64,000 bases of DNA from Burkholderiales bacterium (GTDB lineage Bacteria; Pseudomonadota; Gammaproteobacteria; Burkholderiales; JAEUOS01). The notes below the pieces were generated by a model. That model was not told the DNA's origin and ran no database searches. It saw nothing but the letters and a program-made list of their open reading frames with translations. The stretch spans positions 1-64,000 of the forward strand of contig CANJDH010000003.1 in assembly GCA_947473125.1 (NCBI GenBank), read 5' to 3'. Below, in pieces: positions 1 to 64,000 of this stretch (positions are counted from its first letter, which is position 1; every line of letters starts with the position of its first letter). The translations under genes and the position numbers were made by a program.

Positions 1-452
1 AGCTTGGCGTTGGCACCGGCGCTGGTGAGGCGCCCGCCGATCACGAAAGTCGGGTCGAGCCCGCCCTCGGCCAGCACGCTCGCGATCAGGCTCGTGGTGG
101 TGGTCTTGCCGTGCGTGCCGGCCACGGCCACGCCCTGCTTGAGGCGCATCAGCTCGGCGAGCATCAGGGCGCGCGGCACCACCGGGATGCGCGCCGCACG
201 CGCAGCCTGCACTTCCGGGTTGTTGTTGGCCACGGCAGTGGACACAACAACCGCATCGGCGCCCTTGGCGTGCTCTGCCGCGTGGCCTTCAAACACCGTG
301 GCGCCGAGGCTTTCGAGACGTTGCGCGGCGGCGTTCCGGGTCAGGTCGGAGCCGCTGATGGTGTAGCCCAGGTTGAGTAGCACCTCGGCGATGCCCGACA
401 TGCCCGAGCCGCCAATGCCGACAAAGTGTATGTGTTTGACCTTGTGCTTCAT
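1..452 (-). CDS. murC: UDP-N-acetylmuramate--L-alanine ligase MurC (partial, truncated by window start)
   Basis: Reverse-strand translation begins [30 protein letters not shown] and contains [15 protein letters not shown]; dcw context. Confidence 0.93.
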
Positions 453-1594
453 GGCTTCGCCCCGCGCTGCTGGGTGCGCCGGTCGGTCAGGGTCTGGCAG
501 GCGTTGGCAACATCGCGTGTTGCATTCGGTTTGGCCAGCGTGCGCGCCTTCTGCGCGAGCGCCAGGCAACGGTCGCGCGTCAGTTCACGCAGTTGCGCCG
601 CGAGCGTTTGCGGCGTCAGCGCTGATTGCTGCACCAGGCGCGCGGCGCCCGCTGCGGTGAGGAACGTCGCGTTCGCGGTCTGGTGGTCGTCCGCCGCATG
701 CGGGAACGGCACGAACAGCGCTGCGACCCCGGCGCATGCCACTTCGGCAACCGTCATGGCACCTGCACGGCAGATCATGAGGTCGGCATCGCCGTAGGCG
801 CCGGCCATGTCGTCGATAAAGGAAAACGTCGTAGCTTCGACGCCGGCGGCGGCATAGGCCTGGCGCAACGCCTCGATGTGTTTTGCGCCCGACTGGTGGG
901 TCACCAGCGGCCGTTCGGCGGCCGGCAGCAGGGCCAATGCCTTGGGCAACACCTCGTTCAGGGCCAGCGCACCGAGGCTGCCGCCGACCACCAGCACTTT
1001 GAGCGGGCCGCTGCGTGCGGCGTAGCGCGTGGCCGGATCGGCCAGCGCAGTGATCTCCTTGCGCACCGGATTGCCGCACCAGAGTGCACGCGGCAACGCA
1101 TCGGGAAATGCCGACAACACCACGTCGGCCACTTTGGCCAGGACCTTGTTGGCCAATCCGGCTATCGCGTTTTGCTCGTGCACGATGAGGCGCTTGCCGA
1201 GCAACGCGGCCATCATCCCACCAGGAAAGCTGATGTAGCCGCCGAAGCCGACCACGGCGCGCGGCTTGACGCGCATCAGGATCGCCAGCGATTGCCAGAA
1301 GGCCACCAGCAGGTTGAACGGCAGCAGCAGTTTCGGCATCAAGCCCTTGCCGCGCACCCCGCCGAACGACACCCATGCCATCTCGTACCCGTACCTGGGC
1401 ACCAGATCCGCTTCCATGCCCTCGCGGTTGCCGATCCAGATGATGCGATAGCCGCTGTCGGTCAGGCGCCGCGCCACCGCCAGGGCCGGGAACACATGGC
1501 CGCCGGTGCCGCCCGCCATCACCACGATCACCGGTGCATTGACCAGCGTGTTCGGGTTAAGCGCGAGGTCGATGCGCGTGTTGCCTTCGTTCAT
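449..1594 (-). CDS. murG: UDP-N-acetylglucosamine--N-acetylmuramyl-(pentapeptide) pyrophosphoryl-undecaprenol GlcNAc transferase MurG
   Basis: [26 protein letters not shown] and [10 protein letters not shown] motifs; start chosen at MNEGN (ORF extends to 1615). Confidence 0.93.
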
Positions 1595-1764
1595 GCTTTC
1601 AGCCCTCGCATGCAAATCGCGCTGCGCGCGCCTTGCCGTTCGTACGGACGCACGAACGCCGGCCGTTTTGGCGCCGGCATCACTTCGGCTGCGCCGAAAT
1701 GAGCCTTCACCGAAACAGACGGCGGCAGGTCGATCCAGGCCACGTTTGCTTGTGCGGCGATCAT
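1591..1764 (-). CDS. Candidate 57-aa ORF between ftsW and murG ([57 protein letters not shown])
   Basis: Read manually; ATG overlaps the ftsW stop and its TGA overlaps the murG ATG; purine-rich RBS-like GGGGG upstream. Below the ORF-track size cutoff. Confidence 0.4.
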
Positions 1765-2990
1765 GCTTTCAACCCCCGCATGAGCCGTCTGTTTTCATAG
1801 TCCACGCGGACCAGCACGGCCAGGGCCATGCAATTGACCAGGATGCCGCTGCCGCCAAAACTCATCAGCGGCAGGGTCAGGCCCTTGGTCGGCAGCAGGC
1901 CCATGTTGACGCCCATGTTGATCAGGGTTTGCACGCCGATCCACAGGGCCACGCCTTGCGCCACCAGAGCCGCAAAAGTGCGCTCCAGCGCCAACGCCTG
2001 GCGGCCGATTTCGAAGGCGCGACGCGTTAGCCAGAAAAACATCAGGATGATCACGATCACGCCGACAAACCCGAGCTCTTCGGCGATCACCGCGAGCAAA
2101 AAGTCGGTGTGCGCCTCGGGCAGGTAGAACAGTTTCTCCAGGCTGTTGCCGAGCCCGACGCCGAACCACTCGCCGCGCCCGAACGCAATCAGCGCGTGCG
2201 AGAGTTGATAGCCCTTGCCGTAGGCGTCGCTCCACGGGTCCATGAAGCCGACGATGCGCTGGCGCCGGTATTCGGAAAACATGATCAACAGCGCGAAGCT
2301 CGCCAGCAGGAACAGGATCAGCCCGAAGAACAGGCGCGCATTCATGCCGCCGAGAAACAGCACGCCGACCGCGACCGCGACGATTACCACGAAGGCGCCC
2401 ATGTCGGGTTCGCGCAGCAGCAGCCAGCCGACGAACACCATGGCGATCGCCATCGGCATGAAGCCCTGCTTGAACGAATGCATCACTGCGGCCTTGCGCA
2501 CCGTGTAGTCGGCCGCGTACAAGATCGCGAACAGCTTCATCAGTTCGGACGGCTGCAGGTTGGAAATGCCCAGCGGTATCCAGCGCTGCGCGCCGTTGAC
2601 GCTGCGGCCGATGCCGGGGACCAGCACCAGCACCAGCAGTGCCACGCCGAACAGGAACAGCGGCAGGGCGAAACGCTGCCACACCGCCATCGGCACCTGG
2701 AACACCACCCACGCGGCAATCGCGCCTATGGCCAGCGATGCGGCGTGGCGGATCAGGAAGTAGTTGGCGCGATAGCCGGTGAATTTCGACCCTTCGGCAA
2801 ACGCAATCGACGACGAATACACCATGACCAGGCCGATCAGCAGCAACAGGACGGCAACCCACAGCAGCGCCTCATCGAGCTCGGAAAAGCGCGACGAAGC
2901 ACGGCCAGCGCCGCCGCTGCCGATGCCGAAGCCGGTAAAGCGCGCAGTCTTGCCAAACTTGCCCTGAACGGTCGAGGCCACGCTAGGCAT
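1761..2990 (-). CDS. ftsW: Peptidoglycan glycosyltransferase / division protein FtsW
   Basis: SEDS family: [53 protein letters not shown]. Confidence 0.93.
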
Positions 2991-4677
2991 CCGCTGCTCC
3001 CGAGAGGTTGATGGCGCCGTCCAGTTGGACGACGTTCCCGTCAGGGCCAGCTTCCGTACGCACTGCGCCGCCGCGCCCGAGCTCGCGCACGGCGCCGACA
3101 AACACCTCGGCACGATGGGCATAGTTGCGAAACATGTCGAAGCTGGCACAGGCCGGCGAGAGCAGCACCAGGTCGCCGGCCTGGGCGCAACGCGCAGCAG
3201 TCTGTACTGCCGACTCGAGGCTGGATTGGTCAACCAGCTCGATACCGCTGTCGGCAAACGCTTCGCGCAGGCGCGCCGCATCGCGGCCGATCAGCATCAC
3301 GGCGCGGCAGGTGCTGCGCACCGCGTCGGCCAGCGGCGTGAAATCCTGGCCCTTGCCGTCGCCGCCGGCGATCAGCACGATGCGGTTGTCTGCCCGCAGG
3401 TCCGCGGCCAGCCCCTTGAGCGCAGCCAGCGTGGCGCCAACGTTGGTGCCCTTGCTGTCGTCGATGTACTGCACCCAGTTGATGGTGGCGACCGGCTGCA
3501 CGCGATGCGGTTTACCGGCGTAATCGCGCAGGGCTCTCAACATCGGCGCCAGCGGCAGGCCGATGGCGCGATTGAGGGCGATCGCGGCCAGCGCGTTGGT
3601 GGCGTTGTGCAGCCCCTTGATCTTGAGCACTTCAAGCGGCATCAGGCGATTGGGCACGGCATCCTCGGAATACAGGCCGGCGCTGGCGCCGGTCCCGGCA
3701 CCAGCCCACACGCCCGACCCTTCGGCAAGCCAGGTCAGGCCGGCGCTGCGTGCTTCGCGCACCAGGCCGTAGTCGGTAGGCAATTGCGGCTCGCCGGCAC
3801 CGAACGTGAGCACCACCGGCGGCACGTCTTTTTTCTTTTTGGAATCGAACGGGCGCCGCATCGCCAGGCTCGCCGGGTCGTCCCGGTTGAGGATCTGGAT
3901 GCCGCCGTTCATGAAGATGCGCGTCTTGGCTGCGGCATAGGCTTGCATCGAGCCGTGCCGGTCAAGGTGGTCTTCGGACAAATTGAGCATCACCGCAGCA
4001 GCGGGCTTGAGGCTGTGCATGGTTTCGAGCTGGTAGCTCGACAGTTCGAGCACCCATATCTCGGGCAAACCCGTCGGCAACTGCGCCGCCGCGGGTTGAG
4101 AAGTCGGCTCGGAAGCGGGTTCAAAAACCGCTTCGGAAGCAGTCGCAGAAGCTGGTCCCGATGAAGCTGCGGCAGCCTTGGCATCGCGCCAGGCATCGAG
4201 CGCCGCCGGCCCGATGTTGCCAGCTGCGACCGCCCGTTTGCCGGCCTTTTGTGCCAGCAGTGCGGTCAGTGCAGTCACGGTGGTCTTGCCGTTGGTTCCC
4301 GTGACCGCAAGCACCCTGGGGCTGTATCCGGAGCGTGCGTGTTCCTCGGCCAGCGCCAGTGCGAACAGCTCGATGTCGCCCATGAACGGCAGGCCGCGCG
4401 CGATCGCGGCGACCACCAGCGGGTCGGCCAGCGGTCCCGACACCGGCACGCCGGGTGACACGGCCACGCCATCGATGCCTTCGAAGAGTGGCTCCTGGAG
4501 CGGCCCGCAGGCCACCTCTATGCCGGGAATGGCCTCCACCAAGGCTTTCAGGCCCGGGGGGTGAGCACGGGTGTCGGCTATGCGCAGGATCGCCCCTTGC
4601 GAAGCGAGGTGGCGCGCCATCGACAGCCCGGTTTCGCCGAGGCCCAGGACCAGTATCAGTTTGCCGTTGAAATCCAT
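2983..4677 (-). CDS. murD: UDP-N-acetylmuramoylalanine--D-glutamate ligase MurD (with Ala/Ser/Pro-rich insertions)
   Basis: [49 protein letters not shown]. Confidence 0.93.
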
Positions 4678-4702
4678 ATCGTGTCGGTCAGGTGTGCAGG
4701 AG

Positions 4703-5872
4703 TTAGCGCAACTTGAGCGTGGACAGGCCGAACAGCACCAGCATCATGGTGATGATCCAGAAGCGCACCACGACCTGGGTCTCCTTCCAGCCTTTTTGTT
4801 CGTAGTGGTGGTGCAGCGGCGCCATCAGGAGGACGCGGCGCCCGGCGCCATAGCGGCGTTTGGTGTATTTGAAGTACAGCACCTGCACCGCCACCGAAAT
4901 TGTTTCGGCCACAAACACACCGCCCATGATGGCGAGCACGATCTCCTGGCGCACGATCACCGCGACCACGCCGAGCGCGCCGCCCAGCGCCAGCGCGCCG
5001 ACGTCGCCCATGAACACCTGCGCCGGGTAGGCGTTGAACCAGAGGAAACCGAGCCCGGCACCGGCCAGCGCGCCGCAAAACACGATGAGCTCGCCGGCGC
5101 CGGGAATGTAGGGAATCAGCAGGTACTTGGCGTAGACCGCGTTGCCGGTGACATAGGCGAACAGTCCGAGCGCGCTGCCCACCATCACGGCCGGCATGAT
5201 CGCCAGGCCATCGAGGCCGTCGGTCAGGTTGACCGCGTTCGAGGTGCCGACGATCACGAAGTAGCTCAGGGTGATGAAGCCGAACACGCCGAGCGGATAG
5301 GAAATCTCCTTGAAGAACGGCACGATCAGGTTGGCCTTTTGCGGCAGCTCCATGGTGAAGCCGCTGGCGATCCACTTCATGACGAGCTCGATGATCTTGT
5401 CGGTGTTGGGGGCCGATACCGCAAAGGCGAGGTACACCGCCGCGAGCAGGCCGACCAGGCTTTGCCAGAAGTATTTCTCGCGCGCCGACAGGCCCTTGGG
5501 GTTCTTGTGCACCACCTTGCGCCAGTCGTCAACCCAGCCGATCGCACCAAAACCCAAGGTCACGACCAGCACGATCCAGACGAAGCGGTTGGTGAGATCT
5601 GCCCAGAGCAGGGTGGCGATGCCGATCGCGATCAGGATCAGCGCGCCGCCCATGGTCGGCGTACCCGCCTTGATCAAATGGGTCTGCGGGCCGTCATCTC
5701 GCACCGACTGGCCGATCTTGTAGGCGGTAAGTTTGCGGATCACCATCGGGCCGGCGATGAGCGCGATGGCCAGTGCGGTGAGGGTGGCCATCACCGCACG
5801 CAGCGTGATGTAGGAAAAAACGTTGAAGGCGCGAATGTCTTTCGCGAGCCACTGGGCCAGTTCGAGCAGCAT
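4703..5872 (-). CDS. mraY: Phospho-N-acetylmuramoyl-pentapeptide-transferase MraY
   Basis: [46 protein letters not shown]. Confidence 0.95.
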
Positions 5873-7272
5873 CAGTGCGCCCCTCCGCCGGTTTCGCCGG
5901 TGAGCGCCGCCACCACGCGCTCCATGCGCGCCGAGCGCGAGCCCTTCACCAGCAAGGTTGCGCCGGGCACCGCAAACTCGCAGGCCTTGGCGTTGATCGT
6001 ATCGATGTCGTCGAAGCGCATGCCCCGGATGCCGAAGCCTTCCACCGCCGGTGCCGTGTCCGGCCCGAAGGTGAGCAACGCATCGATGCCGCGTTCTTTT
6101 GCGTAGGCACCGACTTCATGGTGATACTTCGGCCCGTCGTCGCCGACCTCGGCCATGCGCCCGAGCACCAGCATGCGGCGCCCGGCAACATTGGCCAGCA
6201 CATCGATGGCGGCACGCACCGAATCGGGATTGGCGTTATAGCTGTCGTCGATCACCACGGCGCCGCTTGTCGCAAGCTTCTTTTGCAGGCGCCCGCTGTA
6301 GGGCACGAAGGCGTTAAGGCCTGCCTCGATGGCTTCGATGCGCACGCCCGCAGCCACCGCAGCTGCAGCGGCGGCGCAGGCGTTGAGGATGTTGTGCACG
6401 CCGGGGATGCGCAGGGCGATCTCGGCGTCCCCGACCGGCGTCATCAGTTCGACGTGGCTGCCATACAGGGCCAGCTCGTAATTGGCCGACACCTCGGCGG
6501 CGATACGTATACCGAAGTCGATGATCTCGCGGTTCGGATTGCTGCTTTTCACCAGGGTGCGCCAGAAACTTGCGAACGGGTCGTCGGCGTTGATCACCGC
6601 CACGCCCCGCTCGGAGAGAAAATTGAACACCGCGCCGTTTTCGGCGGCCACATCGGCCACCGACTTCATGAACTCCTGATGCTCGCGTTGCGCATTGTTG
6701 ACCAGTGCCACCGTCGGCCGCGCGATGTCGGCCAGGGATGCAATTTCGCCCGGATGGTTCATGCCGAGCTCGACCACGCCGATGCGGTGGTGGGCGCGCA
6801 GGCGCAGCAGGGTCAAGGGCAGGCCGATGTCGTTGTTCAGGTTGCCCTCGGTCGCAAACGCTGCGTCCGGCGCCGCCTGAAACCGGCTGTTCACGTGCGC
6901 CGCCAGGATGCTCGCGATCATCTGCTTGACAGTGGTTTTGCCGTTGCTGCCGGTGACGGCAATCAGCGGCAGGTCAAAGCGGCTGCGCCAGTGCTGCGCC
7001 AGCCGCCCCAGGGCGACCTTGGTATCGGGTACCACGATCTGCCGCGGCAGGCCGAGGTCGCGCGACAGCAAGACGCCGGCAGCGCCCTGCTGCAGGGCGC
7101 TGCCGGCAAAGTCATGCCCGTCAAAGCGCTCGCCGGCCAGGGCGACGAACAAATCACCTGCCTGAATCGAACGGCTGTCGGTGGTCACGCGCTCGAAGCG
7201 CGCATCCTCGGCCGGCAACGCCAGGTGCAGCGCGGTGGCCGCCTCATGCAGTGTCATCATGCTTTCGCTCAT
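5872..7272 (-). CDS. murF: UDP-N-acetylmuramoyl-tripeptide--D-alanyl-D-alanine ligase MurF
   Basis: [43 protein letters not shown]. Confidence 0.94.
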
Positions 7273-8759
7273 CGCTGCTCACCCCGGGTGCGATTGTGCA
7301 AGGCGTCGCGGGCCGCATCATGGTCGGAAAATGGCAACTTTCTGCCGCCGACTTCCTGGTAGCGTTCATGCCCCTTGCCGGCGATCAGAACCACATCGCG
7401 CGGGCCGGCCGCGCCGACCGCCCGTGCAATCGCCTGGGCGCGGTCTGGCACCACCAGCCGCGGCTTGACCATGCCAGCCTCGATCGCGGCGATGATGGCT
7501 TCCGGGGCTTCGCTGCGCGGGTTGTCGCTGGTCAGCATGACGGCATCGGCCCGGCTCTCGGCCACACCGCCCATCAGCGGGCGCTTGCCGTGGTCGCGAT
7601 CGCCGCCGCAACCGAATACGACGCGCAAGGCACCCTGGCGCGATTGCGCGATCGGTCGCAGCGTGGCCAGTGCTTTGTCGAGCGCATCGGGCGTGTGAGC
7701 GTAATCGATCACCACCAGCGGCGCAGCGTCACCGCCGATGGCGTTCATGCGCCCGGGCACGGCATGGATGCTTTGCAGCGCGTGTACCGCGGCATCAAAC
7801 GGCACTCCCGCCGCGATCAGCGTGCCGATGACGGCGAGCAGGTTGCTGACATTGAACTCGCCCCAGACCGGCGCGGCGATGCTGGCCGCGCCCCAGTTGC
7901 TGTTGACGCTGAACCGCACGCCGCGTTCGTCGAAGTGGATGTCGCTGGCGACCAGGCGCCCCTCATCTTCGACAAACTCGGCCACCGGCGACTTGCCGGC
8001 GATGCAGTAAGCGATGCGATCGAGGCGGTCGGCGGTCAGCGCCATCAGGCGCACGCCCATCGGGTCATCCAGATTGATGACGACGTGCTCAAGGCCCTCA
8101 TGCTGGAACAAGCGGGTCTTGGCCGCTTCATACGCGGCCATCGACGTGTGGTAATCGAGGTGGTCACGACTGAAGTTGGTAAACACCGCACAGTCAAAGG
8201 CCACGCCAGCCACCCGCGCCTGGTCAAGCCCGATCGACGATACTTCCATTGCGCAGGCGGCAGCCCCGGCGTCGTGCATCGCCTTGAGGGCACGTTGCAG
8301 GAGGATGGCATCGGGGGTCGTATTCGCGGCGCCGCCTGCAGCAGCAGGCAGCACCTCGGACCCGGCGAAGGTGGAGCCCAGCGTTCCGATCACGCCGCAG
8401 GGTTTGCTGCAAGCCTCGAGGGCCTGCGCGATCCACTGGCTGACCGAGGTCTTGCCATTGGTGCCGGTCACGCCGGCGATGAACAGGGATTCCGAGGGGA
8501 AACCATACGCCTCGCTGGAAATGGCTCCCACCAAGGGTTTTAGGCCATCCACCGCGACGTTCGGGACACGCCATTCGTCGCGCCAGTCGAAGCCCGCACG
8601 CTCCCAGAGCACTGCTGCCGCGCCGCGGGCGAGTGCATCGGCAATGAAGCGGCGACCGTCGGTGCGCCCGTCATGCCCCGGATACGCGACAAACACGTCC
8701 CCGGCCTGCACACTGCGGCTGTCGGCTGTCAGCGCGCTTACCTTGATGCTGCTCAGCAT
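7269..8759 (-). CDS. murE: UDP-N-acetylmuramoyl-tripeptide synthetase MurE
   Basis: [51 protein letters not shown]; start chosen at MLSSIKVSALTADSRS. Confidence 0.93.
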   Translation of the reverse strand: MLSSIKVSALTADSRSVQAGDVFVAYPGHDGRTDGRRFIADALARGAAAVLWERAGFDWRDEWRVPNVAVDGLKPLVGAISSEAYGFPSESLFIAGVTGTNGKTSVSQWIAQALEACSKPCGVIGTLGSTFAGSEVLPAAAGGAANTTPDAILLQRALKAMHDAGAAACAMEVSSIGLDQARVAGVAFDCAVFTNFSRDHLDYHTSMAAYEAAKTRLFQHEGLEHVVINLDDPMGVRLMALTADRLDRIAYCIAGKSPVAEFVEDEGRLVASDIHFDERGVRFSVNSNWGAASIAAPVWGEFNVSNLLAVIGTLIAAGVPFDAAVHALQSIHAVPGRMNAIGGDAAPLVVIDYAHTPDALDKALATLRPIAQSRQGALRVVFGCGGDRDHGKRPLMGGVAESRADAVMLTSDNPRSEAPEAIIAAIEAGMVKPRLVVPDRAQAIARAVGAAGPRDVVLIAGKGHERYQEVGGRKLPFSDHDAARDALHNRTRGEQR

Positions 8760-8831
8760 GGCGAGAATCTCATGTGGGTTCACGAGCCTCCTGGCGTGCA
8801 TGCGACAAACCGGCGCGTGGCTGTGCGTGCC

Positions 8832-10559
8832 TCATATGCTCTCCTTCACGGTGTCGCCCTCGCTCGGCAGCGCAATCGGCTTCATGGGCGCATCGGGAGC
8901 GACCCCGAGCTGGCGCAATGCGCCGCCAACCACCGAACTGAACACCGGCGCGGCGACATCGCCGCCGAAATACTTGCCGTTGGAGGGCTCGTCGATCATC
9001 ACCGCGACGACAATGCGCGGGTCGGAGGCAGGTGCGAAACCGACAAACGAGCCGCGGTATTTCTTCTCGGCGTAGGCTCCGTTTTCGAGCTTGTGCGCCG
9101 TGCCGGTCTTGCCGGCCACGCGATAGCCCATCACCTGTGCACGCGGCGCGGTGCCGCCGGGGCCAGCCGCCATCTCAAGCATCATGCGCACCGCGCGCGC
9201 GGTCTCGGACGACACCACCGGCGTGCCCAATACCGGCCCGCCGGCCTTGATGAAGGTAACTGGTGCGATGTCGCCGTCGCGCGCGAAGATGGTGTAGGCG
9301 CGCGCCAGCTGCAGCAGCGACGCCGACAGGCCATAGCCGTAGGACATGGTGACCTGCTCGATCGGACGCCAGGTTTTCGCGGGCCGCACCTTGCCGGCCA
9401 CTGCACCCGGGAACTGCACCTGCGGCTGGATGCCAAAGCCGGACTTGTTGAAGATATCCCACATGTCCTGGCGATCCATCTGCATGGCCAGCTTGGCGGT
9501 ACCGACGTTGCTCGATTTCTGGATCACCTCGGCCACCGTGAGCGGGCCATGCGGATGCGCGTCGCTGATGGTGGAATTGCCGACGGAGAAGCGCCCCGGT
9601 GCCGTCTGGATCACGCTATCGGGCCGCACTTTGGCGAGGTCCAGCGCCAGGGCGATGGTGAAGGGTTTGATGGTCGAGCCCGGCTCGAAGGTGTCGGTGA
9701 GCACGCGATTGCGCAATTGCGCGCCGGTCAGCAGGCTGCGATTGTTCGGGTTGTAGGCCGGCAGGTTGGCCAACGCGAGCACCTCGCCGGTACGGATGTC
9801 GAGCACGACAATGCCGCCGGCCTTGGCCTTGTGCGCCTCGACCGCATTCTTGAGCTGGCTGAACGCGAGGTACTGGATCTTGCTGTCGATCGACAAGGCC
9901 AGATCCTTGCCCTCGCGCGGCGCGGCCACGCTGGCAACGTCTTCAACGATGTTGCCACGCCGGTCCTTGATGACGCGACGGCTGCCGTTTTTCCCCGCGA
10001 GCGAGGCCTGGAACGCGAGCTCGATGCCTTCCTGCCCGGATTCGTCGACGCCGGTAAAGCCGAGAACATGTGCAGCGACTTCACCGGCCGGGTAGTAGCG
10101 GCGGTATTCGCGCTGCTGGTGGATCCCGGCGATGTTGAGCAACGTGACCCGCTCGGCCTGCTCGGGAGACAGCTGGCGCTTGAGGTAGACGAATTCGCGA
10201 TCTTCCTCGGCGAGCTTCTTGTCGAGCTCGTCGAGCGGCATTTGCAGTACCGCCGCCAGCTGGCGCACCTGGTCGCGCGTCGCCTTGACGTCTTCCGGAA
10301 TCGCCCAGACCGATTTCACCGGCGTCGACGCCGCCAGAATTTCACCATGGCGGTCGGTGATGTTGCCGCGATTGGCGCTGATCTCGATGACGCGACTGTA
10401 GCGGTTCTCGCCCTTTTGCTGCAGGAAATCGTTGTTCCAGCCCTGCAGGTAGAGGGCGCGCGCAATCAGCGCCATGAAGCCGACGAATACCAGCGCCAGC
10501 ATCATGCGCGAGCGCCATAGCGGCAAGCGCAGTTGCAGGACCGGATTGGCGAGGTTCAC
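8832..10559 (-). CDS. ftsI: Peptidoglycan D,D-transpeptidase FtsI (PBP3)
   Basis: FEPGSTIKPFT, SSNVGTAKLA, AGKTGTAHK; GTG start overlaps ftsL stop. Confidence 0.93.
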   Translation of the reverse strand: MNLANPVLQLRLPLWRSRMMLALVFVGFMALIARALYLQGWNNDFLQQKGENRYSRVIEISANRGNITDRHGEILAASTPVKSVWAIPEDVKATRDQVRQLAAVLQMPLDELDKKLAEEDREFVYLKRQLSPEQAERVTLLNIAGIHQQREYRRYYPAGEVAAHVLGFTGVDESGQEGIELAFQASLAGKNGSRRVIKDRRGNIVEDVASVAAPREGKDLALSIDSKIQYLAFSQLKNAVEAHKAKAGGIVVLDIRTGEVLALANLPAYNPNNRSLLTGAQLRNRVLTDTFEPGSTIKPFTIALALDLAKVRPDSVIQTAPGRFSVGNSTISDAHPHGPLTVAEVIQKSSNVGTAKLAMQMDRQDMWDIFNKSGFGIQPQVQFPGAVAGKVRPAKTWRPIEQVTMSYGYGLSASLLQLARAYTIFARDGDIAPVTFIKAGGPVLGTPVVSSETARAVRMMLEMAAGPGGTAPRAQVMGYRVAGKTGTAHKLENGAYAEKKYRGSFVGFAPASDPRIVVAVMIDEPSNGKYFGGDVAAPVFSSVVGGALRQLGVAPDAPMKPIALPSEGDTVKESI

Positions 10560-10849
10560 GGCGCGCCTCCGGCAACAGGCTTCATCGGGCTGGCGGTCAC
10601 GTACTGGGTACGCGCCGCATCGGGGGTGCGCATGCCGAGCTGCCTGGTAGCGAGGCCTTCGACCAGGGCATGCTTGGCCCAGGTCGATTGCTCCAGTTGC
10701 AGCTGGCCCCACTCGACTTCAATGCGTTTTTGCTCCGCCTGCCCGTTCTCGAGGGCAATGAACAGCTTGCGCGCGCGATGGGTGGATGCCACCGTGGCGA
10801 GCGCACTGGCCAGAAGCAATGCGAGGAGGATCAGGGTGGCTTTGCTCAT
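10556..10849 (-). CDS. ftsL: Cell division protein FtsL
   Basis: Small single-TM coiled-coil protein between rsmH and ftsI; ATGA/GTGA overlaps. Confidence 0.85.
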
Positions 10850-11877
10850 CGCGGTGCGGCAAATCGGGAAGTTCGGGCGTCGCTGCGCGGCGCCGTGCGC
10901 TCGGAAGTTCTCTCGATGACGCGCATCGTGGCGCTGCGCGAACGCGGGTTGCGTGCCACTTCGTCGACGCTCGGACGCAGCGCCTTGCCCACCAGCCGGT
11001 ACCCCGGCTGCGGCAGCTCGCTGGCGCGCAAGGGAACGCGTTTTGGCGGTACCGGCGGCTGGGCGCGTGCACGCATCGAATGTTTGACGATGCGATCCTC
11101 AAGCGAGTGAAAACTGATCACCGCGAGCCTGCCGTTGGTAGCCAGTCGGTCCATGGCCTGGTTCAACCCTGTTTGCAGTTCTTCAAGCTCCTGATTGACG
11201 TGAATCCGTAAAGCCTGAAAGGTGCGAGTGGCCGGATCCTGCCCCGGTTCCGGCCTGCGCCGGAGCGCACGGAAGACGTCCGCAACGAGGGCGGCAAGCG
11301 CGCCGGTGCTGCGGATGGGTTCAAGCGCGCGGCGAGCCACAATCGCTTGTGCAATCTGAAAAGCATGCCGTTCTTCCCCATAATTTTTCAGCGCCTCCCG
11401 TATTTGTTGTTCCGTTGCACTTTCAAGCCATTGCGCAGCGGTAAAGCCGCGCGTCGTATCCATGCGCATGTCGAGTGGGCCGTCGCGCCGGAACGAAAAG
11501 CCGCGCTCCGCCACATCGACCTGCGGGGACGACACCCCCAGATCCATCAGCACCCCATCGACCGCATCCACACCACACCCATCGAGCACTGCATCAAGCG
11601 AAGCAAACCCGGCGTGCACGCATTCGAATCTGACGCCAGCCTTAACCTGCTCGATCGACGCAGCCATTACCGCCGCCGCCGCCACCGCATCCGGGTCCTT
11701 GTCGAGCGCAATCACGCGCCCCCCGTTTGGCGACAATTGCGACAGACGCTGTACGATCAGCCGGCTGTGCCCTCCGCGCCCGAAAGTGCAGTCCACATAA
11801 GTTCCGTCCGCCCTGAGCTTGAGTGCATCGACGGCTTCCTGAAGCAAAACCGTGATGTGTTGTGGCGCGTCATTCAC
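10846..11877 (-). CDS. rsmH: 16S rRNA (cytosine1402-N4)-methyltransferase RsmH
   Basis: [45 protein letters not shown]. Confidence 0.95.
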
Positions 11878-11883
11878 TCAAGC

Positions 11884-12312
11884 CTAGAAGGAAAAATTCG
11901 CGAGCGCGGGCGGCATGCCCGCGGCGATGGTGTCGGATTCGTGCTGGCCGAGGGTCGGCGCATCCCAAATTTCGAAGTGGCTACCCATACCCATCATGGT
12001 GATGTCTTTGGCGAGCTTCGCTGCATCGCGCAACTCGGGGCTGATCAACACGCGCCCGGCACCGTCCATCTCGACATCCATCGCACTGCCAAGAAAAATC
12101 CGCTGCCAGCCCTTGGCCGGAAGTGGCCAGGCTGCAATGTCTTCGCGCTTGGCTTCCCATACCGGACGCGGCAACAGGAGCAAACAGCCGTGCGGGTGCT
12201 TCGTCAACGTGAGCCGTCCCTCACACTGCAGTTGCAATGCGTCGCGATGCCTTGTGGGGATGGTCATTCTCCCCTTGGCGTCCAGGCTTAAATTTGCAGC
12301 GCCTTGGAACAT
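11884..12312 (-). CDS. mraZ: Transcriptional regulator MraZ
   Basis: [26 protein letters not shown]; first gene of dcw cluster. Confidence 0.95.
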
Positions 12313-12361
12313 GCTCTTGTTTGCCTCGTCTCACCCGGTCAACACGGAAGTGGAAAAAAAA

Positions 12362-12376
12362 AGCCGAAATCGGGCT
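12362..12376 (-). terminator. Terminator-like hairpin in the mraZ 5' leader
   Basis: Minus strand AGCCCGATTTCGGCT followed by T9 (12354-12362), between the MraZ box and the mraZ ATG; short, bulged stem. Confidence 0.35.
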
Positions 12377-12401
12377 ATTTCAAACATGCGATTTAGGGCC
12401 T

Positions 12402-12431
12402 TTTTTACCACTTTTTCCTACATTCTCCCAC
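12402..12431 (-). promoter_or_regulatory. MraZ-box-like operator: three 10-bp direct repeats
   Basis: Minus strand GTGGGAGAAT GTAGGAAAAA GTGGTAAAAA matches the known repeat architecture of MraZ operators (TGGGN units, 10-bp period). Confidence 0.75.
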
Positions 12432-12458
12432 TGTAGAGCATGGTGATAGCAAATGCAA
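12430..12458 (-). promoter_or_regulatory. Putative sigma70 promoter of mraZ/dcw
   Basis: Minus strand TTGCAT - 17 bp - TACAGT, immediately upstream of and abutting the MraZ repeats. Confidence 0.6.
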
Positions 12459-12534
12459 GGGCAAATCCGTTTTTTTCAATCAAGACAATGACTTACGGGC
12501 AATTTTTAAGAATTGTCTTGCAAATAAAATTCAA

Positions 12535-12553
12535 TTGAATCAATATGATTCAA
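12535..12553. promoter_or_regulatory. 19-bp perfect dyad TTGAATCA-ATA-TGATTCAA in the mraZ/rpoH intergenic region
   Basis: Read directly; AT-rich intergenic region. Confidence 0.45.
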
Positions 12554-12645
12554 AGATTGATTAAAGTGAATTCTTGAATTTATCTGGGCGCGCGGTGCGC
12601 CAGCGCACTGCAACGCGCATCAGAGGCATGCAACTATTTCTGTGA

Positions 12646-12672
12646 TTAGCACTCTTATGCTTGGAGTGCTAA
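12646..12672 (+). promoter_or_regulatory. CIRCE element (HrcA operator) upstream of rpoH
   Basis: TTAGCACTC-N9-GAGTGCTAA, exact consensus inverted repeat. Confidence 0.93.
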
Positions 12673-12738
12673 ACTAGCCCACATTCACCGGCCCGACGCC
12701 CACGAAGCGTTACCCGCCCGCTAGAAGGAGAGCAATAC

Positions 12739-13623
12739 ATGACTACCGCAATCGCCCTGTCGAACCCAAACCCCTGGAACCTGCCGGTCCCGTCTACCGT
12801 TGGCACGATCGATGGTTATATCCAGGCGGTTAACCGGTTCCCGATCCTGTCGCCAGAAGACGAATTGCGTTTCGCGCGCGACTATCGCGACAAGGAAGAC
12901 CTCAACGCCGCTGGTCGACTGGTGATGTCGCACCTGCGCCTTGTGGTGTCGGTAGCACGCGGCTACCTTGGCTATGGCCTGCCTCATGCCGACCTGATCC
13001 AGGAAGGCAATATTGGCCTGATGAAGGCAGTAAAGCGCTTCGACCCGGAACGCGGCGTGCGTCTGGTGTCATTCGCATTGCACTGGATCCGCGCGGAAAT
13101 TCACGAGTACGTGTTGCGCAACTGGCGCATGGTGAAAATCGCCACGACCAAGGCGCAACGCAAACTATTTTTCAACCTGCGTAGCCACAAGAAAGGGCTG
13201 TCGACCTTCACACCCGACCAGGTCGATGCGCTGGCGGCAGAACTGAACGTCAAACGCGAGGAAGTATTGGAAATGGAAACGCGCATCTCGGGCGGAGACG
13301 TCGCCCTGGAAGCACCGCACGACCAGGAAGACGACAACAACTTTGCGCCGATCTCCTACCTCGTCGATACCGCCGACGAACCCTCGCGCGTACTTGAAAC
13401 CAAGCAGCTTGAGAGCCGGCACACCGAAGGTCTGCAGCAAGCGCTGGCATCGCTCGACGAGCGCAGCCGCCGCATCATCGAGGCACGCTGGCTCAAGGCA
13501 GAGCAGGACCAGCTAACGCTGCACGACCTCGCCGCAGAATTCAAGGTCTCCGCCGAGCGGATTCGCCAGATCGAAGTCAAGGCAATGAAGAAGATGAAAT
13601 CCGCACTCGCGGAATACGCCTGA
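12739..13623 (+). CDS. rpoH: RNA polymerase sigma factor RpoH (sigma-32)
   Basis: Sigma70 region 2 (DLIQEGNIGLMKAVKRFDPERGVRLVSFALHWIRAEIHEYVLRNWRMVKIATTKAQRKLFFNLR, RpoH box) and region 4. Confidence 0.96.
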   Translation: MTTAIALSNPNPWNLPVPSTVGTIDGYIQAVNRFPILSPEDELRFARDYRDKEDLNAAGRLVMSHLRLVVSVARGYLGYGLPHADLIQEGNIGLMKAVKRFDPERGVRLVSFALHWIRAEIHEYVLRNWRMVKIATTKAQRKLFFNLRSHKKGLSTFTPDQVDALAAELNVKREEVLEMETRISGGDVALEAPHDQEDDNNFAPISYLVDTADEPSRVLETKQLESRHTEGLQQALASLDERSRRIIEARWLKAEQDQLTLHDLAAEFKVSAERIRQIEVKAMKKMKSALAEYA

Positions 13624-13650
13624 GCACCTGGCGGCGCAGCCGCAAATGCA

Positions 13651-13688
13651 AGAGCCCGTTTTACGCGAGTAAACGGGCTCTATTTTTT

Positions 13689-13689
<1 letters not shown>
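13651..13689 (+). terminator. Rho-independent terminator after rpoH
   Basis: AGAGCCCGTTTTAC-GCGA-GTAAACGGGCTCT then ATTTTTTT. Confidence 0.9.
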
Positions 13690-13764
<75 letters not shown>

Positions 13765-13805
13765 TGGTGCCTCTCGTGTGCGGCTATTCTACGACGCGCC
13801 CAGCC

Positions 13806-14261
13806 CTATTTGACCACGGTGAACTTGGGCCTTCCGCCGCGCGGTGGGTGCTGCGGGCCATCTGCGGCTTGGGAATCAATGGCTGCCGCTTCTGGTGTCG
13901 GTTCGCGGCGCAGTTCTGTCACCTCAAACCCCATGCCGTGCCCATTTTCACGGGCGTAGATTGCGGCAACCCGTTCGATGGGCACCGAAATCTCGCGTGC
14001 CACGCCGCCAAATCGCGCAGCAAAGGTCAATACATCGTTGCCGATCTTGAGGCCGCTGGTCGCATCGAACGACACATTCAGGACAATCTGGCCATCCTTT
14101 ACATATTCGTTCGGTACGCGCGTTGAAGCATCCACGGTGACCGTGATGTAGGGCGTGAAACCATTGTCAGTACACCACTCGTAGAGCGCACGCAGAAAAT
14201 ACGGTTTGGTCGACGCCGCATGGGCGGCGGGAGGAAGGATCTCGTTGCCTGACTCAGCCAT
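13806..14261 (-). CDS. sspB: ClpXP protease specificity-enhancing factor SspB
   Basis: KPYFLRALYEWCTDNGFTPYITV, YVKDGQIVLNVS; downstream of sspA. Confidence 0.92.
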   Translation of the reverse strand: MAESGNEILPPAAHAASTKPYFLRALYEWCTDNGFTPYITVTVDASTRVPNEYVKDGQIVLNVSFDATSGLKIGNDVLTFAARFGGVAREISVPIERVAAIYARENGHGMGFEVTELRREPTPEAAAIDSQAADGPQHPPRGGRPKFTVVK

Positions 14262-14308
14262 GCGCTCGACGACTCTCGGAATCGATTCGGGTTGACGCGT
14301 GCGCAAGG

Positions 14309-14905
14309 TTACTTGCGCATCACCTTCTCGGACGGCGTCAACGCTTCGAAGAACGCCGGACGGCTGAAAATCCGCTCCGCATATTTTTGCACCGGTGCCG
14401 CCTGGCGAGGCAAATCAATGCCGTAGTGGTCAAGACGCCACAGCAACGGCGCGATCGCCACATCCAACATCGAAAACTCTTCGCCTAGCATCCACTTCTG
14501 TTTCGCCAGGGCCGGCGCCAGTTGCGTCAACACTTCAGCCGAGCGCTCACGCGCCTTGTCCTGCTGCTTCTGGTTGCCCTTCTCCAGCGTTTCGATGTGG
14601 ATGAACAGTTCCTTCTCGAAATTGTGCAGAAACAGGCGCGTCCGGCCGCGCATGACCGGGTCAGCCGGCATCAGCTGCGGATGCGGGAAACGCTCGTCGA
14701 TGTATTCGTTGATGATGTTCGACTCGTACAGGATCAGGTCGCGCTCGGCGAGAATCGGCACTTGGCCGTACGGGTTCATTACCGAGATGTCTTCCGGCTT
14801 GTTGAACAGGTCAATGTCCTTGATCTCGAAATCCATGCCCTTTTCATAGAGGACAAATCGGCAGCGGTGCGAAAACGGACAGGTCGTACCCGAATAGAGA
14901 ATCAT
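14309..14905 (-). CDS. sspA: Stringent starvation protein A (GST-like)
   Basis: MILYSGTTCPFSHRCRFVLYEKGMDFEIKDIDL. Confidence 0.93.
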   Translation of the reverse strand: MILYSGTTCPFSHRCRFVLYEKGMDFEIKDIDLFNKPEDISVMNPYGQVPILAERDLILYESNIINEYIDERFPHPQLMPADPVMRGRTRLFLHNFEKELFIHIETLEKGNQKQQDKARERSAEVLTQLAPALAKQKWMLGEEFSMLDVAIAPLLWRLDHYGIDLPRQAAPVQKYAERIFSRPAFFEALTPSEKVMRK

Positions 14906-14983
14906 GTGTGCAGCCTTTGAATTACCGGGTGCGGGCGGACGCCCGCACCGGAGTGCTAAACGACAAACGCAGCCGGGCCGCGC

Positions 14984-15772
14984 TTAGTGAAGATCTTTCC
15001 AGTAGGAGCGATTGAGCCACCACGCGCACGGCAACAGGAACAGGCCGAGGAAAATCATGACCAGAACGCCCAGCTGCTTGCGATAAGCCGCATCCGGCTC
15101 GCCCATCCAGACCAGAAAACCAACCAGATCGCCTACCGTTCGGTCGTAGTCGAGCTTGTTGAGCTTGCCCGGCTTGGCGACCTCAAAACCCTCGAACACC
15201 TCGACCATTTTGGTCTTGTCATGCGCATCGGGCACTTTGGCGAATTTGGCGCGCTGCTCTCCCTGCAAGTCCCACAACACATGGGGCATGCCGACGTTCG
15301 GGAAAATCATGTTGTTCCACCCGGTCGGGCGTGAAGAGTCTCGATAAAACGTACGCAAATAGGTGTAGAGCCAATCGGCGCCACTGCCAGCCTCTGATCC
15401 ACGAGACCGCGCAATCACCGACAGGTCCGGCGGGGCCGCGCCGAACCATTCCTTGGCGTCCTTGCGCGGCATCGACACCGTCATCAGTTCGCCCACTTTC
15501 TCTGCCGTGAAAAGAAGGTTGCCCTTGATCTGCTCGTCTGTAAGGCCGATGTCCTTGAGGCGGTTGTAGCGCATCGACTGCGCGCCGTGGCAACTGAGGC
15601 AATAGTTGACAAACAGTTTGGCGCCGCGCTGCAGCGCCTGAATGTCGGTGGCCTTCTCGATCGGTGCGCGATCCAGTGCCGGGCCGCCTTCGTTGGCATG
15701 CGCCGGCGCCATCAAACCGATTGCGCATATGGCAGCCAAGCCGGAAAGTCGTACAAAAGAAAGTTTTTTCAT
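14984..15772 (-). CDS. petC: Ubiquinol-cytochrome c reductase cytochrome c1
   Basis: CLSCHGAQSMRYNRL heme motif; C-terminal TM; bc1 operon. Confidence 0.93.
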   Translation of the reverse strand: MKKLSFVRLSGLAAICAIGLMAPAHANEGGPALDRAPIEKATDIQALQRGAKLFVNYCLSCHGAQSMRYNRLKDIGLTDEQIKGNLLFTAEKVGELMTVSMPRKDAKEWFGAAPPDLSVIARSRGSEAGSGADWLYTYLRTFYRDSSRPTGWNNMIFPNVGMPHVLWDLQGEQRAKFAKVPDAHDKTKMVEVFEGFEVAKPGKLNKLDYDRTVGDLVGFLVWMGEPDAAYRKQLGVLVMIFLGLFLLPCAWWLNRSYWKDLH

Positions 15773-15784
15773 GTTTTAGATCCC

Positions 15785-17074
15785 TTACATCGTCACGCGT
15801 GCAGGCACGGGCTTGAATTGGCCCATGCGGCTCCACCACGGCATGCCGAGGAAGAAGGCAAAGTAAAGCAGCGTGCAGATCTGCGACACCAGGGTGCGCC
15901 CATCGGTCGGCGGCAAGGTGCCGAGGTAACCGAGGATCAGGAAACACACCACAAACAAGGCGTAGATGTATTTGTGCAGCGCCGGGCGATAGCGAATCGA
16001 CTTCACCGGCGAACGGTCCAGCCACGGCAGGAAGAAGAAGATGAGGGTAGACGCGCCCATCGCCGCCACGCCCCACACCTTGGCGTCGATCCAGAAGAAC
16101 GGCCAGACCATGGCGCGCAGGATCGAGTAATACGGCGTGAAGTACCAGACCGGCGCGATGTGCAGCGGGGTCTTGAGCGGGTCAGCCGGGATGAAATTGT
16201 TGTACTCGAGGAAATAACCGCCCATTTCCGGCGCGAAGAACACGATCAGCGAGAACACCATCAGGAAGATCACCACCACGAATATGTCGTGCACCGTGTA
16301 GAACGGATGGAACGGAATGCCGTCGCGCGGAATGCCCTTTTCGTCCTTGTTTTCCTTGATTTCAATGCCGTCCGGATTGTTGGAACCCACTTCATGCAAC
16401 GCCAGGATATGCGCGGACACCAGGCCCAGGATCACCAGCGGCAGCGCGATCACGTGAAACGAGAAGAAACGGTTCAGCGTGGCATCCGACACCACATAAT
16501 CACCGCGAATCCATACCGAGAGATCGGGCCCGATGATCGGGATCGCAGCGAACAGGTTCACGATGACCTGTGCGCCCCAGTAGGACATCTGGCCCCATGG
16601 GAGCAGGTAGCCAAAAAACGCCTCGCCCATCAGCGTCAGGAAAATGAGCACGCCGAAAATCCAGATCAGCTCGCGCGGCTTGCGGTACGAGCCGTAGAGC
16701 AGCCCGCGGAACATGTGCAGGTAAATGACGACGAAGAACATCGAGGCACCTGTGGAATGCATGTAGCGCACCAACCAGCCCCACGGTACTTCGCGCATGA
16801 TGTACTCGACCGACTCGAACGCCTTGGCGGCATCGGGCTTGTAGTGCATCACCAGGAAAATACCTGTGACGATCTGGATCACCAGCACCAGCATCGCCAA
16901 CGAGCCGAAGATGTACCAGAAGTTGAAATTTTTCGGCGCGTAGTACTCGGACAGGTGCGCCTTCCAGTTTTCCATCAGCGGGAAACGTTGATCCACCCAG
17001 GTGATCAAGTCACCAGCGGGTTTGTCGAGCGCGCCCAGGCCGGTTACGACAACGGGTTCTTTTTTGCTTGCCAT
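15785..17074 (-). CDS. petB: Ubiquinol-cytochrome c reductase cytochrome b
   Basis: Multi-TM, GWLVRYMHSTGASMFF, WGAQVI, PADPLKTPLHIAPVWYF. Confidence 0.95.
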   Translation of the reverse strand: MASKKEPVVVTGLGALDKPAGDLITWVDQRFPLMENWKAHLSEYYAPKNFNFWYIFGSLAMLVLVIQIVTGIFLVMHYKPDAAKAFESVEYIMREVPWGWLVRYMHSTGASMFFVVIYLHMFRGLLYGSYRKPRELIWIFGVLIFLTLMGEAFFGYLLPWGQMSYWGAQVIVNLFAAIPIIGPDLSVWIRGDYVVSDATLNRFFSFHVIALPLVILGLVSAHILALHEVGSNNPDGIEIKENKDEKGIPRDGIPFHPFYTVHDIFVVVIFLMVFSLIVFFAPEMGGYFLEYNNFIPADPLKTPLHIAPVWYFTPYYSILRAMVWPFFWIDAKVWGVAAMGASTLIFFFLPWLDRSPVKSIRYRPALHKYIYALFVVCFLILGYLGTLPPTDGRTLVSQICTLLYFAFFLGMPWWSRMGQFKPVPARVTM

Positions 17075-17077
17075 GTG

Positions 17078-17680
17078 TCAGGCCCCCTTCTTGTCTTCGC
17101 CGACAATCACTCTAGTGTCCGACAAATACATATGCGGCGGCACCTCAAGGTTGTCCGGCGCTGGTTTGGCCTTGTAGACACGGCCGGCCAGGTCAAAGGT
17201 TGAGCCGTGGCACGGGCACACGAAACCCCAGTCGGCGCCCGGCAGCGCCACATTCACGCCTGGGGAAAATGGCCCCGAGGGTGAGCAGCCGAGGTGCGAA
17301 CAGATGCCGACCGCGACCAGTACTTCAGGTTTGATCGAGCGATGCTGGTTGCGACAATACTCCGGCGTCAGTTCCGAGGGCTTGCGCTCGGATTTCGGGT
17401 CTGCCAGTTGCGGCTCGGCCTTCGCCAGCGAGTCGAGCATTTCCTTGGTACGGCGCACGATCCAGACCGGCTTGCCGCGCCATTCAACGACCTTGACTTC
17501 ACCCTCCTTGATGTCGCCGATGTCGACTTCAACAGGTGCGCCGGCGGCCTTGGCCTTTTCCGACGGCTGAAAGGTTAGGGCGAAGGGTAGGGCGGTACAC
17601 AGACCGCCAATACCGCCCACGACGGACGTTGCGACTATCGCGCCACGCCGACCGCTATCCACGGATTGCTCGTTACTCAT
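17078..17680 (-). CDS. petA: Ubiquinol-cytochrome c reductase Rieske Fe-S subunit
   Basis: CSHLGCSP ... CPCHGSTFD. Confidence 0.95.
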   Translation of the reverse strand: MSNEQSVDSGRRGAIVATSVVGGIGGLCTALPFALTFQPSEKAKAAGAPVEVDIGDIKEGEVKVVEWRGKPVWIVRRTKEMLDSLAKAEPQLADPKSERKPSELTPEYCRNQHRSIKPEVLVAVGICSHLGCSPSGPFSPGVNVALPGADWGFVCPCHGSTFDLAGRVYKAKPAPDNLEVPPHMYLSDTRVIVGEDKKGA

Positions 17681-17914
17681 GAAAGCCTCAGACTGGGAAA
17701 TTCAGTTGGAGATTGACTGGAAAACTGCCCCGAAAGCACAAATGGACAAATCAACTGCGGTAAACGCTAAATTATATCGCAGTGCAATGCGCGAATAAAG
17801 CATTTTCGTGTTTTCTCTTTTTGATTCATGGAGTTAGAAGAAAATCCTGAGCCTTGCAAAATTGAATCGAAGCGGTTACGCTCGCGACCACCCGAACTTC
17901 ACAGGAACTTTGCC

Positions 17915-18325
17915 ATGAGCGTCATGCAGGAATTCAAAGATTTTGCCGTCAAAGGGAACGTGATCGACCTGGCCGTCGGGGTGATTATCGGCGGTGCCTT
18001 CGGCAAGATCGTTGACTCGGTGGTGGGCGACATCATCATGCCCGTGGTCAGCAAGATCTTCGGCGGGCTCGACTTTTCAAACTACTTCATTCCGCTTGCC
18101 GGGCAAACCAGCGCGGTGCTGGCCGATGCCAAAAAAGCCGGGGCAGTACTTGCCTACGGCAACTTCATGACCATCGCGCTCAATTTCATCATTCTCGCTT
18201 TCATCATATTCATGATGGTGAAGCAGATCAACCGGCTCAAAAAAGATGCGCCGGCGGCACCGCCGCCAGCCACGCCGGAAGATGTAGTGCTGCTGCGCGA
18301 GATCCGCGATTCACTCAAAAAGTAA
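17915..18325 (+). CDS. mscL: Large-conductance mechanosensitive channel MscL
   Basis: [33 protein letters not shown]. Confidence 0.96.
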
Positions 18326-18385
18326 GAACCCGCCGGATCCAGTGTCACAGGGGCGGTGCCATGAGCCCCCCTCGTGACGCCGTGT

Positions 18386-19150
18386 TCATGCCGGATTATC
18401 ATCATCCACGAATTGATGTTCAAGGCCGTACACGGAGTAGATCCAGGCTCCTAGCGCCTGCACCCCGTAGCGTTCCGTCGCATGATGCCCCGCCGCGATG
18501 AAGGGCACGCCGGACTCCCTTGCAAGGTGGGTGGTCTGTTCCGAAATTTCGCCTGAGACAAAAGCGTCGCATCCTGCAGCGATCGCCGCCTCGAAATATC
18601 CCTGCGCACCGCCCGTGCACCACGCAACGCGCTTGATCATCGTCTCTAGAGGGCCGACCATCAAGGCTTTCCGGCCCAGTGCCTTGGAAATGCTTGACTG
18701 CAGTGCATTTCCGAGCATCGGCTGTTTCAGTTTCCCGAGAAAACCGATGTCCTGCTCCGCGAAGTGCCCGGTGATTGTGAAGCCCAGCAGCTTCGCCAGT
18801 TGCGCGTTGTTGCCGACCTTCGCATGTGCATCGAGCGGCAGGTGGTAGGCGAACAGGTTGATCCGGTGTTTCAGCAATAGTTCAATGCGCCTCTTTTTCG
18901 GCCCCGTGATGCGCATATCGTCGCCCTTCCAGAACAATCCATGGTGCACCAGGATCGCATCAGCACCGGCCTCGGCGGCGCGCTCGATCAAGGCCAGGCT
19001 CGCCGTGACGCCAGTCACCACGCGCCGGATTTCCTGCCTCCCTTCCACCTGAAGCCCGTTTGGGCAATAATCCCGGAAGCTGGCCGCATCGAGCAGGGTG
19101 TCGAGTGTGTCACGCAGTATGTCCCGATGCATCATTTTTCGTTTCGCCAT
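18386..19150 (-). CDS. Nif3-like dinuclear metal center hexameric protein
   Basis: DYCPNGLQVEG, ADAILVHHGLFWKG, GHHATERYGVQALG. Confidence 0.92.
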   Translation of the reverse strand: MAKRKMMHRDILRDTLDTLLDAASFRDYCPNGLQVEGRQEIRRVVTGVTASLALIERAAEAGADAILVHHGLFWKGDDMRITGPKKRRIELLLKHRINLFAYHLPLDAHAKVGNNAQLAKLLGFTITGHFAEQDIGFLGKLKQPMLGNALQSSISKALGRKALMVGPLETMIKRVAWCTGGAQGYFEAAIAAGCDAFVSGEISEQTTHLARESGVPFIAAGHHATERYGVQALGAWIYSVYGLEHQFVDDDNPA

Positions 19151-19183
19151 TCTTGACCACCCTCTCATAACTCACCCGGCCCC

Positions 19184-20428
19184 ATGTTGCGTCATTTTTG
19201 GTTGATTTTCGCTCAAGCCGTGACCGTCTGCGTCGCAGGCTGGTTCGTGGTAACGACGCTGAAGCCGGAATGGCTGGCGCAACGGCCGCCACTACCCGCC
19301 TCCGCGCCATCTTCGCGCCCGGCTCCTGTACCCGCGCCGGCGGCGGCCACCGTCATGCAGTCTGCGCCGGCCCTCGGCGGGGATTCAGCCAAATCCGGCT
19401 TTGCGGACGCTGCAAAAAAAGCCATGCCGGCGGTGGTCAACATCTTCACCTCCAAGGAAATCAAGTCGCCGCGCCACCCGTTTCTGGACGATCCGCTGTT
19501 CCGTCATTTTTTCGGACGCGAATTCGACGGCAAGGACAACGGCAAGGGCGGCGGCAACACGCGACGCTCCTCGAGCCTTGGTAGCGGCGTCATTGTCGGG
19601 CCCGAAGGCTATGTACTGACCAATTTCCACGTCATCGAATCTGCCGATGAAATCGAGATACTGCTGTCCGACGGGCGTCGCGCGGCGGCAAAAATCGTGG
19701 GCGGCGACCCGGACACCGATCTTGCGGTAGTCAAGATCGACCTGCCCAACGTGCCGAGCATCGTCTTTGGCCGCCCCGAGGCGTCGCGCGTCGGCGACGT
19801 GGTATTGGCCATCGGCAACCCGTTCGGCGTCGGGCAGACAGTGACCATGGGCATCGTGTCGGCACTGGGACGTTCGCAACTGGGCATCAATACGTTTGAA
19901 AATTTCATCCAGACCGACGCCGCGATCAACCCGGGCAACTCGGGTGGCGCACTGGTCGATACCCAGGGCAACCTGATCGGCATCAACACGGCGATCTATT
20001 CGCGCTCCGGCGGGTCGCTCGGCATCGGATTTGCCATACCGGCAAACATGGCCAAGACCATCATGGAGCAGATCATCGCCACCGGCAGCGTGACGCGTGG
20101 CTGGATCGGGGTGGAGATCCAGGAGATCACCCCGGAACTGGCGGAATCGTTCAAGCTGCCCAAGGGTCAGGGCGCGATCATCGCAGGCGTCATGCGTGGC
20201 GGCCCCGCCGACAAAGCCGGCGTCAAACCCGGCGACGTACTGATGGAAATCGAAGGCAAAGCGGTCAATGATTCTTCCGGCATGCTCAACCTGATCTCGC
20301 AATTGAAGCCGGGCGAAAAAGCCAACCTCAAGCTGTTGCGCGCCGGCAAGCACGTCCATTTTGCGGTGGTCATCGGCAAGCGGCCCAAACCGCAGCGACG
20401 TCCGAATCGCGAAGACGGAGACGGCTAG
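19184..20428 (+). CDS. DegS/AlgW-like trypsin-type serine protease with one PDZ domain
   Basis: N-terminal TM; SSLGSGVIVGPEGYVLTNFHVI, DTDLAVVKID, DAAINPGNSGGALVD; single PDZ. Confidence 0.9.
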   Translation: MLRHFWLIFAQAVTVCVAGWFVVTTLKPEWLAQRPPLPASAPSSRPAPVPAPAAATVMQSAPALGGDSAKSGFADAAKKAMPAVVNIFTSKEIKSPRHPFLDDPLFRHFFGREFDGKDNGKGGGNTRRSSSLGSGVIVGPEGYVLTNFHVIESADEIEILLSDGRRAAAKIVGGDPDTDLAVVKIDLPNVPSIVFGRPEASRVGDVVLAIGNPFGVGQTVTMGIVSALGRSQLGINTFENFIQTDAAINPGNSGGALVDTQGNLIGINTAIYSRSGGSLGIGFAIPANMAKTIMEQIIATGSVTRGWIGVEIQEITPELAESFKLPKGQGAIIAGVMRGGPADKAGVKPGDVLMEIEGKAVNDSSGMLNLISQLKPGEKANLKLLRAGKHVHFAVVIGKRPKPQRRPNREDGDG

Positions 20429-21207
20429 GCTGCTGGCTTGTTTGCCTCGTTGGCCGCGTCCGCATCAGCTTCGGCGCGCGTCTGCGGCTTGGCCACAAAA
20501 CGTGCGCACAGCAAGCCGATTTCGTAAAGGATGCACATCGGGATGGCCAGCAGTAGTTGGGACAGCACATCCGGCGGCGTCACCACGGCGGCGATGACGA
20601 AGGCGCCGACAATCACGTAACTGCGCCACGCCTTGAGTTTCTCCAGCGGCACGATGTTGAATGCGACGAGCACGATGACCACGATCGGAACTTCAAACGT
20701 GACGCCAAACGCGACAAACATGGTCAAAACGAAGTTCAGATATGCCTCGATATCAGGAGCCGGCGTGATGCTCTTGGGCGAAAAATCGTTGATGAAGGTA
20801 AATACCTTCCCGAACACAAAGTAATAGCAAAACGCCATTCCCAGGATGAACAGGATGGAGCTGGCGATCACCAGCGGCAGCGCAAATTTCTTTTCGTGCT
20901 GGTACAGTCCGGGGGCCACAAAAGCCCACGCCTGGAACAGGATCACCGGCAGCGAAATCACGAACGCAACCATGGCGCCGACCTTGAGCGGCACCATGAA
21001 GGGCGTAATCACGCCGGTAGCGATCATCTTGGTGCCTTCCGGCAACGCCCGCGTCAGAGGCTGGGCGAGGAAGTCATAAATCGCGCCGGCACCAGGCCAG
21101 ACCATCAGGATTGCGAACACCACGGCGAACGCAATCAGGGCTTTGATCAGGCGGTCTCTCAGCTCGATCAGGTGCGAAACAAAGGTTTCCTGGATGGCGT
21201 CGCTCAT
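20425..21207 (-). CDS. tatC: Sec-independent protein translocase TatC
   Basis: FVSHLIELRDRLIKAL; multi-TM; tatABC context. Confidence 0.95.
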   Translation of the reverse strand: MSDAIQETFVSHLIELRDRLIKALIAFAVVFAILMVWPGAGAIYDFLAQPLTRALPEGTKMIATGVITPFMVPLKVGAMVAFVISLPVILFQAWAFVAPGLYQHEKKFALPLVIASSILFILGMAFCYYFVFGKVFTFINDFSPKSITPAPDIEAYLNFVLTMFVAFGVTFEVPIVVIVLVAFNIVPLEKLKAWRSYVIVGAFVIAAVVTPPDVLSQLLLAIPMCILYEIGLLCARFVAKPQTRAEADADAANEANKPAA

Positions 21208-21214
21208 ATTGGCT

Positions 21215-21733
21215 TCAACCCACCTGTTTTGCCGCAGGTGCCGCGTTTATGGTGGGTGCGGCCGGCATGTCGCCCAGAGGAAGGCTGGCCTGAACGCTCT
21301 GGTGCGCGCCGCCGTCCAGGGGATTTGCCTCCGTCTGTGACGCCGTGCTTACCAACGTCGCGGGAGGGTCGAGTACCGGATCGGCAGCTGCCGGTGAGGT
21401 TGGCGGCGGCTCCGTCAATCCGGATGTATCGGCCACCGGCTCTCCCGATGCAATTTTGTTCAGTTCGTCCGCCTGAGACTGGAAACCCGACATGGTTTCA
21501 GTCATCGATGTTTCGATCGACTTGGCCGCATCCTGCACGGTGGTCTGCAATTTCTTGAGTTCATCAAGTTCAATCTCGCGATTGATGTCAGCTTTCACGT
21601 CATTGACGTAGCGCTGCATCCGGCCGAGCAACGCACCGACGGTACGCGCCACGCTGGGCAGCTTTTCGGGCCCGATTACCAGCAATGCAACGATGCCGAT
21701 GACGAGCAGTTCGGAGAATCCGACGTCAAACAT
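21215..21733 (-). CDS. tatB: Sec-independent protein translocase TatB
   Basis: MFDVGFSELLVIGIVALLVIGPEKLPSVART. Confidence 0.95.
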   Translation of the reverse strand: MFDVGFSELLVIGIVALLVIGPEKLPSVARTVGALLGRMQRYVNDVKADINREIELDELKKLQTTVQDAAKSIETSMTETMSGFQSQADELNKIASGEPVADTSGLTEPPPTSPAAADPVLDPPATLVSTASQTEANPLDGGAHQSVQASLPLGDMPAAPTINAAPAAKQVG

Positions 21734-21802
21734 GGGGGCGCAGGTCCTTCAACGAAACGCGGGGCGCTACGACGGCGCCGCCCCGCATGGCTCGAGGGTG
21801 CC

Positions 21803-22042
21803 TCAGACCTTGCTCTTTTCTTCGGCTTTGACGTCGATGGTCTGTCCGACCTTGGCGGTCTCGCCGTCTTCGACCTTCTTGTCCGCATTGGAACCCGAGG
21901 CGGCACCTTCTTTCATGCCGTCCTTGAAACCCTTGACCGCGCCGCCGAGATCACCGCCCATGTTGCGCAGCTTTTTGGTACCAAATACAAGCATGACGAT
22001 GACCAGAACGATCAGCCAGTGCCAGATGGAAAATGAACCCAT
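21803..22042 (-). CDS. tatA: Sec-independent protein translocase TatA
   Basis: [43 protein letters not shown]. Confidence 0.95.
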
Positions 22043-22112
22043 AATGAACTCCTAAAACGTGGTTTCGACGATTGGGTAGTACGTTTACGTGAGCGTCGGT
22101 TGGATTTATTTC

Positions 22113-22493
22113 TTAGCCACGTTTCCAGGGCCGGGGACCACCCATCACATGAATGTGAAGGTGAAAGACCTCCTGCCCGCCTTCCTTGCCGCTGTTGATG
22201 ACGATCCGAAAACCACCATCGCCTTCCATCCTGAGGCCTTCCTGCGCCGCCAGTTTGGGAGCCAGCACCAGCATTTTACCAAGCAATACGGAATGCTGCT
22301 CTTGCACGAAGACAAGCGACTCGATGTGCTCCTTGGGCACCATCAGGAAATGCACCGGTGCCCACGGGTTGATGTCGTGAAAGACAAACACATCGTCGTC
22401 TTCGTATATTTTTTTGGATGGAATCTTCCCCGTTGCGATTTTGCAAAACAGGCAACCTGCCGAATCGTTCGATGCGTGCGTCACAACGCTCAC
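22113..22493 (-). CDS. hinT: HIT family protein (HinT-like)
   Basis: [46 protein letters not shown] ... [12 protein letters not shown]. Confidence 0.92.
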
Positions 22494-22855
22494 CCTTGTT
22501 TAAATTTCGCGGTCAAGCCTTCGGCGTCGCTGCGCTCGCCGTCCTTGCGTGCGGCTTTTTCATCAAGGCCGGAAAGACCTTCACGCCGCGCCAGTTCGTC
22601 GAGAACATCCCCGGGCTTGAGCCCGTAGGCTTCCAGCGCCAGTAGGCAGTGGAACCACAGGTCCGCCATCTCGCCTACGATCTTGGCGCGGTCGCCATCC
22701 TTGCCGGCCATCACGGTCTCGGTGGCTTCCTCACCGATCTTCTTGAGGATCGCGTCCTCACCTTTGGCGAGCAGGCGCGCCACATAGGACTTTTCCGGAT
22801 CGGCGCCGCGGCGCGACGCGATCACTTCGGCCAGCCGCTTCAGGACATCGCTCAT
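22490..22855 (-). CDS. hisE: Phosphoribosyl-ATP diphosphatase
   Basis: [31 protein letters not shown]; his operon. Confidence 0.93.
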
Positions 22856-23274
22856 TTGTAGATCTCGTCCGGCGCCTTGACCACCGGATCGGTGATCACC
22901 CAGGCGCCGTTCTCGTATTTCTGGAAGAAGCAATTATGCCGCCCCGTGTGGCAGGCAATGCCGCCAACCTGCTCGACCCGGATCAGCACCACGTCTTCGT
23001 CGCAATCGAGGCGCACTTCGCGCACTTTTTGCATGTGCCCCGATTCCTCGCCCTTGTGCCACAGTTTATTGCGCGAGCGCGACCAATACACGGCTTCGCC
23101 GGTTTCGATCGTCAGCTTGAGCGCCTCGCGATTCATCCACGCGAACATCAGCACGCGATTGGTGAACGTCTCCTGCGCAATCACCGGCACCAGGCCGCGC
23201 TCGTCCCAGCGAACCTGGTCGAGCCAATCGCCCGCTGCGACACCCCCCACCGCCGACGTTCCCGCGGCGCTCAC
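22852..23274 (-). CDS. hisI: Phosphoribosyl-AMP cyclohydrolase
   Basis: [60 protein letters not shown]. Confidence 0.94.
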
Positions 23275-24032
23275 AGGCGCACCTCGATGCCACGCGCGGC
23301 CATGCGTTCCTTGGCCTGGCGCACCGTAAACTCGCCGTAGTGGAAAATGCTTGCCGCCAGCACCGCATCGGCATGGCCTTGGAGGACGCCGTCAGCCAGA
23401 TGATCGAGCGAGCCGACGCCGCCGGATGCGATCACCGGGATGGAAACCGCATCGGCGACCGCCCGGGTCAGGCCAATGTCAAAGCCGTTCTTGGTGCCAT
23501 CGCGGTCCATGCTGGTGAGAAGAATTTCGCCGGCGCCGAGTGCGGCAACCCGCCTGGCCCATTCGACCGCATCCATCCCGGTATTGTTGCGCCCTCCGTG
23601 GGTGAACACATCCCATTTTCCCGGTCCGGTCTGCTTGGCATCAATCGCGACCACAATGCACTGGGCGCCGTAGCGCCCCGAAGCTTCGGCCACCAGTTGC
23701 GGGTTCTGCACCGCCGACGTATTGATGCTGATCTTGTCGGCCCCGGCATTGAGCAAGCGGCGCACGTCCTCGACCTTGCGCACACCTCCGCCCACAGTCA
23801 GCGGAATGAACACCTGGTCGGCAACGCGCTCGATGATGTGGAGGATGATGTCGCGCGCATCAGACGACGCAGTGATATCGAGAAAAGTGAGCTCGTCGGC
23901 GCCCTGGTCGTCATACTTTTTTGCGATCTCCACCGGGTCACCGGCGTCACGCAGTCCGACGAAATTGACACCCTTGACGACTCGACCATTGGTGACGTCA
24001 AGGCAGGGAATGATGCGTTTGGCAAGGCTCAT
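23271..24032 (-). CDS. hisF: Imidazole glycerol phosphate synthase cyclase subunit HisF
   Basis: [33 protein letters not shown]. Confidence 0.96.
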
Positions 24033-24167
24033 GGAAACAGTTGGGCAAAATCAAACAGGCGATGCATCGAAAAGGCTTGGGGCACAAGGGCCGCAGCACA
24101 TAGGCCCTGGAAACCCTTGGTGGGAGCGGGTTTTGGTCAGGTAACCGACCGGACCTCAATCAAGCCG

Positions 24168-24899
24168 CTACTTCAGCGCTTCCGCCACGGCTTTTTTGAA
24201 ATCGAGCTTGCCTTCGTAAATCGCTCGGCCGGCAATGGCGCCGATCACGCCGTCCGCCTCCATCGCCTTGAGCGCCTTGATGTCCTTGAGGCTGGACAGG
24301 CCGCCGGATGCGATCACGGGGATGCGGATCGCCTGCGCCAGCTTGAGCGTGGCCTCGAGGTTCACGCCAGTGAGCATGCCGTCGCGGCCAATGTCGGTGT
24401 AGATGATGGCCTCGGCACCCATGTCTTCATACTTCATCGCAAGGTCGATCACGTCGTGGCCGGTAAGTTTGCTCCAGCCATCGGTCGCCACCTTGCCGTC
24501 GCGCGCATCCAGCCCGACCATGATATGGCCTGGGAACGCGCCACAGGCATCATGCACAAAACCGGGGTTCTTGACCGCTGCGGTGCCGATGATCACGTAA
24601 CTGATGCCGTCATCCAGACAGCGCTCGACCGTGTCAAGATCGCGAATGCCGCCGCCGAGTTGGACCGGGACGTCGTCACCCATGGCTTCGAGAATCTTCT
24701 TGATGACGCTTTCGTTCTTGGGCTTGCCCGCAACTGCGCCGTTGAGGTCGACCAGATGGAGACGCTTGCAGCCTTGCGCCTTCCAGTGCAGCGCCATTGC
24801 CGCCGGATCTTCGGAGAAGATGGTGGCATCGGACATGTCGCCTTGCTTCAAGCGGACACAATGTCCGTCCTTGATGTCAATCGCGGGAATGATCAACAT
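24168..24899 (-). CDS. hisA: Phosphoribosylformimino-5-aminoimidazole carboxamide ribotide isomerase HisA
   Basis: [30 protein letters not shown]. Confidence 0.96.
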
Positions 24900-25006
24900 G
24901 ATCGGGTCAGGTGCGTTGTTTGAATGGGGTGCTGGGGAAGGAGCGGAGCCAAAACGCCGCCCGCATCAGTGGCGCGCATCCGTCGGGTGCATGCGCGAAG
25001 GCATTT

Positions 25007-25642
25007 TCAGGGGTTCCAGGAAGCGAAATTGGTAAACATGTTGAGGCCAGCCTGATGACTCTTTTCCGGGTGAAACTGTACGCCGAAAATATTATCGCGC
25101 GCAACTGCACAGACAAAGTGTAACCCATAGTCCGATTCACCAACCGACACCGTCGCCGCTTTCGGCACCGGGTAGAAACTGTGGACAAAGTAGAAGCGGC
25201 TGGCATCCGCGATACCCTGCCACAGAGGGTGCGCGCGCGCCTGGTACACCTCGTTCCAGCCCATGTGGGGCACCTTGAGGATGAGGCCGTCGGCCCCCAC
25301 TTTTCCAGTCGGAAAGCGCACCACCGAGCCGGCGAACAGGCCCAATCCCGGCGTATCGCCCTCCTCACTCACCTCGAACAGCATCTGCATGCCGACGCAA
25401 ATGCCAAGAAACGGCTTGCTGGCCGCGGCCTCAAGAACGGCGTCTCTCAAGCCCGACGCGGTCATCTCGCGCATGCAGTCTGGCATCGCGCCCTGCCCTG
25501 GAAAGACGACACGGTCTGCGCTGCGGATTGCCGCCGGATCGTGCGTGATGATCACGCGCGCCCCGGGCGCAACGTGTTCAATCGCCTTCGCCACAGAGCG
25601 CAGGTTGCCCATACCGTAATCAATGACTGCAATGGTCTGCAT
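25007..25642 (-). CDS. hisH: Imidazole glycerol phosphate synthase glutamine amidotransferase HisH
   Basis: AVIDYGMGNLRSVAKAIEH, PFLGICVGMQMLFE, VQFHPEKSHQAGL. Confidence 0.96.
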   Translation of the reverse strand: MQTIAVIDYGMGNLRSVAKAIEHVAPGARVIITHDPAAIRSADRVVFPGQGAMPDCMREMTASGLRDAVLEAAASKPFLGICVGMQMLFEVSEEGDTPGLGLFAGSVVRFPTGKVGADGLILKVPHMGWNEVYQARAHPLWQGIADASRFYFVHSFYPVPKAATVSVGESDYGLHFVCAVARDNIFGVQFHPEKSHQAGLNMFTNFASWNP

Positions 25643-25689
25643 CTTGAACCGACGCCACGCGCTGCGATGAGCGCATCAGGCCGAAAAAG

Positions 25690-26277
25690 TCAGAGTGACC
25701 CCTTGGTCGAGGGAATGCTGCCCGCGGCACGCGCATCGAGTTCCGCAGCCATGCGCAATGCGCGACCGAATGCCTTGAAGACCGTTTCACACTGGTGGTG
25801 CGCATTCTCGCCGCGCAGATTGTCGATATGCAGGGTTACCAGGGCGTGGTTGACAAAACCCTGAAAGAATTCATGGGTCAGGTCAACGTCGTACTCCCCG
25901 ATCATGCCGCGCTTGAACGCAACGTGAAATTCAAGGCCGGGGCGCCCCGAGAAATCAAGGACAACGCGCGACAGGGCTTCGTCAAGCGGTACGTAGGCGT
26001 GCCCGTAGCGACAGATGCCCTTCTTGTCGCCGATTGCCTTGGAAAGCGCCTGGCCGATCGTGATGCCGATGTCCTCAACGGTGTGGTGCGCGTCGATATG
26101 CAGGTCGCCCTTGGCCTCCACCTCAAGATCGATCAGACCATGGCGTGCGATCTGGTCCATCATGTGGTCCAGGAACGGTACGCCGGTCTTGAACGAAGAC
26201 TGGCCGGAACCATCGAGGTTGAGCTTGACGCGAATCTGCGTCTCGTTGGTGCTGCGGGTGACTTCGGCGGTGCGCAT
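25690..26277 (-). CDS. hisB: Imidazoleglycerol-phosphate dehydratase HisB
   Basis: [32 protein letters not shown]-type motif ([21 protein letters not shown]). Confidence 0.96.
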
Positions 26278-26316
26278 GGCGGGTCCGGCGGCGGAGGAGT
26301 TGAATCGCTGGGGTGA

Positions 26317-27396
26317 TTAGCTTAGCGCAGATTTGAGCGCAGCGAGCATGGCTCGATTTTCGTCCGGCGTGCCGATGGTGAGGCGCAGGCAATTGTCGAG
26401 CATCGGGTGCCCGCCCGAGAAATTTTTCACCAGCACGCCCTGCCGCTTCATGGCATCGAACACGCGCGTGCCGGCGCCAGCTGGGCCTTCGACGCGCACC
26501 AGCACAAAATTGGCGGCGCTGGGAAACTGGGTCAGTCCATCCAGGCCGGCGAGGTGCGCCACCATGTCATCGCGTTCAGCGCAAACAATGGCGGCCTGTG
26601 CATCGAGTACCGCCTTGTTCTCCAGCAACTTGATCGCCACCGCCTCGGACAGCACGCTGACATTGAATGGCGAGCGCGTCTTGTCGAATTCATTGATCCA
26701 CTCCGGATGACCGGACACATAACCCAGACGCACGCCGGCCATGCCAATTTTCGACACTGTGCGCAACACCACTAGGTTGTCGAATTCCGTAATGCGCGGC
26801 ATGAACGTGGTGCCGGCGAAGGGCTGATAGGCTTCGTCAATTACCACCAGGCCGGGTGCCGCGCGGATGATGCGCTCGACGTCGGCCACCGGAAAAGGGT
26901 TGCCGGTCGGGTTGTTCGGAAATGCAATCCAGACCAGTGACGGACGATGCTCAACCATGGCGGCCAGAAATCGTTCGGTGTCGAGCGTGAAATCGGCGTT
27001 CAATGGCACGCCGATGAAGGGCAGCCGGTAGAACTGTGCGTACAGCTGGAACATGGCGAACGATGGGGCCGGCGCCATCACGACAGCGCCCTCACGCGCC
27101 ACGGCGGCGGTAATGTATTGAATGCACTCGTCCGAACCGGTGCCTAGTAGCACCTCGCACCCGGCTGGCACGTGCATCACGTCCTTGATCAATTCGCGCA
27201 ACTTGTGCGCAGTCGGCACCGGGTAGCGATTGAACTCCAGGTTCGCCACCACATCGCCCACCTCTTTGGCAAGCCAGGCTGGCAACCGGTAAGGACTTTC
27301 CATCACGTCAAGCTTGATGAAGCCGCTCGCGTCCGACACGTGATACGCAGTCATGCCCTGCACGTCGGCCCGGATCACCTGTTTGGCGCGCGTCAT
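26317..27396 (-). CDS. hisC: Histidinol-phosphate aminotransferase HisC
   Basis: [33 protein letters not shown]; start at [15 protein letters not shown]. Confidence 0.93.
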
Positions 27397-28685
27397 AGGC
27401 GGAACTCCGCAGATTTGGCGTGGGCCGGCAGCCCTTCGCCATGCGCCAGGGTAGAGGCTATTTTCCCAAGGGTGCGCGCGCCTTCGCGAGACACCTTGAT
27501 GATCGAGGAGCGCTTCTGAAAATCGTATACGCCCAATGGCGAGGAAAAGCGTGCGGTGCGCGCGGTCGGCAACACGTGGTTCGGACCCGCGCAATAGTCG
27601 CCGAGCGCCTCGCTCGAATAGACCCCCATGAAAATAGCCCCCGCGTGGCGAATCAGGGGCAAGAGTGCGTCCGGGTCCGCCACCGACAACTCGAGGTGCT
27701 CGGGCGCAATATGGTTGGCGATTTCGCATGCATGGGCAAGGTCCCGCGTCTTGATCAGGGCTCCGCGCGCGGTGATTGATTTCTCGATGATCGCCGCGCG
27801 TGGCATGGTCGAAATTTGTCGCTCGATGCTCCTGGCGACCCGATCAATAAATACCGCATCGGGGCAAAGCAAGATGGCCTGCGCAATCTCGTCATGCTCT
27901 GCCTGGCTGAACAAATCCATCGCCACCCAATCAGGGTCGGCACTGCCGTCACTGATCACAAGAATTTCCGAAGGGCCGGCAATCATGTCGATCCCGACCG
28001 TGCCAAACACGCGCCGCTTCGCTGCTGCGACAAATGCATTGCCGGGCCCGACGATCTTGTCGACCTGCGGAATGGTCTCGGTGCCGTAGGCCAGTGCACC
28101 AACTGCCTGGGCGCCGCCAATGCGGTAAATCGTGTCAACCCCGGCGATCGCAGCAGCAGCCAGTACTAGCGGGTTGGTGTCACCGCCAGGAGCCGGTGAC
28201 ACCATGATGAGTTCGCTCACGCCCGCCACCCTTGCCGGGATGGCGTTCATGAGAACAGAGCTCGGATACGCCGCCTTGCCGCCCGGCACGTAGAGGCCAG
28301 CACGATCGAGTGGCGTGACTTGCTGGCCGAGTACGGTGCCGTCAGGTTCCGCGTAAGTCCAGGAAGCGGCCTTCTGCCGCTCGTGATAGCTGCGTACGCG
28401 CAGCGCCGCAGCCTCAAGCGCAGTGCGGCGCGCTGCAGGTATGGCATTCAACGCTGCATCTATCTCGTCAGCAGTCACCTTCAGAGCGTGCATCGATACG
28501 GCTTTGAGCCCGTCAAACCGGGACGTGTACTCCAAGACCGCCGCATCGCCACGTGCTTTGACATCGGCGAGGATGCTTTGCGCCGACCGCTCGACGGCTT
28601 CATCGACGTCATCCGCGTAGGCGAGCAACTTGCCTAGCCGTGCCGAAAAATCGGCCGCCGCAGCGTCAAGGCGCGTGATATTCAT
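27393..28685 (-). CDS. hisD: Histidinol dehydrogenase HisD
   Basis: [62 protein letters not shown]. Confidence 0.95.
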
Positions 28686-29338
28686 GGCACCGCTTTGACC
28701 GCCAACTCGAACGCATCGAGAAGGGCCTGCACTTCAGTGCGCTTGACCTTCAAGGCCGCCTGATTGACCACCAGCCGCGCCGACACCGGGCAAACTTCCT
28801 CGACAGCGATCAGGCGGTTGGCCTTCAGGGTACCGCCCGTCGAGACAACATCAACGATGGCATCCGCCAACCCCACAAGGGGTGCCAACTCCATCGAGCC
28901 ATAGAGCTTGATGAGGTCTACGTGCATCCCTTTGGCTGCAAAGTGCTCGCGTGCGGTATCAACGTACTTGGTGGCCACCCGGATGCGCGCGCCCGAGCGC
29001 ACCGCCGCCTCATAGTCAAATCCTTCGTGCACTGCCACCATCATCCGGCAGCGCGCGATGTTGAGATCTATCGGCCGATACATGCCGGCGCTGCCGTGCC
29101 GCGCGTCGTGCTCGAGCAGCACGTCGGAACCGGCAACGCCGACGTCCGCCGCACCGTAGAGCACGTAAGTGGGAACGTCAGAAGCGCGCACAATGATGAT
29201 CCGTACGTCGGGCCGGTTGGTCGAGAGGATCAGCTTGCGCGATGTGTCCGGATCGTCGGCCACACGAATGCCGGCAGACGCAAGCAACGGCAGCGTGTCA
29301 TCGAAAATGCGGCCCTTTGAGAGGGCGAGGGTAAGCAC
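28682..29338 (-). CDS. hisG: ATP phosphoribosyltransferase HisG (short form)
   Basis: [49 protein letters not shown]. Confidence 0.95.
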
Positions 29339-29533
29339 GGCGGGAAGGGTATTGGTAAAGCGATGATTTTACCCGAGTTGACACAAGGCTCCGGTGAAAA
29401 TGCAGCAAGGTGCGGCCCGGAGAAGACCAATCCATGCGCCTTTCACCAGGTTCAGCCGGGAAACCTGTGCTCGAAGCGAATCCCGGGCCCGGGCCTGGCA
29501 ACCTGCGCCAGCAACGTGAGCGGGGGAACGCCA

Positions 29534-31876
29534 TCACGTCGCCGCTGCGCGCAGTTCCTCAGTGGTGGTGCGCAGCCTGTCCGCCAACAAGCGGCTCATA
29601 TTGAGCAACACCTTGCTGGCCAACGCCGGATTCGCCACGCGCAATGATTCAAGCGAACTGCGCGACAGGCCGAAAACCACCGAATACTCCTCGACAATCG
29701 CGTCCGCAGATCGCGGGCGATCCTCCACCAGCACCATTTCGCCGAACATGACCCCGGGGCTGAGTGTCACGAGGCGACGCGATTCGGTGCCGCTGTGCCG
29801 CGGCAATTTGATGCTGATGATGCCGCGGGCCGCGACATACAGGGTATCTCCGGCATCACCTTCGCGAAACAGGTACTCGCCCTGATTGAAAACCCGTCGC
29901 TCAAGGTGTTGTTCCAGAACGCGCACCTCCTCGGCCGTACATTCGTAGGCAATGCCCAATTGGGCAATCGACAATTCATGTTCGGTTTCATCCTCAGGAA
30001 ACGCGCGCGCGAGCATGCTTGCCTCGCACCATTCAAGCGCGTAGTCGGCATCGACGAACCAGCGTTCCGGCGGGATTGCGGCTGCGACACCCATGCCGGC
30101 CAGAAACTGTCCATTGACATCGCGTGGCGTGATGTTGCCCAAGACGGCGGTCTTGCCCTGTTTGGTCAGGCGAGCGCCAATCTGCTCGATGATATGCGCC
30201 CCGGTAGCGTCAATTTCTGTTACTCGCCGGAAGTCAAATGCAATGTAATCGGCACTGGGGGCGAGTTGCTCAACCATCAAGGACAAGTGGTCGGCTGTGC
30301 CAAAAAACAGCGTGCCTTCCAGCTCTACGACCGCAATGCGTCCGCCGTGCTTGCGCAGGTAGGCGGTTTTCTCGGGGTTGCGCAGCTTCAACGAGTGTCG
30401 CTTGTCGCCACGATGCACCACATGCACTACCGATTGGCTGCTTTTGCCGATGAACACCACGACAGTCGCAATGACGCCCGCAAGAACGCCAGCTACAAGG
30501 TTGAATGCCACCGTGGCCACCGTCACAAGCACGACGATGGCAAAGTTGACATAGACCTCGCGATGGACATCGCGATGACGCATGCGTTTGACAATCTGAC
30601 GGGTCCAGCCGTCAAACATGGTGATGGCAATGTAGGTCAATACGGCGGACAACACCACGTGGGGCAGGTAAGCCACCCAGTACTGGGCCGTCATGAGTGC
30701 CAGCAGCATGACGCAGGCATGTGCCACGCCCGAAAGGCGGGTGCGCCCGCCAGCCCCGTAGTTGAGCAGGGTCCGCGACGCGGTGGAACCGCCGAACACC
30801 GCGCCAAATACACCGCCAACCATGTTTGACGCGCCCTGGGCCAGCAGCTCGCGGTTGGCTTCGGGCCTGCGTCCGCTGACTTGCCCGACGGCTACGGCAC
30901 ACATAAGCGATTCGAGCGCCCCCAAAATCGCCAACACCGCGATCGATGGCGCCACCATCCAGAGGGCGCGCCAGGTGTCGACGTCAAACGCACTGGACGC
31001 GATTTGCTTGAGATATACCGGAGCGGGCCACGTTGGAGGGATCGACCCGACTACAGGGCCCAGATCAAGCGCGCCCAGATCAATCGCCGGCCAGAAGCGG
31101 GTAAGCAGATAATAAAATCCTGTGCCGAGCAGGACGGCGACTATCGGTGCGGGAATGCGCGGCCAACGCCGGCTCACAGACCCCATCACCAGTAGCGTAA
31201 AAAGGGCTACCGCCGTCGTTTCGGGCTGCAGCTGATCATAAATGGTCGCAAAATCCCACCACGCGGTACTGCGCTTTAAGGCAAATAGGGTTGGCAACTG
31301 CGACGCCAGGATCAGGAATGCCAGACCGTTCATGAACCCGGCAACAACGGGGTGCGGAATGAACTTGATGTAGCCACCGATCCCGATGGTGCCAAAAACC
31401 ATCTGCAACAGCCCCGCCAGGGTAACGGCGAAAAAACTTAACACCAGCACCCGGGTTGCGCCGGCGCCCTCCAATGCCATGCTGGCCCCGACCAGGTCAG
31501 CTTCACGTGCGACAAGTGCGCCGATGATCAGCGCCATCACCAGTGAAAATGAAGAGCGCGGGCCGCCTATGCCAAAACGGGTACCGCCTAACAGGGCAAC
31601 AATCAGCCCGGAAACAATCGAGCAATAGAAACCGGCAAGAATACCGAACGTCAGATACTCGGCACCGAGCGGCGCAAAGGCCAACGCCCCGATGGTGATG
31701 GTTTGCGGTAGCGCCACCACGCCTGAGGTAATTCCACCAATCAAGTCCCCCTTGAAATGGCGCCGGCGGCCCGCTGATCGTGCGCCTCCGTCAACGTTTC
31801 CGGCGTCATGCCGAAGGTCCGTGGCCACGCTCGCAGCGCCCGCGCTTTTTTGATTCGGGTCGGCCTTCTGACTCAC
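29534..31876 (-). CDS. SulP-family transporter with STAS and C-terminal cyclic-nucleotide-binding domain
   Basis: SulP core (GDLIGGITSGVVALPQTITIGALAFAPLG), STAS (YIAFDFRRVTEIDATGAHIIEQI), cNMP (YLFREGDAGDTLYVAARGII, VMFGEMVLVEDRPRSADA). Confidence 0.9.
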   Translation of the reverse strand: MSQKADPNQKSAGAASVATDLRHDAGNVDGGARSAGRRRHFKGDLIGGITSGVVALPQTITIGALAFAPLGAEYLTFGILAGFYCSIVSGLIVALLGGTRFGIGGPRSSFSLVMALIIGALVAREADLVGASMALEGAGATRVLVLSFFAVTLAGLLQMVFGTIGIGGYIKFIPHPVVAGFMNGLAFLILASQLPTLFALKRSTAWWDFATIYDQLQPETTAVALFTLLVMGSVSRRWPRIPAPIVAVLLGTGFYYLLTRFWPAIDLGALDLGPVVGSIPPTWPAPVYLKQIASSAFDVDTWRALWMVAPSIAVLAILGALESLMCAVAVGQVSGRRPEANRELLAQGASNMVGGVFGAVFGGSTASRTLLNYGAGGRTRLSGVAHACVMLLALMTAQYWVAYLPHVVLSAVLTYIAITMFDGWTRQIVKRMRHRDVHREVYVNFAIVVLVTVATVAFNLVAGVLAGVIATVVVFIGKSSQSVVHVVHRGDKRHSLKLRNPEKTAYLRKHGGRIAVVELEGTLFFGTADHLSLMVEQLAPSADYIAFDFRRVTEIDATGAHIIEQIGARLTKQGKTAVLGNITPRDVNGQFLAGMGVAAAIPPERWFVDADYALEWCEASMLARAFPEDETEHELSIAQLGIAYECTAEEVRVLEQHLERRVFNQGEYLFREGDAGDTLYVAARGIISIKLPRHSGTESRRLVTLSPGVMFGEMVLVEDRPRSADAIVEEYSVVFGLSRSSLESLRVANPALASKVLLNMSRLLADRLRTTTEELRAAAT

Positions 31877-31896
31877 ACCCTCGCCCTCCGCGCGCG

Positions 31897-33394
<1,498 letters not shown>

Positions 33395-33514
33395 TTCCGT
33401 TTCTCCTTCACCTTCATTTTGATGCCGTCAATTTGGGCCAAGCTCGGACTGACCAAGAATGGCACGGCAACCAGCTCTCATCGCATTCGCCATCCACAAA
33501 AGTCCCAGCTCTAG

Positions 33515-34309
33515 CTAGTGCCTCAGCTTGTACCCCGTTTTGAGCATCCACAGAATCAACCCGGCGATGGCGCCCAGACAGGTAGCAACGATGAGCAGCG
33601 ACAACCACGGCGAAACGTCACTCTGCCCGAAGAACCCCCTGCGAAAACCATCAATCATGTAAAAAAACGGGTTGAAATGCGACACGGTCTGCCAGAACGG
33701 CGGCAGCGAATGGATTGAGTAAAACACACCGGAAAGAAACGTGGCCGGCAGGATGAAGAAGTTCTGAAACGCCGCGATGTGGTCAAATTTATCGGCCTGA
33801 ATGCCGGCCAGCAAGCCCATCGAACCGAGGAACGCACTGCCCATCACCGCAAACACGACGATCCACACAGGCTCCCTGAGGGGCGGCATGCCGAACAAGA
33901 GCGTTACCGCAAACACGCCAAGGCCAACGCACAGTCCGCGCACCACCGACGCGATCACGTAGGCCGAAAAAAACTCGAAATAGGAGATTGGCGGGAGCAA
34001 GACAAACACCAGGTTGCCGGTGATCTTGGATTGGATCAAGGATGATGAGGTATTGGCGAAGGCATTCTGCAGCACCGACATCATGATCAGCCCCGGGATC
34101 AGGAAGGCCGTGTACTGAACCCCGGGATACACCTGCACCCGGTCTTGCAGAACATGTGAAAAGATCAACAGGTAAAGCATCGCCGTCAAAACCGGAGCGG
34201 TAACGGTCTGGGCGCTGACTTTCCAGAATCGCAATAATTCCTTGTACAGAAGCGTGCGAAACCCGCTTTGCGGTAGCGCCTCGTTTGCCACGGTTGAGGG
34301 GCGGGTCAC
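33515..34309 (-). CDS. ABC-2 type transporter permease (YadH-like)
   Basis: FRTLLYKELLRFWKVSAQTVTAPVLTAMLYLLIF; adjacent ATPase. Confidence 0.88.
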   Translation of the reverse strand: MTRPSTVANEALPQSGFRTLLYKELLRFWKVSAQTVTAPVLTAMLYLLIFSHVLQDRVQVYPGVQYTAFLIPGLIMMSVLQNAFANTSSSLIQSKITGNLVFVLLPPISYFEFFSAYVIASVVRGLCVGLGVFAVTLLFGMPPLREPVWIVVFAVMGSAFLGSMGLLAGIQADKFDHIAAFQNFFILPATFLSGVFYSIHSLPPFWQTVSHFNPFFYMIDGFRRGFFGQSDVSPWLSLLIVATCLGAIAGLILWMLKTGYKLRH

Positions 34310-35220
34310 TGCATTGGCTCCTTGCCTTGATTCATGACCTGCATGAATACATCTTCCAGATCCGGCGCCATAACTTCCATCTCGTCGATATGCAGAACAG
34401 CGGCGCGCAACGGAGCCAGCACCATGGCGACTTCGTCGTAATCCTTGAGCCGGAAGCGGAACGAACCGCCGGCCTCTACCGGCTTGCGCGCGGCCAACTC
34501 AGCGGGCAACGGCCCGCGGATCTTGACACGCAGAAAAGCGCCTGCGTGGCGCCGCAACAGTTCCGCTGTTGTATCCAGCGCCACCACGCGGCCCGCCTGC
34601 AGCATGGCGATGCGTCCGCACAGGCTTTCGGCCTCTTCAAGGTAGTGCGTGGTCAACACGATCGTGTGTCCGGCGCGATTGAGCTGTGCAATGAATTTCC
34701 AGAGCGTCTGGCGCAACTCCACATCGACCCCGGCCGTCGGCTCGTCAAGCACGATAACCGGGGGCCGATGCACCAGCGCCTGGGCCACCAGGACGCGGCG
34801 CTTCATGCCTCCCGACAGGGCGCGCATGTTGGCGTCGGCCTTGCCAGTCAGGTCAAGATGCCCCATCACCTCATCAATCCACGCATCGTTATTGCGCAGA
34901 CCGAAGTACCCGGACTGTATCCGCAGGGTTTCGCGCACCGAGAAAAACGGATCAAACACGAGCTCCTGCGGCACCACACCCAGACTTCGGCGACTCTCCC
35001 GATAGGCGCCGACGACGTCGTGCCCCATGACCAACACCGACCCGCTATCGCCTCTGGTGAGACCGGCAATCGTGCTGATCAAGGTGGTCTTGCCGGCACC
35101 ATTCGGGCCGAGCAACCCGAAAAACTCTCCCTGCTCGATGCACAGACTGACACCGTCAAGAGCCTGCAGCGCTCCAAAACGCTTCTTGAGGTCGCGAACT
35201 TTGATGGCGGCGGTCGTCAT
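34306..35220 (-). CDS. ABC transporter ATP-binding protein (YadG-like)
   Basis: Walker A GLLGPNGAGKTTLIS; signature ALSGGMKRRVLVAQAL; Walker B VIVLDEPTAGVD. Confidence 0.92.
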   Translation of the reverse strand: MTTAAIKVRDLKKRFGALQALDGVSLCIEQGEFFGLLGPNGAGKTTLISTIAGLTRGDSGSVLVMGHDVVGAYRESRRSLGVVPQELVFDPFFSVRETLRIQSGYFGLRNNDAWIDEVMGHLDLTGKADANMRALSGGMKRRVLVAQALVHRPPVIVLDEPTAGVDVELRQTLWKFIAQLNRAGHTIVLTTHYLEEAESLCGRIAMLQAGRVVALDTTAELLRRHAGAFLRVKIRGPLPAELAARKPVEAGGSFRFRLKDYDEVAMVLAPLRAAVLHIDEMEVMAPDLEDVFMQVMNQGKEPMQ

Positions 35221-35283
35221 GAACTGAAAAAAATCGGGCAGCTCAAGATGGCTGCCCACGCATCCGACAACGGCTGGAAGTTG

Positions 35284-35544
35284 TTAGCCCAGAGCAATCT
35301 GCTCGACACCATAAAGGTCGGCGAGGCCGCGCACGCGTTCGGATGGGTTCAACACAGCCAAGGAATTCCCGCCGCGCTGCGCCTCCCTGCGCCACGCCAG
35401 CAGGCAGGCGATCAGACTTGAGTCGGAAAGTTCAACCCCGGCCAAATCGAACTCCAGCTCGCCGGCGGCAATCGCCGCATGGCCTTGATGCAAAAGCAAC
35501 ACTGCGTCGTCAAGCAACACTCGGCCCGGAAGACGATAGGTCAT
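35284..35544 (-). CDS. mlaB: STAS-domain protein MlaB
   Basis: MTYRLPGRVLLDDAVLLLHQGHAAIAAGELEFDLAGVELSDSSLIACLLAW; mla operon. Confidence 0.82.
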   Translation of the reverse strand: MTYRLPGRVLLDDAVLLLHQGHAAIAAGELEFDLAGVELSDSSLIACLLAWRREAQRGGNSLAVLNPSERVRGLADLYGVEQIALG

Positions 35545-35554
35545 GGAAATGTAT

Positions 35555-36184
35555 TCACGAGGACTTGTTCTTCGCCTCGATCGTCTTGTTCTTGGCAACG
35601 AGGCTCTTGATGAGCCCGTCAACGCCGTTGTTCGTTATCTCGGCATTGAACGTGTTTTTGTAGTTCTCCACCAGACGCGCGCCAAGCACGCTGAGGTCCA
35701 CCACTTTCCAGCCGCCGTCGCCCTTCTCAAGGTAGTAGTCCAGTTGAATCGGGTCACGCGAGCCGCTACGTATGAGTGACCGTACCACCGCATCCGTTTC
35801 ACCCGCCTGCAATCGAAACGGGCGATATTCGATAACGGTATCCTGCTTGTATTCGGAAAACGCGTAAGAGTAGGTATTTGTCAGCAGCACCCTGAATTCA
35901 CGCGTCAACGCCGCCTGCTGGTCAGCCGTGGCGCGCAGCCAGTGCCGTCCAACCGCCGACTGCGTCATGCGCTGAAAATTGATCACCGGGGCCACCTTGC
36001 CGTCGATCAACGCATTGATCTTGACCCGATTTCCGGATTGGAGATCCTTGTCAACCTTGATGGCGGAAGTGACCTCATCAACGACGCGTTTGACGAGCGC
36101 GTCCGGCGCCTCCTGCGCGAAAACGCTACCCGCCACACCAAGGGTCAAGCCAACAAATACCGCAGCAACCAAATGCCTGAACAT
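35555..36184 (-). CDS. mlaC: Phospholipid-binding protein MlaC
   Basis: Signal peptide; VINFQRMTQSAVGRHWLRATADQQAALTREFRVLLTNTYS. Confidence 0.92.
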   Translation of the reverse strand: MFRHLVAAVFVGLTLGVAGSVFAQEAPDALVKRVVDEVTSAIKVDKDLQSGNRVKINALIDGKVAPVINFQRMTQSAVGRHWLRATADQQAALTREFRVLLTNTYSYAFSEYKQDTVIEYRPFRLQAGETDAVVRSLIRSGSRDPIQLDYYLEKGDGGWKVVDLSVLGARLVENYKNTFNAEITNNGVDGLIKSLVAKNKTIEAKNKSS

Positions 36185-36204
36185 GAGACGGGGCCTTCGA
36201 AGTG

Positions 36205-37104
36205 TCAGTTTGAGGGCTTGGCGATTGGAAGGCGCGCACTGGTCACAATTCGAGCCTGCATCCCCGCGCCCACTCGCGTACCGCCACGCTGGTTGGCTTC
36301 ATCAAACCAAACGGTAGGCGGCAGTTGCGCTTTGGCCAAGGCTGGGTTGCCTACGCCCTCGGACAGGCCGGAGGTCGGCGGCACGGTCCCTTCAAGATCC
36401 GAGCGCGGACGCGATTTGTTGTCTTCTTCGTCAACCAGGCTCTGGCGCCGCTGTACGTAGGCGTCGCGCACGAACGCGTACTTGTCCAGTGCCGCATCCT
36501 CAACCGCGCTGGACGCATTGAGGAGCTCTGCACGCCGATTGACGGTCCGCAGGCTGAAGGCAACATTGCGTGTGGGAATGTGATTTGCCCAAACGGGATC
36601 CAGATTTGAATAAATTATCGTCCCGACACCATCGCGAAAATTGGACGGCCCGAGAAAAGGCAACACCAGATAGGGTCCCGTGGCAATGCCCCATTTTCCG
36701 AAAGTCTGCCCAAAATCGCGATTATGCTTTTCCAGCCCCATCTTGGACGCAACGTCAAAGCAGCCCAACACGCCCACAGTCGAGTTGATCAATACGCGAC
36801 ATGCATCCGATACGGCATCTCCCACCTTCCCCTGCAACAAGCTGTTGACGGCGACGAACACATCATTGATGTTCGAAAAAACATTGCCGACGCATTCGCG
36901 TGCCGGTTCGGGCGTGACATTTCGGTATCCGGTTGCAATCGGCTTGAGCAAGGCGTTGTCCACTGCATCATTGAAGCTGAAGACGGCCCGGTTAAAGCCC
37001 TCAAGCGGGTCCCCCGGGGTATTCGACGTCGCACAACCAGCCGATACCAGCGAGAAGACGATTGCAAACACCACCGACCCGAAGTTCCCCATGGGCGCTT
37101 TCAT
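36205..37104 (-). CDS. mlaA: Outer-membrane lipoprotein MlaA (VacJ)
   Basis: Lipobox VSAGCA; DPLEGFNRAVFSFNDAVDNALLKPIATGYR; GPYLVLPFLGPSNFRDGVG. Confidence 0.94.
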   Translation of the reverse strand: MKAPMGNFGSVVFAIVFSLVSAGCATSNTPGDPLEGFNRAVFSFNDAVDNALLKPIATGYRNVTPEPARECVGNVFSNINDVFVAVNSLLQGKVGDAVSDACRVLINSTVGVLGCFDVASKMGLEKHNRDFGQTFGKWGIATGPYLVLPFLGPSNFRDGVGTIIYSNLDPVWANHIPTRNVAFSLRTVNRRAELLNASSAVEDAALDKYAFVRDAYVQRRQSLVDEEDNKSRPRSDLEGTVPPTSGLSEGVGNPALAKAQLPPTVWFDEANQRGGTRVGAGMQARIVTSARLPIAKPSN

Positions 37105-37622
37105 TTGTTGTCCTTTGCTCCACTGTCGGCGCCGCTCTTGGCGCCGCTTTCAGCGGGTTTACCTTCCGAGGTCTTGCTATACAAGAACTGGCTGATCATG
37201 TCTTCTAGCACAATTGCGGACTGCGTGTTGCGATCCTTGATTCTGCTTCCCTGCTCCAGCTTCGCACTATCGCCACCGGCGGTCAGGCCGATGTATTGCT
37301 CCCCAAGCAGGCCCGACGTCAAAATCTTTGCCGACGTGTCTTTGGGAAAGCCATAGCGCTTGTCCATGGCCAACCGAACGACCGCCTGAAACGTCTGATC
37401 ATCGAACTCAATGGATGCCACACGCCCGACCACCACCCCAGCACTTTTGACCGGGGCGCGCGGCTTCAAACCGCCAATGTTATCAAACTTTGCAAGCACT
37501 TGATAAGTCTCGGAAAAATTAAATGATGCCAGATTCCCGGCTTTTAGAGCGAGCACCAGAATTGCAACGAATCCAAGGATAACAAACAGTCCCACCCACA
37601 CATCGACGAGTTTGCGGTTCAT
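37101..37622 (-). CDS. mlaD: MCE-family protein MlaD
   Basis: DVWVGLFVILGFVAILVLALKAGNL; MCE domain; LLGEQYIGLTAGG. Confidence 0.94.
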   Translation of the reverse strand: MNRKLVDVWVGLFVILGFVAILVLALKAGNLASFNFSETYQVLAKFDNIGGLKPRAPVKSAGVVVGRVASIEFDDQTFQAVVRLAMDKRYGFPKDTSAKILTSGLLGEQYIGLTAGGDSAKLEQGSRIKDRNTQSAIVLEDMISQFLYSKTSEGKPAESGAKSGADSGAKDNK

Positions 37623-37646
37623 ACCACTGCCTTTTTAGCGAACATA

Positions 37647-38423
37647 TCAGGAAAACATCAGCGCCGTGAGGATAAAGTCCAGGGCCAGCACCGTCAATGA
37701 CGAGGAAACAACAGTGCGCGTGGTGGCGTGTGAAACGCCTTCCGGGGTTGGCTGACAAGCATACCCCTCAAACACCGCGATAAACGTGACGGCGATCCCA
37801 AAAACAACGCTTTTGATCACGCCGTTCCCGACGTCTTCAAGCCAATCCACGCCATTTTGCATTTGGCTCCAGAACGCGCCGTCATCGACGCCAATCAACA
37901 TGACGCCGACAATGTAGCCCCCGAATACGCCTACCGCAGAGAACATGGCCGCCAGCATCGGCATCGACACCACGCCAGCCCAGAAGCGCGGTGCCAACAC
38001 GCGGGCGATCGGTGAAACCGCCATCATGTCCATCGCCGCGAGTTGTTCGCCTGCCTTCATCAGCCCGATCTCGGCCGTGATCGACGTGCCGGCGCGTCCG
38101 GCGAAGAGCAGCGCAGTAATCACGGGCCCGAGCTCGCGCACCAGCGACAGGGCCACCAGCAAGCCCAAGGCCTGTTCTGACCCATACCGTTGCAGAGTGT
38201 TGTACCCCTGCAAGCCAAGTACAAAACCGACAAAGAGCCCGGAGATGACAATGATGACCAGTGAATAGTTGCCGATGAAATGAATCTGTGCAATCGTCAA
38301 CTGCAAACGACGAAATGCTATGCCGGAATGCACCAACAGCTGGCCGAACAAGCGGGCACCGAAACCAAGTTTTGCCACGCCATCAACAATCCATCGGCCC
38401 AAGGCCTGCAGGATCCCCGTCAT
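37647..38423 (-). CDS. mlaE: ABC permease MlaE
   Basis: LGFGARLFGQLLVHSG, GLFVGFVLGLQGYNTLQRYG, TAEIGLMKAGEQLAAMDMM. Confidence 0.95.
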   Translation of the reverse strand: MTGILQALGRWIVDGVAKLGFGARLFGQLLVHSGIAFRRLQLTIAQIHFIGNYSLVIIVISGLFVGFVLGLQGYNTLQRYGSEQALGLLVALSLVRELGPVITALLFAGRAGTSITAEIGLMKAGEQLAAMDMMAVSPIARVLAPRFWAGVVSMPMLAAMFSAVGVFGGYIVGVMLIGVDDGAFWSQMQNGVDWLEDVGNGVIKSVVFGIAVTFIAVFEGYACQPTPEGVSHATTRTVVSSSLTVLALDFILTALMFS

Positions 38424-39256
38424 GGCGAGGTCACCTGTCCCAACCCGAGGTCCCTGGCGTAATCGGGCGCCGGGTAGTGAAAGCGGACCGGGCCGTCTGG
38501 TGCTCCCGAAATAAATTGACGCACGTAAGGCAAATCGGAGGCACGGATCTCATCGGGGGTACCCTGAGCGACGATTTTTCCTTCCGCAAGGAAATAGACG
38601 TAATCCACGATCGACAGGGACTCCTCCACATCGTGGGTAACGATGATGGAGGTCGCTCCCAAGGCAGCATTCAGTCGCCGAATCAGGTTCGCGGTGACAC
38701 CAAGGGAAATCGGATCCAGCCCTGCAAAAGGCTCGTCATACATGATCAGTTCCGGATCAAGGGCAATGGCGCGCGCCAGTGCCACGCGGCGCGCCATTCC
38801 GCCGGAAATCTCTGACGGCATCAGTGCCGCCGCACCGCGCAAACCGACAGCGTTCAGCTTGAGTAGCACAAGGTCGCGTATTGAGGCCTCTGCAAGCCGG
38901 GTATGTTCGCGCAGCGGGAACGCGACATTGTCAAACACTGACATGTCGGTAAACAGCGCGCCGAACTGAAACAGCATCCCCATGCGGCGGCGCAATGCGA
39001 ACAACTCACTGTGTCCCAATGTCGGCACTTCGAGGCCACCAACCTGGACCGAGCCCGATTGCGGCCGGATTTGGCCGCCCAAGAGCCGCAAAATGGTGGT
39101 TTTGCCACTACCCGACCCGCCCATCAATGCGACCAGTGACCCCTTTGGAAGCTTCAAGTCGACCCCGTCCAGAATGAGGCGGCCCACGGTTCCCGACAGG
39201 GTCGGGTAGCCGAAAGATACGGATTGAAGCGCAACAAATTCTTGGTCGACTGGCAC
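38420..39256 (-). CDS. mlaF: ABC ATPase MlaF
   Basis: ALMGGSGSGKTTILRLLGG, ISGGMARRVALARAIALDPELIMYDEPFAGLDP; GTG start VPVDQEFVALQSVSF. Confidence 0.92.
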   Translation of the reverse strand: MPVDQEFVALQSVSFGYPTLSGTVGRLILDGVDLKLPKGSLVALMGGSGSGKTTILRLLGGQIRPQSGSVQVGGLEVPTLGHSELFALRRRMGMLFQFGALFTDMSVFDNVAFPLREHTRLAEASIRDLVLLKLNAVGLRGAAALMPSEISGGMARRVALARAIALDPELIMYDEPFAGLDPISLGVTANLIRRLNAALGATSIIVTHDVEESLSIVDYVYFLAEGKIVAQGTPDEIRASDLPYVRQFISGAPDGPVRFHYPAPDYARDLGLGQVTSP

Positions 39257-39400
39257 GGTTGCTGTGGCTTTGCCCAATATTGTGCCGTAGGTCCGGCAAT
39301 TGATAATTTTATCAGCATGTGCCGTGCGCCTCCGGCTCCCGTGAAGCGCTAACTGACCGCAACTCTCACAAAGAGGTACCTGCGGTATAGTCCGGCCATT

Positions 39401-40141
39401 ATGCACTCCTTTGCCCTTCATTTTGACCAGGTGTCCAAGCGCTATGGGCATGGGCCGATGATTCTTGACCGCGTATCGTTTGACGTGAAACCCGGCGAAT
39501 TCTTTGGTTTGGCTGGGGTTAATGGTGCCGGCAAGACCTCGCTCATCAAGTGCATGCTGGACCTTGCCGATTTTCCGTTCGGTCAGATTTCGATCTTCGG
39601 CACCTCAAGCCGTCGCTTCGAGGCGCGTCGGCGGCTTGCATTTCTACCCGAGCGTTTCATGCCCCCGCACTACCTCACGGGCCGCGATTTTTTGCGCATG
39701 ACTGCAGAACTGCATCAGCGCGCATACGACGAAACCGCCTCATTGGGCATGTGCGAGCGACTTGACTTGACGCACGACGCCATGAATCGACCTGTGCGTG
39801 CCTTCTCCAAAGGCATGACCCAAAAATTGGGCTTGGCTGCTGCGTTTCTTGCGGGGTCAGAATTACTGGTGCTCGATGAACCGATGAGCGGCCTTGACCC
39901 CAAGGCGCGAGCACTCGTCAAGGATCAATTGTTTGCGCTGCGTGATGCCGGTCGAACGCTTTTTTTTACATCGCATCAGCTCGCGGATGTGGAGGAAATA
40001 TGCGACCGGATTGCCGTATTGCACGAAGGGCGCGTCGCGTTCGCAGGAGCTCCCAAAGCATTGCTCGACAGCACGGGGGTGGCCACCCTTGAGCGCGCCT
40101 TCTTGCACGCCATTGAGTCGACGTCGCGCAATCCCACATGA
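39401..40141 (+). CDS. ABC transporter ATP-binding protein (pilus-locus associated)
   Basis: Walker A GLAGVNGAGKTSLIK; FSKGMTQKLGLAAAFL; LLVLDEPMSGLDP; no adjacent permease. Confidence 0.92.
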   Translation: MHSFALHFDQVSKRYGHGPMILDRVSFDVKPGEFFGLAGVNGAGKTSLIKCMLDLADFPFGQISIFGTSSRRFEARRRLAFLPERFMPPHYLTGRDFLRMTAELHQRAYDETASLGMCERLDLTHDAMNRPVRAFSKGMTQKLGLAAAFLAGSELLVLDEPMSGLDPKARALVKDQLFALRDAGRTLFFTSHQLADVEEICDRIAVLHEGRVAFAGAPKALLDSTGVATLERAFLHAIESTSRNPT

Positions 40142-41589
40142 GTGCGCCCCCCCCCTCACAGGCGAGCCTGCCAGTATTGCTTTTGGTCGATGATGATCAA
40201 TTGATCGTTGACACCCTGTCGATCGTCTTGGGCCGCGACTTCGAAGTGGTCTCGGCATCAACGAGACTGGCCGCCATCGAGTGCATGCGCGCGCTCCCAG
40301 CTCCGCCTCCCCTGGCGTTGATCGACCTCGGGTTGCCACCGGCGCAGCACGAGCCGGACGAAGGTTACGCACTCATCAGCGCCCTGTTGTCCCATTCGCC
40401 GACGACCAAGATCATCGTACTATCGGGCCAAGCGGAGGCTGCGGCGGGTCGCCACGCCCGCGCATTGGGCGCCACTGAATTCGTGCCCAAGCCAGCCAAT
40501 CCGCAGCGCCTTAAGCAATTGCTGCTGGACGCCCTCAAGGCACGCGAGGCGGAGTCCAATGATCACGTGCAACACTCCAGCCCGAGGTTTGACCCGCTTG
40601 ACGTTCTCATCGGCACATCAGCGCCCATGGTAGCGCTCAAGACACAGATCTCGCTTTACGCGGATTCGCCCTTCCCCGTATTGATAGAGGGTGAATCGGG
40701 AAGCGGCAAGGAAGTGGCGGCTTCTTGCGTGCACGCCAAAGGCGGGCGAAGCCTGAAACCATATTTCGCACTCAACTGTGCGGCCATCTCGCCCACGCTG
40801 ATGGAGCCAACGCTATTTGGCTATTCCAAAGGAGCGTTCACCGGCGCCCAGTCCAACAAGGCGGGCTACTTCGAAGATGCCGGCGACGGCACATTGTTCC
40901 TTGACGAAATCGGTGAACTGCCGCTGGCACTTCAGGCAAAATTGCTGCGCGTGCTCGAGAACGGCGAGTTCAACCGGGTTGGCGAAACCCAGGTTCGCAA
41001 ATCGCAAGCTCGCATTGTGGCCGCCACCAACCGCGATTTGCGAGCGGAATGCAAGAACGGGACATTCCGAACCGACCTCTATCATCGGCTCTCGGTCTTC
41101 ACGATGCGCGTGCCTGCCTTGCGCGACCTGGGGTCGGATCGGCTGTTCTTGCTGGACCATTTCAGGCGGTTCTATTCGGAATCCACCGGTGCGGCGCCAT
41201 TCAGGCTTACCGCAGCCGCCGAGGCCTTGTGGCTGGAATATCCCTTCTTCGGCAACGTCCGCGAATTGCGCAACGTCACCATCAGACTCGTGACAAAATT
41301 CGCGGGACGTGACGTAGACGCCGTTGAACTTGAGCTTGAATTCGACCCGAGCGCAATGCCCGAACCCGACAAAGTCCCGGTCAATGACGCCATGGACGAC
41401 ATTGCCATGCGCGAACTGGCGCGAGGTAACGGATTTTTCCTTGGCAGCACTCTCGAGGCTTGGGAGCGCGCCTACATTCACGCGGCCATGAAGCTTGCAA
41501 ACGGAAATGTCAGTCAGGCCGCACGCGCCCTCGGCCTCAATCGAACGACACTATATTCGCGCATGAGTGTTCTGGAAAAACTGCGCTAA
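40138..41589 (+). CDS. Sigma54-dependent response regulator (REC-AAA+-Fis HTH), PrsR/NtrC-like
   Basis: LLLVDDDQ..LIDLGLPP; IEGESGSGKEV, KGAFTGAQ, GTLFLDEIGELPLALQAKLLRVLE; C-terminal GNVSQAARALGLNRTTLYSRM. Confidence 0.92.
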   Translation: MSAPPPSQASLPVLLLVDDDQLIVDTLSIVLGRDFEVVSASTRLAAIECMRALPAPPPLALIDLGLPPAQHEPDEGYALISALLSHSPTTKIIVLSGQAEAAAGRHARALGATEFVPKPANPQRLKQLLLDALKAREAESNDHVQHSSPRFDPLDVLIGTSAPMVALKTQISLYADSPFPVLIEGESGSGKEVAASCVHAKGGRSLKPYFALNCAAISPTLMEPTLFGYSKGAFTGAQSNKAGYFEDAGDGTLFLDEIGELPLALQAKLLRVLENGEFNRVGETQVRKSQARIVAATNRDLRAECKNGTFRTDLYHRLSVFTMRVPALRDLGSDRLFLLDHFRRFYSESTGAAPFRLTAAAEALWLEYPFFGNVRELRNVTIRLVTKFAGRDVDAVELELEFDPSAMPEPDKVPVNDAMDDIAMRELARGNGFFLGSTLEAWERAYIHAAMKLANGNVSQAARALGLNRTTLYSRMSVLEKLR

Positions 41590-41599
41590 GGCCATCGAC

Positions 41600-43141
41600 A
41601 TGTATCTTGATCACTTCGGCCTGCTCGAGCCGCCATTCCGAATTACGCCCCACACCGACTTCTTTTTTTCGGGTGCAAATCGCGGCGCGACGCTGGAGGC
41701 CTTGCTTTACGCGATCACACACGATGAAGGCATCGTCAAGGTTACCGGCGAAGTCGGTTCCGGAAAGACCATGCTGTGCCGGGTTCTGATCGAGCGTTTG
41801 CCCGCTGAAGTCGAGACGGTGTACCTGGCGAACCCGTCCCTCGAGCGCGAAGAGATCCTGCAAGCGGTTCTCGACGACCTCAAGTTTACGGCACCCGCGG
41901 AGCAGAGGGCCAACCAATTGCTGCGCACGTTGCAGGAACACCTGATTGGCCTGTATGGCGCCGGAAAGCGCGTGGTGCTGCTGATTGACGAAGCGCACGC
42001 GATGCCGCCGGAGACTCTGGAGCAGATCAGACTCTTGTCAAACCTCGAATCAAACCGGCACAAGCTGTTGCAAATCGCTTTGTTCGGCCAACAGGAGCTC
42101 GATGATCACCTCGGTACAACGCTGCTTCGCCCGTTGCGCGAACGCGTGACCCATAGCTTTCGACTCGAGCCCTTGGTGCACGCCGACGTCGGTCAGTATC
42201 TGATGTTCCGCATGCGCCAAGCCGGATACAAGGGCCCGGACCTGTTCGATCAAGGGGCGCTAAAGCTGATCGCCAAGTCTTCGGAAGGGCTGACCCGCAG
42301 ACTCAATATCCTGGCCGACAAATGTCTCCTTGCGGCATTTGCCGAGGGCGAGCACGGCATCACGCGAAAGCATGCGCTGGCCGCAATCAGTGATTCTGGT
42401 TTTGCGCCGCTTGGTCCGCGCGGTGCCGGATTCCTACCATCCTTGCGCAAGCAGTGGGCCCTGATGTTGGCAGCTGTCGTCATCATGGCCGGTGGGATCG
42501 GAATGATGTTGTATGCCCTCGCCTTGATCCGGGGCGATGTGGTTGCAGGGACAAAATCTCCCTCTGCGGGTTACGTCGCAGCGTCTGGTCCGCTCCAGCC
42601 GTCGGACGCGCGACCCAAGGCCCCGCCGGCAGTAGCGGACTCCTCCGCCACATCAACGGGAGCGGCAGTGGTCGCGCAGGCAATCGGGCCCGGCACGCAG
42701 TTGCCACAGGTTTCCACGACAGTCGCATCGTCTAACTCAACCCTCGCCGAACAATCGCCGAAGCCAGCCGCCCCCTCCCCCCAGCCGACTCCACGTGTAA
42801 GCGCTCCTTTCCCGTCTGCCACGACAGCGAACGAACAGTTGAGCAATGACGGGGTTAGAGTCGCCACTGCCAAAACGCCCCTGGCCGCGGGCAGGCAGGA
42901 AAAATCGAGGGCCATACCCCTCCCCGAACCGTTGTTTTCTGCCAACATTGCTTCAAAGGGCCAACGCCCCGTGCCGCGGCCCAAACCAAGGTATTCGGCC
43001 GCGACGCGGGCCGCCCCGGCCCGGCCCGTTCTGCAAGTGGCGGCGCCTCTCACAAGAACCTCGTCTCGCCCGGCCGAGCCAGCATCGCCCGCCCTCCCCG
43101 AGTTGCCTTTGGACGGCCGCACTCCGTCGCGCGACGATTAA
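41600..43141 (+). CDS. mshM: MshM/ExeA-like AAA ATPase with TM and long Pro-rich C-terminal tail
   Basis: MYLDHFGLLEPPFRITPHTDFFFSGANR, VTGEVGSGKTMLCRVL, VVLLIDEAHAM; TM LMLAAVVIMAGGIGMMLYALALI. Confidence 0.85.
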   Translation: MYLDHFGLLEPPFRITPHTDFFFSGANRGATLEALLYAITHDEGIVKVTGEVGSGKTMLCRVLIERLPAEVETVYLANPSLEREEILQAVLDDLKFTAPAEQRANQLLRTLQEHLIGLYGAGKRVVLLIDEAHAMPPETLEQIRLLSNLESNRHKLLQIALFGQQELDDHLGTTLLRPLRERVTHSFRLEPLVHADVGQYLMFRMRQAGYKGPDLFDQGALKLIAKSSEGLTRRLNILADKCLLAAFAEGEHGITRKHALAAISDSGFAPLGPRGAGFLPSLRKQWALMLAAVVIMAGGIGMMLYALALIRGDVVAGTKSPSAGYVAASGPLQPSDARPKAPPAVADSSATSTGAAVVAQAIGPGTQLPQVSTTVASSNSTLAEQSPKPAAPSPQPTPRVSAPFPSATTANEQLSNDGVRVATAKTPLAAGRQEKSRAIPLPEPLFSANIASKGQRPVPRPKPRYSAATRAAPARPVLQVAAPLTRTSSRPAEPASPALPELPLDGRTPSRDD

Positions 43142-43258
43142 CATTCCATAACCCAACCAGAAAATTGTTCATTTCTGTTAGTTATCAAGCACTCCGTCGT
43201 GCGACGATTAACACTCCATAACCCAACCAGAAAATTGTTAATTTCTGTTAGTTATCAA
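43119..43258. repeat. Tandem duplication, 2 x 70 bp (43119-43188, 43189-43258; 3 mismatches)
   Basis: gcactccgtcgYgcgacgattaacaYtccataacccaaccagaaaattgttMatttctgttagttatcaa, twice. Confidence 0.97.
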
Positions 43259-43324
43259 TAATATGCCTCGGCATTTGCATGTCGATACCGGCATTATGCT
43301 TCCTGTGCTATTCTCAGACACTAA

Positions 43325-45364
43325 ATGCGCCCTGAATTGACACCCATCGGCCCCAATCCTGCGGCCCCGGCACGACTGCATAGCGAAGGTGGCGGCAGAT
43401 GGGTACTGCTCGCCACCTTGTTTGCATTGTGCGTTCAGGGTTGTGCGCCTGCGCCGATCAAGCCGTCAGTACAGCATGTGGCGCGAGAGAATGCGCCGGT
43501 GCAGACCCCGGGCGACATTCCCCCGCCCGTGCTTTCGTTACCCCTCCCGCCACCGCCGCAAGCAACACCTCGCCAGGAAACCTACAGCGTAGTGGTCAAC
43601 GAGGTTCCGGTTCGCGACCTCCTGTTTGCGCTTGCCAGGGATGCCAAGATCAATGTAGACGTCCACCCCTCGATTTCAGGAAATGTGACGCTGAATGCCA
43701 TCAACCAGACGCTCCCACAACTGCTTTCGCGGATGTCGAAGCAAATAGAGTTGCGCTGGGAAATGAACGGCGCAAACCTTTCGATTTTGCCTGACTCGCC
43801 GTTCATGGCCTCGTACACGGTTGATTACGTCAACATGACGCGCTCTGCGGCAACCAACGTCAACGTTGCGACCCAAATCAGCACCACGGGTGCCGGCGGC
43901 GGCGGCGGTTCAGGCAACAACAACTCGTCGACCGCCCTTACCAGCAATAGCGCCAATTTCTTCTGGGAATCACTGGCGCAAAATATTTGCAACATTGTGG
44001 TCACGACGCGATCCATCTCGCGCCAGGAACGTGCCGATCAGCAACAGGCACGAGATCGCGATTTCGACAACCGCCTCAATATCGCGCGTCAACTCGCTTC
44101 AGCAGGCTCCGGCGCCCCGCAATTGATGCAGCAAGTCACCGGGGCGGCAGGCGCGGCAGGCGGCTCCACTGCGGCGCCAAGCGTGAACTGTGCCCAAACC
44201 GGCTACAACCTTGCGCAGAGCGCGACCGGCACTGCCGCTGCCGCTGCAGCCGGCGCCGCAAACCCGGTGATCAGCAATCGGGAAGCCGGCATCATCATGG
44301 TGTTTGCGACGCAACGGCAGCATGAACGCGTGCGCGAATTCATTGATCGCGTCGTCTCAAGCGCGCGACGCCAGGTGTTGATCGAGGTTACCGTCGTGGA
44401 AGTCCAGCTGTCCAGCCAGTATCAACAGGGTATCAACTGGCAGCGTCTGAGAACCACCAACAATGGATTCTCGATTACCCAGCAACCATCAGGCGCGCTT
44501 CCAGGCGGTGCCGCCGCTGCCGGCACCGGATTTACCGGTGCCCAGCCTAATCCGATCACGCCATTGCTCGGAAGCGTCGGCAGCACGGGCCTGTTTCAGG
44601 TTTCTTACGTCAACTCGGGGTCTGCACTGGGCAACATTGCGGCTGCGCTTTCCCTGCTCGAGTCGTACGGCAACATCAAAGTACTCTCGAGCCCGAAGAT
44701 GTCAGTGCTGAACAATCAAACCGCAATGCTGAAGGTAGTGGACAACCTGGTGTATTTCACCGTAAGTGGCACCTCCACTCCCGCGACCGCTACCACCGCA
44801 GCCACCAATTCGTTTACGACAACTGCACAGTCGGTGGCGGTCGGGTTTGTCATGTCCGTGACGCCACAAATCGACGACACCGATCAAGTCACGATCAACG
44901 TACGTCCTTCGCTGTCGCGCGTGGTCAGTACGGTGCAGGATCCCAATCCGTCCCTGGTCCGTGCGAACGGCACCACCATCGTCAATGCAGTGCCGCAGAT
45001 TCAGACCCGTGAAATGGAGTCGATCCTCAAGATTCCCAACAATCAGGTCGCGATCATGGGTGGATTGATGCAGGACAACTCCAACCGGGGGGTCGACGGT
45101 GTTCCCGGCTTATCGCGCATCCCTGTGGCAGGCGAGTTGTTCAATTACCGCAATGAAGTGTCGAGCAAGTCCGAATTGGTGATCTTCCTGCGCCCGATCG
45201 TCATCAAGGACCCTTCGCTTGAAGGCGACTTCCAGAAGTTTCGTGATTTTCTGCCCAGCCAGGATTTTTTCAGCAAGCCCAATCCGATGCAACCAGCCCC
45301 GTTTGACCTGGGACGCAACACCAGCAACGCGGACTCGGATCAGGGTTCCGCGAAAAGGCAATGA
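43325..45364 (+). CDS. mshL: Pilus secretin MshL (PilQ/GspD family)
   Basis: Lipobox-like VQGCAP; VPVRDLLFALARDAKINVDVHPSISGNVTLNAINQTLPQLL; secretin C-terminus VPQIQTREMESILKIPNNQVAIMGGLMQD..VPGLSRIPVAGELF. Confidence 0.9.
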   Translation: MRPELTPIGPNPAAPARLHSEGGGRWVLLATLFALCVQGCAPAPIKPSVQHVARENAPVQTPGDIPPPVLSLPLPPPPQATPRQETYSVVVNEVPVRDLLFALARDAKINVDVHPSISGNVTLNAINQTLPQLLSRMSKQIELRWEMNGANLSILPDSPFMASYTVDYVNMTRSAATNVNVATQISTTGAGGGGGSGNNNSSTALTSNSANFFWESLAQNICNIVVTTRSISRQERADQQQARDRDFDNRLNIARQLASAGSGAPQLMQQVTGAAGAAGGSTAAPSVNCAQTGYNLAQSATGTAAAAAAGAANPVISNREAGIIMVFATQRQHERVREFIDRVVSSARRQVLIEVTVVEVQLSSQYQQGINWQRLRTTNNGFSITQQPSGALPGGAAAAGTGFTGAQPNPITPLLGSVGSTGLFQVSYVNSGSALGNIAAALSLLESYGNIKVLSSPKMSVLNNQTAMLKVVDNLVYFTVSGTSTPATATTAATNSFTTTAQSVAVGFVMSVTPQIDDTDQVTINVRPSLSRVVSTVQDPNPSLVRANGTTIVNAVPQIQTREMESILKIPNNQVAIMGGLMQDNSNRGVDGVPGLSRIPVAGELFNYRNEVSSKSELVIFLRPIVIKDPSLEGDFQKFRDFLPSQDFFSKPNPMQPAPFDLGRNTSNADSDQGSAKRQ

Positions 45365-45380
45365 CTGAAGGAGCACCCGC

Positions 45381-46808
45381 ATGAGTCTCCTGATGAATGC
45401 GCTGAAGAAGGCGGAAAAGGCCAAACAGTCCGGCCAACCCGGAGCGGAGACGGCTGCAGGAACGGAGTCGAATCGCAACTTAGCCCAGGAGTTGGGGTTG
45501 GATCCGCCGTCGGGTCACGGCACTGCCTCCGGGGTCGCGGCGTCGCCAGCATTGGCAAGCGCTAGCGAGCCATCCTTGGTTCCGTTGAAGGAAATGGAAC
45601 TTGCGCTTGCGCCAGAACTTGACTCGCCGGCGCCACCTCTCGCTGAAGCCGCAGTTCGCGCCCCTGGACGGGCAGCATCGCGCCCAACTGGCAGCACGGA
45701 TCGGGGCAGCGCGCGTGCCGTCTTTTCCGCAAAAAATGCGCCCAAGGTCAATTCGAAGAAGCCGTTTTACACGCTCGTCGGCGTTTCGCTGGTTGCCACT
45801 GTCGGCTATGGTGTCTACCTGTGGATGCAGGTGTCCCTTCCGGCGCGGCCGATCACCGCAGCGGCAGCACCCGTCCCAGCGTCACCCGCCAGCCCGCCGC
45901 CGAGCGGAAAAAGTACTGCCGGTACTGAACCGCTCTCACCAGCACCACTCGGGACCGGATCGGGAATCGCCTTTTCCGAACCTTCGGCCGCCGCCCCCCC
46001 CCCCCAGCTACCGAAAGGCAGTGATGGGGATGGCCCAGCGCCTGCTCAGAACGGTACCACCGCACGCGGCGGAGAACAGAATGCGGAGCGTCCTGCATCG
46101 GTTGCGGTACGGCGTGCGCCCAGAGGGCAGCGCGACGCGGCCAGCGCCGTCGGGGGCGCGGGTATCGAGAGTCCCGCCAGTCTGCGTATTGCGCGCAACA
46201 CGAGCGTCGCCACGGTGAACCCGGATGTCCTTGCGGGCTACACGGCGCTTCAGGCTGGTGATCTCGATCGCGCCGGGCAGGCATATGATCGCGCGCTGCG
46301 CAGCGAACCCTCCAATCGCGACGCGATGCTCGGTGCTGCAACCGTGCTTTTGCGGCTGGAGCGCACCGATGCTGCAGAAGCCTATTTCCGCCAATTGCTG
46401 CGCCTTCATCCGAATGACACCTACGCGACGGCGCAGCTCGCCGCGTTGACGGCGCGGGGCGATCCGATCGGCGCTTTAAGCCAGGTCAATTCGCTGATTG
46501 CGCGCGAGACGGAACGCTCGGAGAGTGCGTCCGGCAGTGGCGCCCTTGCCTTCGTGCAGGGCAACCAGCTTGCGGCGCAGAGCCGATGGCCCGAAGCCCA
46601 GCAGGCCTATTTCAACGCACATCGGGCCGATCCCGGCAACGCTGACTATTGCTACAACCTCGCGATCAGCCTTGATCGCATCCGCGAACCCCGGCTTGCC
46701 CGGGATTTCTATCGGAAAGCGATTGAGTTGTCTCGGGGTCGGGTGGCCGGATTCGACTTGGCGCGAGCGCAACTGCGCCTCAACCAAATCGAAGGTTCTC
46801 TAAAATGA
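45381..46808 (+). CDS. mshN: MshN-like TPR protein
   Basis: MSLLMNALKKAEKAKQ; one TM; Pro-rich linker; C-terminal TPRs; between secretin and ATPase. Confidence 0.78.
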   Translation: MSLLMNALKKAEKAKQSGQPGAETAAGTESNRNLAQELGLDPPSGHGTASGVAASPALASASEPSLVPLKEMELALAPELDSPAPPLAEAAVRAPGRAASRPTGSTDRGSARAVFSAKNAPKVNSKKPFYTLVGVSLVATVGYGVYLWMQVSLPARPITAAAAPVPASPASPPPSGKSTAGTEPLSPAPLGTGSGIAFSEPSAAAPPPQLPKGSDGDGPAPAQNGTTARGGEQNAERPASVAVRRAPRGQRDAASAVGGAGIESPASLRIARNTSVATVNPDVLAGYTALQAGDLDRAGQAYDRALRSEPSNRDAMLGAATVLLRLERTDAAEAYFRQLLRLHPNDTYATAQLAALTARGDPIGALSQVNSLIARETERSESASGSGALAFVQGNQLAAQSRWPEAQQAYFNAHRADPGNADYCYNLAISLDRIREPRLARDFYRKAIELSRGRVAGFDLARAQLRLNQIEGSLK

Positions 46809-46830
46809 GCTGGAACGCAATCGACCGCGC

Positions 46831-48564
46831 ATGAACGCTCCCGAAGTCAAGCCGCCAGCTCGCAAGCCCATCGGCAGGATCCTTGTCGAGCGCGGCCTTA
46901 TCTCGGAGGATCAGCTCCTCATCGCCCTCAAGGAACAGGGGCGCAGCAATCTGTCTCTCGGCAAGCAGCTCATCGCCCTTGGTTTCGTTACCGAAGCGAC
47001 CCTGCGCGATGCGCTTTCCGAGAACCTTGGCACGAAAGGCATTGACCTAACTCACATCATTATTGACCCGGCAGCGATCCGTGCCGTCCCGCGAGAGTTC
47101 GCCAAGCGGCATTTCCTGTTTCCGCTGCACATCGAAAGCAACCCTCAGAGGTTTTCGATTGCGATTGCCAATCCGAGCAACGTGGTGGCGCTTGATCAGC
47201 TGCGGGCATTGCTTGCGACCAAGCTGCGCGGCACTTATGAAATCATCACTCTTCTCGCGGGCGAGTCGGAAATTACCCGCGCGATCGACCAGTATTTTGG
47301 CCATGAGCTTTCGATCGATGGCATCCTCCACGAAATCGAGACGGGCGAGATCGATTACCAGAGCCTGACTACCGGAGCAGACACCTATAGTCAGCCGGTT
47401 GTACGCTTGGTGGACGCACTACTTGCCGACGGCGTGCAGCGCGGCGCTTCCGACATCCACTTTGAGCCGGAGCAAAATTTTCTGCGCATCCGTTACCGGA
47501 TAGACGGCGTGCTGCGGCAAATTCGTTCATTGCACAAGCAGTACTGGCCAGCTATGGTCGTGCGCATGAAGGTCATGTCAGGGATGAACATTGCGGAAGT
47601 TCGCGCACCACAGGATGGCCGTATCTCGCTTTCGCTGACCGGACGACAAGTTGATTTTCGCGTCGCCGCGCAACCTACGACGCACGGCGAAAACATCGTA
47701 TTGCGCATCCTTGACCGCCAGCGCGGATTGGTACCGCTCGATGAACTGGGCTTGCAGGAAGAGCAACTCGATTTGCTCAAGATCATGATCGCGCGCCCGG
47801 AGGGCATCATCCTCGTCACGGGTCCGACCGGCTCGGGCAAAACGACGACCTTGTATTCAATACTTTCGCATATCAACCAGGAGGGCATCAACATCATGAC
47901 CCTCGAAGATCCGGTGGAATATCCTCTAAGCATGGTGCGCCAGACCTCGGTCAACGAGGCCGTCAAGCTCGACTTCGCCAGCGGCATTCGCTCCCTGATG
48001 CGCCAGGACCCCGATGTCATCCTGGTCGGCGAGATTCGCGACAGTGACACCGCGGACATGGCCTTTCGCGCCGCCATGACCGGGCATCAGGTCTATTCGA
48101 CATTGCATACCAATTCGGCAGTGGGTTCAATACCACGCCTGCTTGACATCGGCATCATGTCCGACATCATGTCCGGCAACATCATCGGCATCATTGCGCA
48201 ACGACTGGTGCGACGTGTTTGCACCCATTGCCGTGAGGCGCATGCGGCGGATGAGATCGAATGCCGATTCATGGGCCTGCCCGCAGAAAATCCGCCAGTC
48301 ATCTACCGCGCTGTAGGGTGTGACGAGTGCGAGAACCAGGGTTATCGCGGCAGACTCACCATCATGGAAATTCTCAAGATGGATTTTGAACTTGATGAAT
48401 TGCTTGCGCGGCGCGCCACCGTTCGAGAGATTCTGGAACTCGCCCACGCCAAGGGATTCATTTCCCTGGCCGAAGACGGCGTGCGCCGCGTGCTCGACGG
48501 CTCGACGACGCTCGACGAAGTCGCTCGCGTCGTCGATTTCACCGCGCGCGCGCGCGCGGCGTAG
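46831..48564 (+). CDS. mshE: Pilus extension ATPase MshE (GspE/PilB family)
   Basis: GRILVERGLISEDQL MshEN domain; VTGPTGSGKTTTLYSIL, LEDPVEYPL, GEIRDSDTADMAFRAAMTGHQVYSTLHTN. Confidence 0.93.
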   Translation: MNAPEVKPPARKPIGRILVERGLISEDQLLIALKEQGRSNLSLGKQLIALGFVTEATLRDALSENLGTKGIDLTHIIIDPAAIRAVPREFAKRHFLFPLHIESNPQRFSIAIANPSNVVALDQLRALLATKLRGTYEIITLLAGESEITRAIDQYFGHELSIDGILHEIETGEIDYQSLTTGADTYSQPVVRLVDALLADGVQRGASDIHFEPEQNFLRIRYRIDGVLRQIRSLHKQYWPAMVVRMKVMSGMNIAEVRAPQDGRISLSLTGRQVDFRVAAQPTTHGENIVLRILDRQRGLVPLDELGLQEEQLDLLKIMIARPEGIILVTGPTGSGKTTTLYSILSHINQEGINIMTLEDPVEYPLSMVRQTSVNEAVKLDFASGIRSLMRQDPDVILVGEIRDSDTADMAFRAAMTGHQVYSTLHTNSAVGSIPRLLDIGIMSDIMSGNIIGIIAQRLVRRVCTHCREAHAADEIECRFMGLPAENPPVIYRAVGCDECENQGYRGRLTIMEILKMDFELDELLARRATVREILELAHAKGFISLAEDGVRRVLDGSTTLDEVARVVDFTARARAA

Positions 48565-48577
48565 AAAAGAACCAGCA

Positions 48578-49783
48578 ATGGCGATATTCGCCTACAAATC
48601 GATTGATAGCGACGGCAAGCGCGTCAGCGGCCGCCTTGAGGCGGTCAATATTGTCGACTTGGAGCAGCGACTCTCTCGCATCGGGCTCGATTTGCTCACC
48701 GCCGAATCGGCCTCATCAGGTGCGGGCGGGATATTTCGGGGCCAGGTCACGCGCGGCGATCTGATTACGTTTTGTTTCCAGCTTGAACAACTTGCGGGAG
48801 CCGGCGTACCACTGCTGGACGGCATCATTGAATTGCGTGACAGTACCGAGTCGGCGCGGTTTCGTGAAGTCCTTGGCACCATCACGGAGGCCATCGAAGG
48901 CGGCCAGACCCTGTCGCAGGCACTTGCCGCCCAGCCTGCAGTCTTCAATCAGGTATTCGTCAGCCTGGTCGGGGCCGGCGAGAAGACCGGCCAGATCGTC
49001 GAGGTGCTGCGGCGTCTGTCCGACACGCTCAAATGGCAGGATGAGCTCGCAGCGTACGCACAGAAAATCGTCATTTATCCTGCGTTTGTCGGCACCATTG
49101 TTGTGGCCGTGATCATTCTTTTGATGATGTTTCTGGTTCCCGAAATGGCCAAGTTCCTGAAAAACATGAATCAGGAGCTGCCCTTGCAGACCCGCATCCT
49201 GATTGCCACATCTGATTTCACTCGAAAGTATTGGTATGTGGTCTTCGGATTGCCGGTGCTGCTGTTGCTCGGGTTTTTCGCCGTCCTGCGTATTTCCGAC
49301 CGCCTTGCGTTTCAGGTGGATCGCCTCAAGCTCCAACTGCCCTATCTGGGACCGATCTTGCGCAAGATCATCCTGTCTCGCTTTGCCAGTACATTTGCAC
49401 TGATGTACTCCTCCGGGATTACCGTACTCGAAGCGATGCAGGTATCCGAAACCGTGGCCGTCAACAGGGCGATAACCGATGGTTTGTCGCGTGCCGGGCA
49501 ACAGATCCGTGACGGCCAGGGAATCAGTGCTGCGTTTGAGTCGGTCAACATGTTCCCGCCGCTAGTACTGCGCATGCTCCGCATCGGCGAAACCACAGGT
49601 GGACTGGACCGCGCGCTGCTCAATGTCAGCTATTTCTACAATCGCGAGGTCAAGGAGGGCATTGATCGCGTACAGGCCATGATCGGCCCGGCCATGGTGA
49701 TGGTCCTGGGCGGCATATTGGGTTGGGTGCTGCTGTCCATCTTCGGCCCGCTTTATGACACCATCAGCAGGCTCAAGCTATGA
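48578..49783 (+). CDS. mshG: Inner-membrane platform protein MshG (GspF/PilC family)
   Basis: FCFQLEQLAGAGVPLLDGI, GAGEKTGQIVEVL, FASTFALMYSSGITVLEAM, RIGETTGGLDRALLNVSYFYNREV. Confidence 0.92.
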   Translation: MAIFAYKSIDSDGKRVSGRLEAVNIVDLEQRLSRIGLDLLTAESASSGAGGIFRGQVTRGDLITFCFQLEQLAGAGVPLLDGIIELRDSTESARFREVLGTITEAIEGGQTLSQALAAQPAVFNQVFVSLVGAGEKTGQIVEVLRRLSDTLKWQDELAAYAQKIVIYPAFVGTIVVAVIILLMMFLVPEMAKFLKNMNQELPLQTRILIATSDFTRKYWYVVFGLPVLLLLGFFAVLRISDRLAFQVDRLKLQLPYLGPILRKIILSRFASTFALMYSSGITVLEAMQVSETVAVNRAITDGLSRAGQQIRDGQGISAAFESVNMFPPLVLRMLRIGETTGGLDRALLNVSYFYNREVKEGIDRVQAMIGPAMVMVLGGILGWVLLSIFGPLYDTISRLKL

Positions 49784-51402
49784 AGTTCCACTGGCCCGGC
49801 ATTCAACATCGCGTCCTGCTGATTCGTGCGAACGGTGCAGATGCCTATGCCGCGCGGTTGGGTGGGGTTGTCAAGGAAGCCGCGTTCCGCATTGACGACA
49901 TGGAATTGTTCAAAGGCTATTGCCAAAGCCGCGCGCGCAGCAAGTTCACCGTTCTGGTCGACCTGGTGGAAGAGGATTTCAGGATTGAGACAATCCCGTT
50001 CGTGATGGGCCCGGCACGTACCCAACTGCTGGAGCGCAAATACGACCAGGCGTACCGGACCACCCAGTTTCGTGCCAGCGTGTCGTTGGGGCGCGAAGAC
50101 GCCAGCGCGCGATCTCCCGATTCGACGCGGCGCGACGAGATGGTTCTACTGATGGCATTGACGAACCAGCAGGCGATCACTCCCTGGCTGGAGGTCATGC
50201 ACGAGGAGCGTGCCCAGATCCGCGGTGTCCATTCAATCCCTACGGTTACCGGTTGGATCAACGACCACCTTGGTTCCGCCAACCAGAGTGCAATGTTCGT
50301 CACGTTGAATCGCTCCGGCCTGCGCCAGCTTTACATTGAAGGAGGGCGTCCGCGCTTCTCGCGTCTTGCATCGTTTGACGATGCGGAAGCAGGCAGCGCT
50401 GGGGAGCGCATCGCGAGCGAGATCGCGCGTACCGAGCAATACCTCGCGACATTGCGCTGGCTCCCTCGCGATGGCGGCCCGCTCCGAGTGGTGCTGGTTT
50501 GCCCTGCCGAAGTGCGTGCAAACTGGCAAATCGCATGCGTGAACACCGACAGGCTCGCTTACGAGCTACCTGACTTGGGCGTACTGACGCGCTCGTTCGG
50601 AATCCGCACTGAACGCGAAGATGCCGATAGCGTCGTGATGCACTCCGATGCGCTTTGGGCGGCAGGCGCTTTGCGTTTCTTGCCCACGATCAATTTTGCC
50701 CCGAGCTGGGCGCGCGAACACTACACCCACTGGCTCTGGCGCACCGGCATCATCGGCGCAGGCGCGGCATTGTGTGCCGTGGGTACGGCAACCGGCGCGG
50801 TGTTGCTGGGCCAGGCCAAGACGATCGATTTTGATGCTGATCGCCAAGCGGCAAATTCGGCGCGTGCCAATGCCGATTATCAGGTGCTAGCCCAGACTTT
50901 TCCGAAAACCGGCGTCACCCCGGAATACCTGAAAGGTGCGGTGCTGGCCCTGGATCCTTATGCGTTGCGACCATTGACACCGGAACCATTACTGATCCAA
51001 ATCAGCCAGGCGCTTCTCGCCGCCCCGGCGTTCGCGCTCACTAAAATTGACTGGCAGGTATCCGCCGTAGCCGACGCCGCTCCCAGTTCGACGCCGTTTC
51101 TGCGTCCCCGGCCCGCAGGTCCCGCCGGGGCCAAGGGGGCTGGGGCAAGTGACCGATTCGAAATCGTGATATTGACCGGCGCGCTTGTGGGGGAGAAGGC
51201 TGCCACGCCGCGCCGCAAGATCGCCGCAGCCCGCACTGCAATCGACGCACTGAAGCGAATTCCCGGCGCGGACGTAACGCCGATCCGACTTCCCCTGGAT
51301 GTTTCCCCGGTAGGCAATCTCAAGGGTGGTGACGTGGAAGAAGCCCTTGCCAAGGACGCCGATCCCGTGGTCATACGGATTGTCCGGAAGGTCGCCTCGT
51401 GA
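49780..51402 (+). CDS. MshI-like protein: N-terminal PilM/GspL-like region, TM, PilN-like C-terminal region
   Basis: Position after mshG; TM IIGAGAALCAVGTATGAVLLG; FVTLNRSGLRQLYIEGGRPRFSRL; weak similarity only. Confidence 0.55.
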   Translation: MKFHWPGIQHRVLLIRANGADAYAARLGGVVKEAAFRIDDMELFKGYCQSRARSKFTVLVDLVEEDFRIETIPFVMGPARTQLLERKYDQAYRTTQFRASVSLGREDASARSPDSTRRDEMVLLMALTNQQAITPWLEVMHEERAQIRGVHSIPTVTGWINDHLGSANQSAMFVTLNRSGLRQLYIEGGRPRFSRLASFDDAEAGSAGERIASEIARTEQYLATLRWLPRDGGPLRVVLVCPAEVRANWQIACVNTDRLAYELPDLGVLTRSFGIRTEREDADSVVMHSDALWAAGALRFLPTINFAPSWAREHYTHWLWRTGIIGAGAALCAVGTATGAVLLGQAKTIDFDADRQAANSARANADYQVLAQTFPKTGVTPEYLKGAVLALDPYALRPLTPEPLLIQISQALLAAPAFALTKIDWQVSAVADAAPSSTPFLRPRPAGPAGAKGAGASDRFEIVILTGALVGEKAATPRRKIAAARTAIDALKRIPGADVTPIRLPLDVSPVGNLKGGDVEEALAKDADPVVIRIVRKVAS

Positions 51403-52118
51403 CGCCTGCCCAAACCCGCGATCTGGCCGTGGCGGCGGTGCTCTGCGCCGCACTGATAGCCGCTGGCGGAGTCGCGGCATTTGGCGGTGAGTGGTTCAAA
51501 AACGAAGCGGTCAAGCGCGAGCAGGCCATGCGCAGGCAGGCCCTGGAAGCCAGTAGTCGTTTGGCGCGAGCCAACGAAGAGCGCGAGCAAATCGGTGCTT
51601 ATATGCAGCGCTATCAGACCTACCTGCGCATCAAGGCCATCAGGCCCGGCGTTGGGGCCAGATCCGATCAGGACCCCGAGCAGGGTGAACGGCTCGACTG
51701 GATAGAGCGGATCGTCGAAGCTCGCGAGGCCCGGGCATTGCCGCGCATCGTCTATTCGATTGCGGCACGCAAACCCTACGACGGCCTGGTGGCGCCGGGG
51801 CCGGGCCTAAGTTTTTACGCCAGCCGCATGAAGCTGGAGCTCGGCTTGATGCACGAAGGTGATTTCATTGACTACTTGCGCCGCGTCGCCAACCCGCCGG
51901 CCGGCATCTTCCAGATCGAGCACTGCGCGCTGGAGAATCTCGGATCCGACAAACGGGCCAAAGGCAACCCGGGCACATTGGCAAAGCTTGGCCTTGCCAA
52001 TGGCGGGAAGGCGCCGCAAGTTCCGCAAGAAGCCAATCTTTCTGCCATTTGCGAGATCGACTGGATTACCCTGGTTGAAGATACGGCAACCGGAACTCCC
52101 GGAGGTACGGCCAAATGA
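51399..52118 (+). CDS. PilO/GspM-like (MshJ-like) inner-membrane pilus assembly protein
   Basis: N-terminal TM plus coiled coil; 4-nt overlaps with both neighbours. Confidence 0.5.
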   Translation: MTPAQTRDLAVAAVLCAALIAAGGVAAFGGEWFKNEAVKREQAMRRQALEASSRLARANEEREQIGAYMQRYQTYLRIKAIRPGVGARSDQDPEQGERLDWIERIVEAREARALPRIVYSIAARKPYDGLVAPGPGLSFYASRMKLELGLMHEGDFIDYLRRVANPPAGIFQIEHCALENLGSDKRAKGNPGTLAKLGLANGGKAPQVPQEANLSAICEIDWITLVEDTATGTPGGTAK

Positions 52119-52633
52119 CCCCCCGCATGGCCCTCTGGTCAGCCGTCGTGACAATCGTCGGCTTGAGCAATGTCGCGGCGGCGCTCGCCCAGGAGGCACG
52201 CCTGGGGCGCCTCTTCTTTACTCCCGAAGAACGCCAGAAAATCAATGAAAAGCGCGGGGTCGTCAGCAACGTCAGTGCGGCACCACAGACCGTCATTGTC
52301 AATGGCATGGTGGTCCGGTCGGGGCAACCGCCGGTGTTGTTTATCGACGGCAAGGAATCGATCGGCGCGGCCAGCAACGCCAGCGCGGCGCGGCAGTTGG
52401 CGCGAGGGGTGCCGCTGAAAACCGAGAGCGGGCGCACGATTGACGCAAGACCCGGTCAAGTGATTGATCTGGCCAGCGGACGGGCGATCGAAAACTATCA
52501 ATTGGTCCCGGGCGTCGCCGAATCCGCGCCCAGGGAATCCTTACCCGGCGCGGGTACGGGTGTAGTGCCGCCAGCCCCTTCCGCAAGCGATCAAAGAAAC
52601 GCCAGCAACCGGCAGCAGGCGCCCATCAGGTAG
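52115..52633 (+). CDS. Small periplasmic protein of pilus cluster (MshK-like position)
   Basis: Signal peptide MALWSAVVTIVGLSNVAAALAQ; LGRLFFTPEERQKINEKRG; cluster position. Confidence 0.5.
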   Translation: MTPRMALWSAVVTIVGLSNVAAALAQEARLGRLFFTPEERQKINEKRGVVSNVSAAPQTVIVNGMVVRSGQPPVLFIDGKESIGAASNASAARQLARGVPLKTESGRTIDARPGQVIDLASGRAIENYQLVPGVAESAPRESLPGAGTGVVPPAPSASDQRNASNRQQAPIR

Positions 52634-52665
52634 GCGCACGGCCCTGACGAATTGACTTTGCACGT

Positions 52666-53943
52666 ATGAGTCGAGACCTCAACTTGTGTCGCTCTTCCCC
52701 ACCCGCCCGACGACAGCGCGGCGTCGTGCTGCTTGTGATCCTGCTGGTCACGATGGCATTCGGTGGATATTTTGGCGTGCGCGCGCTCAATGCGGCCGTG
52801 GCTCGTAGCGGCATCCATGAAATGGAGTCGGAGAAGATCCTCTCCCAAGCGCGGCAAGCGTTGCTTGCCTGGTCGGTCACCACCGACGACAGTTTGCCCT
52901 CGGCTACAGTCAGCGGCCTGTTCGGCATCCGCGCGTTTCGTCCTGGCAACCTGCCCTACCCCGACCTCGCGACCGGGCTCACCAGTACCACGCCTTCTGA
53001 TGGCGTTCGCGATATCGGATGCGCCAGAACCACCTGGGCCGGTAGCGGCACACTGCGCCCGATTACTGCCACCCTGACAAACACCCAGAAGACCGGGATC
53101 CGCTGTTTTGGCCGACTACCGGTGGCAACACTGGGCCTTGACGCCGTCGCTGGCAGCTCCGCTGACGTTTCCGGCAGGTGGCCGTGGTATATCGTGTCGG
53201 CCAACCTGGTCAACATCAACCAGGATTGCCCTGCCCGCCTCGATGGCACACTAACCAACACCGCACTTGCGACCGGCACCAACGCGTGTGGAAACATCAA
53301 CACGCCTACCGCGCCGTTTCAGTGGATCACGGTACTGGATGAGTACGGGGCCGTCATCTCCACGCGGGTAGCCGCGGTCGTGATTCTCCCCGGCCAAGTC
53401 ACGACCCGCCAACCCGGCAACGTGCGCCAGACGCGCTCGGCAACGGCGCTTCCCAGCGCCTTTCTCGACACCGTCGACAATGCCGCGTGCGTTGGAGGTC
53501 GGTGCGACAACGGCCGGCTCAACGCCACGCCTCTGACCTTCATCCAGTGCGTCAAACCCGCATCAACCGCCGGTGATGCGCGCTTCAGCGCCAACTACGC
53601 GTGCACCGACCGTCTCACCTACATCACCGTGGATGAGTTGTTTGCCTACGCCGCAAAGCGCATAGAACGTGAATTTACGGCCTGCCTGGCGGAGTTTGCC
53701 CAAAACAATGCGAACAAGTACCCATGGGCGGCGCTGGCCGGTAGCCCGTCGTCAGTCACGGTCGGGAACACCAGTGGCAGCTTTCCCTCCAACGACGCCA
53801 GCGCCAACCCGACTTGTGCGAATCAGCAGGTTTACTGGGGGGGTTGGCAGCGTGCCGCCACCTACACCGTTGCGCCAGACCAGAGCGCGGCGCAATTTTC
53901 ATTTGCATCCCTCGCCGGCAGACCTGCCGTTTCGGTGCCCTGA
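52666..53943 (+). CDS. PilX/MshP-like pilin-related protein
   Basis: RRQRGVVLLVILLVTMAFGGYFGVRAL N-terminal helix without Glu5; Cys-rich C-terminal region. Confidence 0.6.
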   Translation: MSRDLNLCRSSPPARRQRGVVLLVILLVTMAFGGYFGVRALNAAVARSGIHEMESEKILSQARQALLAWSVTTDDSLPSATVSGLFGIRAFRPGNLPYPDLATGLTSTTPSDGVRDIGCARTTWAGSGTLRPITATLTNTQKTGIRCFGRLPVATLGLDAVAGSSADVSGRWPWYIVSANLVNINQDCPARLDGTLTNTALATGTNACGNINTPTAPFQWITVLDEYGAVISTRVAAVVILPGQVTTRQPGNVRQTRSATALPSAFLDTVDNAACVGGRCDNGRLNATPLTFIQCVKPASTAGDARFSANYACTDRLTYITVDELFAYAAKRIEREFTACLAEFAQNNANKYPWAALAGSPSSVTVGNTSGSFPSNDASANPTCANQQVYWGGWQRAATYTVAPDQSAAQFSFASLAGRPAVSVP

Positions 53944-54833
53944 TGAGAACCAAAACCCACTTCCTTCGTACTGGCCAGCACGGATTCACCCTCGCGGAAA
54001 TCGCCATTGTCACCATGATTTTGGGATTGCTGGTCGTCGGCGTCCTTGGCTCGCTCTCCAATCAGGTCACCCAGGGGCGCATCACCCGCACCGAGCGGCA
54101 GCTGGAGGAAATCCGCGAATCGCTGCTCGGCTTCGCCGCCCGCACCGGATACTTGCCATGCCCCGACACCGATGGCGACGGCATCGAAAATGCGCCGAAC
54201 CGGGCAGTCGCGACGCCACTCGCCTGCGCCTCCATTGAAGGTTTTCTGCCCTGGGTCACCCTCGGCGTTTCCCAGACCGATGCCTGGGGCATTCGATTTC
54301 GCTATCGCATCAAGGATGAATTTGCGCGTGCCAGCGCCGCCAACTCTCCCGCCGTCGGTGGCCTCACACCAATCGCAGGATGTGTGGCGACGGCTGGCAC
54401 TACCGATCCCGCATCGACGGCCGACCCGAACAATTGCACCTTGGACATTCAGGACACCGGCGACATCCAGATCAATACGCGCGGCGGCGCTACCGGAAAG
54501 ACATTGATCACACAAGCCGGCGGCGACCGCGTTTCAGGCATCGGCGTCCCAGTGGTAATCATGTCGTTCGGGCCCAACGGCTTTGGTGGTGTCGACGCAT
54601 TCGGCAATGTGCGTCCGTTGCCGCCAGTATCGAATGTCGACGAGAACACCAATGTGACCACCCCAAAACCGGCATTCGTCCCGGTGTTCGTCGCACGAAC
54701 CAGCAAAGGCATTGACGCCGGCTGCAGCGAAACCGCGGCAACAGGAGCACTATGCGAATTCGATGACATCGTCACCTGGATTCCGACACCACTGCTCGTC
54801 AGCAAGTTGCTTCAGGCGAATCGCTTGCCCTGA
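53943..54833 (+). CDS. Prepilin-type protein (pseudopilin/minor pilin)
   Basis: GQHG^FTLAEIAIVTMILGLLVVGVLG cleavage/methylation motif; start overlaps upstream stop (TGATG). Confidence 0.82.
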   Translation: MRTKTHFLRTGQHGFTLAEIAIVTMILGLLVVGVLGSLSNQVTQGRITRTERQLEEIRESLLGFAARTGYLPCPDTDGDGIENAPNRAVATPLACASIEGFLPWVTLGVSQTDAWGIRFRYRIKDEFARASAANSPAVGGLTPIAGCVATAGTTDPASTADPNNCTLDIQDTGDIQINTRGGATGKTLITQAGGDRVSGIGVPVVIMSFGPNGFGGVDAFGNVRPLPPVSNVDENTNVTTPKPAFVPVFVARTSKGIDAGCSETAATGALCEFDDIVTWIPTPLLVSKLLQANRLP

Positions 54834-54852
54834 CCTGCACACGCCACGAACT

Positions 54853-54899
54853 GACGTCCTTCGAAAACCGTTGGTAGCCAACGGTTTTCGAAGGACGTC
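54853..54899. repeat. Perfect 22-bp inverted repeat with 3-nt loop between convergent genes
   Basis: GACGTCCTTCGAAAACCGTTGG-TAG-CCAACGGTTTTCGAAGGACGTC. Confidence 0.98.
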
Positions 54900-55011
54900 C
54901 ACGAAGAGGCGCATGGATGGCCTCTTACAGGTTGCTACCTTGACCAGATTTTGCAGGCGTGACGCGCGCGGCGCGCGCCCAAACTCGGCGGCGACGATCG
55001 CCGGAGTCGCT

Positions 55012-56817
55012 TCAATCGGCGAGGGGCGCGTTGGTCAACACAATGCGCACTCCGCCAGGACGATTCTCGGCGATGGACAAGCGATAACCCAACTCAATGG
55101 CTTTGCTCGCAAGCTGGTAAAGGCCTATGCCCAACCCGTCGCGTGAAGCAACCGGCGCAATAAAAAGGCGCGCGGCCACCGAGGGCTCGATCTCCGCCCC
55201 ATCATCCTCAACCGCCAATTCGATCGAGCTCGCCTCGCATGTCAGGGAGACGCGTATCTGCAGGTCGACCTTGTTCGAGCGTTTGCGCAGCGCGTTGCTA
55301 ATCAGATTGTCTGCTGCGCTGTCGAATAAGGACTCAGCGATCGGCAAGTTGGTTTCGATGCCCGCAGAGTGAAACCGTATATCGTCGCGCTGATGCCTTT
55401 TGCGCATCGATATCCACCATGTTTGCAGGCGCAGCATACGCTGGCTGTCCGTGGAAGGTGCCTGCAGTTTGGTGATGGTGGCTCCAAGGCGCTGCGCTAT
55501 CGCAGGCAGCTGGCGCCCAATCAATTTGCGTACTTCGCCCTCACCTTCGACATAGTTGACCGCTTCGATGAGCCCGTTGAGTGATTGCAGCAGGTTCTTG
55601 ACATCATGCGTCAGGCGCGCGCCGGTTTCGTGCACCGCACGCAGGTAATTTTGTTGGACCAGTTTGGCTTCGCGCGCCTTGGCCCAATGAAACTCGGCAG
55701 CAAGACCGATCAGCAGCCGGAAATGCCATAAGAAGGCAGGCGACAACACCTCGCGGGTACGCAGCAGCACCTCGATTTCCCGGGACGAGTCATTGCCCTG
55801 CTCCTGGATCGCTATGCGCACCGCATCGCCCCCTTCGGTCGCGCCGAATCGCCCGTCCATTCCTGCGCCGCGCCACTCGGCTCCGGCAACAATCGCCAAC
55901 GCGCCCAGGGCACGCATTGCACCATTGAAAAAATCCGCAGGGTCCGTCTCTTCGCGGTGCAGAGCCGTCAGCTTGTCCAGCCACACTTCGTAAGGCAAAC
56001 CAAACGAAAGCAGGTAGCGTGACAGCAGCGCGGGCAACACGCCCGCGCCCGCGCCGCCCGCGCCGTCGCCCTGGTCAAAACGTGCCGAAAGCCACGAAAA
56101 GGCCAGCAGCAGGGAGCTGATGAATATCAGCGTGATCGCCATGCTTTCGAGGTAGCCGAGCTGACTTAACGCCATCAGGGAGATGCCAAAAAAAGTAACC
56201 AGCAGCAACAGACCAACGACCCAGGCGGTGTAAACCAGGTCGTAAGGAGCGCCCACGCCGGTCTCTGCAGTCTCTGCATCCCTTTTACCCCCGGCAGCCT
56301 GATCACCACGCCATGCCATTGCGCCCAGAACCAGAAGGGCCGCAGCCAGGCCCCGCGTCAGCCATTCACGCGCGATGGCTCCGGGCAAACCATTGCGCAG
56401 GTGCGCTGGCAATAGCGCCGGCACCACCAGCAGGAACAGCAACACCACCAAAAACCCCAGCGCAGCGAGGTAGAAGCGCCGCTCTGCGCGGGGGGCCAGC
56501 ATGGTGATGCGGCCGGCCGTCAGGCCTGTCAACAGTACGCTCCAGCCCAGCAGCACCCATGCGCTGAGCAATGCAGAGAGCAGTGCGCCGGAGATCGCGA
56601 TGCTGGCAATTTGCACAGTGGAAAGCTTGAGGCGCTGCGGGATCACCGGCTGCCACAGCAACACCGCGCCGATATGAGCAAAGAAGAACATGGGCCGCCA
56701 AACCGCATTGTCGTAGGCAGCCGGCGCAAACAGCAGCGCCAGAGCGAGCACCAGCGCACGATTGCGATAGCGATCAATCATGGGCGCGCCCAGAAGTGTG
56801 ACGTTATTGAGTTGCAT
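55012..56817 (-). CDS. Multi-TM sensor histidine kinase (PrsK-like HDVKN box, HATPase)
   Basis: Several N-terminal TMs; VHETGARLTHDVKNLLQSLNGLIEAVN; ADNLISNALRK; ELAVEDDGAEI; RDGLGIGLYQLASKAIELGY. Confidence 0.83.
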   Translation of the reverse strand: MQLNNVTLLGAPMIDRYRNRALVLALALLFAPAAYDNAVWRPMFFFAHIGAVLLWQPVIPQRLKLSTVQIASIAISGALLSALLSAWVLLGWSVLLTGLTAGRITMLAPRAERRFYLAALGFLVVLLFLLVVPALLPAHLRNGLPGAIAREWLTRGLAAALLVLGAMAWRGDQAAGGKRDAETAETGVGAPYDLVYTAWVVGLLLLVTFFGISLMALSQLGYLESMAITLIFISSLLLAFSWLSARFDQGDGAGGAGAGVLPALLSRYLLSFGLPYEVWLDKLTALHREETDPADFFNGAMRALGALAIVAGAEWRGAGMDGRFGATEGGDAVRIAIQEQGNDSSREIEVLLRTREVLSPAFLWHFRLLIGLAAEFHWAKAREAKLVQQNYLRAVHETGARLTHDVKNLLQSLNGLIEAVNYVEGEGEVRKLIGRQLPAIAQRLGATITKLQAPSTDSQRMLRLQTWWISMRKRHQRDDIRFHSAGIETNLPIAESLFDSAADNLISNALRKRSNKVDLQIRVSLTCEASSIELAVEDDGAEIEPSVAARLFIAPVASRDGLGIGLYQLASKAIELGYRLSIAENRPGGVRIVLTNAPLAD

Positions 56818-56929
56818 GACGGTGCCAAGCATACCGCGCTGCGCGAATTCACGCGTCGCTCGCACCGAAAAGAGCAGGCTGCCGTTAAAATCCATCTGCA
56901 CGCTCACCGTCAACCGGAATCTTCAACCC

Positions 56930-57706
56930 ATGTCGTATTTGCCAGGCACATCGACCATCGCACGGTTTGCGCTCGTTGAGGCCCTCCGCGGCAAACTGGC
57001 GCTGGCGGTGGTTGCAGTGGCGGTGCTCGGGCTTGGGGTCGCGCTGTTTCTGGGGGAAATGGCGATTACCGAAGCGGCGCGCATCCAGGGCACGGCGCTG
57101 GCGGCATTCAACCGGATGGCGGCGGCCCTCCTGGTTGTCAGTTTTGTCATTTCGGGGATCAGCCGTGAGCAAGCCGACAAGGGCCTTGAGATGCTCCTTG
57201 CGCAGGCCATCCCGCGCGCCAGCTATGTGATCGGCAAATTGATCGGTTACACCTTGCTGGCATGGCTTGCGGCATTGGTGTTTTGCGCGCCCCTGCTGAT
57301 ATTCGCCCCAGCATTGAACGTCGCAGCGTGGGGCATATCGCTGGCGCTGGAACTTACTCTGGTGGCAGCGGCGGCACTGGCCTGCTCGCTGGTCATCGGA
57401 CAAAGCGCTCTGAGTATGCTGATGGTGGCCGCGTTCTATACGCTGAGCCGGGTAATGGCGAGCATTCTGGCCATCACATCAAGCCCGGTTGGATCGATCG
57501 GTTCGCCAAGCTTCAAGACCATGGGTTGGTTCATGGGCGGGTTGGCGGCGTTGCTACCGGGATTTGACCGTTTTGCCTCCGCAGCCTGGCTCTGGGAAGG
57601 CAGCGCCGTGTGGTCGCATCTACCTGCGCTCCTGATTCAGTTCGTGATCTACCTGCCGCTGCTCGCTGGGGTGGCGCTGTTCGACTTCTACCGAAAAGAC
57701 CTGTGA
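56930..57706 (+). CDS. ABC-2 family transporter permease (pilus-locus associated)
   Basis: Six-TM pattern; no adjacent ATPase gene; likely partner of the 39401-40141 ATPase. Confidence 0.75.
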   Translation: MSYLPGTSTIARFALVEALRGKLALAVVAVAVLGLGVALFLGEMAITEAARIQGTALAAFNRMAAALLVVSFVISGISREQADKGLEMLLAQAIPRASYVIGKLIGYTLLAWLAALVFCAPLLIFAPALNVAAWGISLALELTLVAAAALACSLVIGQSALSMLMVAAFYTLSRVMASILAITSSPVGSIGSPSFKTMGWFMGGLAALLPGFDRFASAAWLWEGSAVWSHLPALLIQFVIYLPLLAGVALFDFYRKDL

Positions 57707-58449
57707 GTCGATTGTTACCGACTTGGCTGCGTCGGGACCAACGACGCCTTTCACTGGTGCCGATTCCGGTAGTGTTAATCCTGGCCTGCGCCCTGCTGTG
57801 GCAGACCATCTGGTCTGCGATGTATCCGCGCACGCACCCAGGCGCGGAAGACCTTACCGAGCCACCATCGGCAGCATCGATCCGCGTATCGAGCCTCGAC
57901 GAGTCGGTAGCCTATGCCAAGCTGATGAACCTGACCCTTCAGGCCCATGACAACCAGCCCGGGATCAGCCTGCCTTTTCGTCACCTCGATTACGTGCGCA
58001 TCGAAGCGTGGCTGGGACGCATACTCGAGCTGGACCCGACGGGGCAGTACCCGCTGCTCGCGGCCAGCCGCCTTTACGGAACCGTGGACGATCCGGTCCG
58101 CCAGCGGCGCATGCTCGATTTTGTGCAGCGCCAGTTTCTGGCCGATCCCAACCAGCGCTGGCAGTGGATGGCTCATGCCGCTTACGTGGCCCGTCACCAG
58201 TTGCGCGATCTGCCTCTGGCTGCGCGTTTCGCGGAATCGTTGCGCTTGCATGCCACCAGTCGGCAGGTGCCGGCCTGGGCGCGCCAAATGGAAATCTTCC
58301 TGCGTGCCGACATGAACGAATTTGACACCGCAAGGGTGCTGCTTGGCGCTCTTTTGGCGAGTGGGCAGGTAACCGACCCGTCGGAATACCGGTTCCTGGC
58401 CGGGCGCTTGACGGAGTTGGAGACTCGGAGAGGCCCCGCCGGAAAGTGA
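57703..58449 (+). CDS. Membrane-anchored helical-repeat protein of unknown function
   Basis: GTG start overlapping permease stop; N-terminal TM LSLVPIPVVLILACALLWQTIW; alpha-helical TPR-like remainder. Confidence 0.6.
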   Translation: MSRLLPTWLRRDQRRLSLVPIPVVLILACALLWQTIWSAMYPRTHPGAEDLTEPPSAASIRVSSLDESVAYAKLMNLTLQAHDNQPGISLPFRHLDYVRIEAWLGRILELDPTGQYPLLAASRLYGTVDDPVRQRRMLDFVQRQFLADPNQRWQWMAHAAYVARHQLRDLPLAARFAESLRLHATSRQVPAWARQMEIFLRADMNEFDTARVLLGALLASGQVTDPSEYRFLAGRLTELETRRGPAGK

Positions 58450-58482
58450 CGGAGTTTCGTCACCTTTGACGCCGTTACGACA
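58447..58482. promoter_or_regulatory. Two tandem dyads, 20 bp apart, upstream of the sigma54 promoter (putative activator sites)
   Basis: TGACG-GAGTTT-CGTCA (58447-58462) and TGACG-CCGTTA-CGACA (58467-58482). Confidence 0.55.
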
Positions 58483-58552
58483 TCGTACCTCCAGCTTAAC
58501 CTGGAATTTCGCGAAAAACTGGCCGTTTGGCGTTAAAATAGATATCAATGGT

Positions 58553-58569
58553 TTGGCACGCCGCTTGCA
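58553..58569 (+). promoter_or_regulatory. Sigma54 (-24/-12) promoter of the prepilin gene
   Basis: TTGGCACG-CCGC-TTGCA, consensus TGGCACG-N4-TTGCW. Confidence 0.88.
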
Positions 58570-58638
58570 ATAGCAGTCTTAGAACACGTTTTATTCCTTT
58601 AGCCCATAGATAAGTATCACAGCCCAAGGGGGGTTAGC

Positions 58639-59340
58639 ATGCGCAAACAGCACGGATTTACACTGGTTGAAATTGCCATCGTTCTGGTCATCATCGGCCT
58701 GCTGCTTGGCGGCATCCTGCGCGGCCAGGAGCTGATCCAGAACGCTCGCGTACGCAACATCATCGATCAGCAAAATGGCATCAAGGCGGCATTTTTCGGT
58801 TTTCAGGATCGCTTTCGTATGATTCCCGGTGATTTGACCGCCGCGCAGATTGCGCAAGTGGGTTCCGGCGTGATTGTCGCCAGTGCGGCAGGAAACGGCC
58901 AGATTGACGCTGCTGACGCCGCTGCCGCCTTCCAGAACATCACCATCACCGGCTTTATCAGTTGTCAGACCTGCAATGCCGCAGCGGCGGCGGCGTCTTC
59001 CGCGGTCAACAGCCCGGTCAACGTGTATGGCGGCGTGTTGCAGTTGGTCACCGATACCGTCTATTCCACTCCGACGCAGATTTTGCCCGGCGACGGCCAG
59101 ATCCGCCACAATATCAAGACCGGCAATCTGATTCCCTCCAACGTGTTGTACGAAGCCGACGTCAAGGTTGATGACGGTGTTCCGAACGGCGGGCAGTTCC
59201 GCTTCAGCAACTGGATGGCTGCGGGCGGTGTGGCGCCCACGGTGGCCTGCGAGAACGGCGCGGTCAGCGCAACCACGCCGTGGCAGACCACGGCAAACAA
59301 CTTCGAACTCAACTGCGGGGCGGCGACACTGATCAATTGA
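58639..59340 (+). CDS. Type IV prepilin (likely major pilin of the locus)
   Basis: KQHG^FTLVEIAIVLVIIGLLLGGILRGQELIQNARVRNIIDQ; own promoter; followed by terminator. Confidence 0.82.
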   Translation: MRKQHGFTLVEIAIVLVIIGLLLGGILRGQELIQNARVRNIIDQQNGIKAAFFGFQDRFRMIPGDLTAAQIAQVGSGVIVASAAGNGQIDAADAAAAFQNITITGFISCQTCNAAAAAASSAVNSPVNVYGGVLQLVTDTVYSTPTQILPGDGQIRHNIKTGNLIPSNVLYEADVKVDDGVPNGGQFRFSNWMAAGGVAPTVACENGAVSATTPWQTTANNFELNCGAATLIN

Positions 59341-59367
59341 TTTCCGCCTGACTGTTCTTCGCAGTGC

Positions 59368-59397
59368 AAAAAGCCCGCCCCCGTAGCGGGCTTTTTT
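59368..59397 (+). terminator. Rho-independent terminator after the prepilin gene
   Basis: AAAAAGCCCGC-ccccgta-GCGGGCTTTTTT. Confidence 0.92.
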
Positions 59398-61372
59398 ATG
59401 CCGCACCTCCGAGCAGGCGGTTTTCAGCACGTGCAATCGGCTCCGGCAAGCCCTTGAGAACCACCACGTCGCCGGACTCCAGGACCAGTGCTGCGTGGGC
59501 ATCGGTGTTTTGCGCGGCGCGCCGGCGTATCGATACGACTTCCACGGCGTCCTGGTACAAACCGACCTGGTCAAACGTCTTGCCCACCGCAAAAGCGCCG
59601 GCTGGCAGCGGCACCGAATGCAGGCGCAAGTGCTCACGCTCGGTGAGGTCCTCGGCATCATCGCTGGCGCCGTGGAAAAACCCGCGCAGAAGGCCATAGC
59701 GCGAATCGCGCACCGCCCTGACGCGCTTTACGACCCGGCCAAGCGGGACGCCTGCCAGCAGCAGCGCGTGCGATGCCAGCATCAGGCTCGACTCGAGCGC
59801 CTCAGCCACCACTTCGGCGGCGCCAGCCGCGCGAAGCTTGTCCATCTCGCCGTCATCCTTGACGCGCACCACCACCGGAAGGCCCGGCCGCACCTCGTTC
59901 ACATGGTGCAGGATGCGCATCGCCGAGGTGGTGTCGGCATAGGAAATCACCACGGCCTGGGCGCGCATCAGTCCTGCGGCGATCAGCGATTCGCGCCGGC
60001 TGGCGTCAGCGTATACCACCGCATCCCCCGCCGCCGCCGCATCTCGGATGCGTTCCGGGTCGAGGTCAAGCGCCATGTACTCAACCCCTTCGGCAGACAG
60101 CAGCTTGGCAAGCGCCTGCCCATTTCGGCCATAGCCGCAAATAAGAACATGCCGGCTCGACTTCAGGGTGCGGGTGGCCAGTTGCGTCAGCTCCAGGGAT
60201 TTCATCATCCATTCGTCGCGTGCAAAACGCAGGGCAATGCTGTCGCTCATGGCGATCAAAAAGGGAGCCGCCAACATGGACAGGAGCATGGCGGCAAGAA
60301 TCGCATCCATCAACTGCGCATCCACCAATTTGAGGCCGCCCGCCTGTGCGAGCAGCACGAAGCCGAATTCGCCGGCCTGTGCCAGAGCCAAAGCGGTACG
60401 GATTGCCGTTCCCTGCGGCCGTTTGAAGGCGCGCCCGAGGAGGGCCACGATCACAAATTTGGCTCCTACCGGAATCAATGTGAGGAATAACACCAGGCCG
60501 AATTGCGCCGCCACGGAACGCACGTCGAGCAGCATCCCGATGGTGACAAAAAACAATCCCAACAGCACATCGCGAAACGGCTTGATGTCCTCTTCCACCT
60601 GGTGCCTGAATTCGGTCTCGGAAATGAGCATGCCAGCCACAAAGGCCCCCAGAGCCAGCGACAACCCGGCCAGCTCCGTGATGTAGGCAAGGCCAAGGGT
60701 CAGCAGCAGCAGGTTCAGGGTAAACAGCTCGGTAGAGCGGCGCCGCGCCACTACCATGAGCCAGGCGCGAATCGCACGGCGCCCGGCAAACAGCAAAATG
60801 GCCAGCACCAGGGCGGCCTTGGCCAAGGCCACGGCAAGCGTCGCCGCCAGATTCTCCGGAGCCTGCGCCAGGGCCGGCACCACCACCAGAAAAGGTACCA
60901 CGGCCAGGTCCTGGAATAGCAAAATGCCCATCACGTCGCGCCCGTGCGCCGACTCAAGCTCGACCCGCTCTGACAACAACTTGACAACGATGGCCGTCGA
61001 CGACATGGCCAGCGCACCACCCAATGCAACGCCAGCTTGCCAACCCAGCCCCATCGCCAGCGCAGCGCCAACCCCTACAAGCGTCGTCACCAGAACCTGC
61101 GCAAAACCGAATCCGAACACGGTCGCGCGCATCGCCATCAGTCGCGGCAGGTTGAATTCTAGCCCGATCGAAAACATCAGGAACACAACCCCAAACTCGG
61201 CCAGATAGCGCGTCTCCTGCACATCGGGCACGAGGCCGATGGCGTGGGGCCCGATCAGGATGCCGGCCAGCAGGTACCCCAGCAGTGGCGGCAACTGCAG
61301 CTTTCGCGCCAGGGCCACCACGGCCACAGATGCGGCCAGAAAAATCAGGACAATTTCGAGGGTGTTGGGCAT
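59396..61372 (-). CDS. CPA2-family monovalent cation:proton antiporter with RCK (TrkA-N) domain, Kef-like
   Basis: KLQLPPLLGYLLAGILIGPHAIGLV; RHVLICGYGRNGQALAKLLSAEGVEYMALDLDPERI. Confidence 0.92.
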   Translation of the reverse strand: MPNTLEIVLIFLAASVAVVALARKLQLPPLLGYLLAGILIGPHAIGLVPDVQETRYLAEFGVVFLMFSIGLEFNLPRLMAMRATVFGFGFAQVLVTTLVGVGAALAMGLGWQAGVALGGALAMSSTAIVVKLLSERVELESAHGRDVMGILLFQDLAVVPFLVVVPALAQAPENLAATLAVALAKAALVLAILLFAGRRAIRAWLMVVARRRSTELFTLNLLLLTLGLAYITELAGLSLALGAFVAGMLISETEFRHQVEEDIKPFRDVLLGLFFVTIGMLLDVRSVAAQFGLVLFLTLIPVGAKFVIVALLGRAFKRPQGTAIRTALALAQAGEFGFVLLAQAGGLKLVDAQLMDAILAAMLLSMLAAPFLIAMSDSIALRFARDEWMMKSLELTQLATRTLKSSRHVLICGYGRNGQALAKLLSAEGVEYMALDLDPERIRDAAAAGDAVVYADASRRESLIAAGLMRAQAVVISYADTTSAMRILHHVNEVRPGLPVVVRVKDDGEMDKLRAAGAAEVVAEALESSLMLASHALLLAGVPLGRVVKRVRAVRDSRYGLLRGFFHGASDDAEDLTEREHLRLHSVPLPAGAFAVGKTFDQVGLYQDAVEVVSIRRRAAQNTDAHAALVLESGDVVVLKGLPEPIARAENRLLGGAA

Positions 61373-61443
61373 CAGGGGCCGCCTCTCTGCAATCTTGATG
61401 CCAACTACGGATTGCGGCGAGCGCGTTTGCTATACTCGGGCAG

Positions 61444-62454
61444 ATGATAGCGGCACCCAAGACAATCGGCCAAGCTAGGGATCGAGCCGGCGCAGAAACG
61501 CTGGAGCTCGCCCGCGAAGTACTGCGTATCGAGGCGGCAGCCGTGAGCCAGATGGAGCATCGTATCGACGGGGCCTTCGCCCACGCGGTGGATATGCTTC
61601 TGGCCTGTAGTGGCCGCGTGGTTGTATCGGGAATCGGCAAGTCGGGGCATATCGCGCGCAAGGTGGCCGCGACGTTCGCCTCCACCGGGACCGCCGCATT
61701 CTTTGTTCACCCGGCCGAGGCAGGTCATGGCGATCTGGGAATGATCACTGGGCAGGACGTGATGGTGGCTTTCTCGAATTCCGGTGAAACTGCCGAACTC
61801 ATGGCCATCCTGCCGGCGGTAAAGCGCCTCGGAGCCGGCTTGATCGCGCTGACCGGAAACCCGGGCTCGACCCTCGCAAAGCTGGCAAACGCACATATCC
61901 ATACCGGTGTCGACAAGGAAGCCTGCCCCCTCAACCTGGCGCCGACCGCAAGCACCACGGCACAACTTGCCATGGGAGACGCCTTGGCGGTCGCTGTTCT
62001 GGACGCCCGGGGATTCAGCGCCGAGGATTTCGCCCGCTCCCACCCGGGCGGCACGCTTGGTCGCCGCCTGCTTACCCGAGTGAGAGACGTCATGCGTGGC
62101 GGCACGGCAATGCCGATCGTTTCAAGCGACGCGACCCTTGCCCAAGCGGTTCTCGAGGTGAGCGCAAAGCGCATCGGCATGACGGCCGTTCTCAACGACG
62201 ACGGCAGCATCGCCGGCGTGTTTACCGACGGCGACCTGCGCCGCGCCCTGGTGCACGGCGCAGACTTCAAATCTGCCCGAATCAAGGAATTGATGACCAC
62301 TGCTCCAGCGGTGATTGACGCCGACGCCCTTGCTGCCGAGGCGGTACACCTGATGGAAACACGCAAAGTGAACCAGCTGCTGGTGATCGACGCGAACGGC
62401 GATCTTGTAGGCGCATTGAACATGCACGACCTGTTTCACGCCAAAGCCATATGA
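61444..62454 (+). CDS. kdsD: D-arabinose 5-phosphate isomerase (SIS + CBS)
   Basis: VVVSGIGKSGHIARKVAATFASTGTAAFFVHPAEAGHGDLGMI; CBS pair. Confidence 0.95.
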   Translation: MIAAPKTIGQARDRAGAETLELAREVLRIEAAAVSQMEHRIDGAFAHAVDMLLACSGRVVVSGIGKSGHIARKVAATFASTGTAAFFVHPAEAGHGDLGMITGQDVMVAFSNSGETAELMAILPAVKRLGAGLIALTGNPGSTLAKLANAHIHTGVDKEACPLNLAPTASTTAQLAMGDALAVAVLDARGFSAEDFARSHPGGTLGRRLLTRVRDVMRGGTAMPIVSSDATLAQAVLEVSAKRIGMTAVLNDDGSIAGVFTDGDLRRALVHGADFKSARIKELMTTAPAVIDADALAAEAVHLMETRKVNQLLVIDANGDLVGALNMHDLFHAKAI

Positions 62455-63002
62455 TGCAAAGCGCCAGCCCCCCCATCACGCCGGCTTTGCTTGCGCGAAT
62501 CAAGCCGCTGAAATTGATGGCGTTTGATGTCGATGGCATTCTCACCGACGGGCGACTCTACTATGCAAATGATGGCGCTGAATCCAAAAGCTTCCATACG
62601 CACGACGGTCAAGGGGTGCGCCTGCTGCGCGACGCAGGGTTGAAGATTGCACTGATTACCGCGCGGCGGTCCGAATTGGTGGAGCGCCGCGGACGCGAAT
62701 TGGGCGTTCACTTTTGCCTGCAAGGCATTGAAGCCAAGCAGCAGGCCTTTGAGGATGTGCTGGACGAACTGAAGCTCAAGCCCGGGCAGGCTGGTTACAT
62801 GGGCGACGACTTGCTCGATTTGCCGGTGCTGACCCGCGCCGGTTTCGCCGCGACGGTGCCGGCGGCACCTGCGGAAGTGCAATTGCACTCCCATTACGTT
62901 ACCCGCCGAAGTGGCGGGGACGGCGCCGTGCGCGAAATATGCGAACTGATCTTGCGCGGGCAAGGCGCGTACGACAAACTGGTCGCGGAGTACTTCAAAT
63001 GA
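62451..63002 (+). CDS. kdsC: 3-deoxy-D-manno-octulosonate 8-phosphate phosphatase KdsC
   Basis: LMAFDVDGILTDGRLYYANDGAESKSFHTHDGQGVRLL; GDDLLDLPVL. Confidence 0.95.
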   Translation: MMQSASPPITPALLARIKPLKLMAFDVDGILTDGRLYYANDGAESKSFHTHDGQGVRLLRDAGLKIALITARRSELVERRGRELGVHFCLQGIEAKQQAFEDVLDELKLKPGQAGYMGDDLLDLPVLTRAGFAATVPAAPAEVQLHSHYVTRRSGGDGAVREICELILRGQGAYDKLVAEYFK

Positions 63003-63595
63003 ATCTGCTGCAACGCAGGTCGATTGGCGCAGTGCTGCCGCTGGCGATTCTGCTGTTGCTGGCCATGCTCACATTTTGGCTCGATCGCACAGTTGAACTC
63101 AATTCGACCAAGACCGCCAGCCCGCTTACGCACGAACCGGATTACATCGTCGACAATTTCGTGATCAAGCGCCTCAGCGATGCGGGTGAGCCGCGTTACC
63201 TGCTCTCGTCAAAGCGCATGTTGCACTTTCCCGACGACGACTCTTCGCACCTTGAAGCGCCGAAACTGGTGCAGGGGCAACCGGGCAGCACGGAAACGCG
63301 CGTCTCTGCAAAGCGCGGAGTCGTGTCGGCGGATGGCAAAGAGGTCAAGTTGTACGAAAGCGTTGAGCTCTTTAAAGCCGGGGAAAGGACGCCGCAGGGA
63401 CAGACCAGCGACATGCGCGTACGCACCGAGTACCTGCGCGTGGTACCCGACGATGACAAGGCTGACACGCCTCAGCGGGTGCTCATCGAGCAGGGCAAGA
63501 CGCTGCTCTCGGGAACCGGGATGGCTTTCGACAACCGCTATCGAAAAATCGAGCTCCAGTCCGCTGTGAACGGAACGTTCGAACGTAAAAAATGA
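62999..63595 (+). CDS. lptC: LPS export ABC transporter periplasmic protein LptC
   Basis: TM plus LDRTVELNSTKTASPLTHEPDYIVDNFVIKRLSDAGEPRYLLSSKRMLHFPDDDSSHLEAPKL. Confidence 0.92.
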   Translation: MNLLQRRSIGAVLPLAILLLLAMLTFWLDRTVELNSTKTASPLTHEPDYIVDNFVIKRLSDAGEPRYLLSSKRMLHFPDDDSSHLEAPKLVQGQPGSTETRVSAKRGVVSADGKEVKLYESVELFKAGERTPQGQTSDMRVRTEYLRVVPDDDKADTPQRVLIEQGKTLLSGTGMAFDNRYRKIELQSAVNGTFERKK

Positions 63596-64000
63596 TCAGG
63601 CCGCACCTCGCAACTCTGATTTTCGCCGCCTGCCTTGCGTGTGCCACGGGCGCCCCCGTCTGGGCCGAAAAGGCCGATCGTGACAAGCCGGTCAATATCG
63701 AAGCCCAGCGCATGACTTATGACGACTTGCGACAGGTCAACGTGTTCGAGGGGCGCGTGGTGCTTACGCAAGGCTCTTTGACCATCCTCGCTGACCGCAT
63801 CACGGTACGGCAGGATCCGGAGGGATTCCAGCACGGCACGGCTGAAAAAGGGCCCGATGGTTTTGCCTATTTCAGGCAAAAGCGCGAAGGCGTGGACGAG
63901 ATCGTCCAAGGATGGGGGGATCGGATCGAATATGACGCCAAAGGCGAAAAAGCCGACATGATCGGTCGCGCGCGCTTCTTGCGAGGCGCCGACGAAGTGC
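63592..64000 (+). CDS. lptA: LPS transport periplasmic protein LptA (partial, runs off window)
   Basis: Signal peptide; DKPVNIEAQRMTYDDLRQVNVFEGRVVLTQGSLTILADRITVRQD. Confidence 0.93.
   Translation, partial: MIRPHLATLIFAACLACATGAPVWAEKADRDKPVNIEAQRMTYDDLRQVNVFEGRVVLTQGSLTILADRITVRQDPEGFQHGTAEKGPDGFAYFRQKREGVDEIVQGWGDRIEYDAKGEKADMIGRARFLRGADEV

Follow-up and report, generated by a model that had tools for sequence, protein, structure and literature searches.

An MSHA-like prepilin gene very probably switched on through sigma-54 by a linked kinase-regulator pair

The pilin gene pilA of Pseudomonas aeruginosa and others is controlled by a membrane kinase, PilS, and an NtrC-type regulator, PilR, together with RpoN. 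PilR sites have been described as NifA-like TGT-N11-AGA sequences plus GTCT elements (PMC6058289). In commensal Neisseria, the two-component system Nps/Npa acts with RpoN and has the pilin gene pilE as its sole target among the pilus genes tested (PMC6528607). The PrsK/PrsR system governs PEP-CTERM genes, which are single-gene units with an activator motif (sometimes repeated) and a sigma-54 motif, the latter having a phylogenetic profile that matches those of the regulator and kinase (PMC1569441).

Here we describe a prepilin gene, located at the end of a pilus locus of a Burkholderiales bacterium, for which a comparable arrangement can be proposed. Coordinates refer to the window, the whole 64-kb stretch of DNA that was analysed, unless a contig or locus is given. 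The gene and its closest signals are:

58639 to 59340, plus strand: prepilin of 233 aa, probable major subunit of an MSHA-like pilus
58626 to 58633, plus strand: ribosome-binding site, AAGGGGGG, read directly
59368 to 59396, plus strand: terminator hairpin after the prepilin gene, an 11 bp stem ending in a T run (-16.6 kcal/mol, z -3.6)

The product is a type IV prepilin with a GFxxxE cleavage motif, a hydrophobic helix and a pilin-like predicted fold, in which a long N-terminal helix is accompanied by C-terminal strands. It scores above the cut-offs of TIGR02532 (26.1 versus 16.3) and PF07963, the latter detected in 28/28. The ribosome-binding site, called strong in the initial annotation, is indeed present and well spaced from the ATG. 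The hairpin was not flagged by a simple terminator scan. With its own ribosome-binding site and an 11-bp terminator hairpin, the prepilin gene is probably a single-gene unit. We term the pilus MSHA-like because its secretin scores just under the cut-off of the MshL model TIGR02519 (249.7 versus 250.2 bits). The assembly ATPase (46831-48564) has a c-di-GMP-binding domain of the MshE type (NF053729, 62.6 bits versus 38), so that assembly of the pilus may be regulated at the protein level too.

It is plausible that this prepilin is the major subunit. A Foldseek search with the predicted model returned weak matches (best E 0.019), the best of which were the major pilins TcpA of V. cholerae and PilA1 of C. 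difficile, a suggestive likeness. This ranking, the separate single-gene unit with its strong ribosome-binding site and terminator, and the tandem amplification of the gene in relatives all argue against a reading in which the regulation is as proposed below but the product is a minor or tip pilin, with a different protein as major subunit. We regard that reading as unlikely, with the weakness of the fold matches and a second prepilin-like gene at 53814-54833 counting in its favour, and treat the prepilin at 58639-59340 as the candidate major subunit. The tandem copies are divergent and number four or five per locus in two genomes, G117 (C73:41304-45357 and C12) and G150 (C135), which suggests pilin diversification.

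The promoter of the gene can be placed precisely:

58553 to 58569, plus strand: sigma-54 (-24/-12) promoter of the prepilin gene, TTGGCACGCCGCTTGCA, exact consensus

The initial annotation had reported an exact consensus about 70 bp before the ATG, and both statements hold. The site matches YTGGCACRNNNNTTGCW exactly, with its GG (58555-58556) and GC (58567-58568) spaced 10 bp apart, and lies 69 nt from the ATG at 58639. The position of the GC predicts a transcription start near 58580, at most a base or two from the 58581 predicted previously. The core TGGCAC-N5-TTGC has its only exact match in the window here, and the site scores 20.3, the maximum of a 13-position matrix with frequencies approximated from the published consensus; the runner-up in the window scores 14.7. 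Genome-wide (4.88 Mb), the core has 18 occurrences versus 8 for a reversed control pattern, and the consensus by itself is thus weak evidence rather than proof. Many such matches are thus chance ones, which would suit a reading in which this one is fortuitous and the prepilin is transcribed from another promoter. We nevertheless consider a fortuitous match highly improbable: the position and sequence of the promoter are kept before orthologues across nearly all regulator-positive families (see below), the GG, A and GC are invariant across 61 promoter sites, and a search for sigma-70-like matches nearby gave a single one, which falls within the prepilin gene. A second -24/-12-like site, TTGGCATCAAGATTGCA (61388-61404, minus strand), is found just 5' of a kefB-like gene (59396-61372, minus strand), and a similar site, TTGGCATCACTTTTGCA, precedes the kefB-like counterpart in another genome (G001, L225), without activator boxes.

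The locus encodes a candidate activator for this promoter, as the initial annotation had noted, and a candidate partner kinase:

40138 to 41589, plus strand: NtrC-type response regulator, proposed to activate the prepilin promoter (from domains, invariant catalytic residues and co-occurrence)
55012 to 56913, minus strand: sensor histidine kinase (HATPase_c), proposed partner of the regulator

The regulator has the composition of an NtrC-family sigma-54 activator, with a receiver domain, an AAA+ domain (Sigma54_activat) bearing GAFTGA, and a Fis-type HTH. An alignment of 11 orthologues shows no variation at D18-D20, D63, K118 or the GAFTGA motif, and next to none in the Walker A sequence GESGSGK. 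It scores below the curated cut-offs of PrsR (TIGR02915, 315.7 versus 502.6 bits; no protein of the genome passes) and NtrC (TIGR01818, 307 versus 558.6 bits), and no PilR model appears among the 25 NCBIfam matches listed. Judged from these scores, the regulator belongs to a clade without a name and with its own candidate operator. Its named relatives are in Betaproteobacteria, for example Rhodocyclaceae, Ca. Accumulibacter and Dechloromonas, the last including the laboratory isolates Dechloromonas agitata is5 and Dechloromonas sp. CZR5. The kinase, whose true start is probably downstream of the listed TTG, reaches 41.8 bits with PrsK (TIGR02916, cut-off 300). Assignment of the pair as PrsK/PrsR was rejected, both proteins being far under the cut-offs.

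We looked for both proteins, regulator and prepilin, across 180 genomes of this order and in near relatives, taking as regulator orthologues matches with E <1e-100 (~52-69% identity; other activators gave ~1e-60 to 1e-73). The 150 nt 5' of each first-copy prepilin were scanned for promoters scoring at least 11, a threshold set after the first 30 loci had been seen. Among genomes of the order with the prepilin, the promoter is present in 61/70 regulator-positive versus 1/27 regulator-negative genomes (Fisher p = 6e-15). These counts include two genomes moved to regulator-positive on a second look, G073 (regulator match cut short at the N terminus) and G169 (kinase beside the prepilin); with only G073 moved, they are 60/69 versus 2/28 (p = 7e-14). 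Genome counts are phylogenetically non-independent, and the main safeguard is a set of family and genus contrasts rather than a full tree model. By family, the promoter occurs in 27/28 regulator-positive versus 1/15 negative families. Seven families hold both states and all are concordant (an eighth, f1, depends on G002, an incomplete genome), and there are four within-genus contrasts (g14, g23, g26 and g50). The one remaining match in a negative genome (G083) is 122 nt away from the ATG, beyond the span of 33-101 nt seen in positive genomes, and 5/103 regions pass in a control stretch 300-450 nt upstream. Nine regulator-positive genomes have no above-threshold site, and several of these, such as G127 and G013, combine degenerate sites with good activator boxes.

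RpoN is kept in 26/27 regulator-negative genomes and the secretin in all 26 of those searched, so that the difference is one of regulation and not of the pilus. The rpoN gene itself is found ~6 kb downstream of the prepilin, just past the window (G000:C3:65901-66362; gene L223:1959-3371), after kdsD-kdsC-lptC-lptA-lptB-like genes. Because the prepilin is ~6-16 kb from rpoN in many regulator-negative genomes as well, a place near rpoN may be ancestral for it.

The kinase follows the regulator closely, with orthologues in 36/36 regulator-positive and 0/26 regulator-negative genomes. Where regulator and pilus machinery lie together on a different contig or at a distance of hundreds of kb (e.g., G023, G025, G027, G105, G143 and G170), the kinase still adjoins the prepilin, in divergent orientation. 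In G001 the regulator and kinase are adjacent; the prepilin and an MshL-like secretin were sought there and neither was found. This distribution and placement of the kinase is the strongest evidence suggesting that kinase, regulator and prepilin are one functional unit. At its ends, the pilus locus of the window carries an ABC ATPase (39401-40141) and a putative permease with a further protein (56780-58449). The latter two lie between the kinase and prepilin genes, which are close together in many relatives.

When the regions 5' of the promoters were searched for gapped palindromes, GTCG-N6-CGAC turned up in 17/59 of them versus 0.4 expected. The refined de novo motif, yGwCGaaATttCGwCr, is palindromic over 16 bp and usually paired, its two copies lying exactly 20 bp apart, and the prepilin promoter of the window is preceded by such a pair:

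58447 to 58462, no strand assigned: candidate activator box 1, TGACGGAGTTTCGTCA, centred at ~-125 and overlapping the stop codon of the gene upstream
58467 to 58482, no strand assigned: candidate activator box 2, TGACGCCGTTACGACA, centred at ~-105, exactly 20 bp from box 1

Box 1 has the top matrix score of the whole window (17.0, versus a maximum of 7.4 in 20 shuffles), and box 2 has intact arms and a degenerate center. The spacing is tightly kept, with a second box at exactly ±20 bp in 37/58 relatives and at 19 or 21 bp in ~2-3% each. A matrix trained on half of the genomes recovered boxes in 36/44 held-out positive regions versus 1/27 negative ones. The exception is G169, scored there as regulator-negative, in which the kinase adjoins the prepilin and the regulator was probably lost to a contig break. 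Some regulator-positive genomes with a good promoter have no good box (G024, G025, G145 and G070). The promoter, the boxes with their spacing, and the co-occurrence of these elements with regulator and kinase are direct observations from sequence, and the operator pair and the kinase are new relative to the initial annotation. A possible IHF site between boxes and promoter, TATCAATGGTTTG (~58543-58555), was rejected as a conserved part; it runs into the -24 element, and only 8/61 relatives have one.

The double box at zero mismatches occurs once in the 4.88-Mb genome; allowing two mismatches in ten genomes proved too noisy, and only this zero-mismatch match was used. No further consensus sigma-54 site in this genome has both good boxes and a clear gene. 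Composite box-plus-promoter sites near the regulator number three in 69 named loci (1.19 Mb), one belonging to a prepilin and the other two weak, and none was found in the pattern loci of G001, G119 and G131. The MSHA-like pilus assembly genes are probably outside this control.

The genome also holds four tandem, nearly identical canonical pilA genes (G000:C32:29206-31505, L224), each with its own -24/-12-like site scoring 10-15. These sites, three further NtrC-type response regulators in the genome, and the fact that the boxes fall in a broad TGT-N10-ACA class would fit a promoter that is sigma-54-dependent but driven by another activator, a PilR or an NtrC, while the locus regulator controls something else. 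However, the absence of promoter and boxes coincides exactly with that of the locus regulator and kinase, and boxes sought before the canonical pilA genes are missing there. Control by another activator is accordingly improbable in our estimate. Since promoter and boxes are present with the kinase-regulator pair and missing without it, this pair is very probably what activates this one pilin gene via sigma-54. The earlier proposal that the locus regulator controls the prepilin thereby gains support, at the level of sequence comparison, from promoter co-occurrence, from an operator common to regulator-positive genomes and from the linked kinase.

Phosphorylated NtrC-type activators oligomerise on their sites and loop to sigma-54 polymerase, and the same is expected of this regulator. 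In the proposed mechanism, the kinase would phosphorylate the regulator, which would bind the two 16-bp palindromes, placed about two helical turns apart, and open the promoter through its GAFTGA loop; the prepilin would then be transcribed on its own. Phosphotransfer, regulator-box binding and the role of the prepilin as major subunit are steps that we infer. We hold with high confidence the model as a whole, in which transcription of the prepilin gene on its own from a sigma-54 promoter would be switched on by a dedicated kinase-regulator pair via two boxes. If PilS is a guide, the kinase might detect pilin within the membrane, and its position beside the prepilin gene fits this idea. A bolder extension, which we advance tentatively and would not yet favor, is that this is a dedicated, unnamed betaproteobacterial two-component system with one pilin gene as its sole or main target. 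In that case the kinase would sit beside the pilin gene because it monitors the pilin in the membrane, and the three elements (kinase, operator and pilin) would make up a feedback cassette that can be acquired, discarded or relocated independently of the pilus machinery.

A specific operator sequence, a regulator and a kinase are now proposed for an MSHA-like pilin. The control of this pilin appears rewired: regulator, kinase, boxes and promoter are lost as a set from genomes that keep the pilus machinery, and this opens the evolution of pilin control to direct testing. In cultures of Accumulibacter, a link to the formation of granules has been reported for filamentous proteins, pili included (PMC12019908).

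Compared with the described systems, the arrangement resembles PilS/PilR-RpoN control of pilA in combining a membrane kinase, an NtrC-type regulator and sigma-54 on a pilin gene. The likeness to PilR is taken as one of function rather than of membership. In contrast to PilS/PilR, the candidate operator consists of two TGTCG-N6-CGACA palindromes spaced by 20 bp, and the pilus is MSHA-like, with the canonical pilA genes of the genome forming a separate set without these boxes. Nps/Npa likewise places a pilin gene under a two-component system and RpoN, but its kinase and regulator genes share an operon and it requires IHF, whereas here the two genes lie apart and IHF-like sites show no conservation. 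PrsK/PrsR-sigma-54 follows the same regulatory logic, and PrsR is the highest-scoring named family for the regulator. Motif 1 of Haft for that system is 17 nt long and ends in TTTACA, unlike the boxes described here, for which the proposed target is a prepilin.
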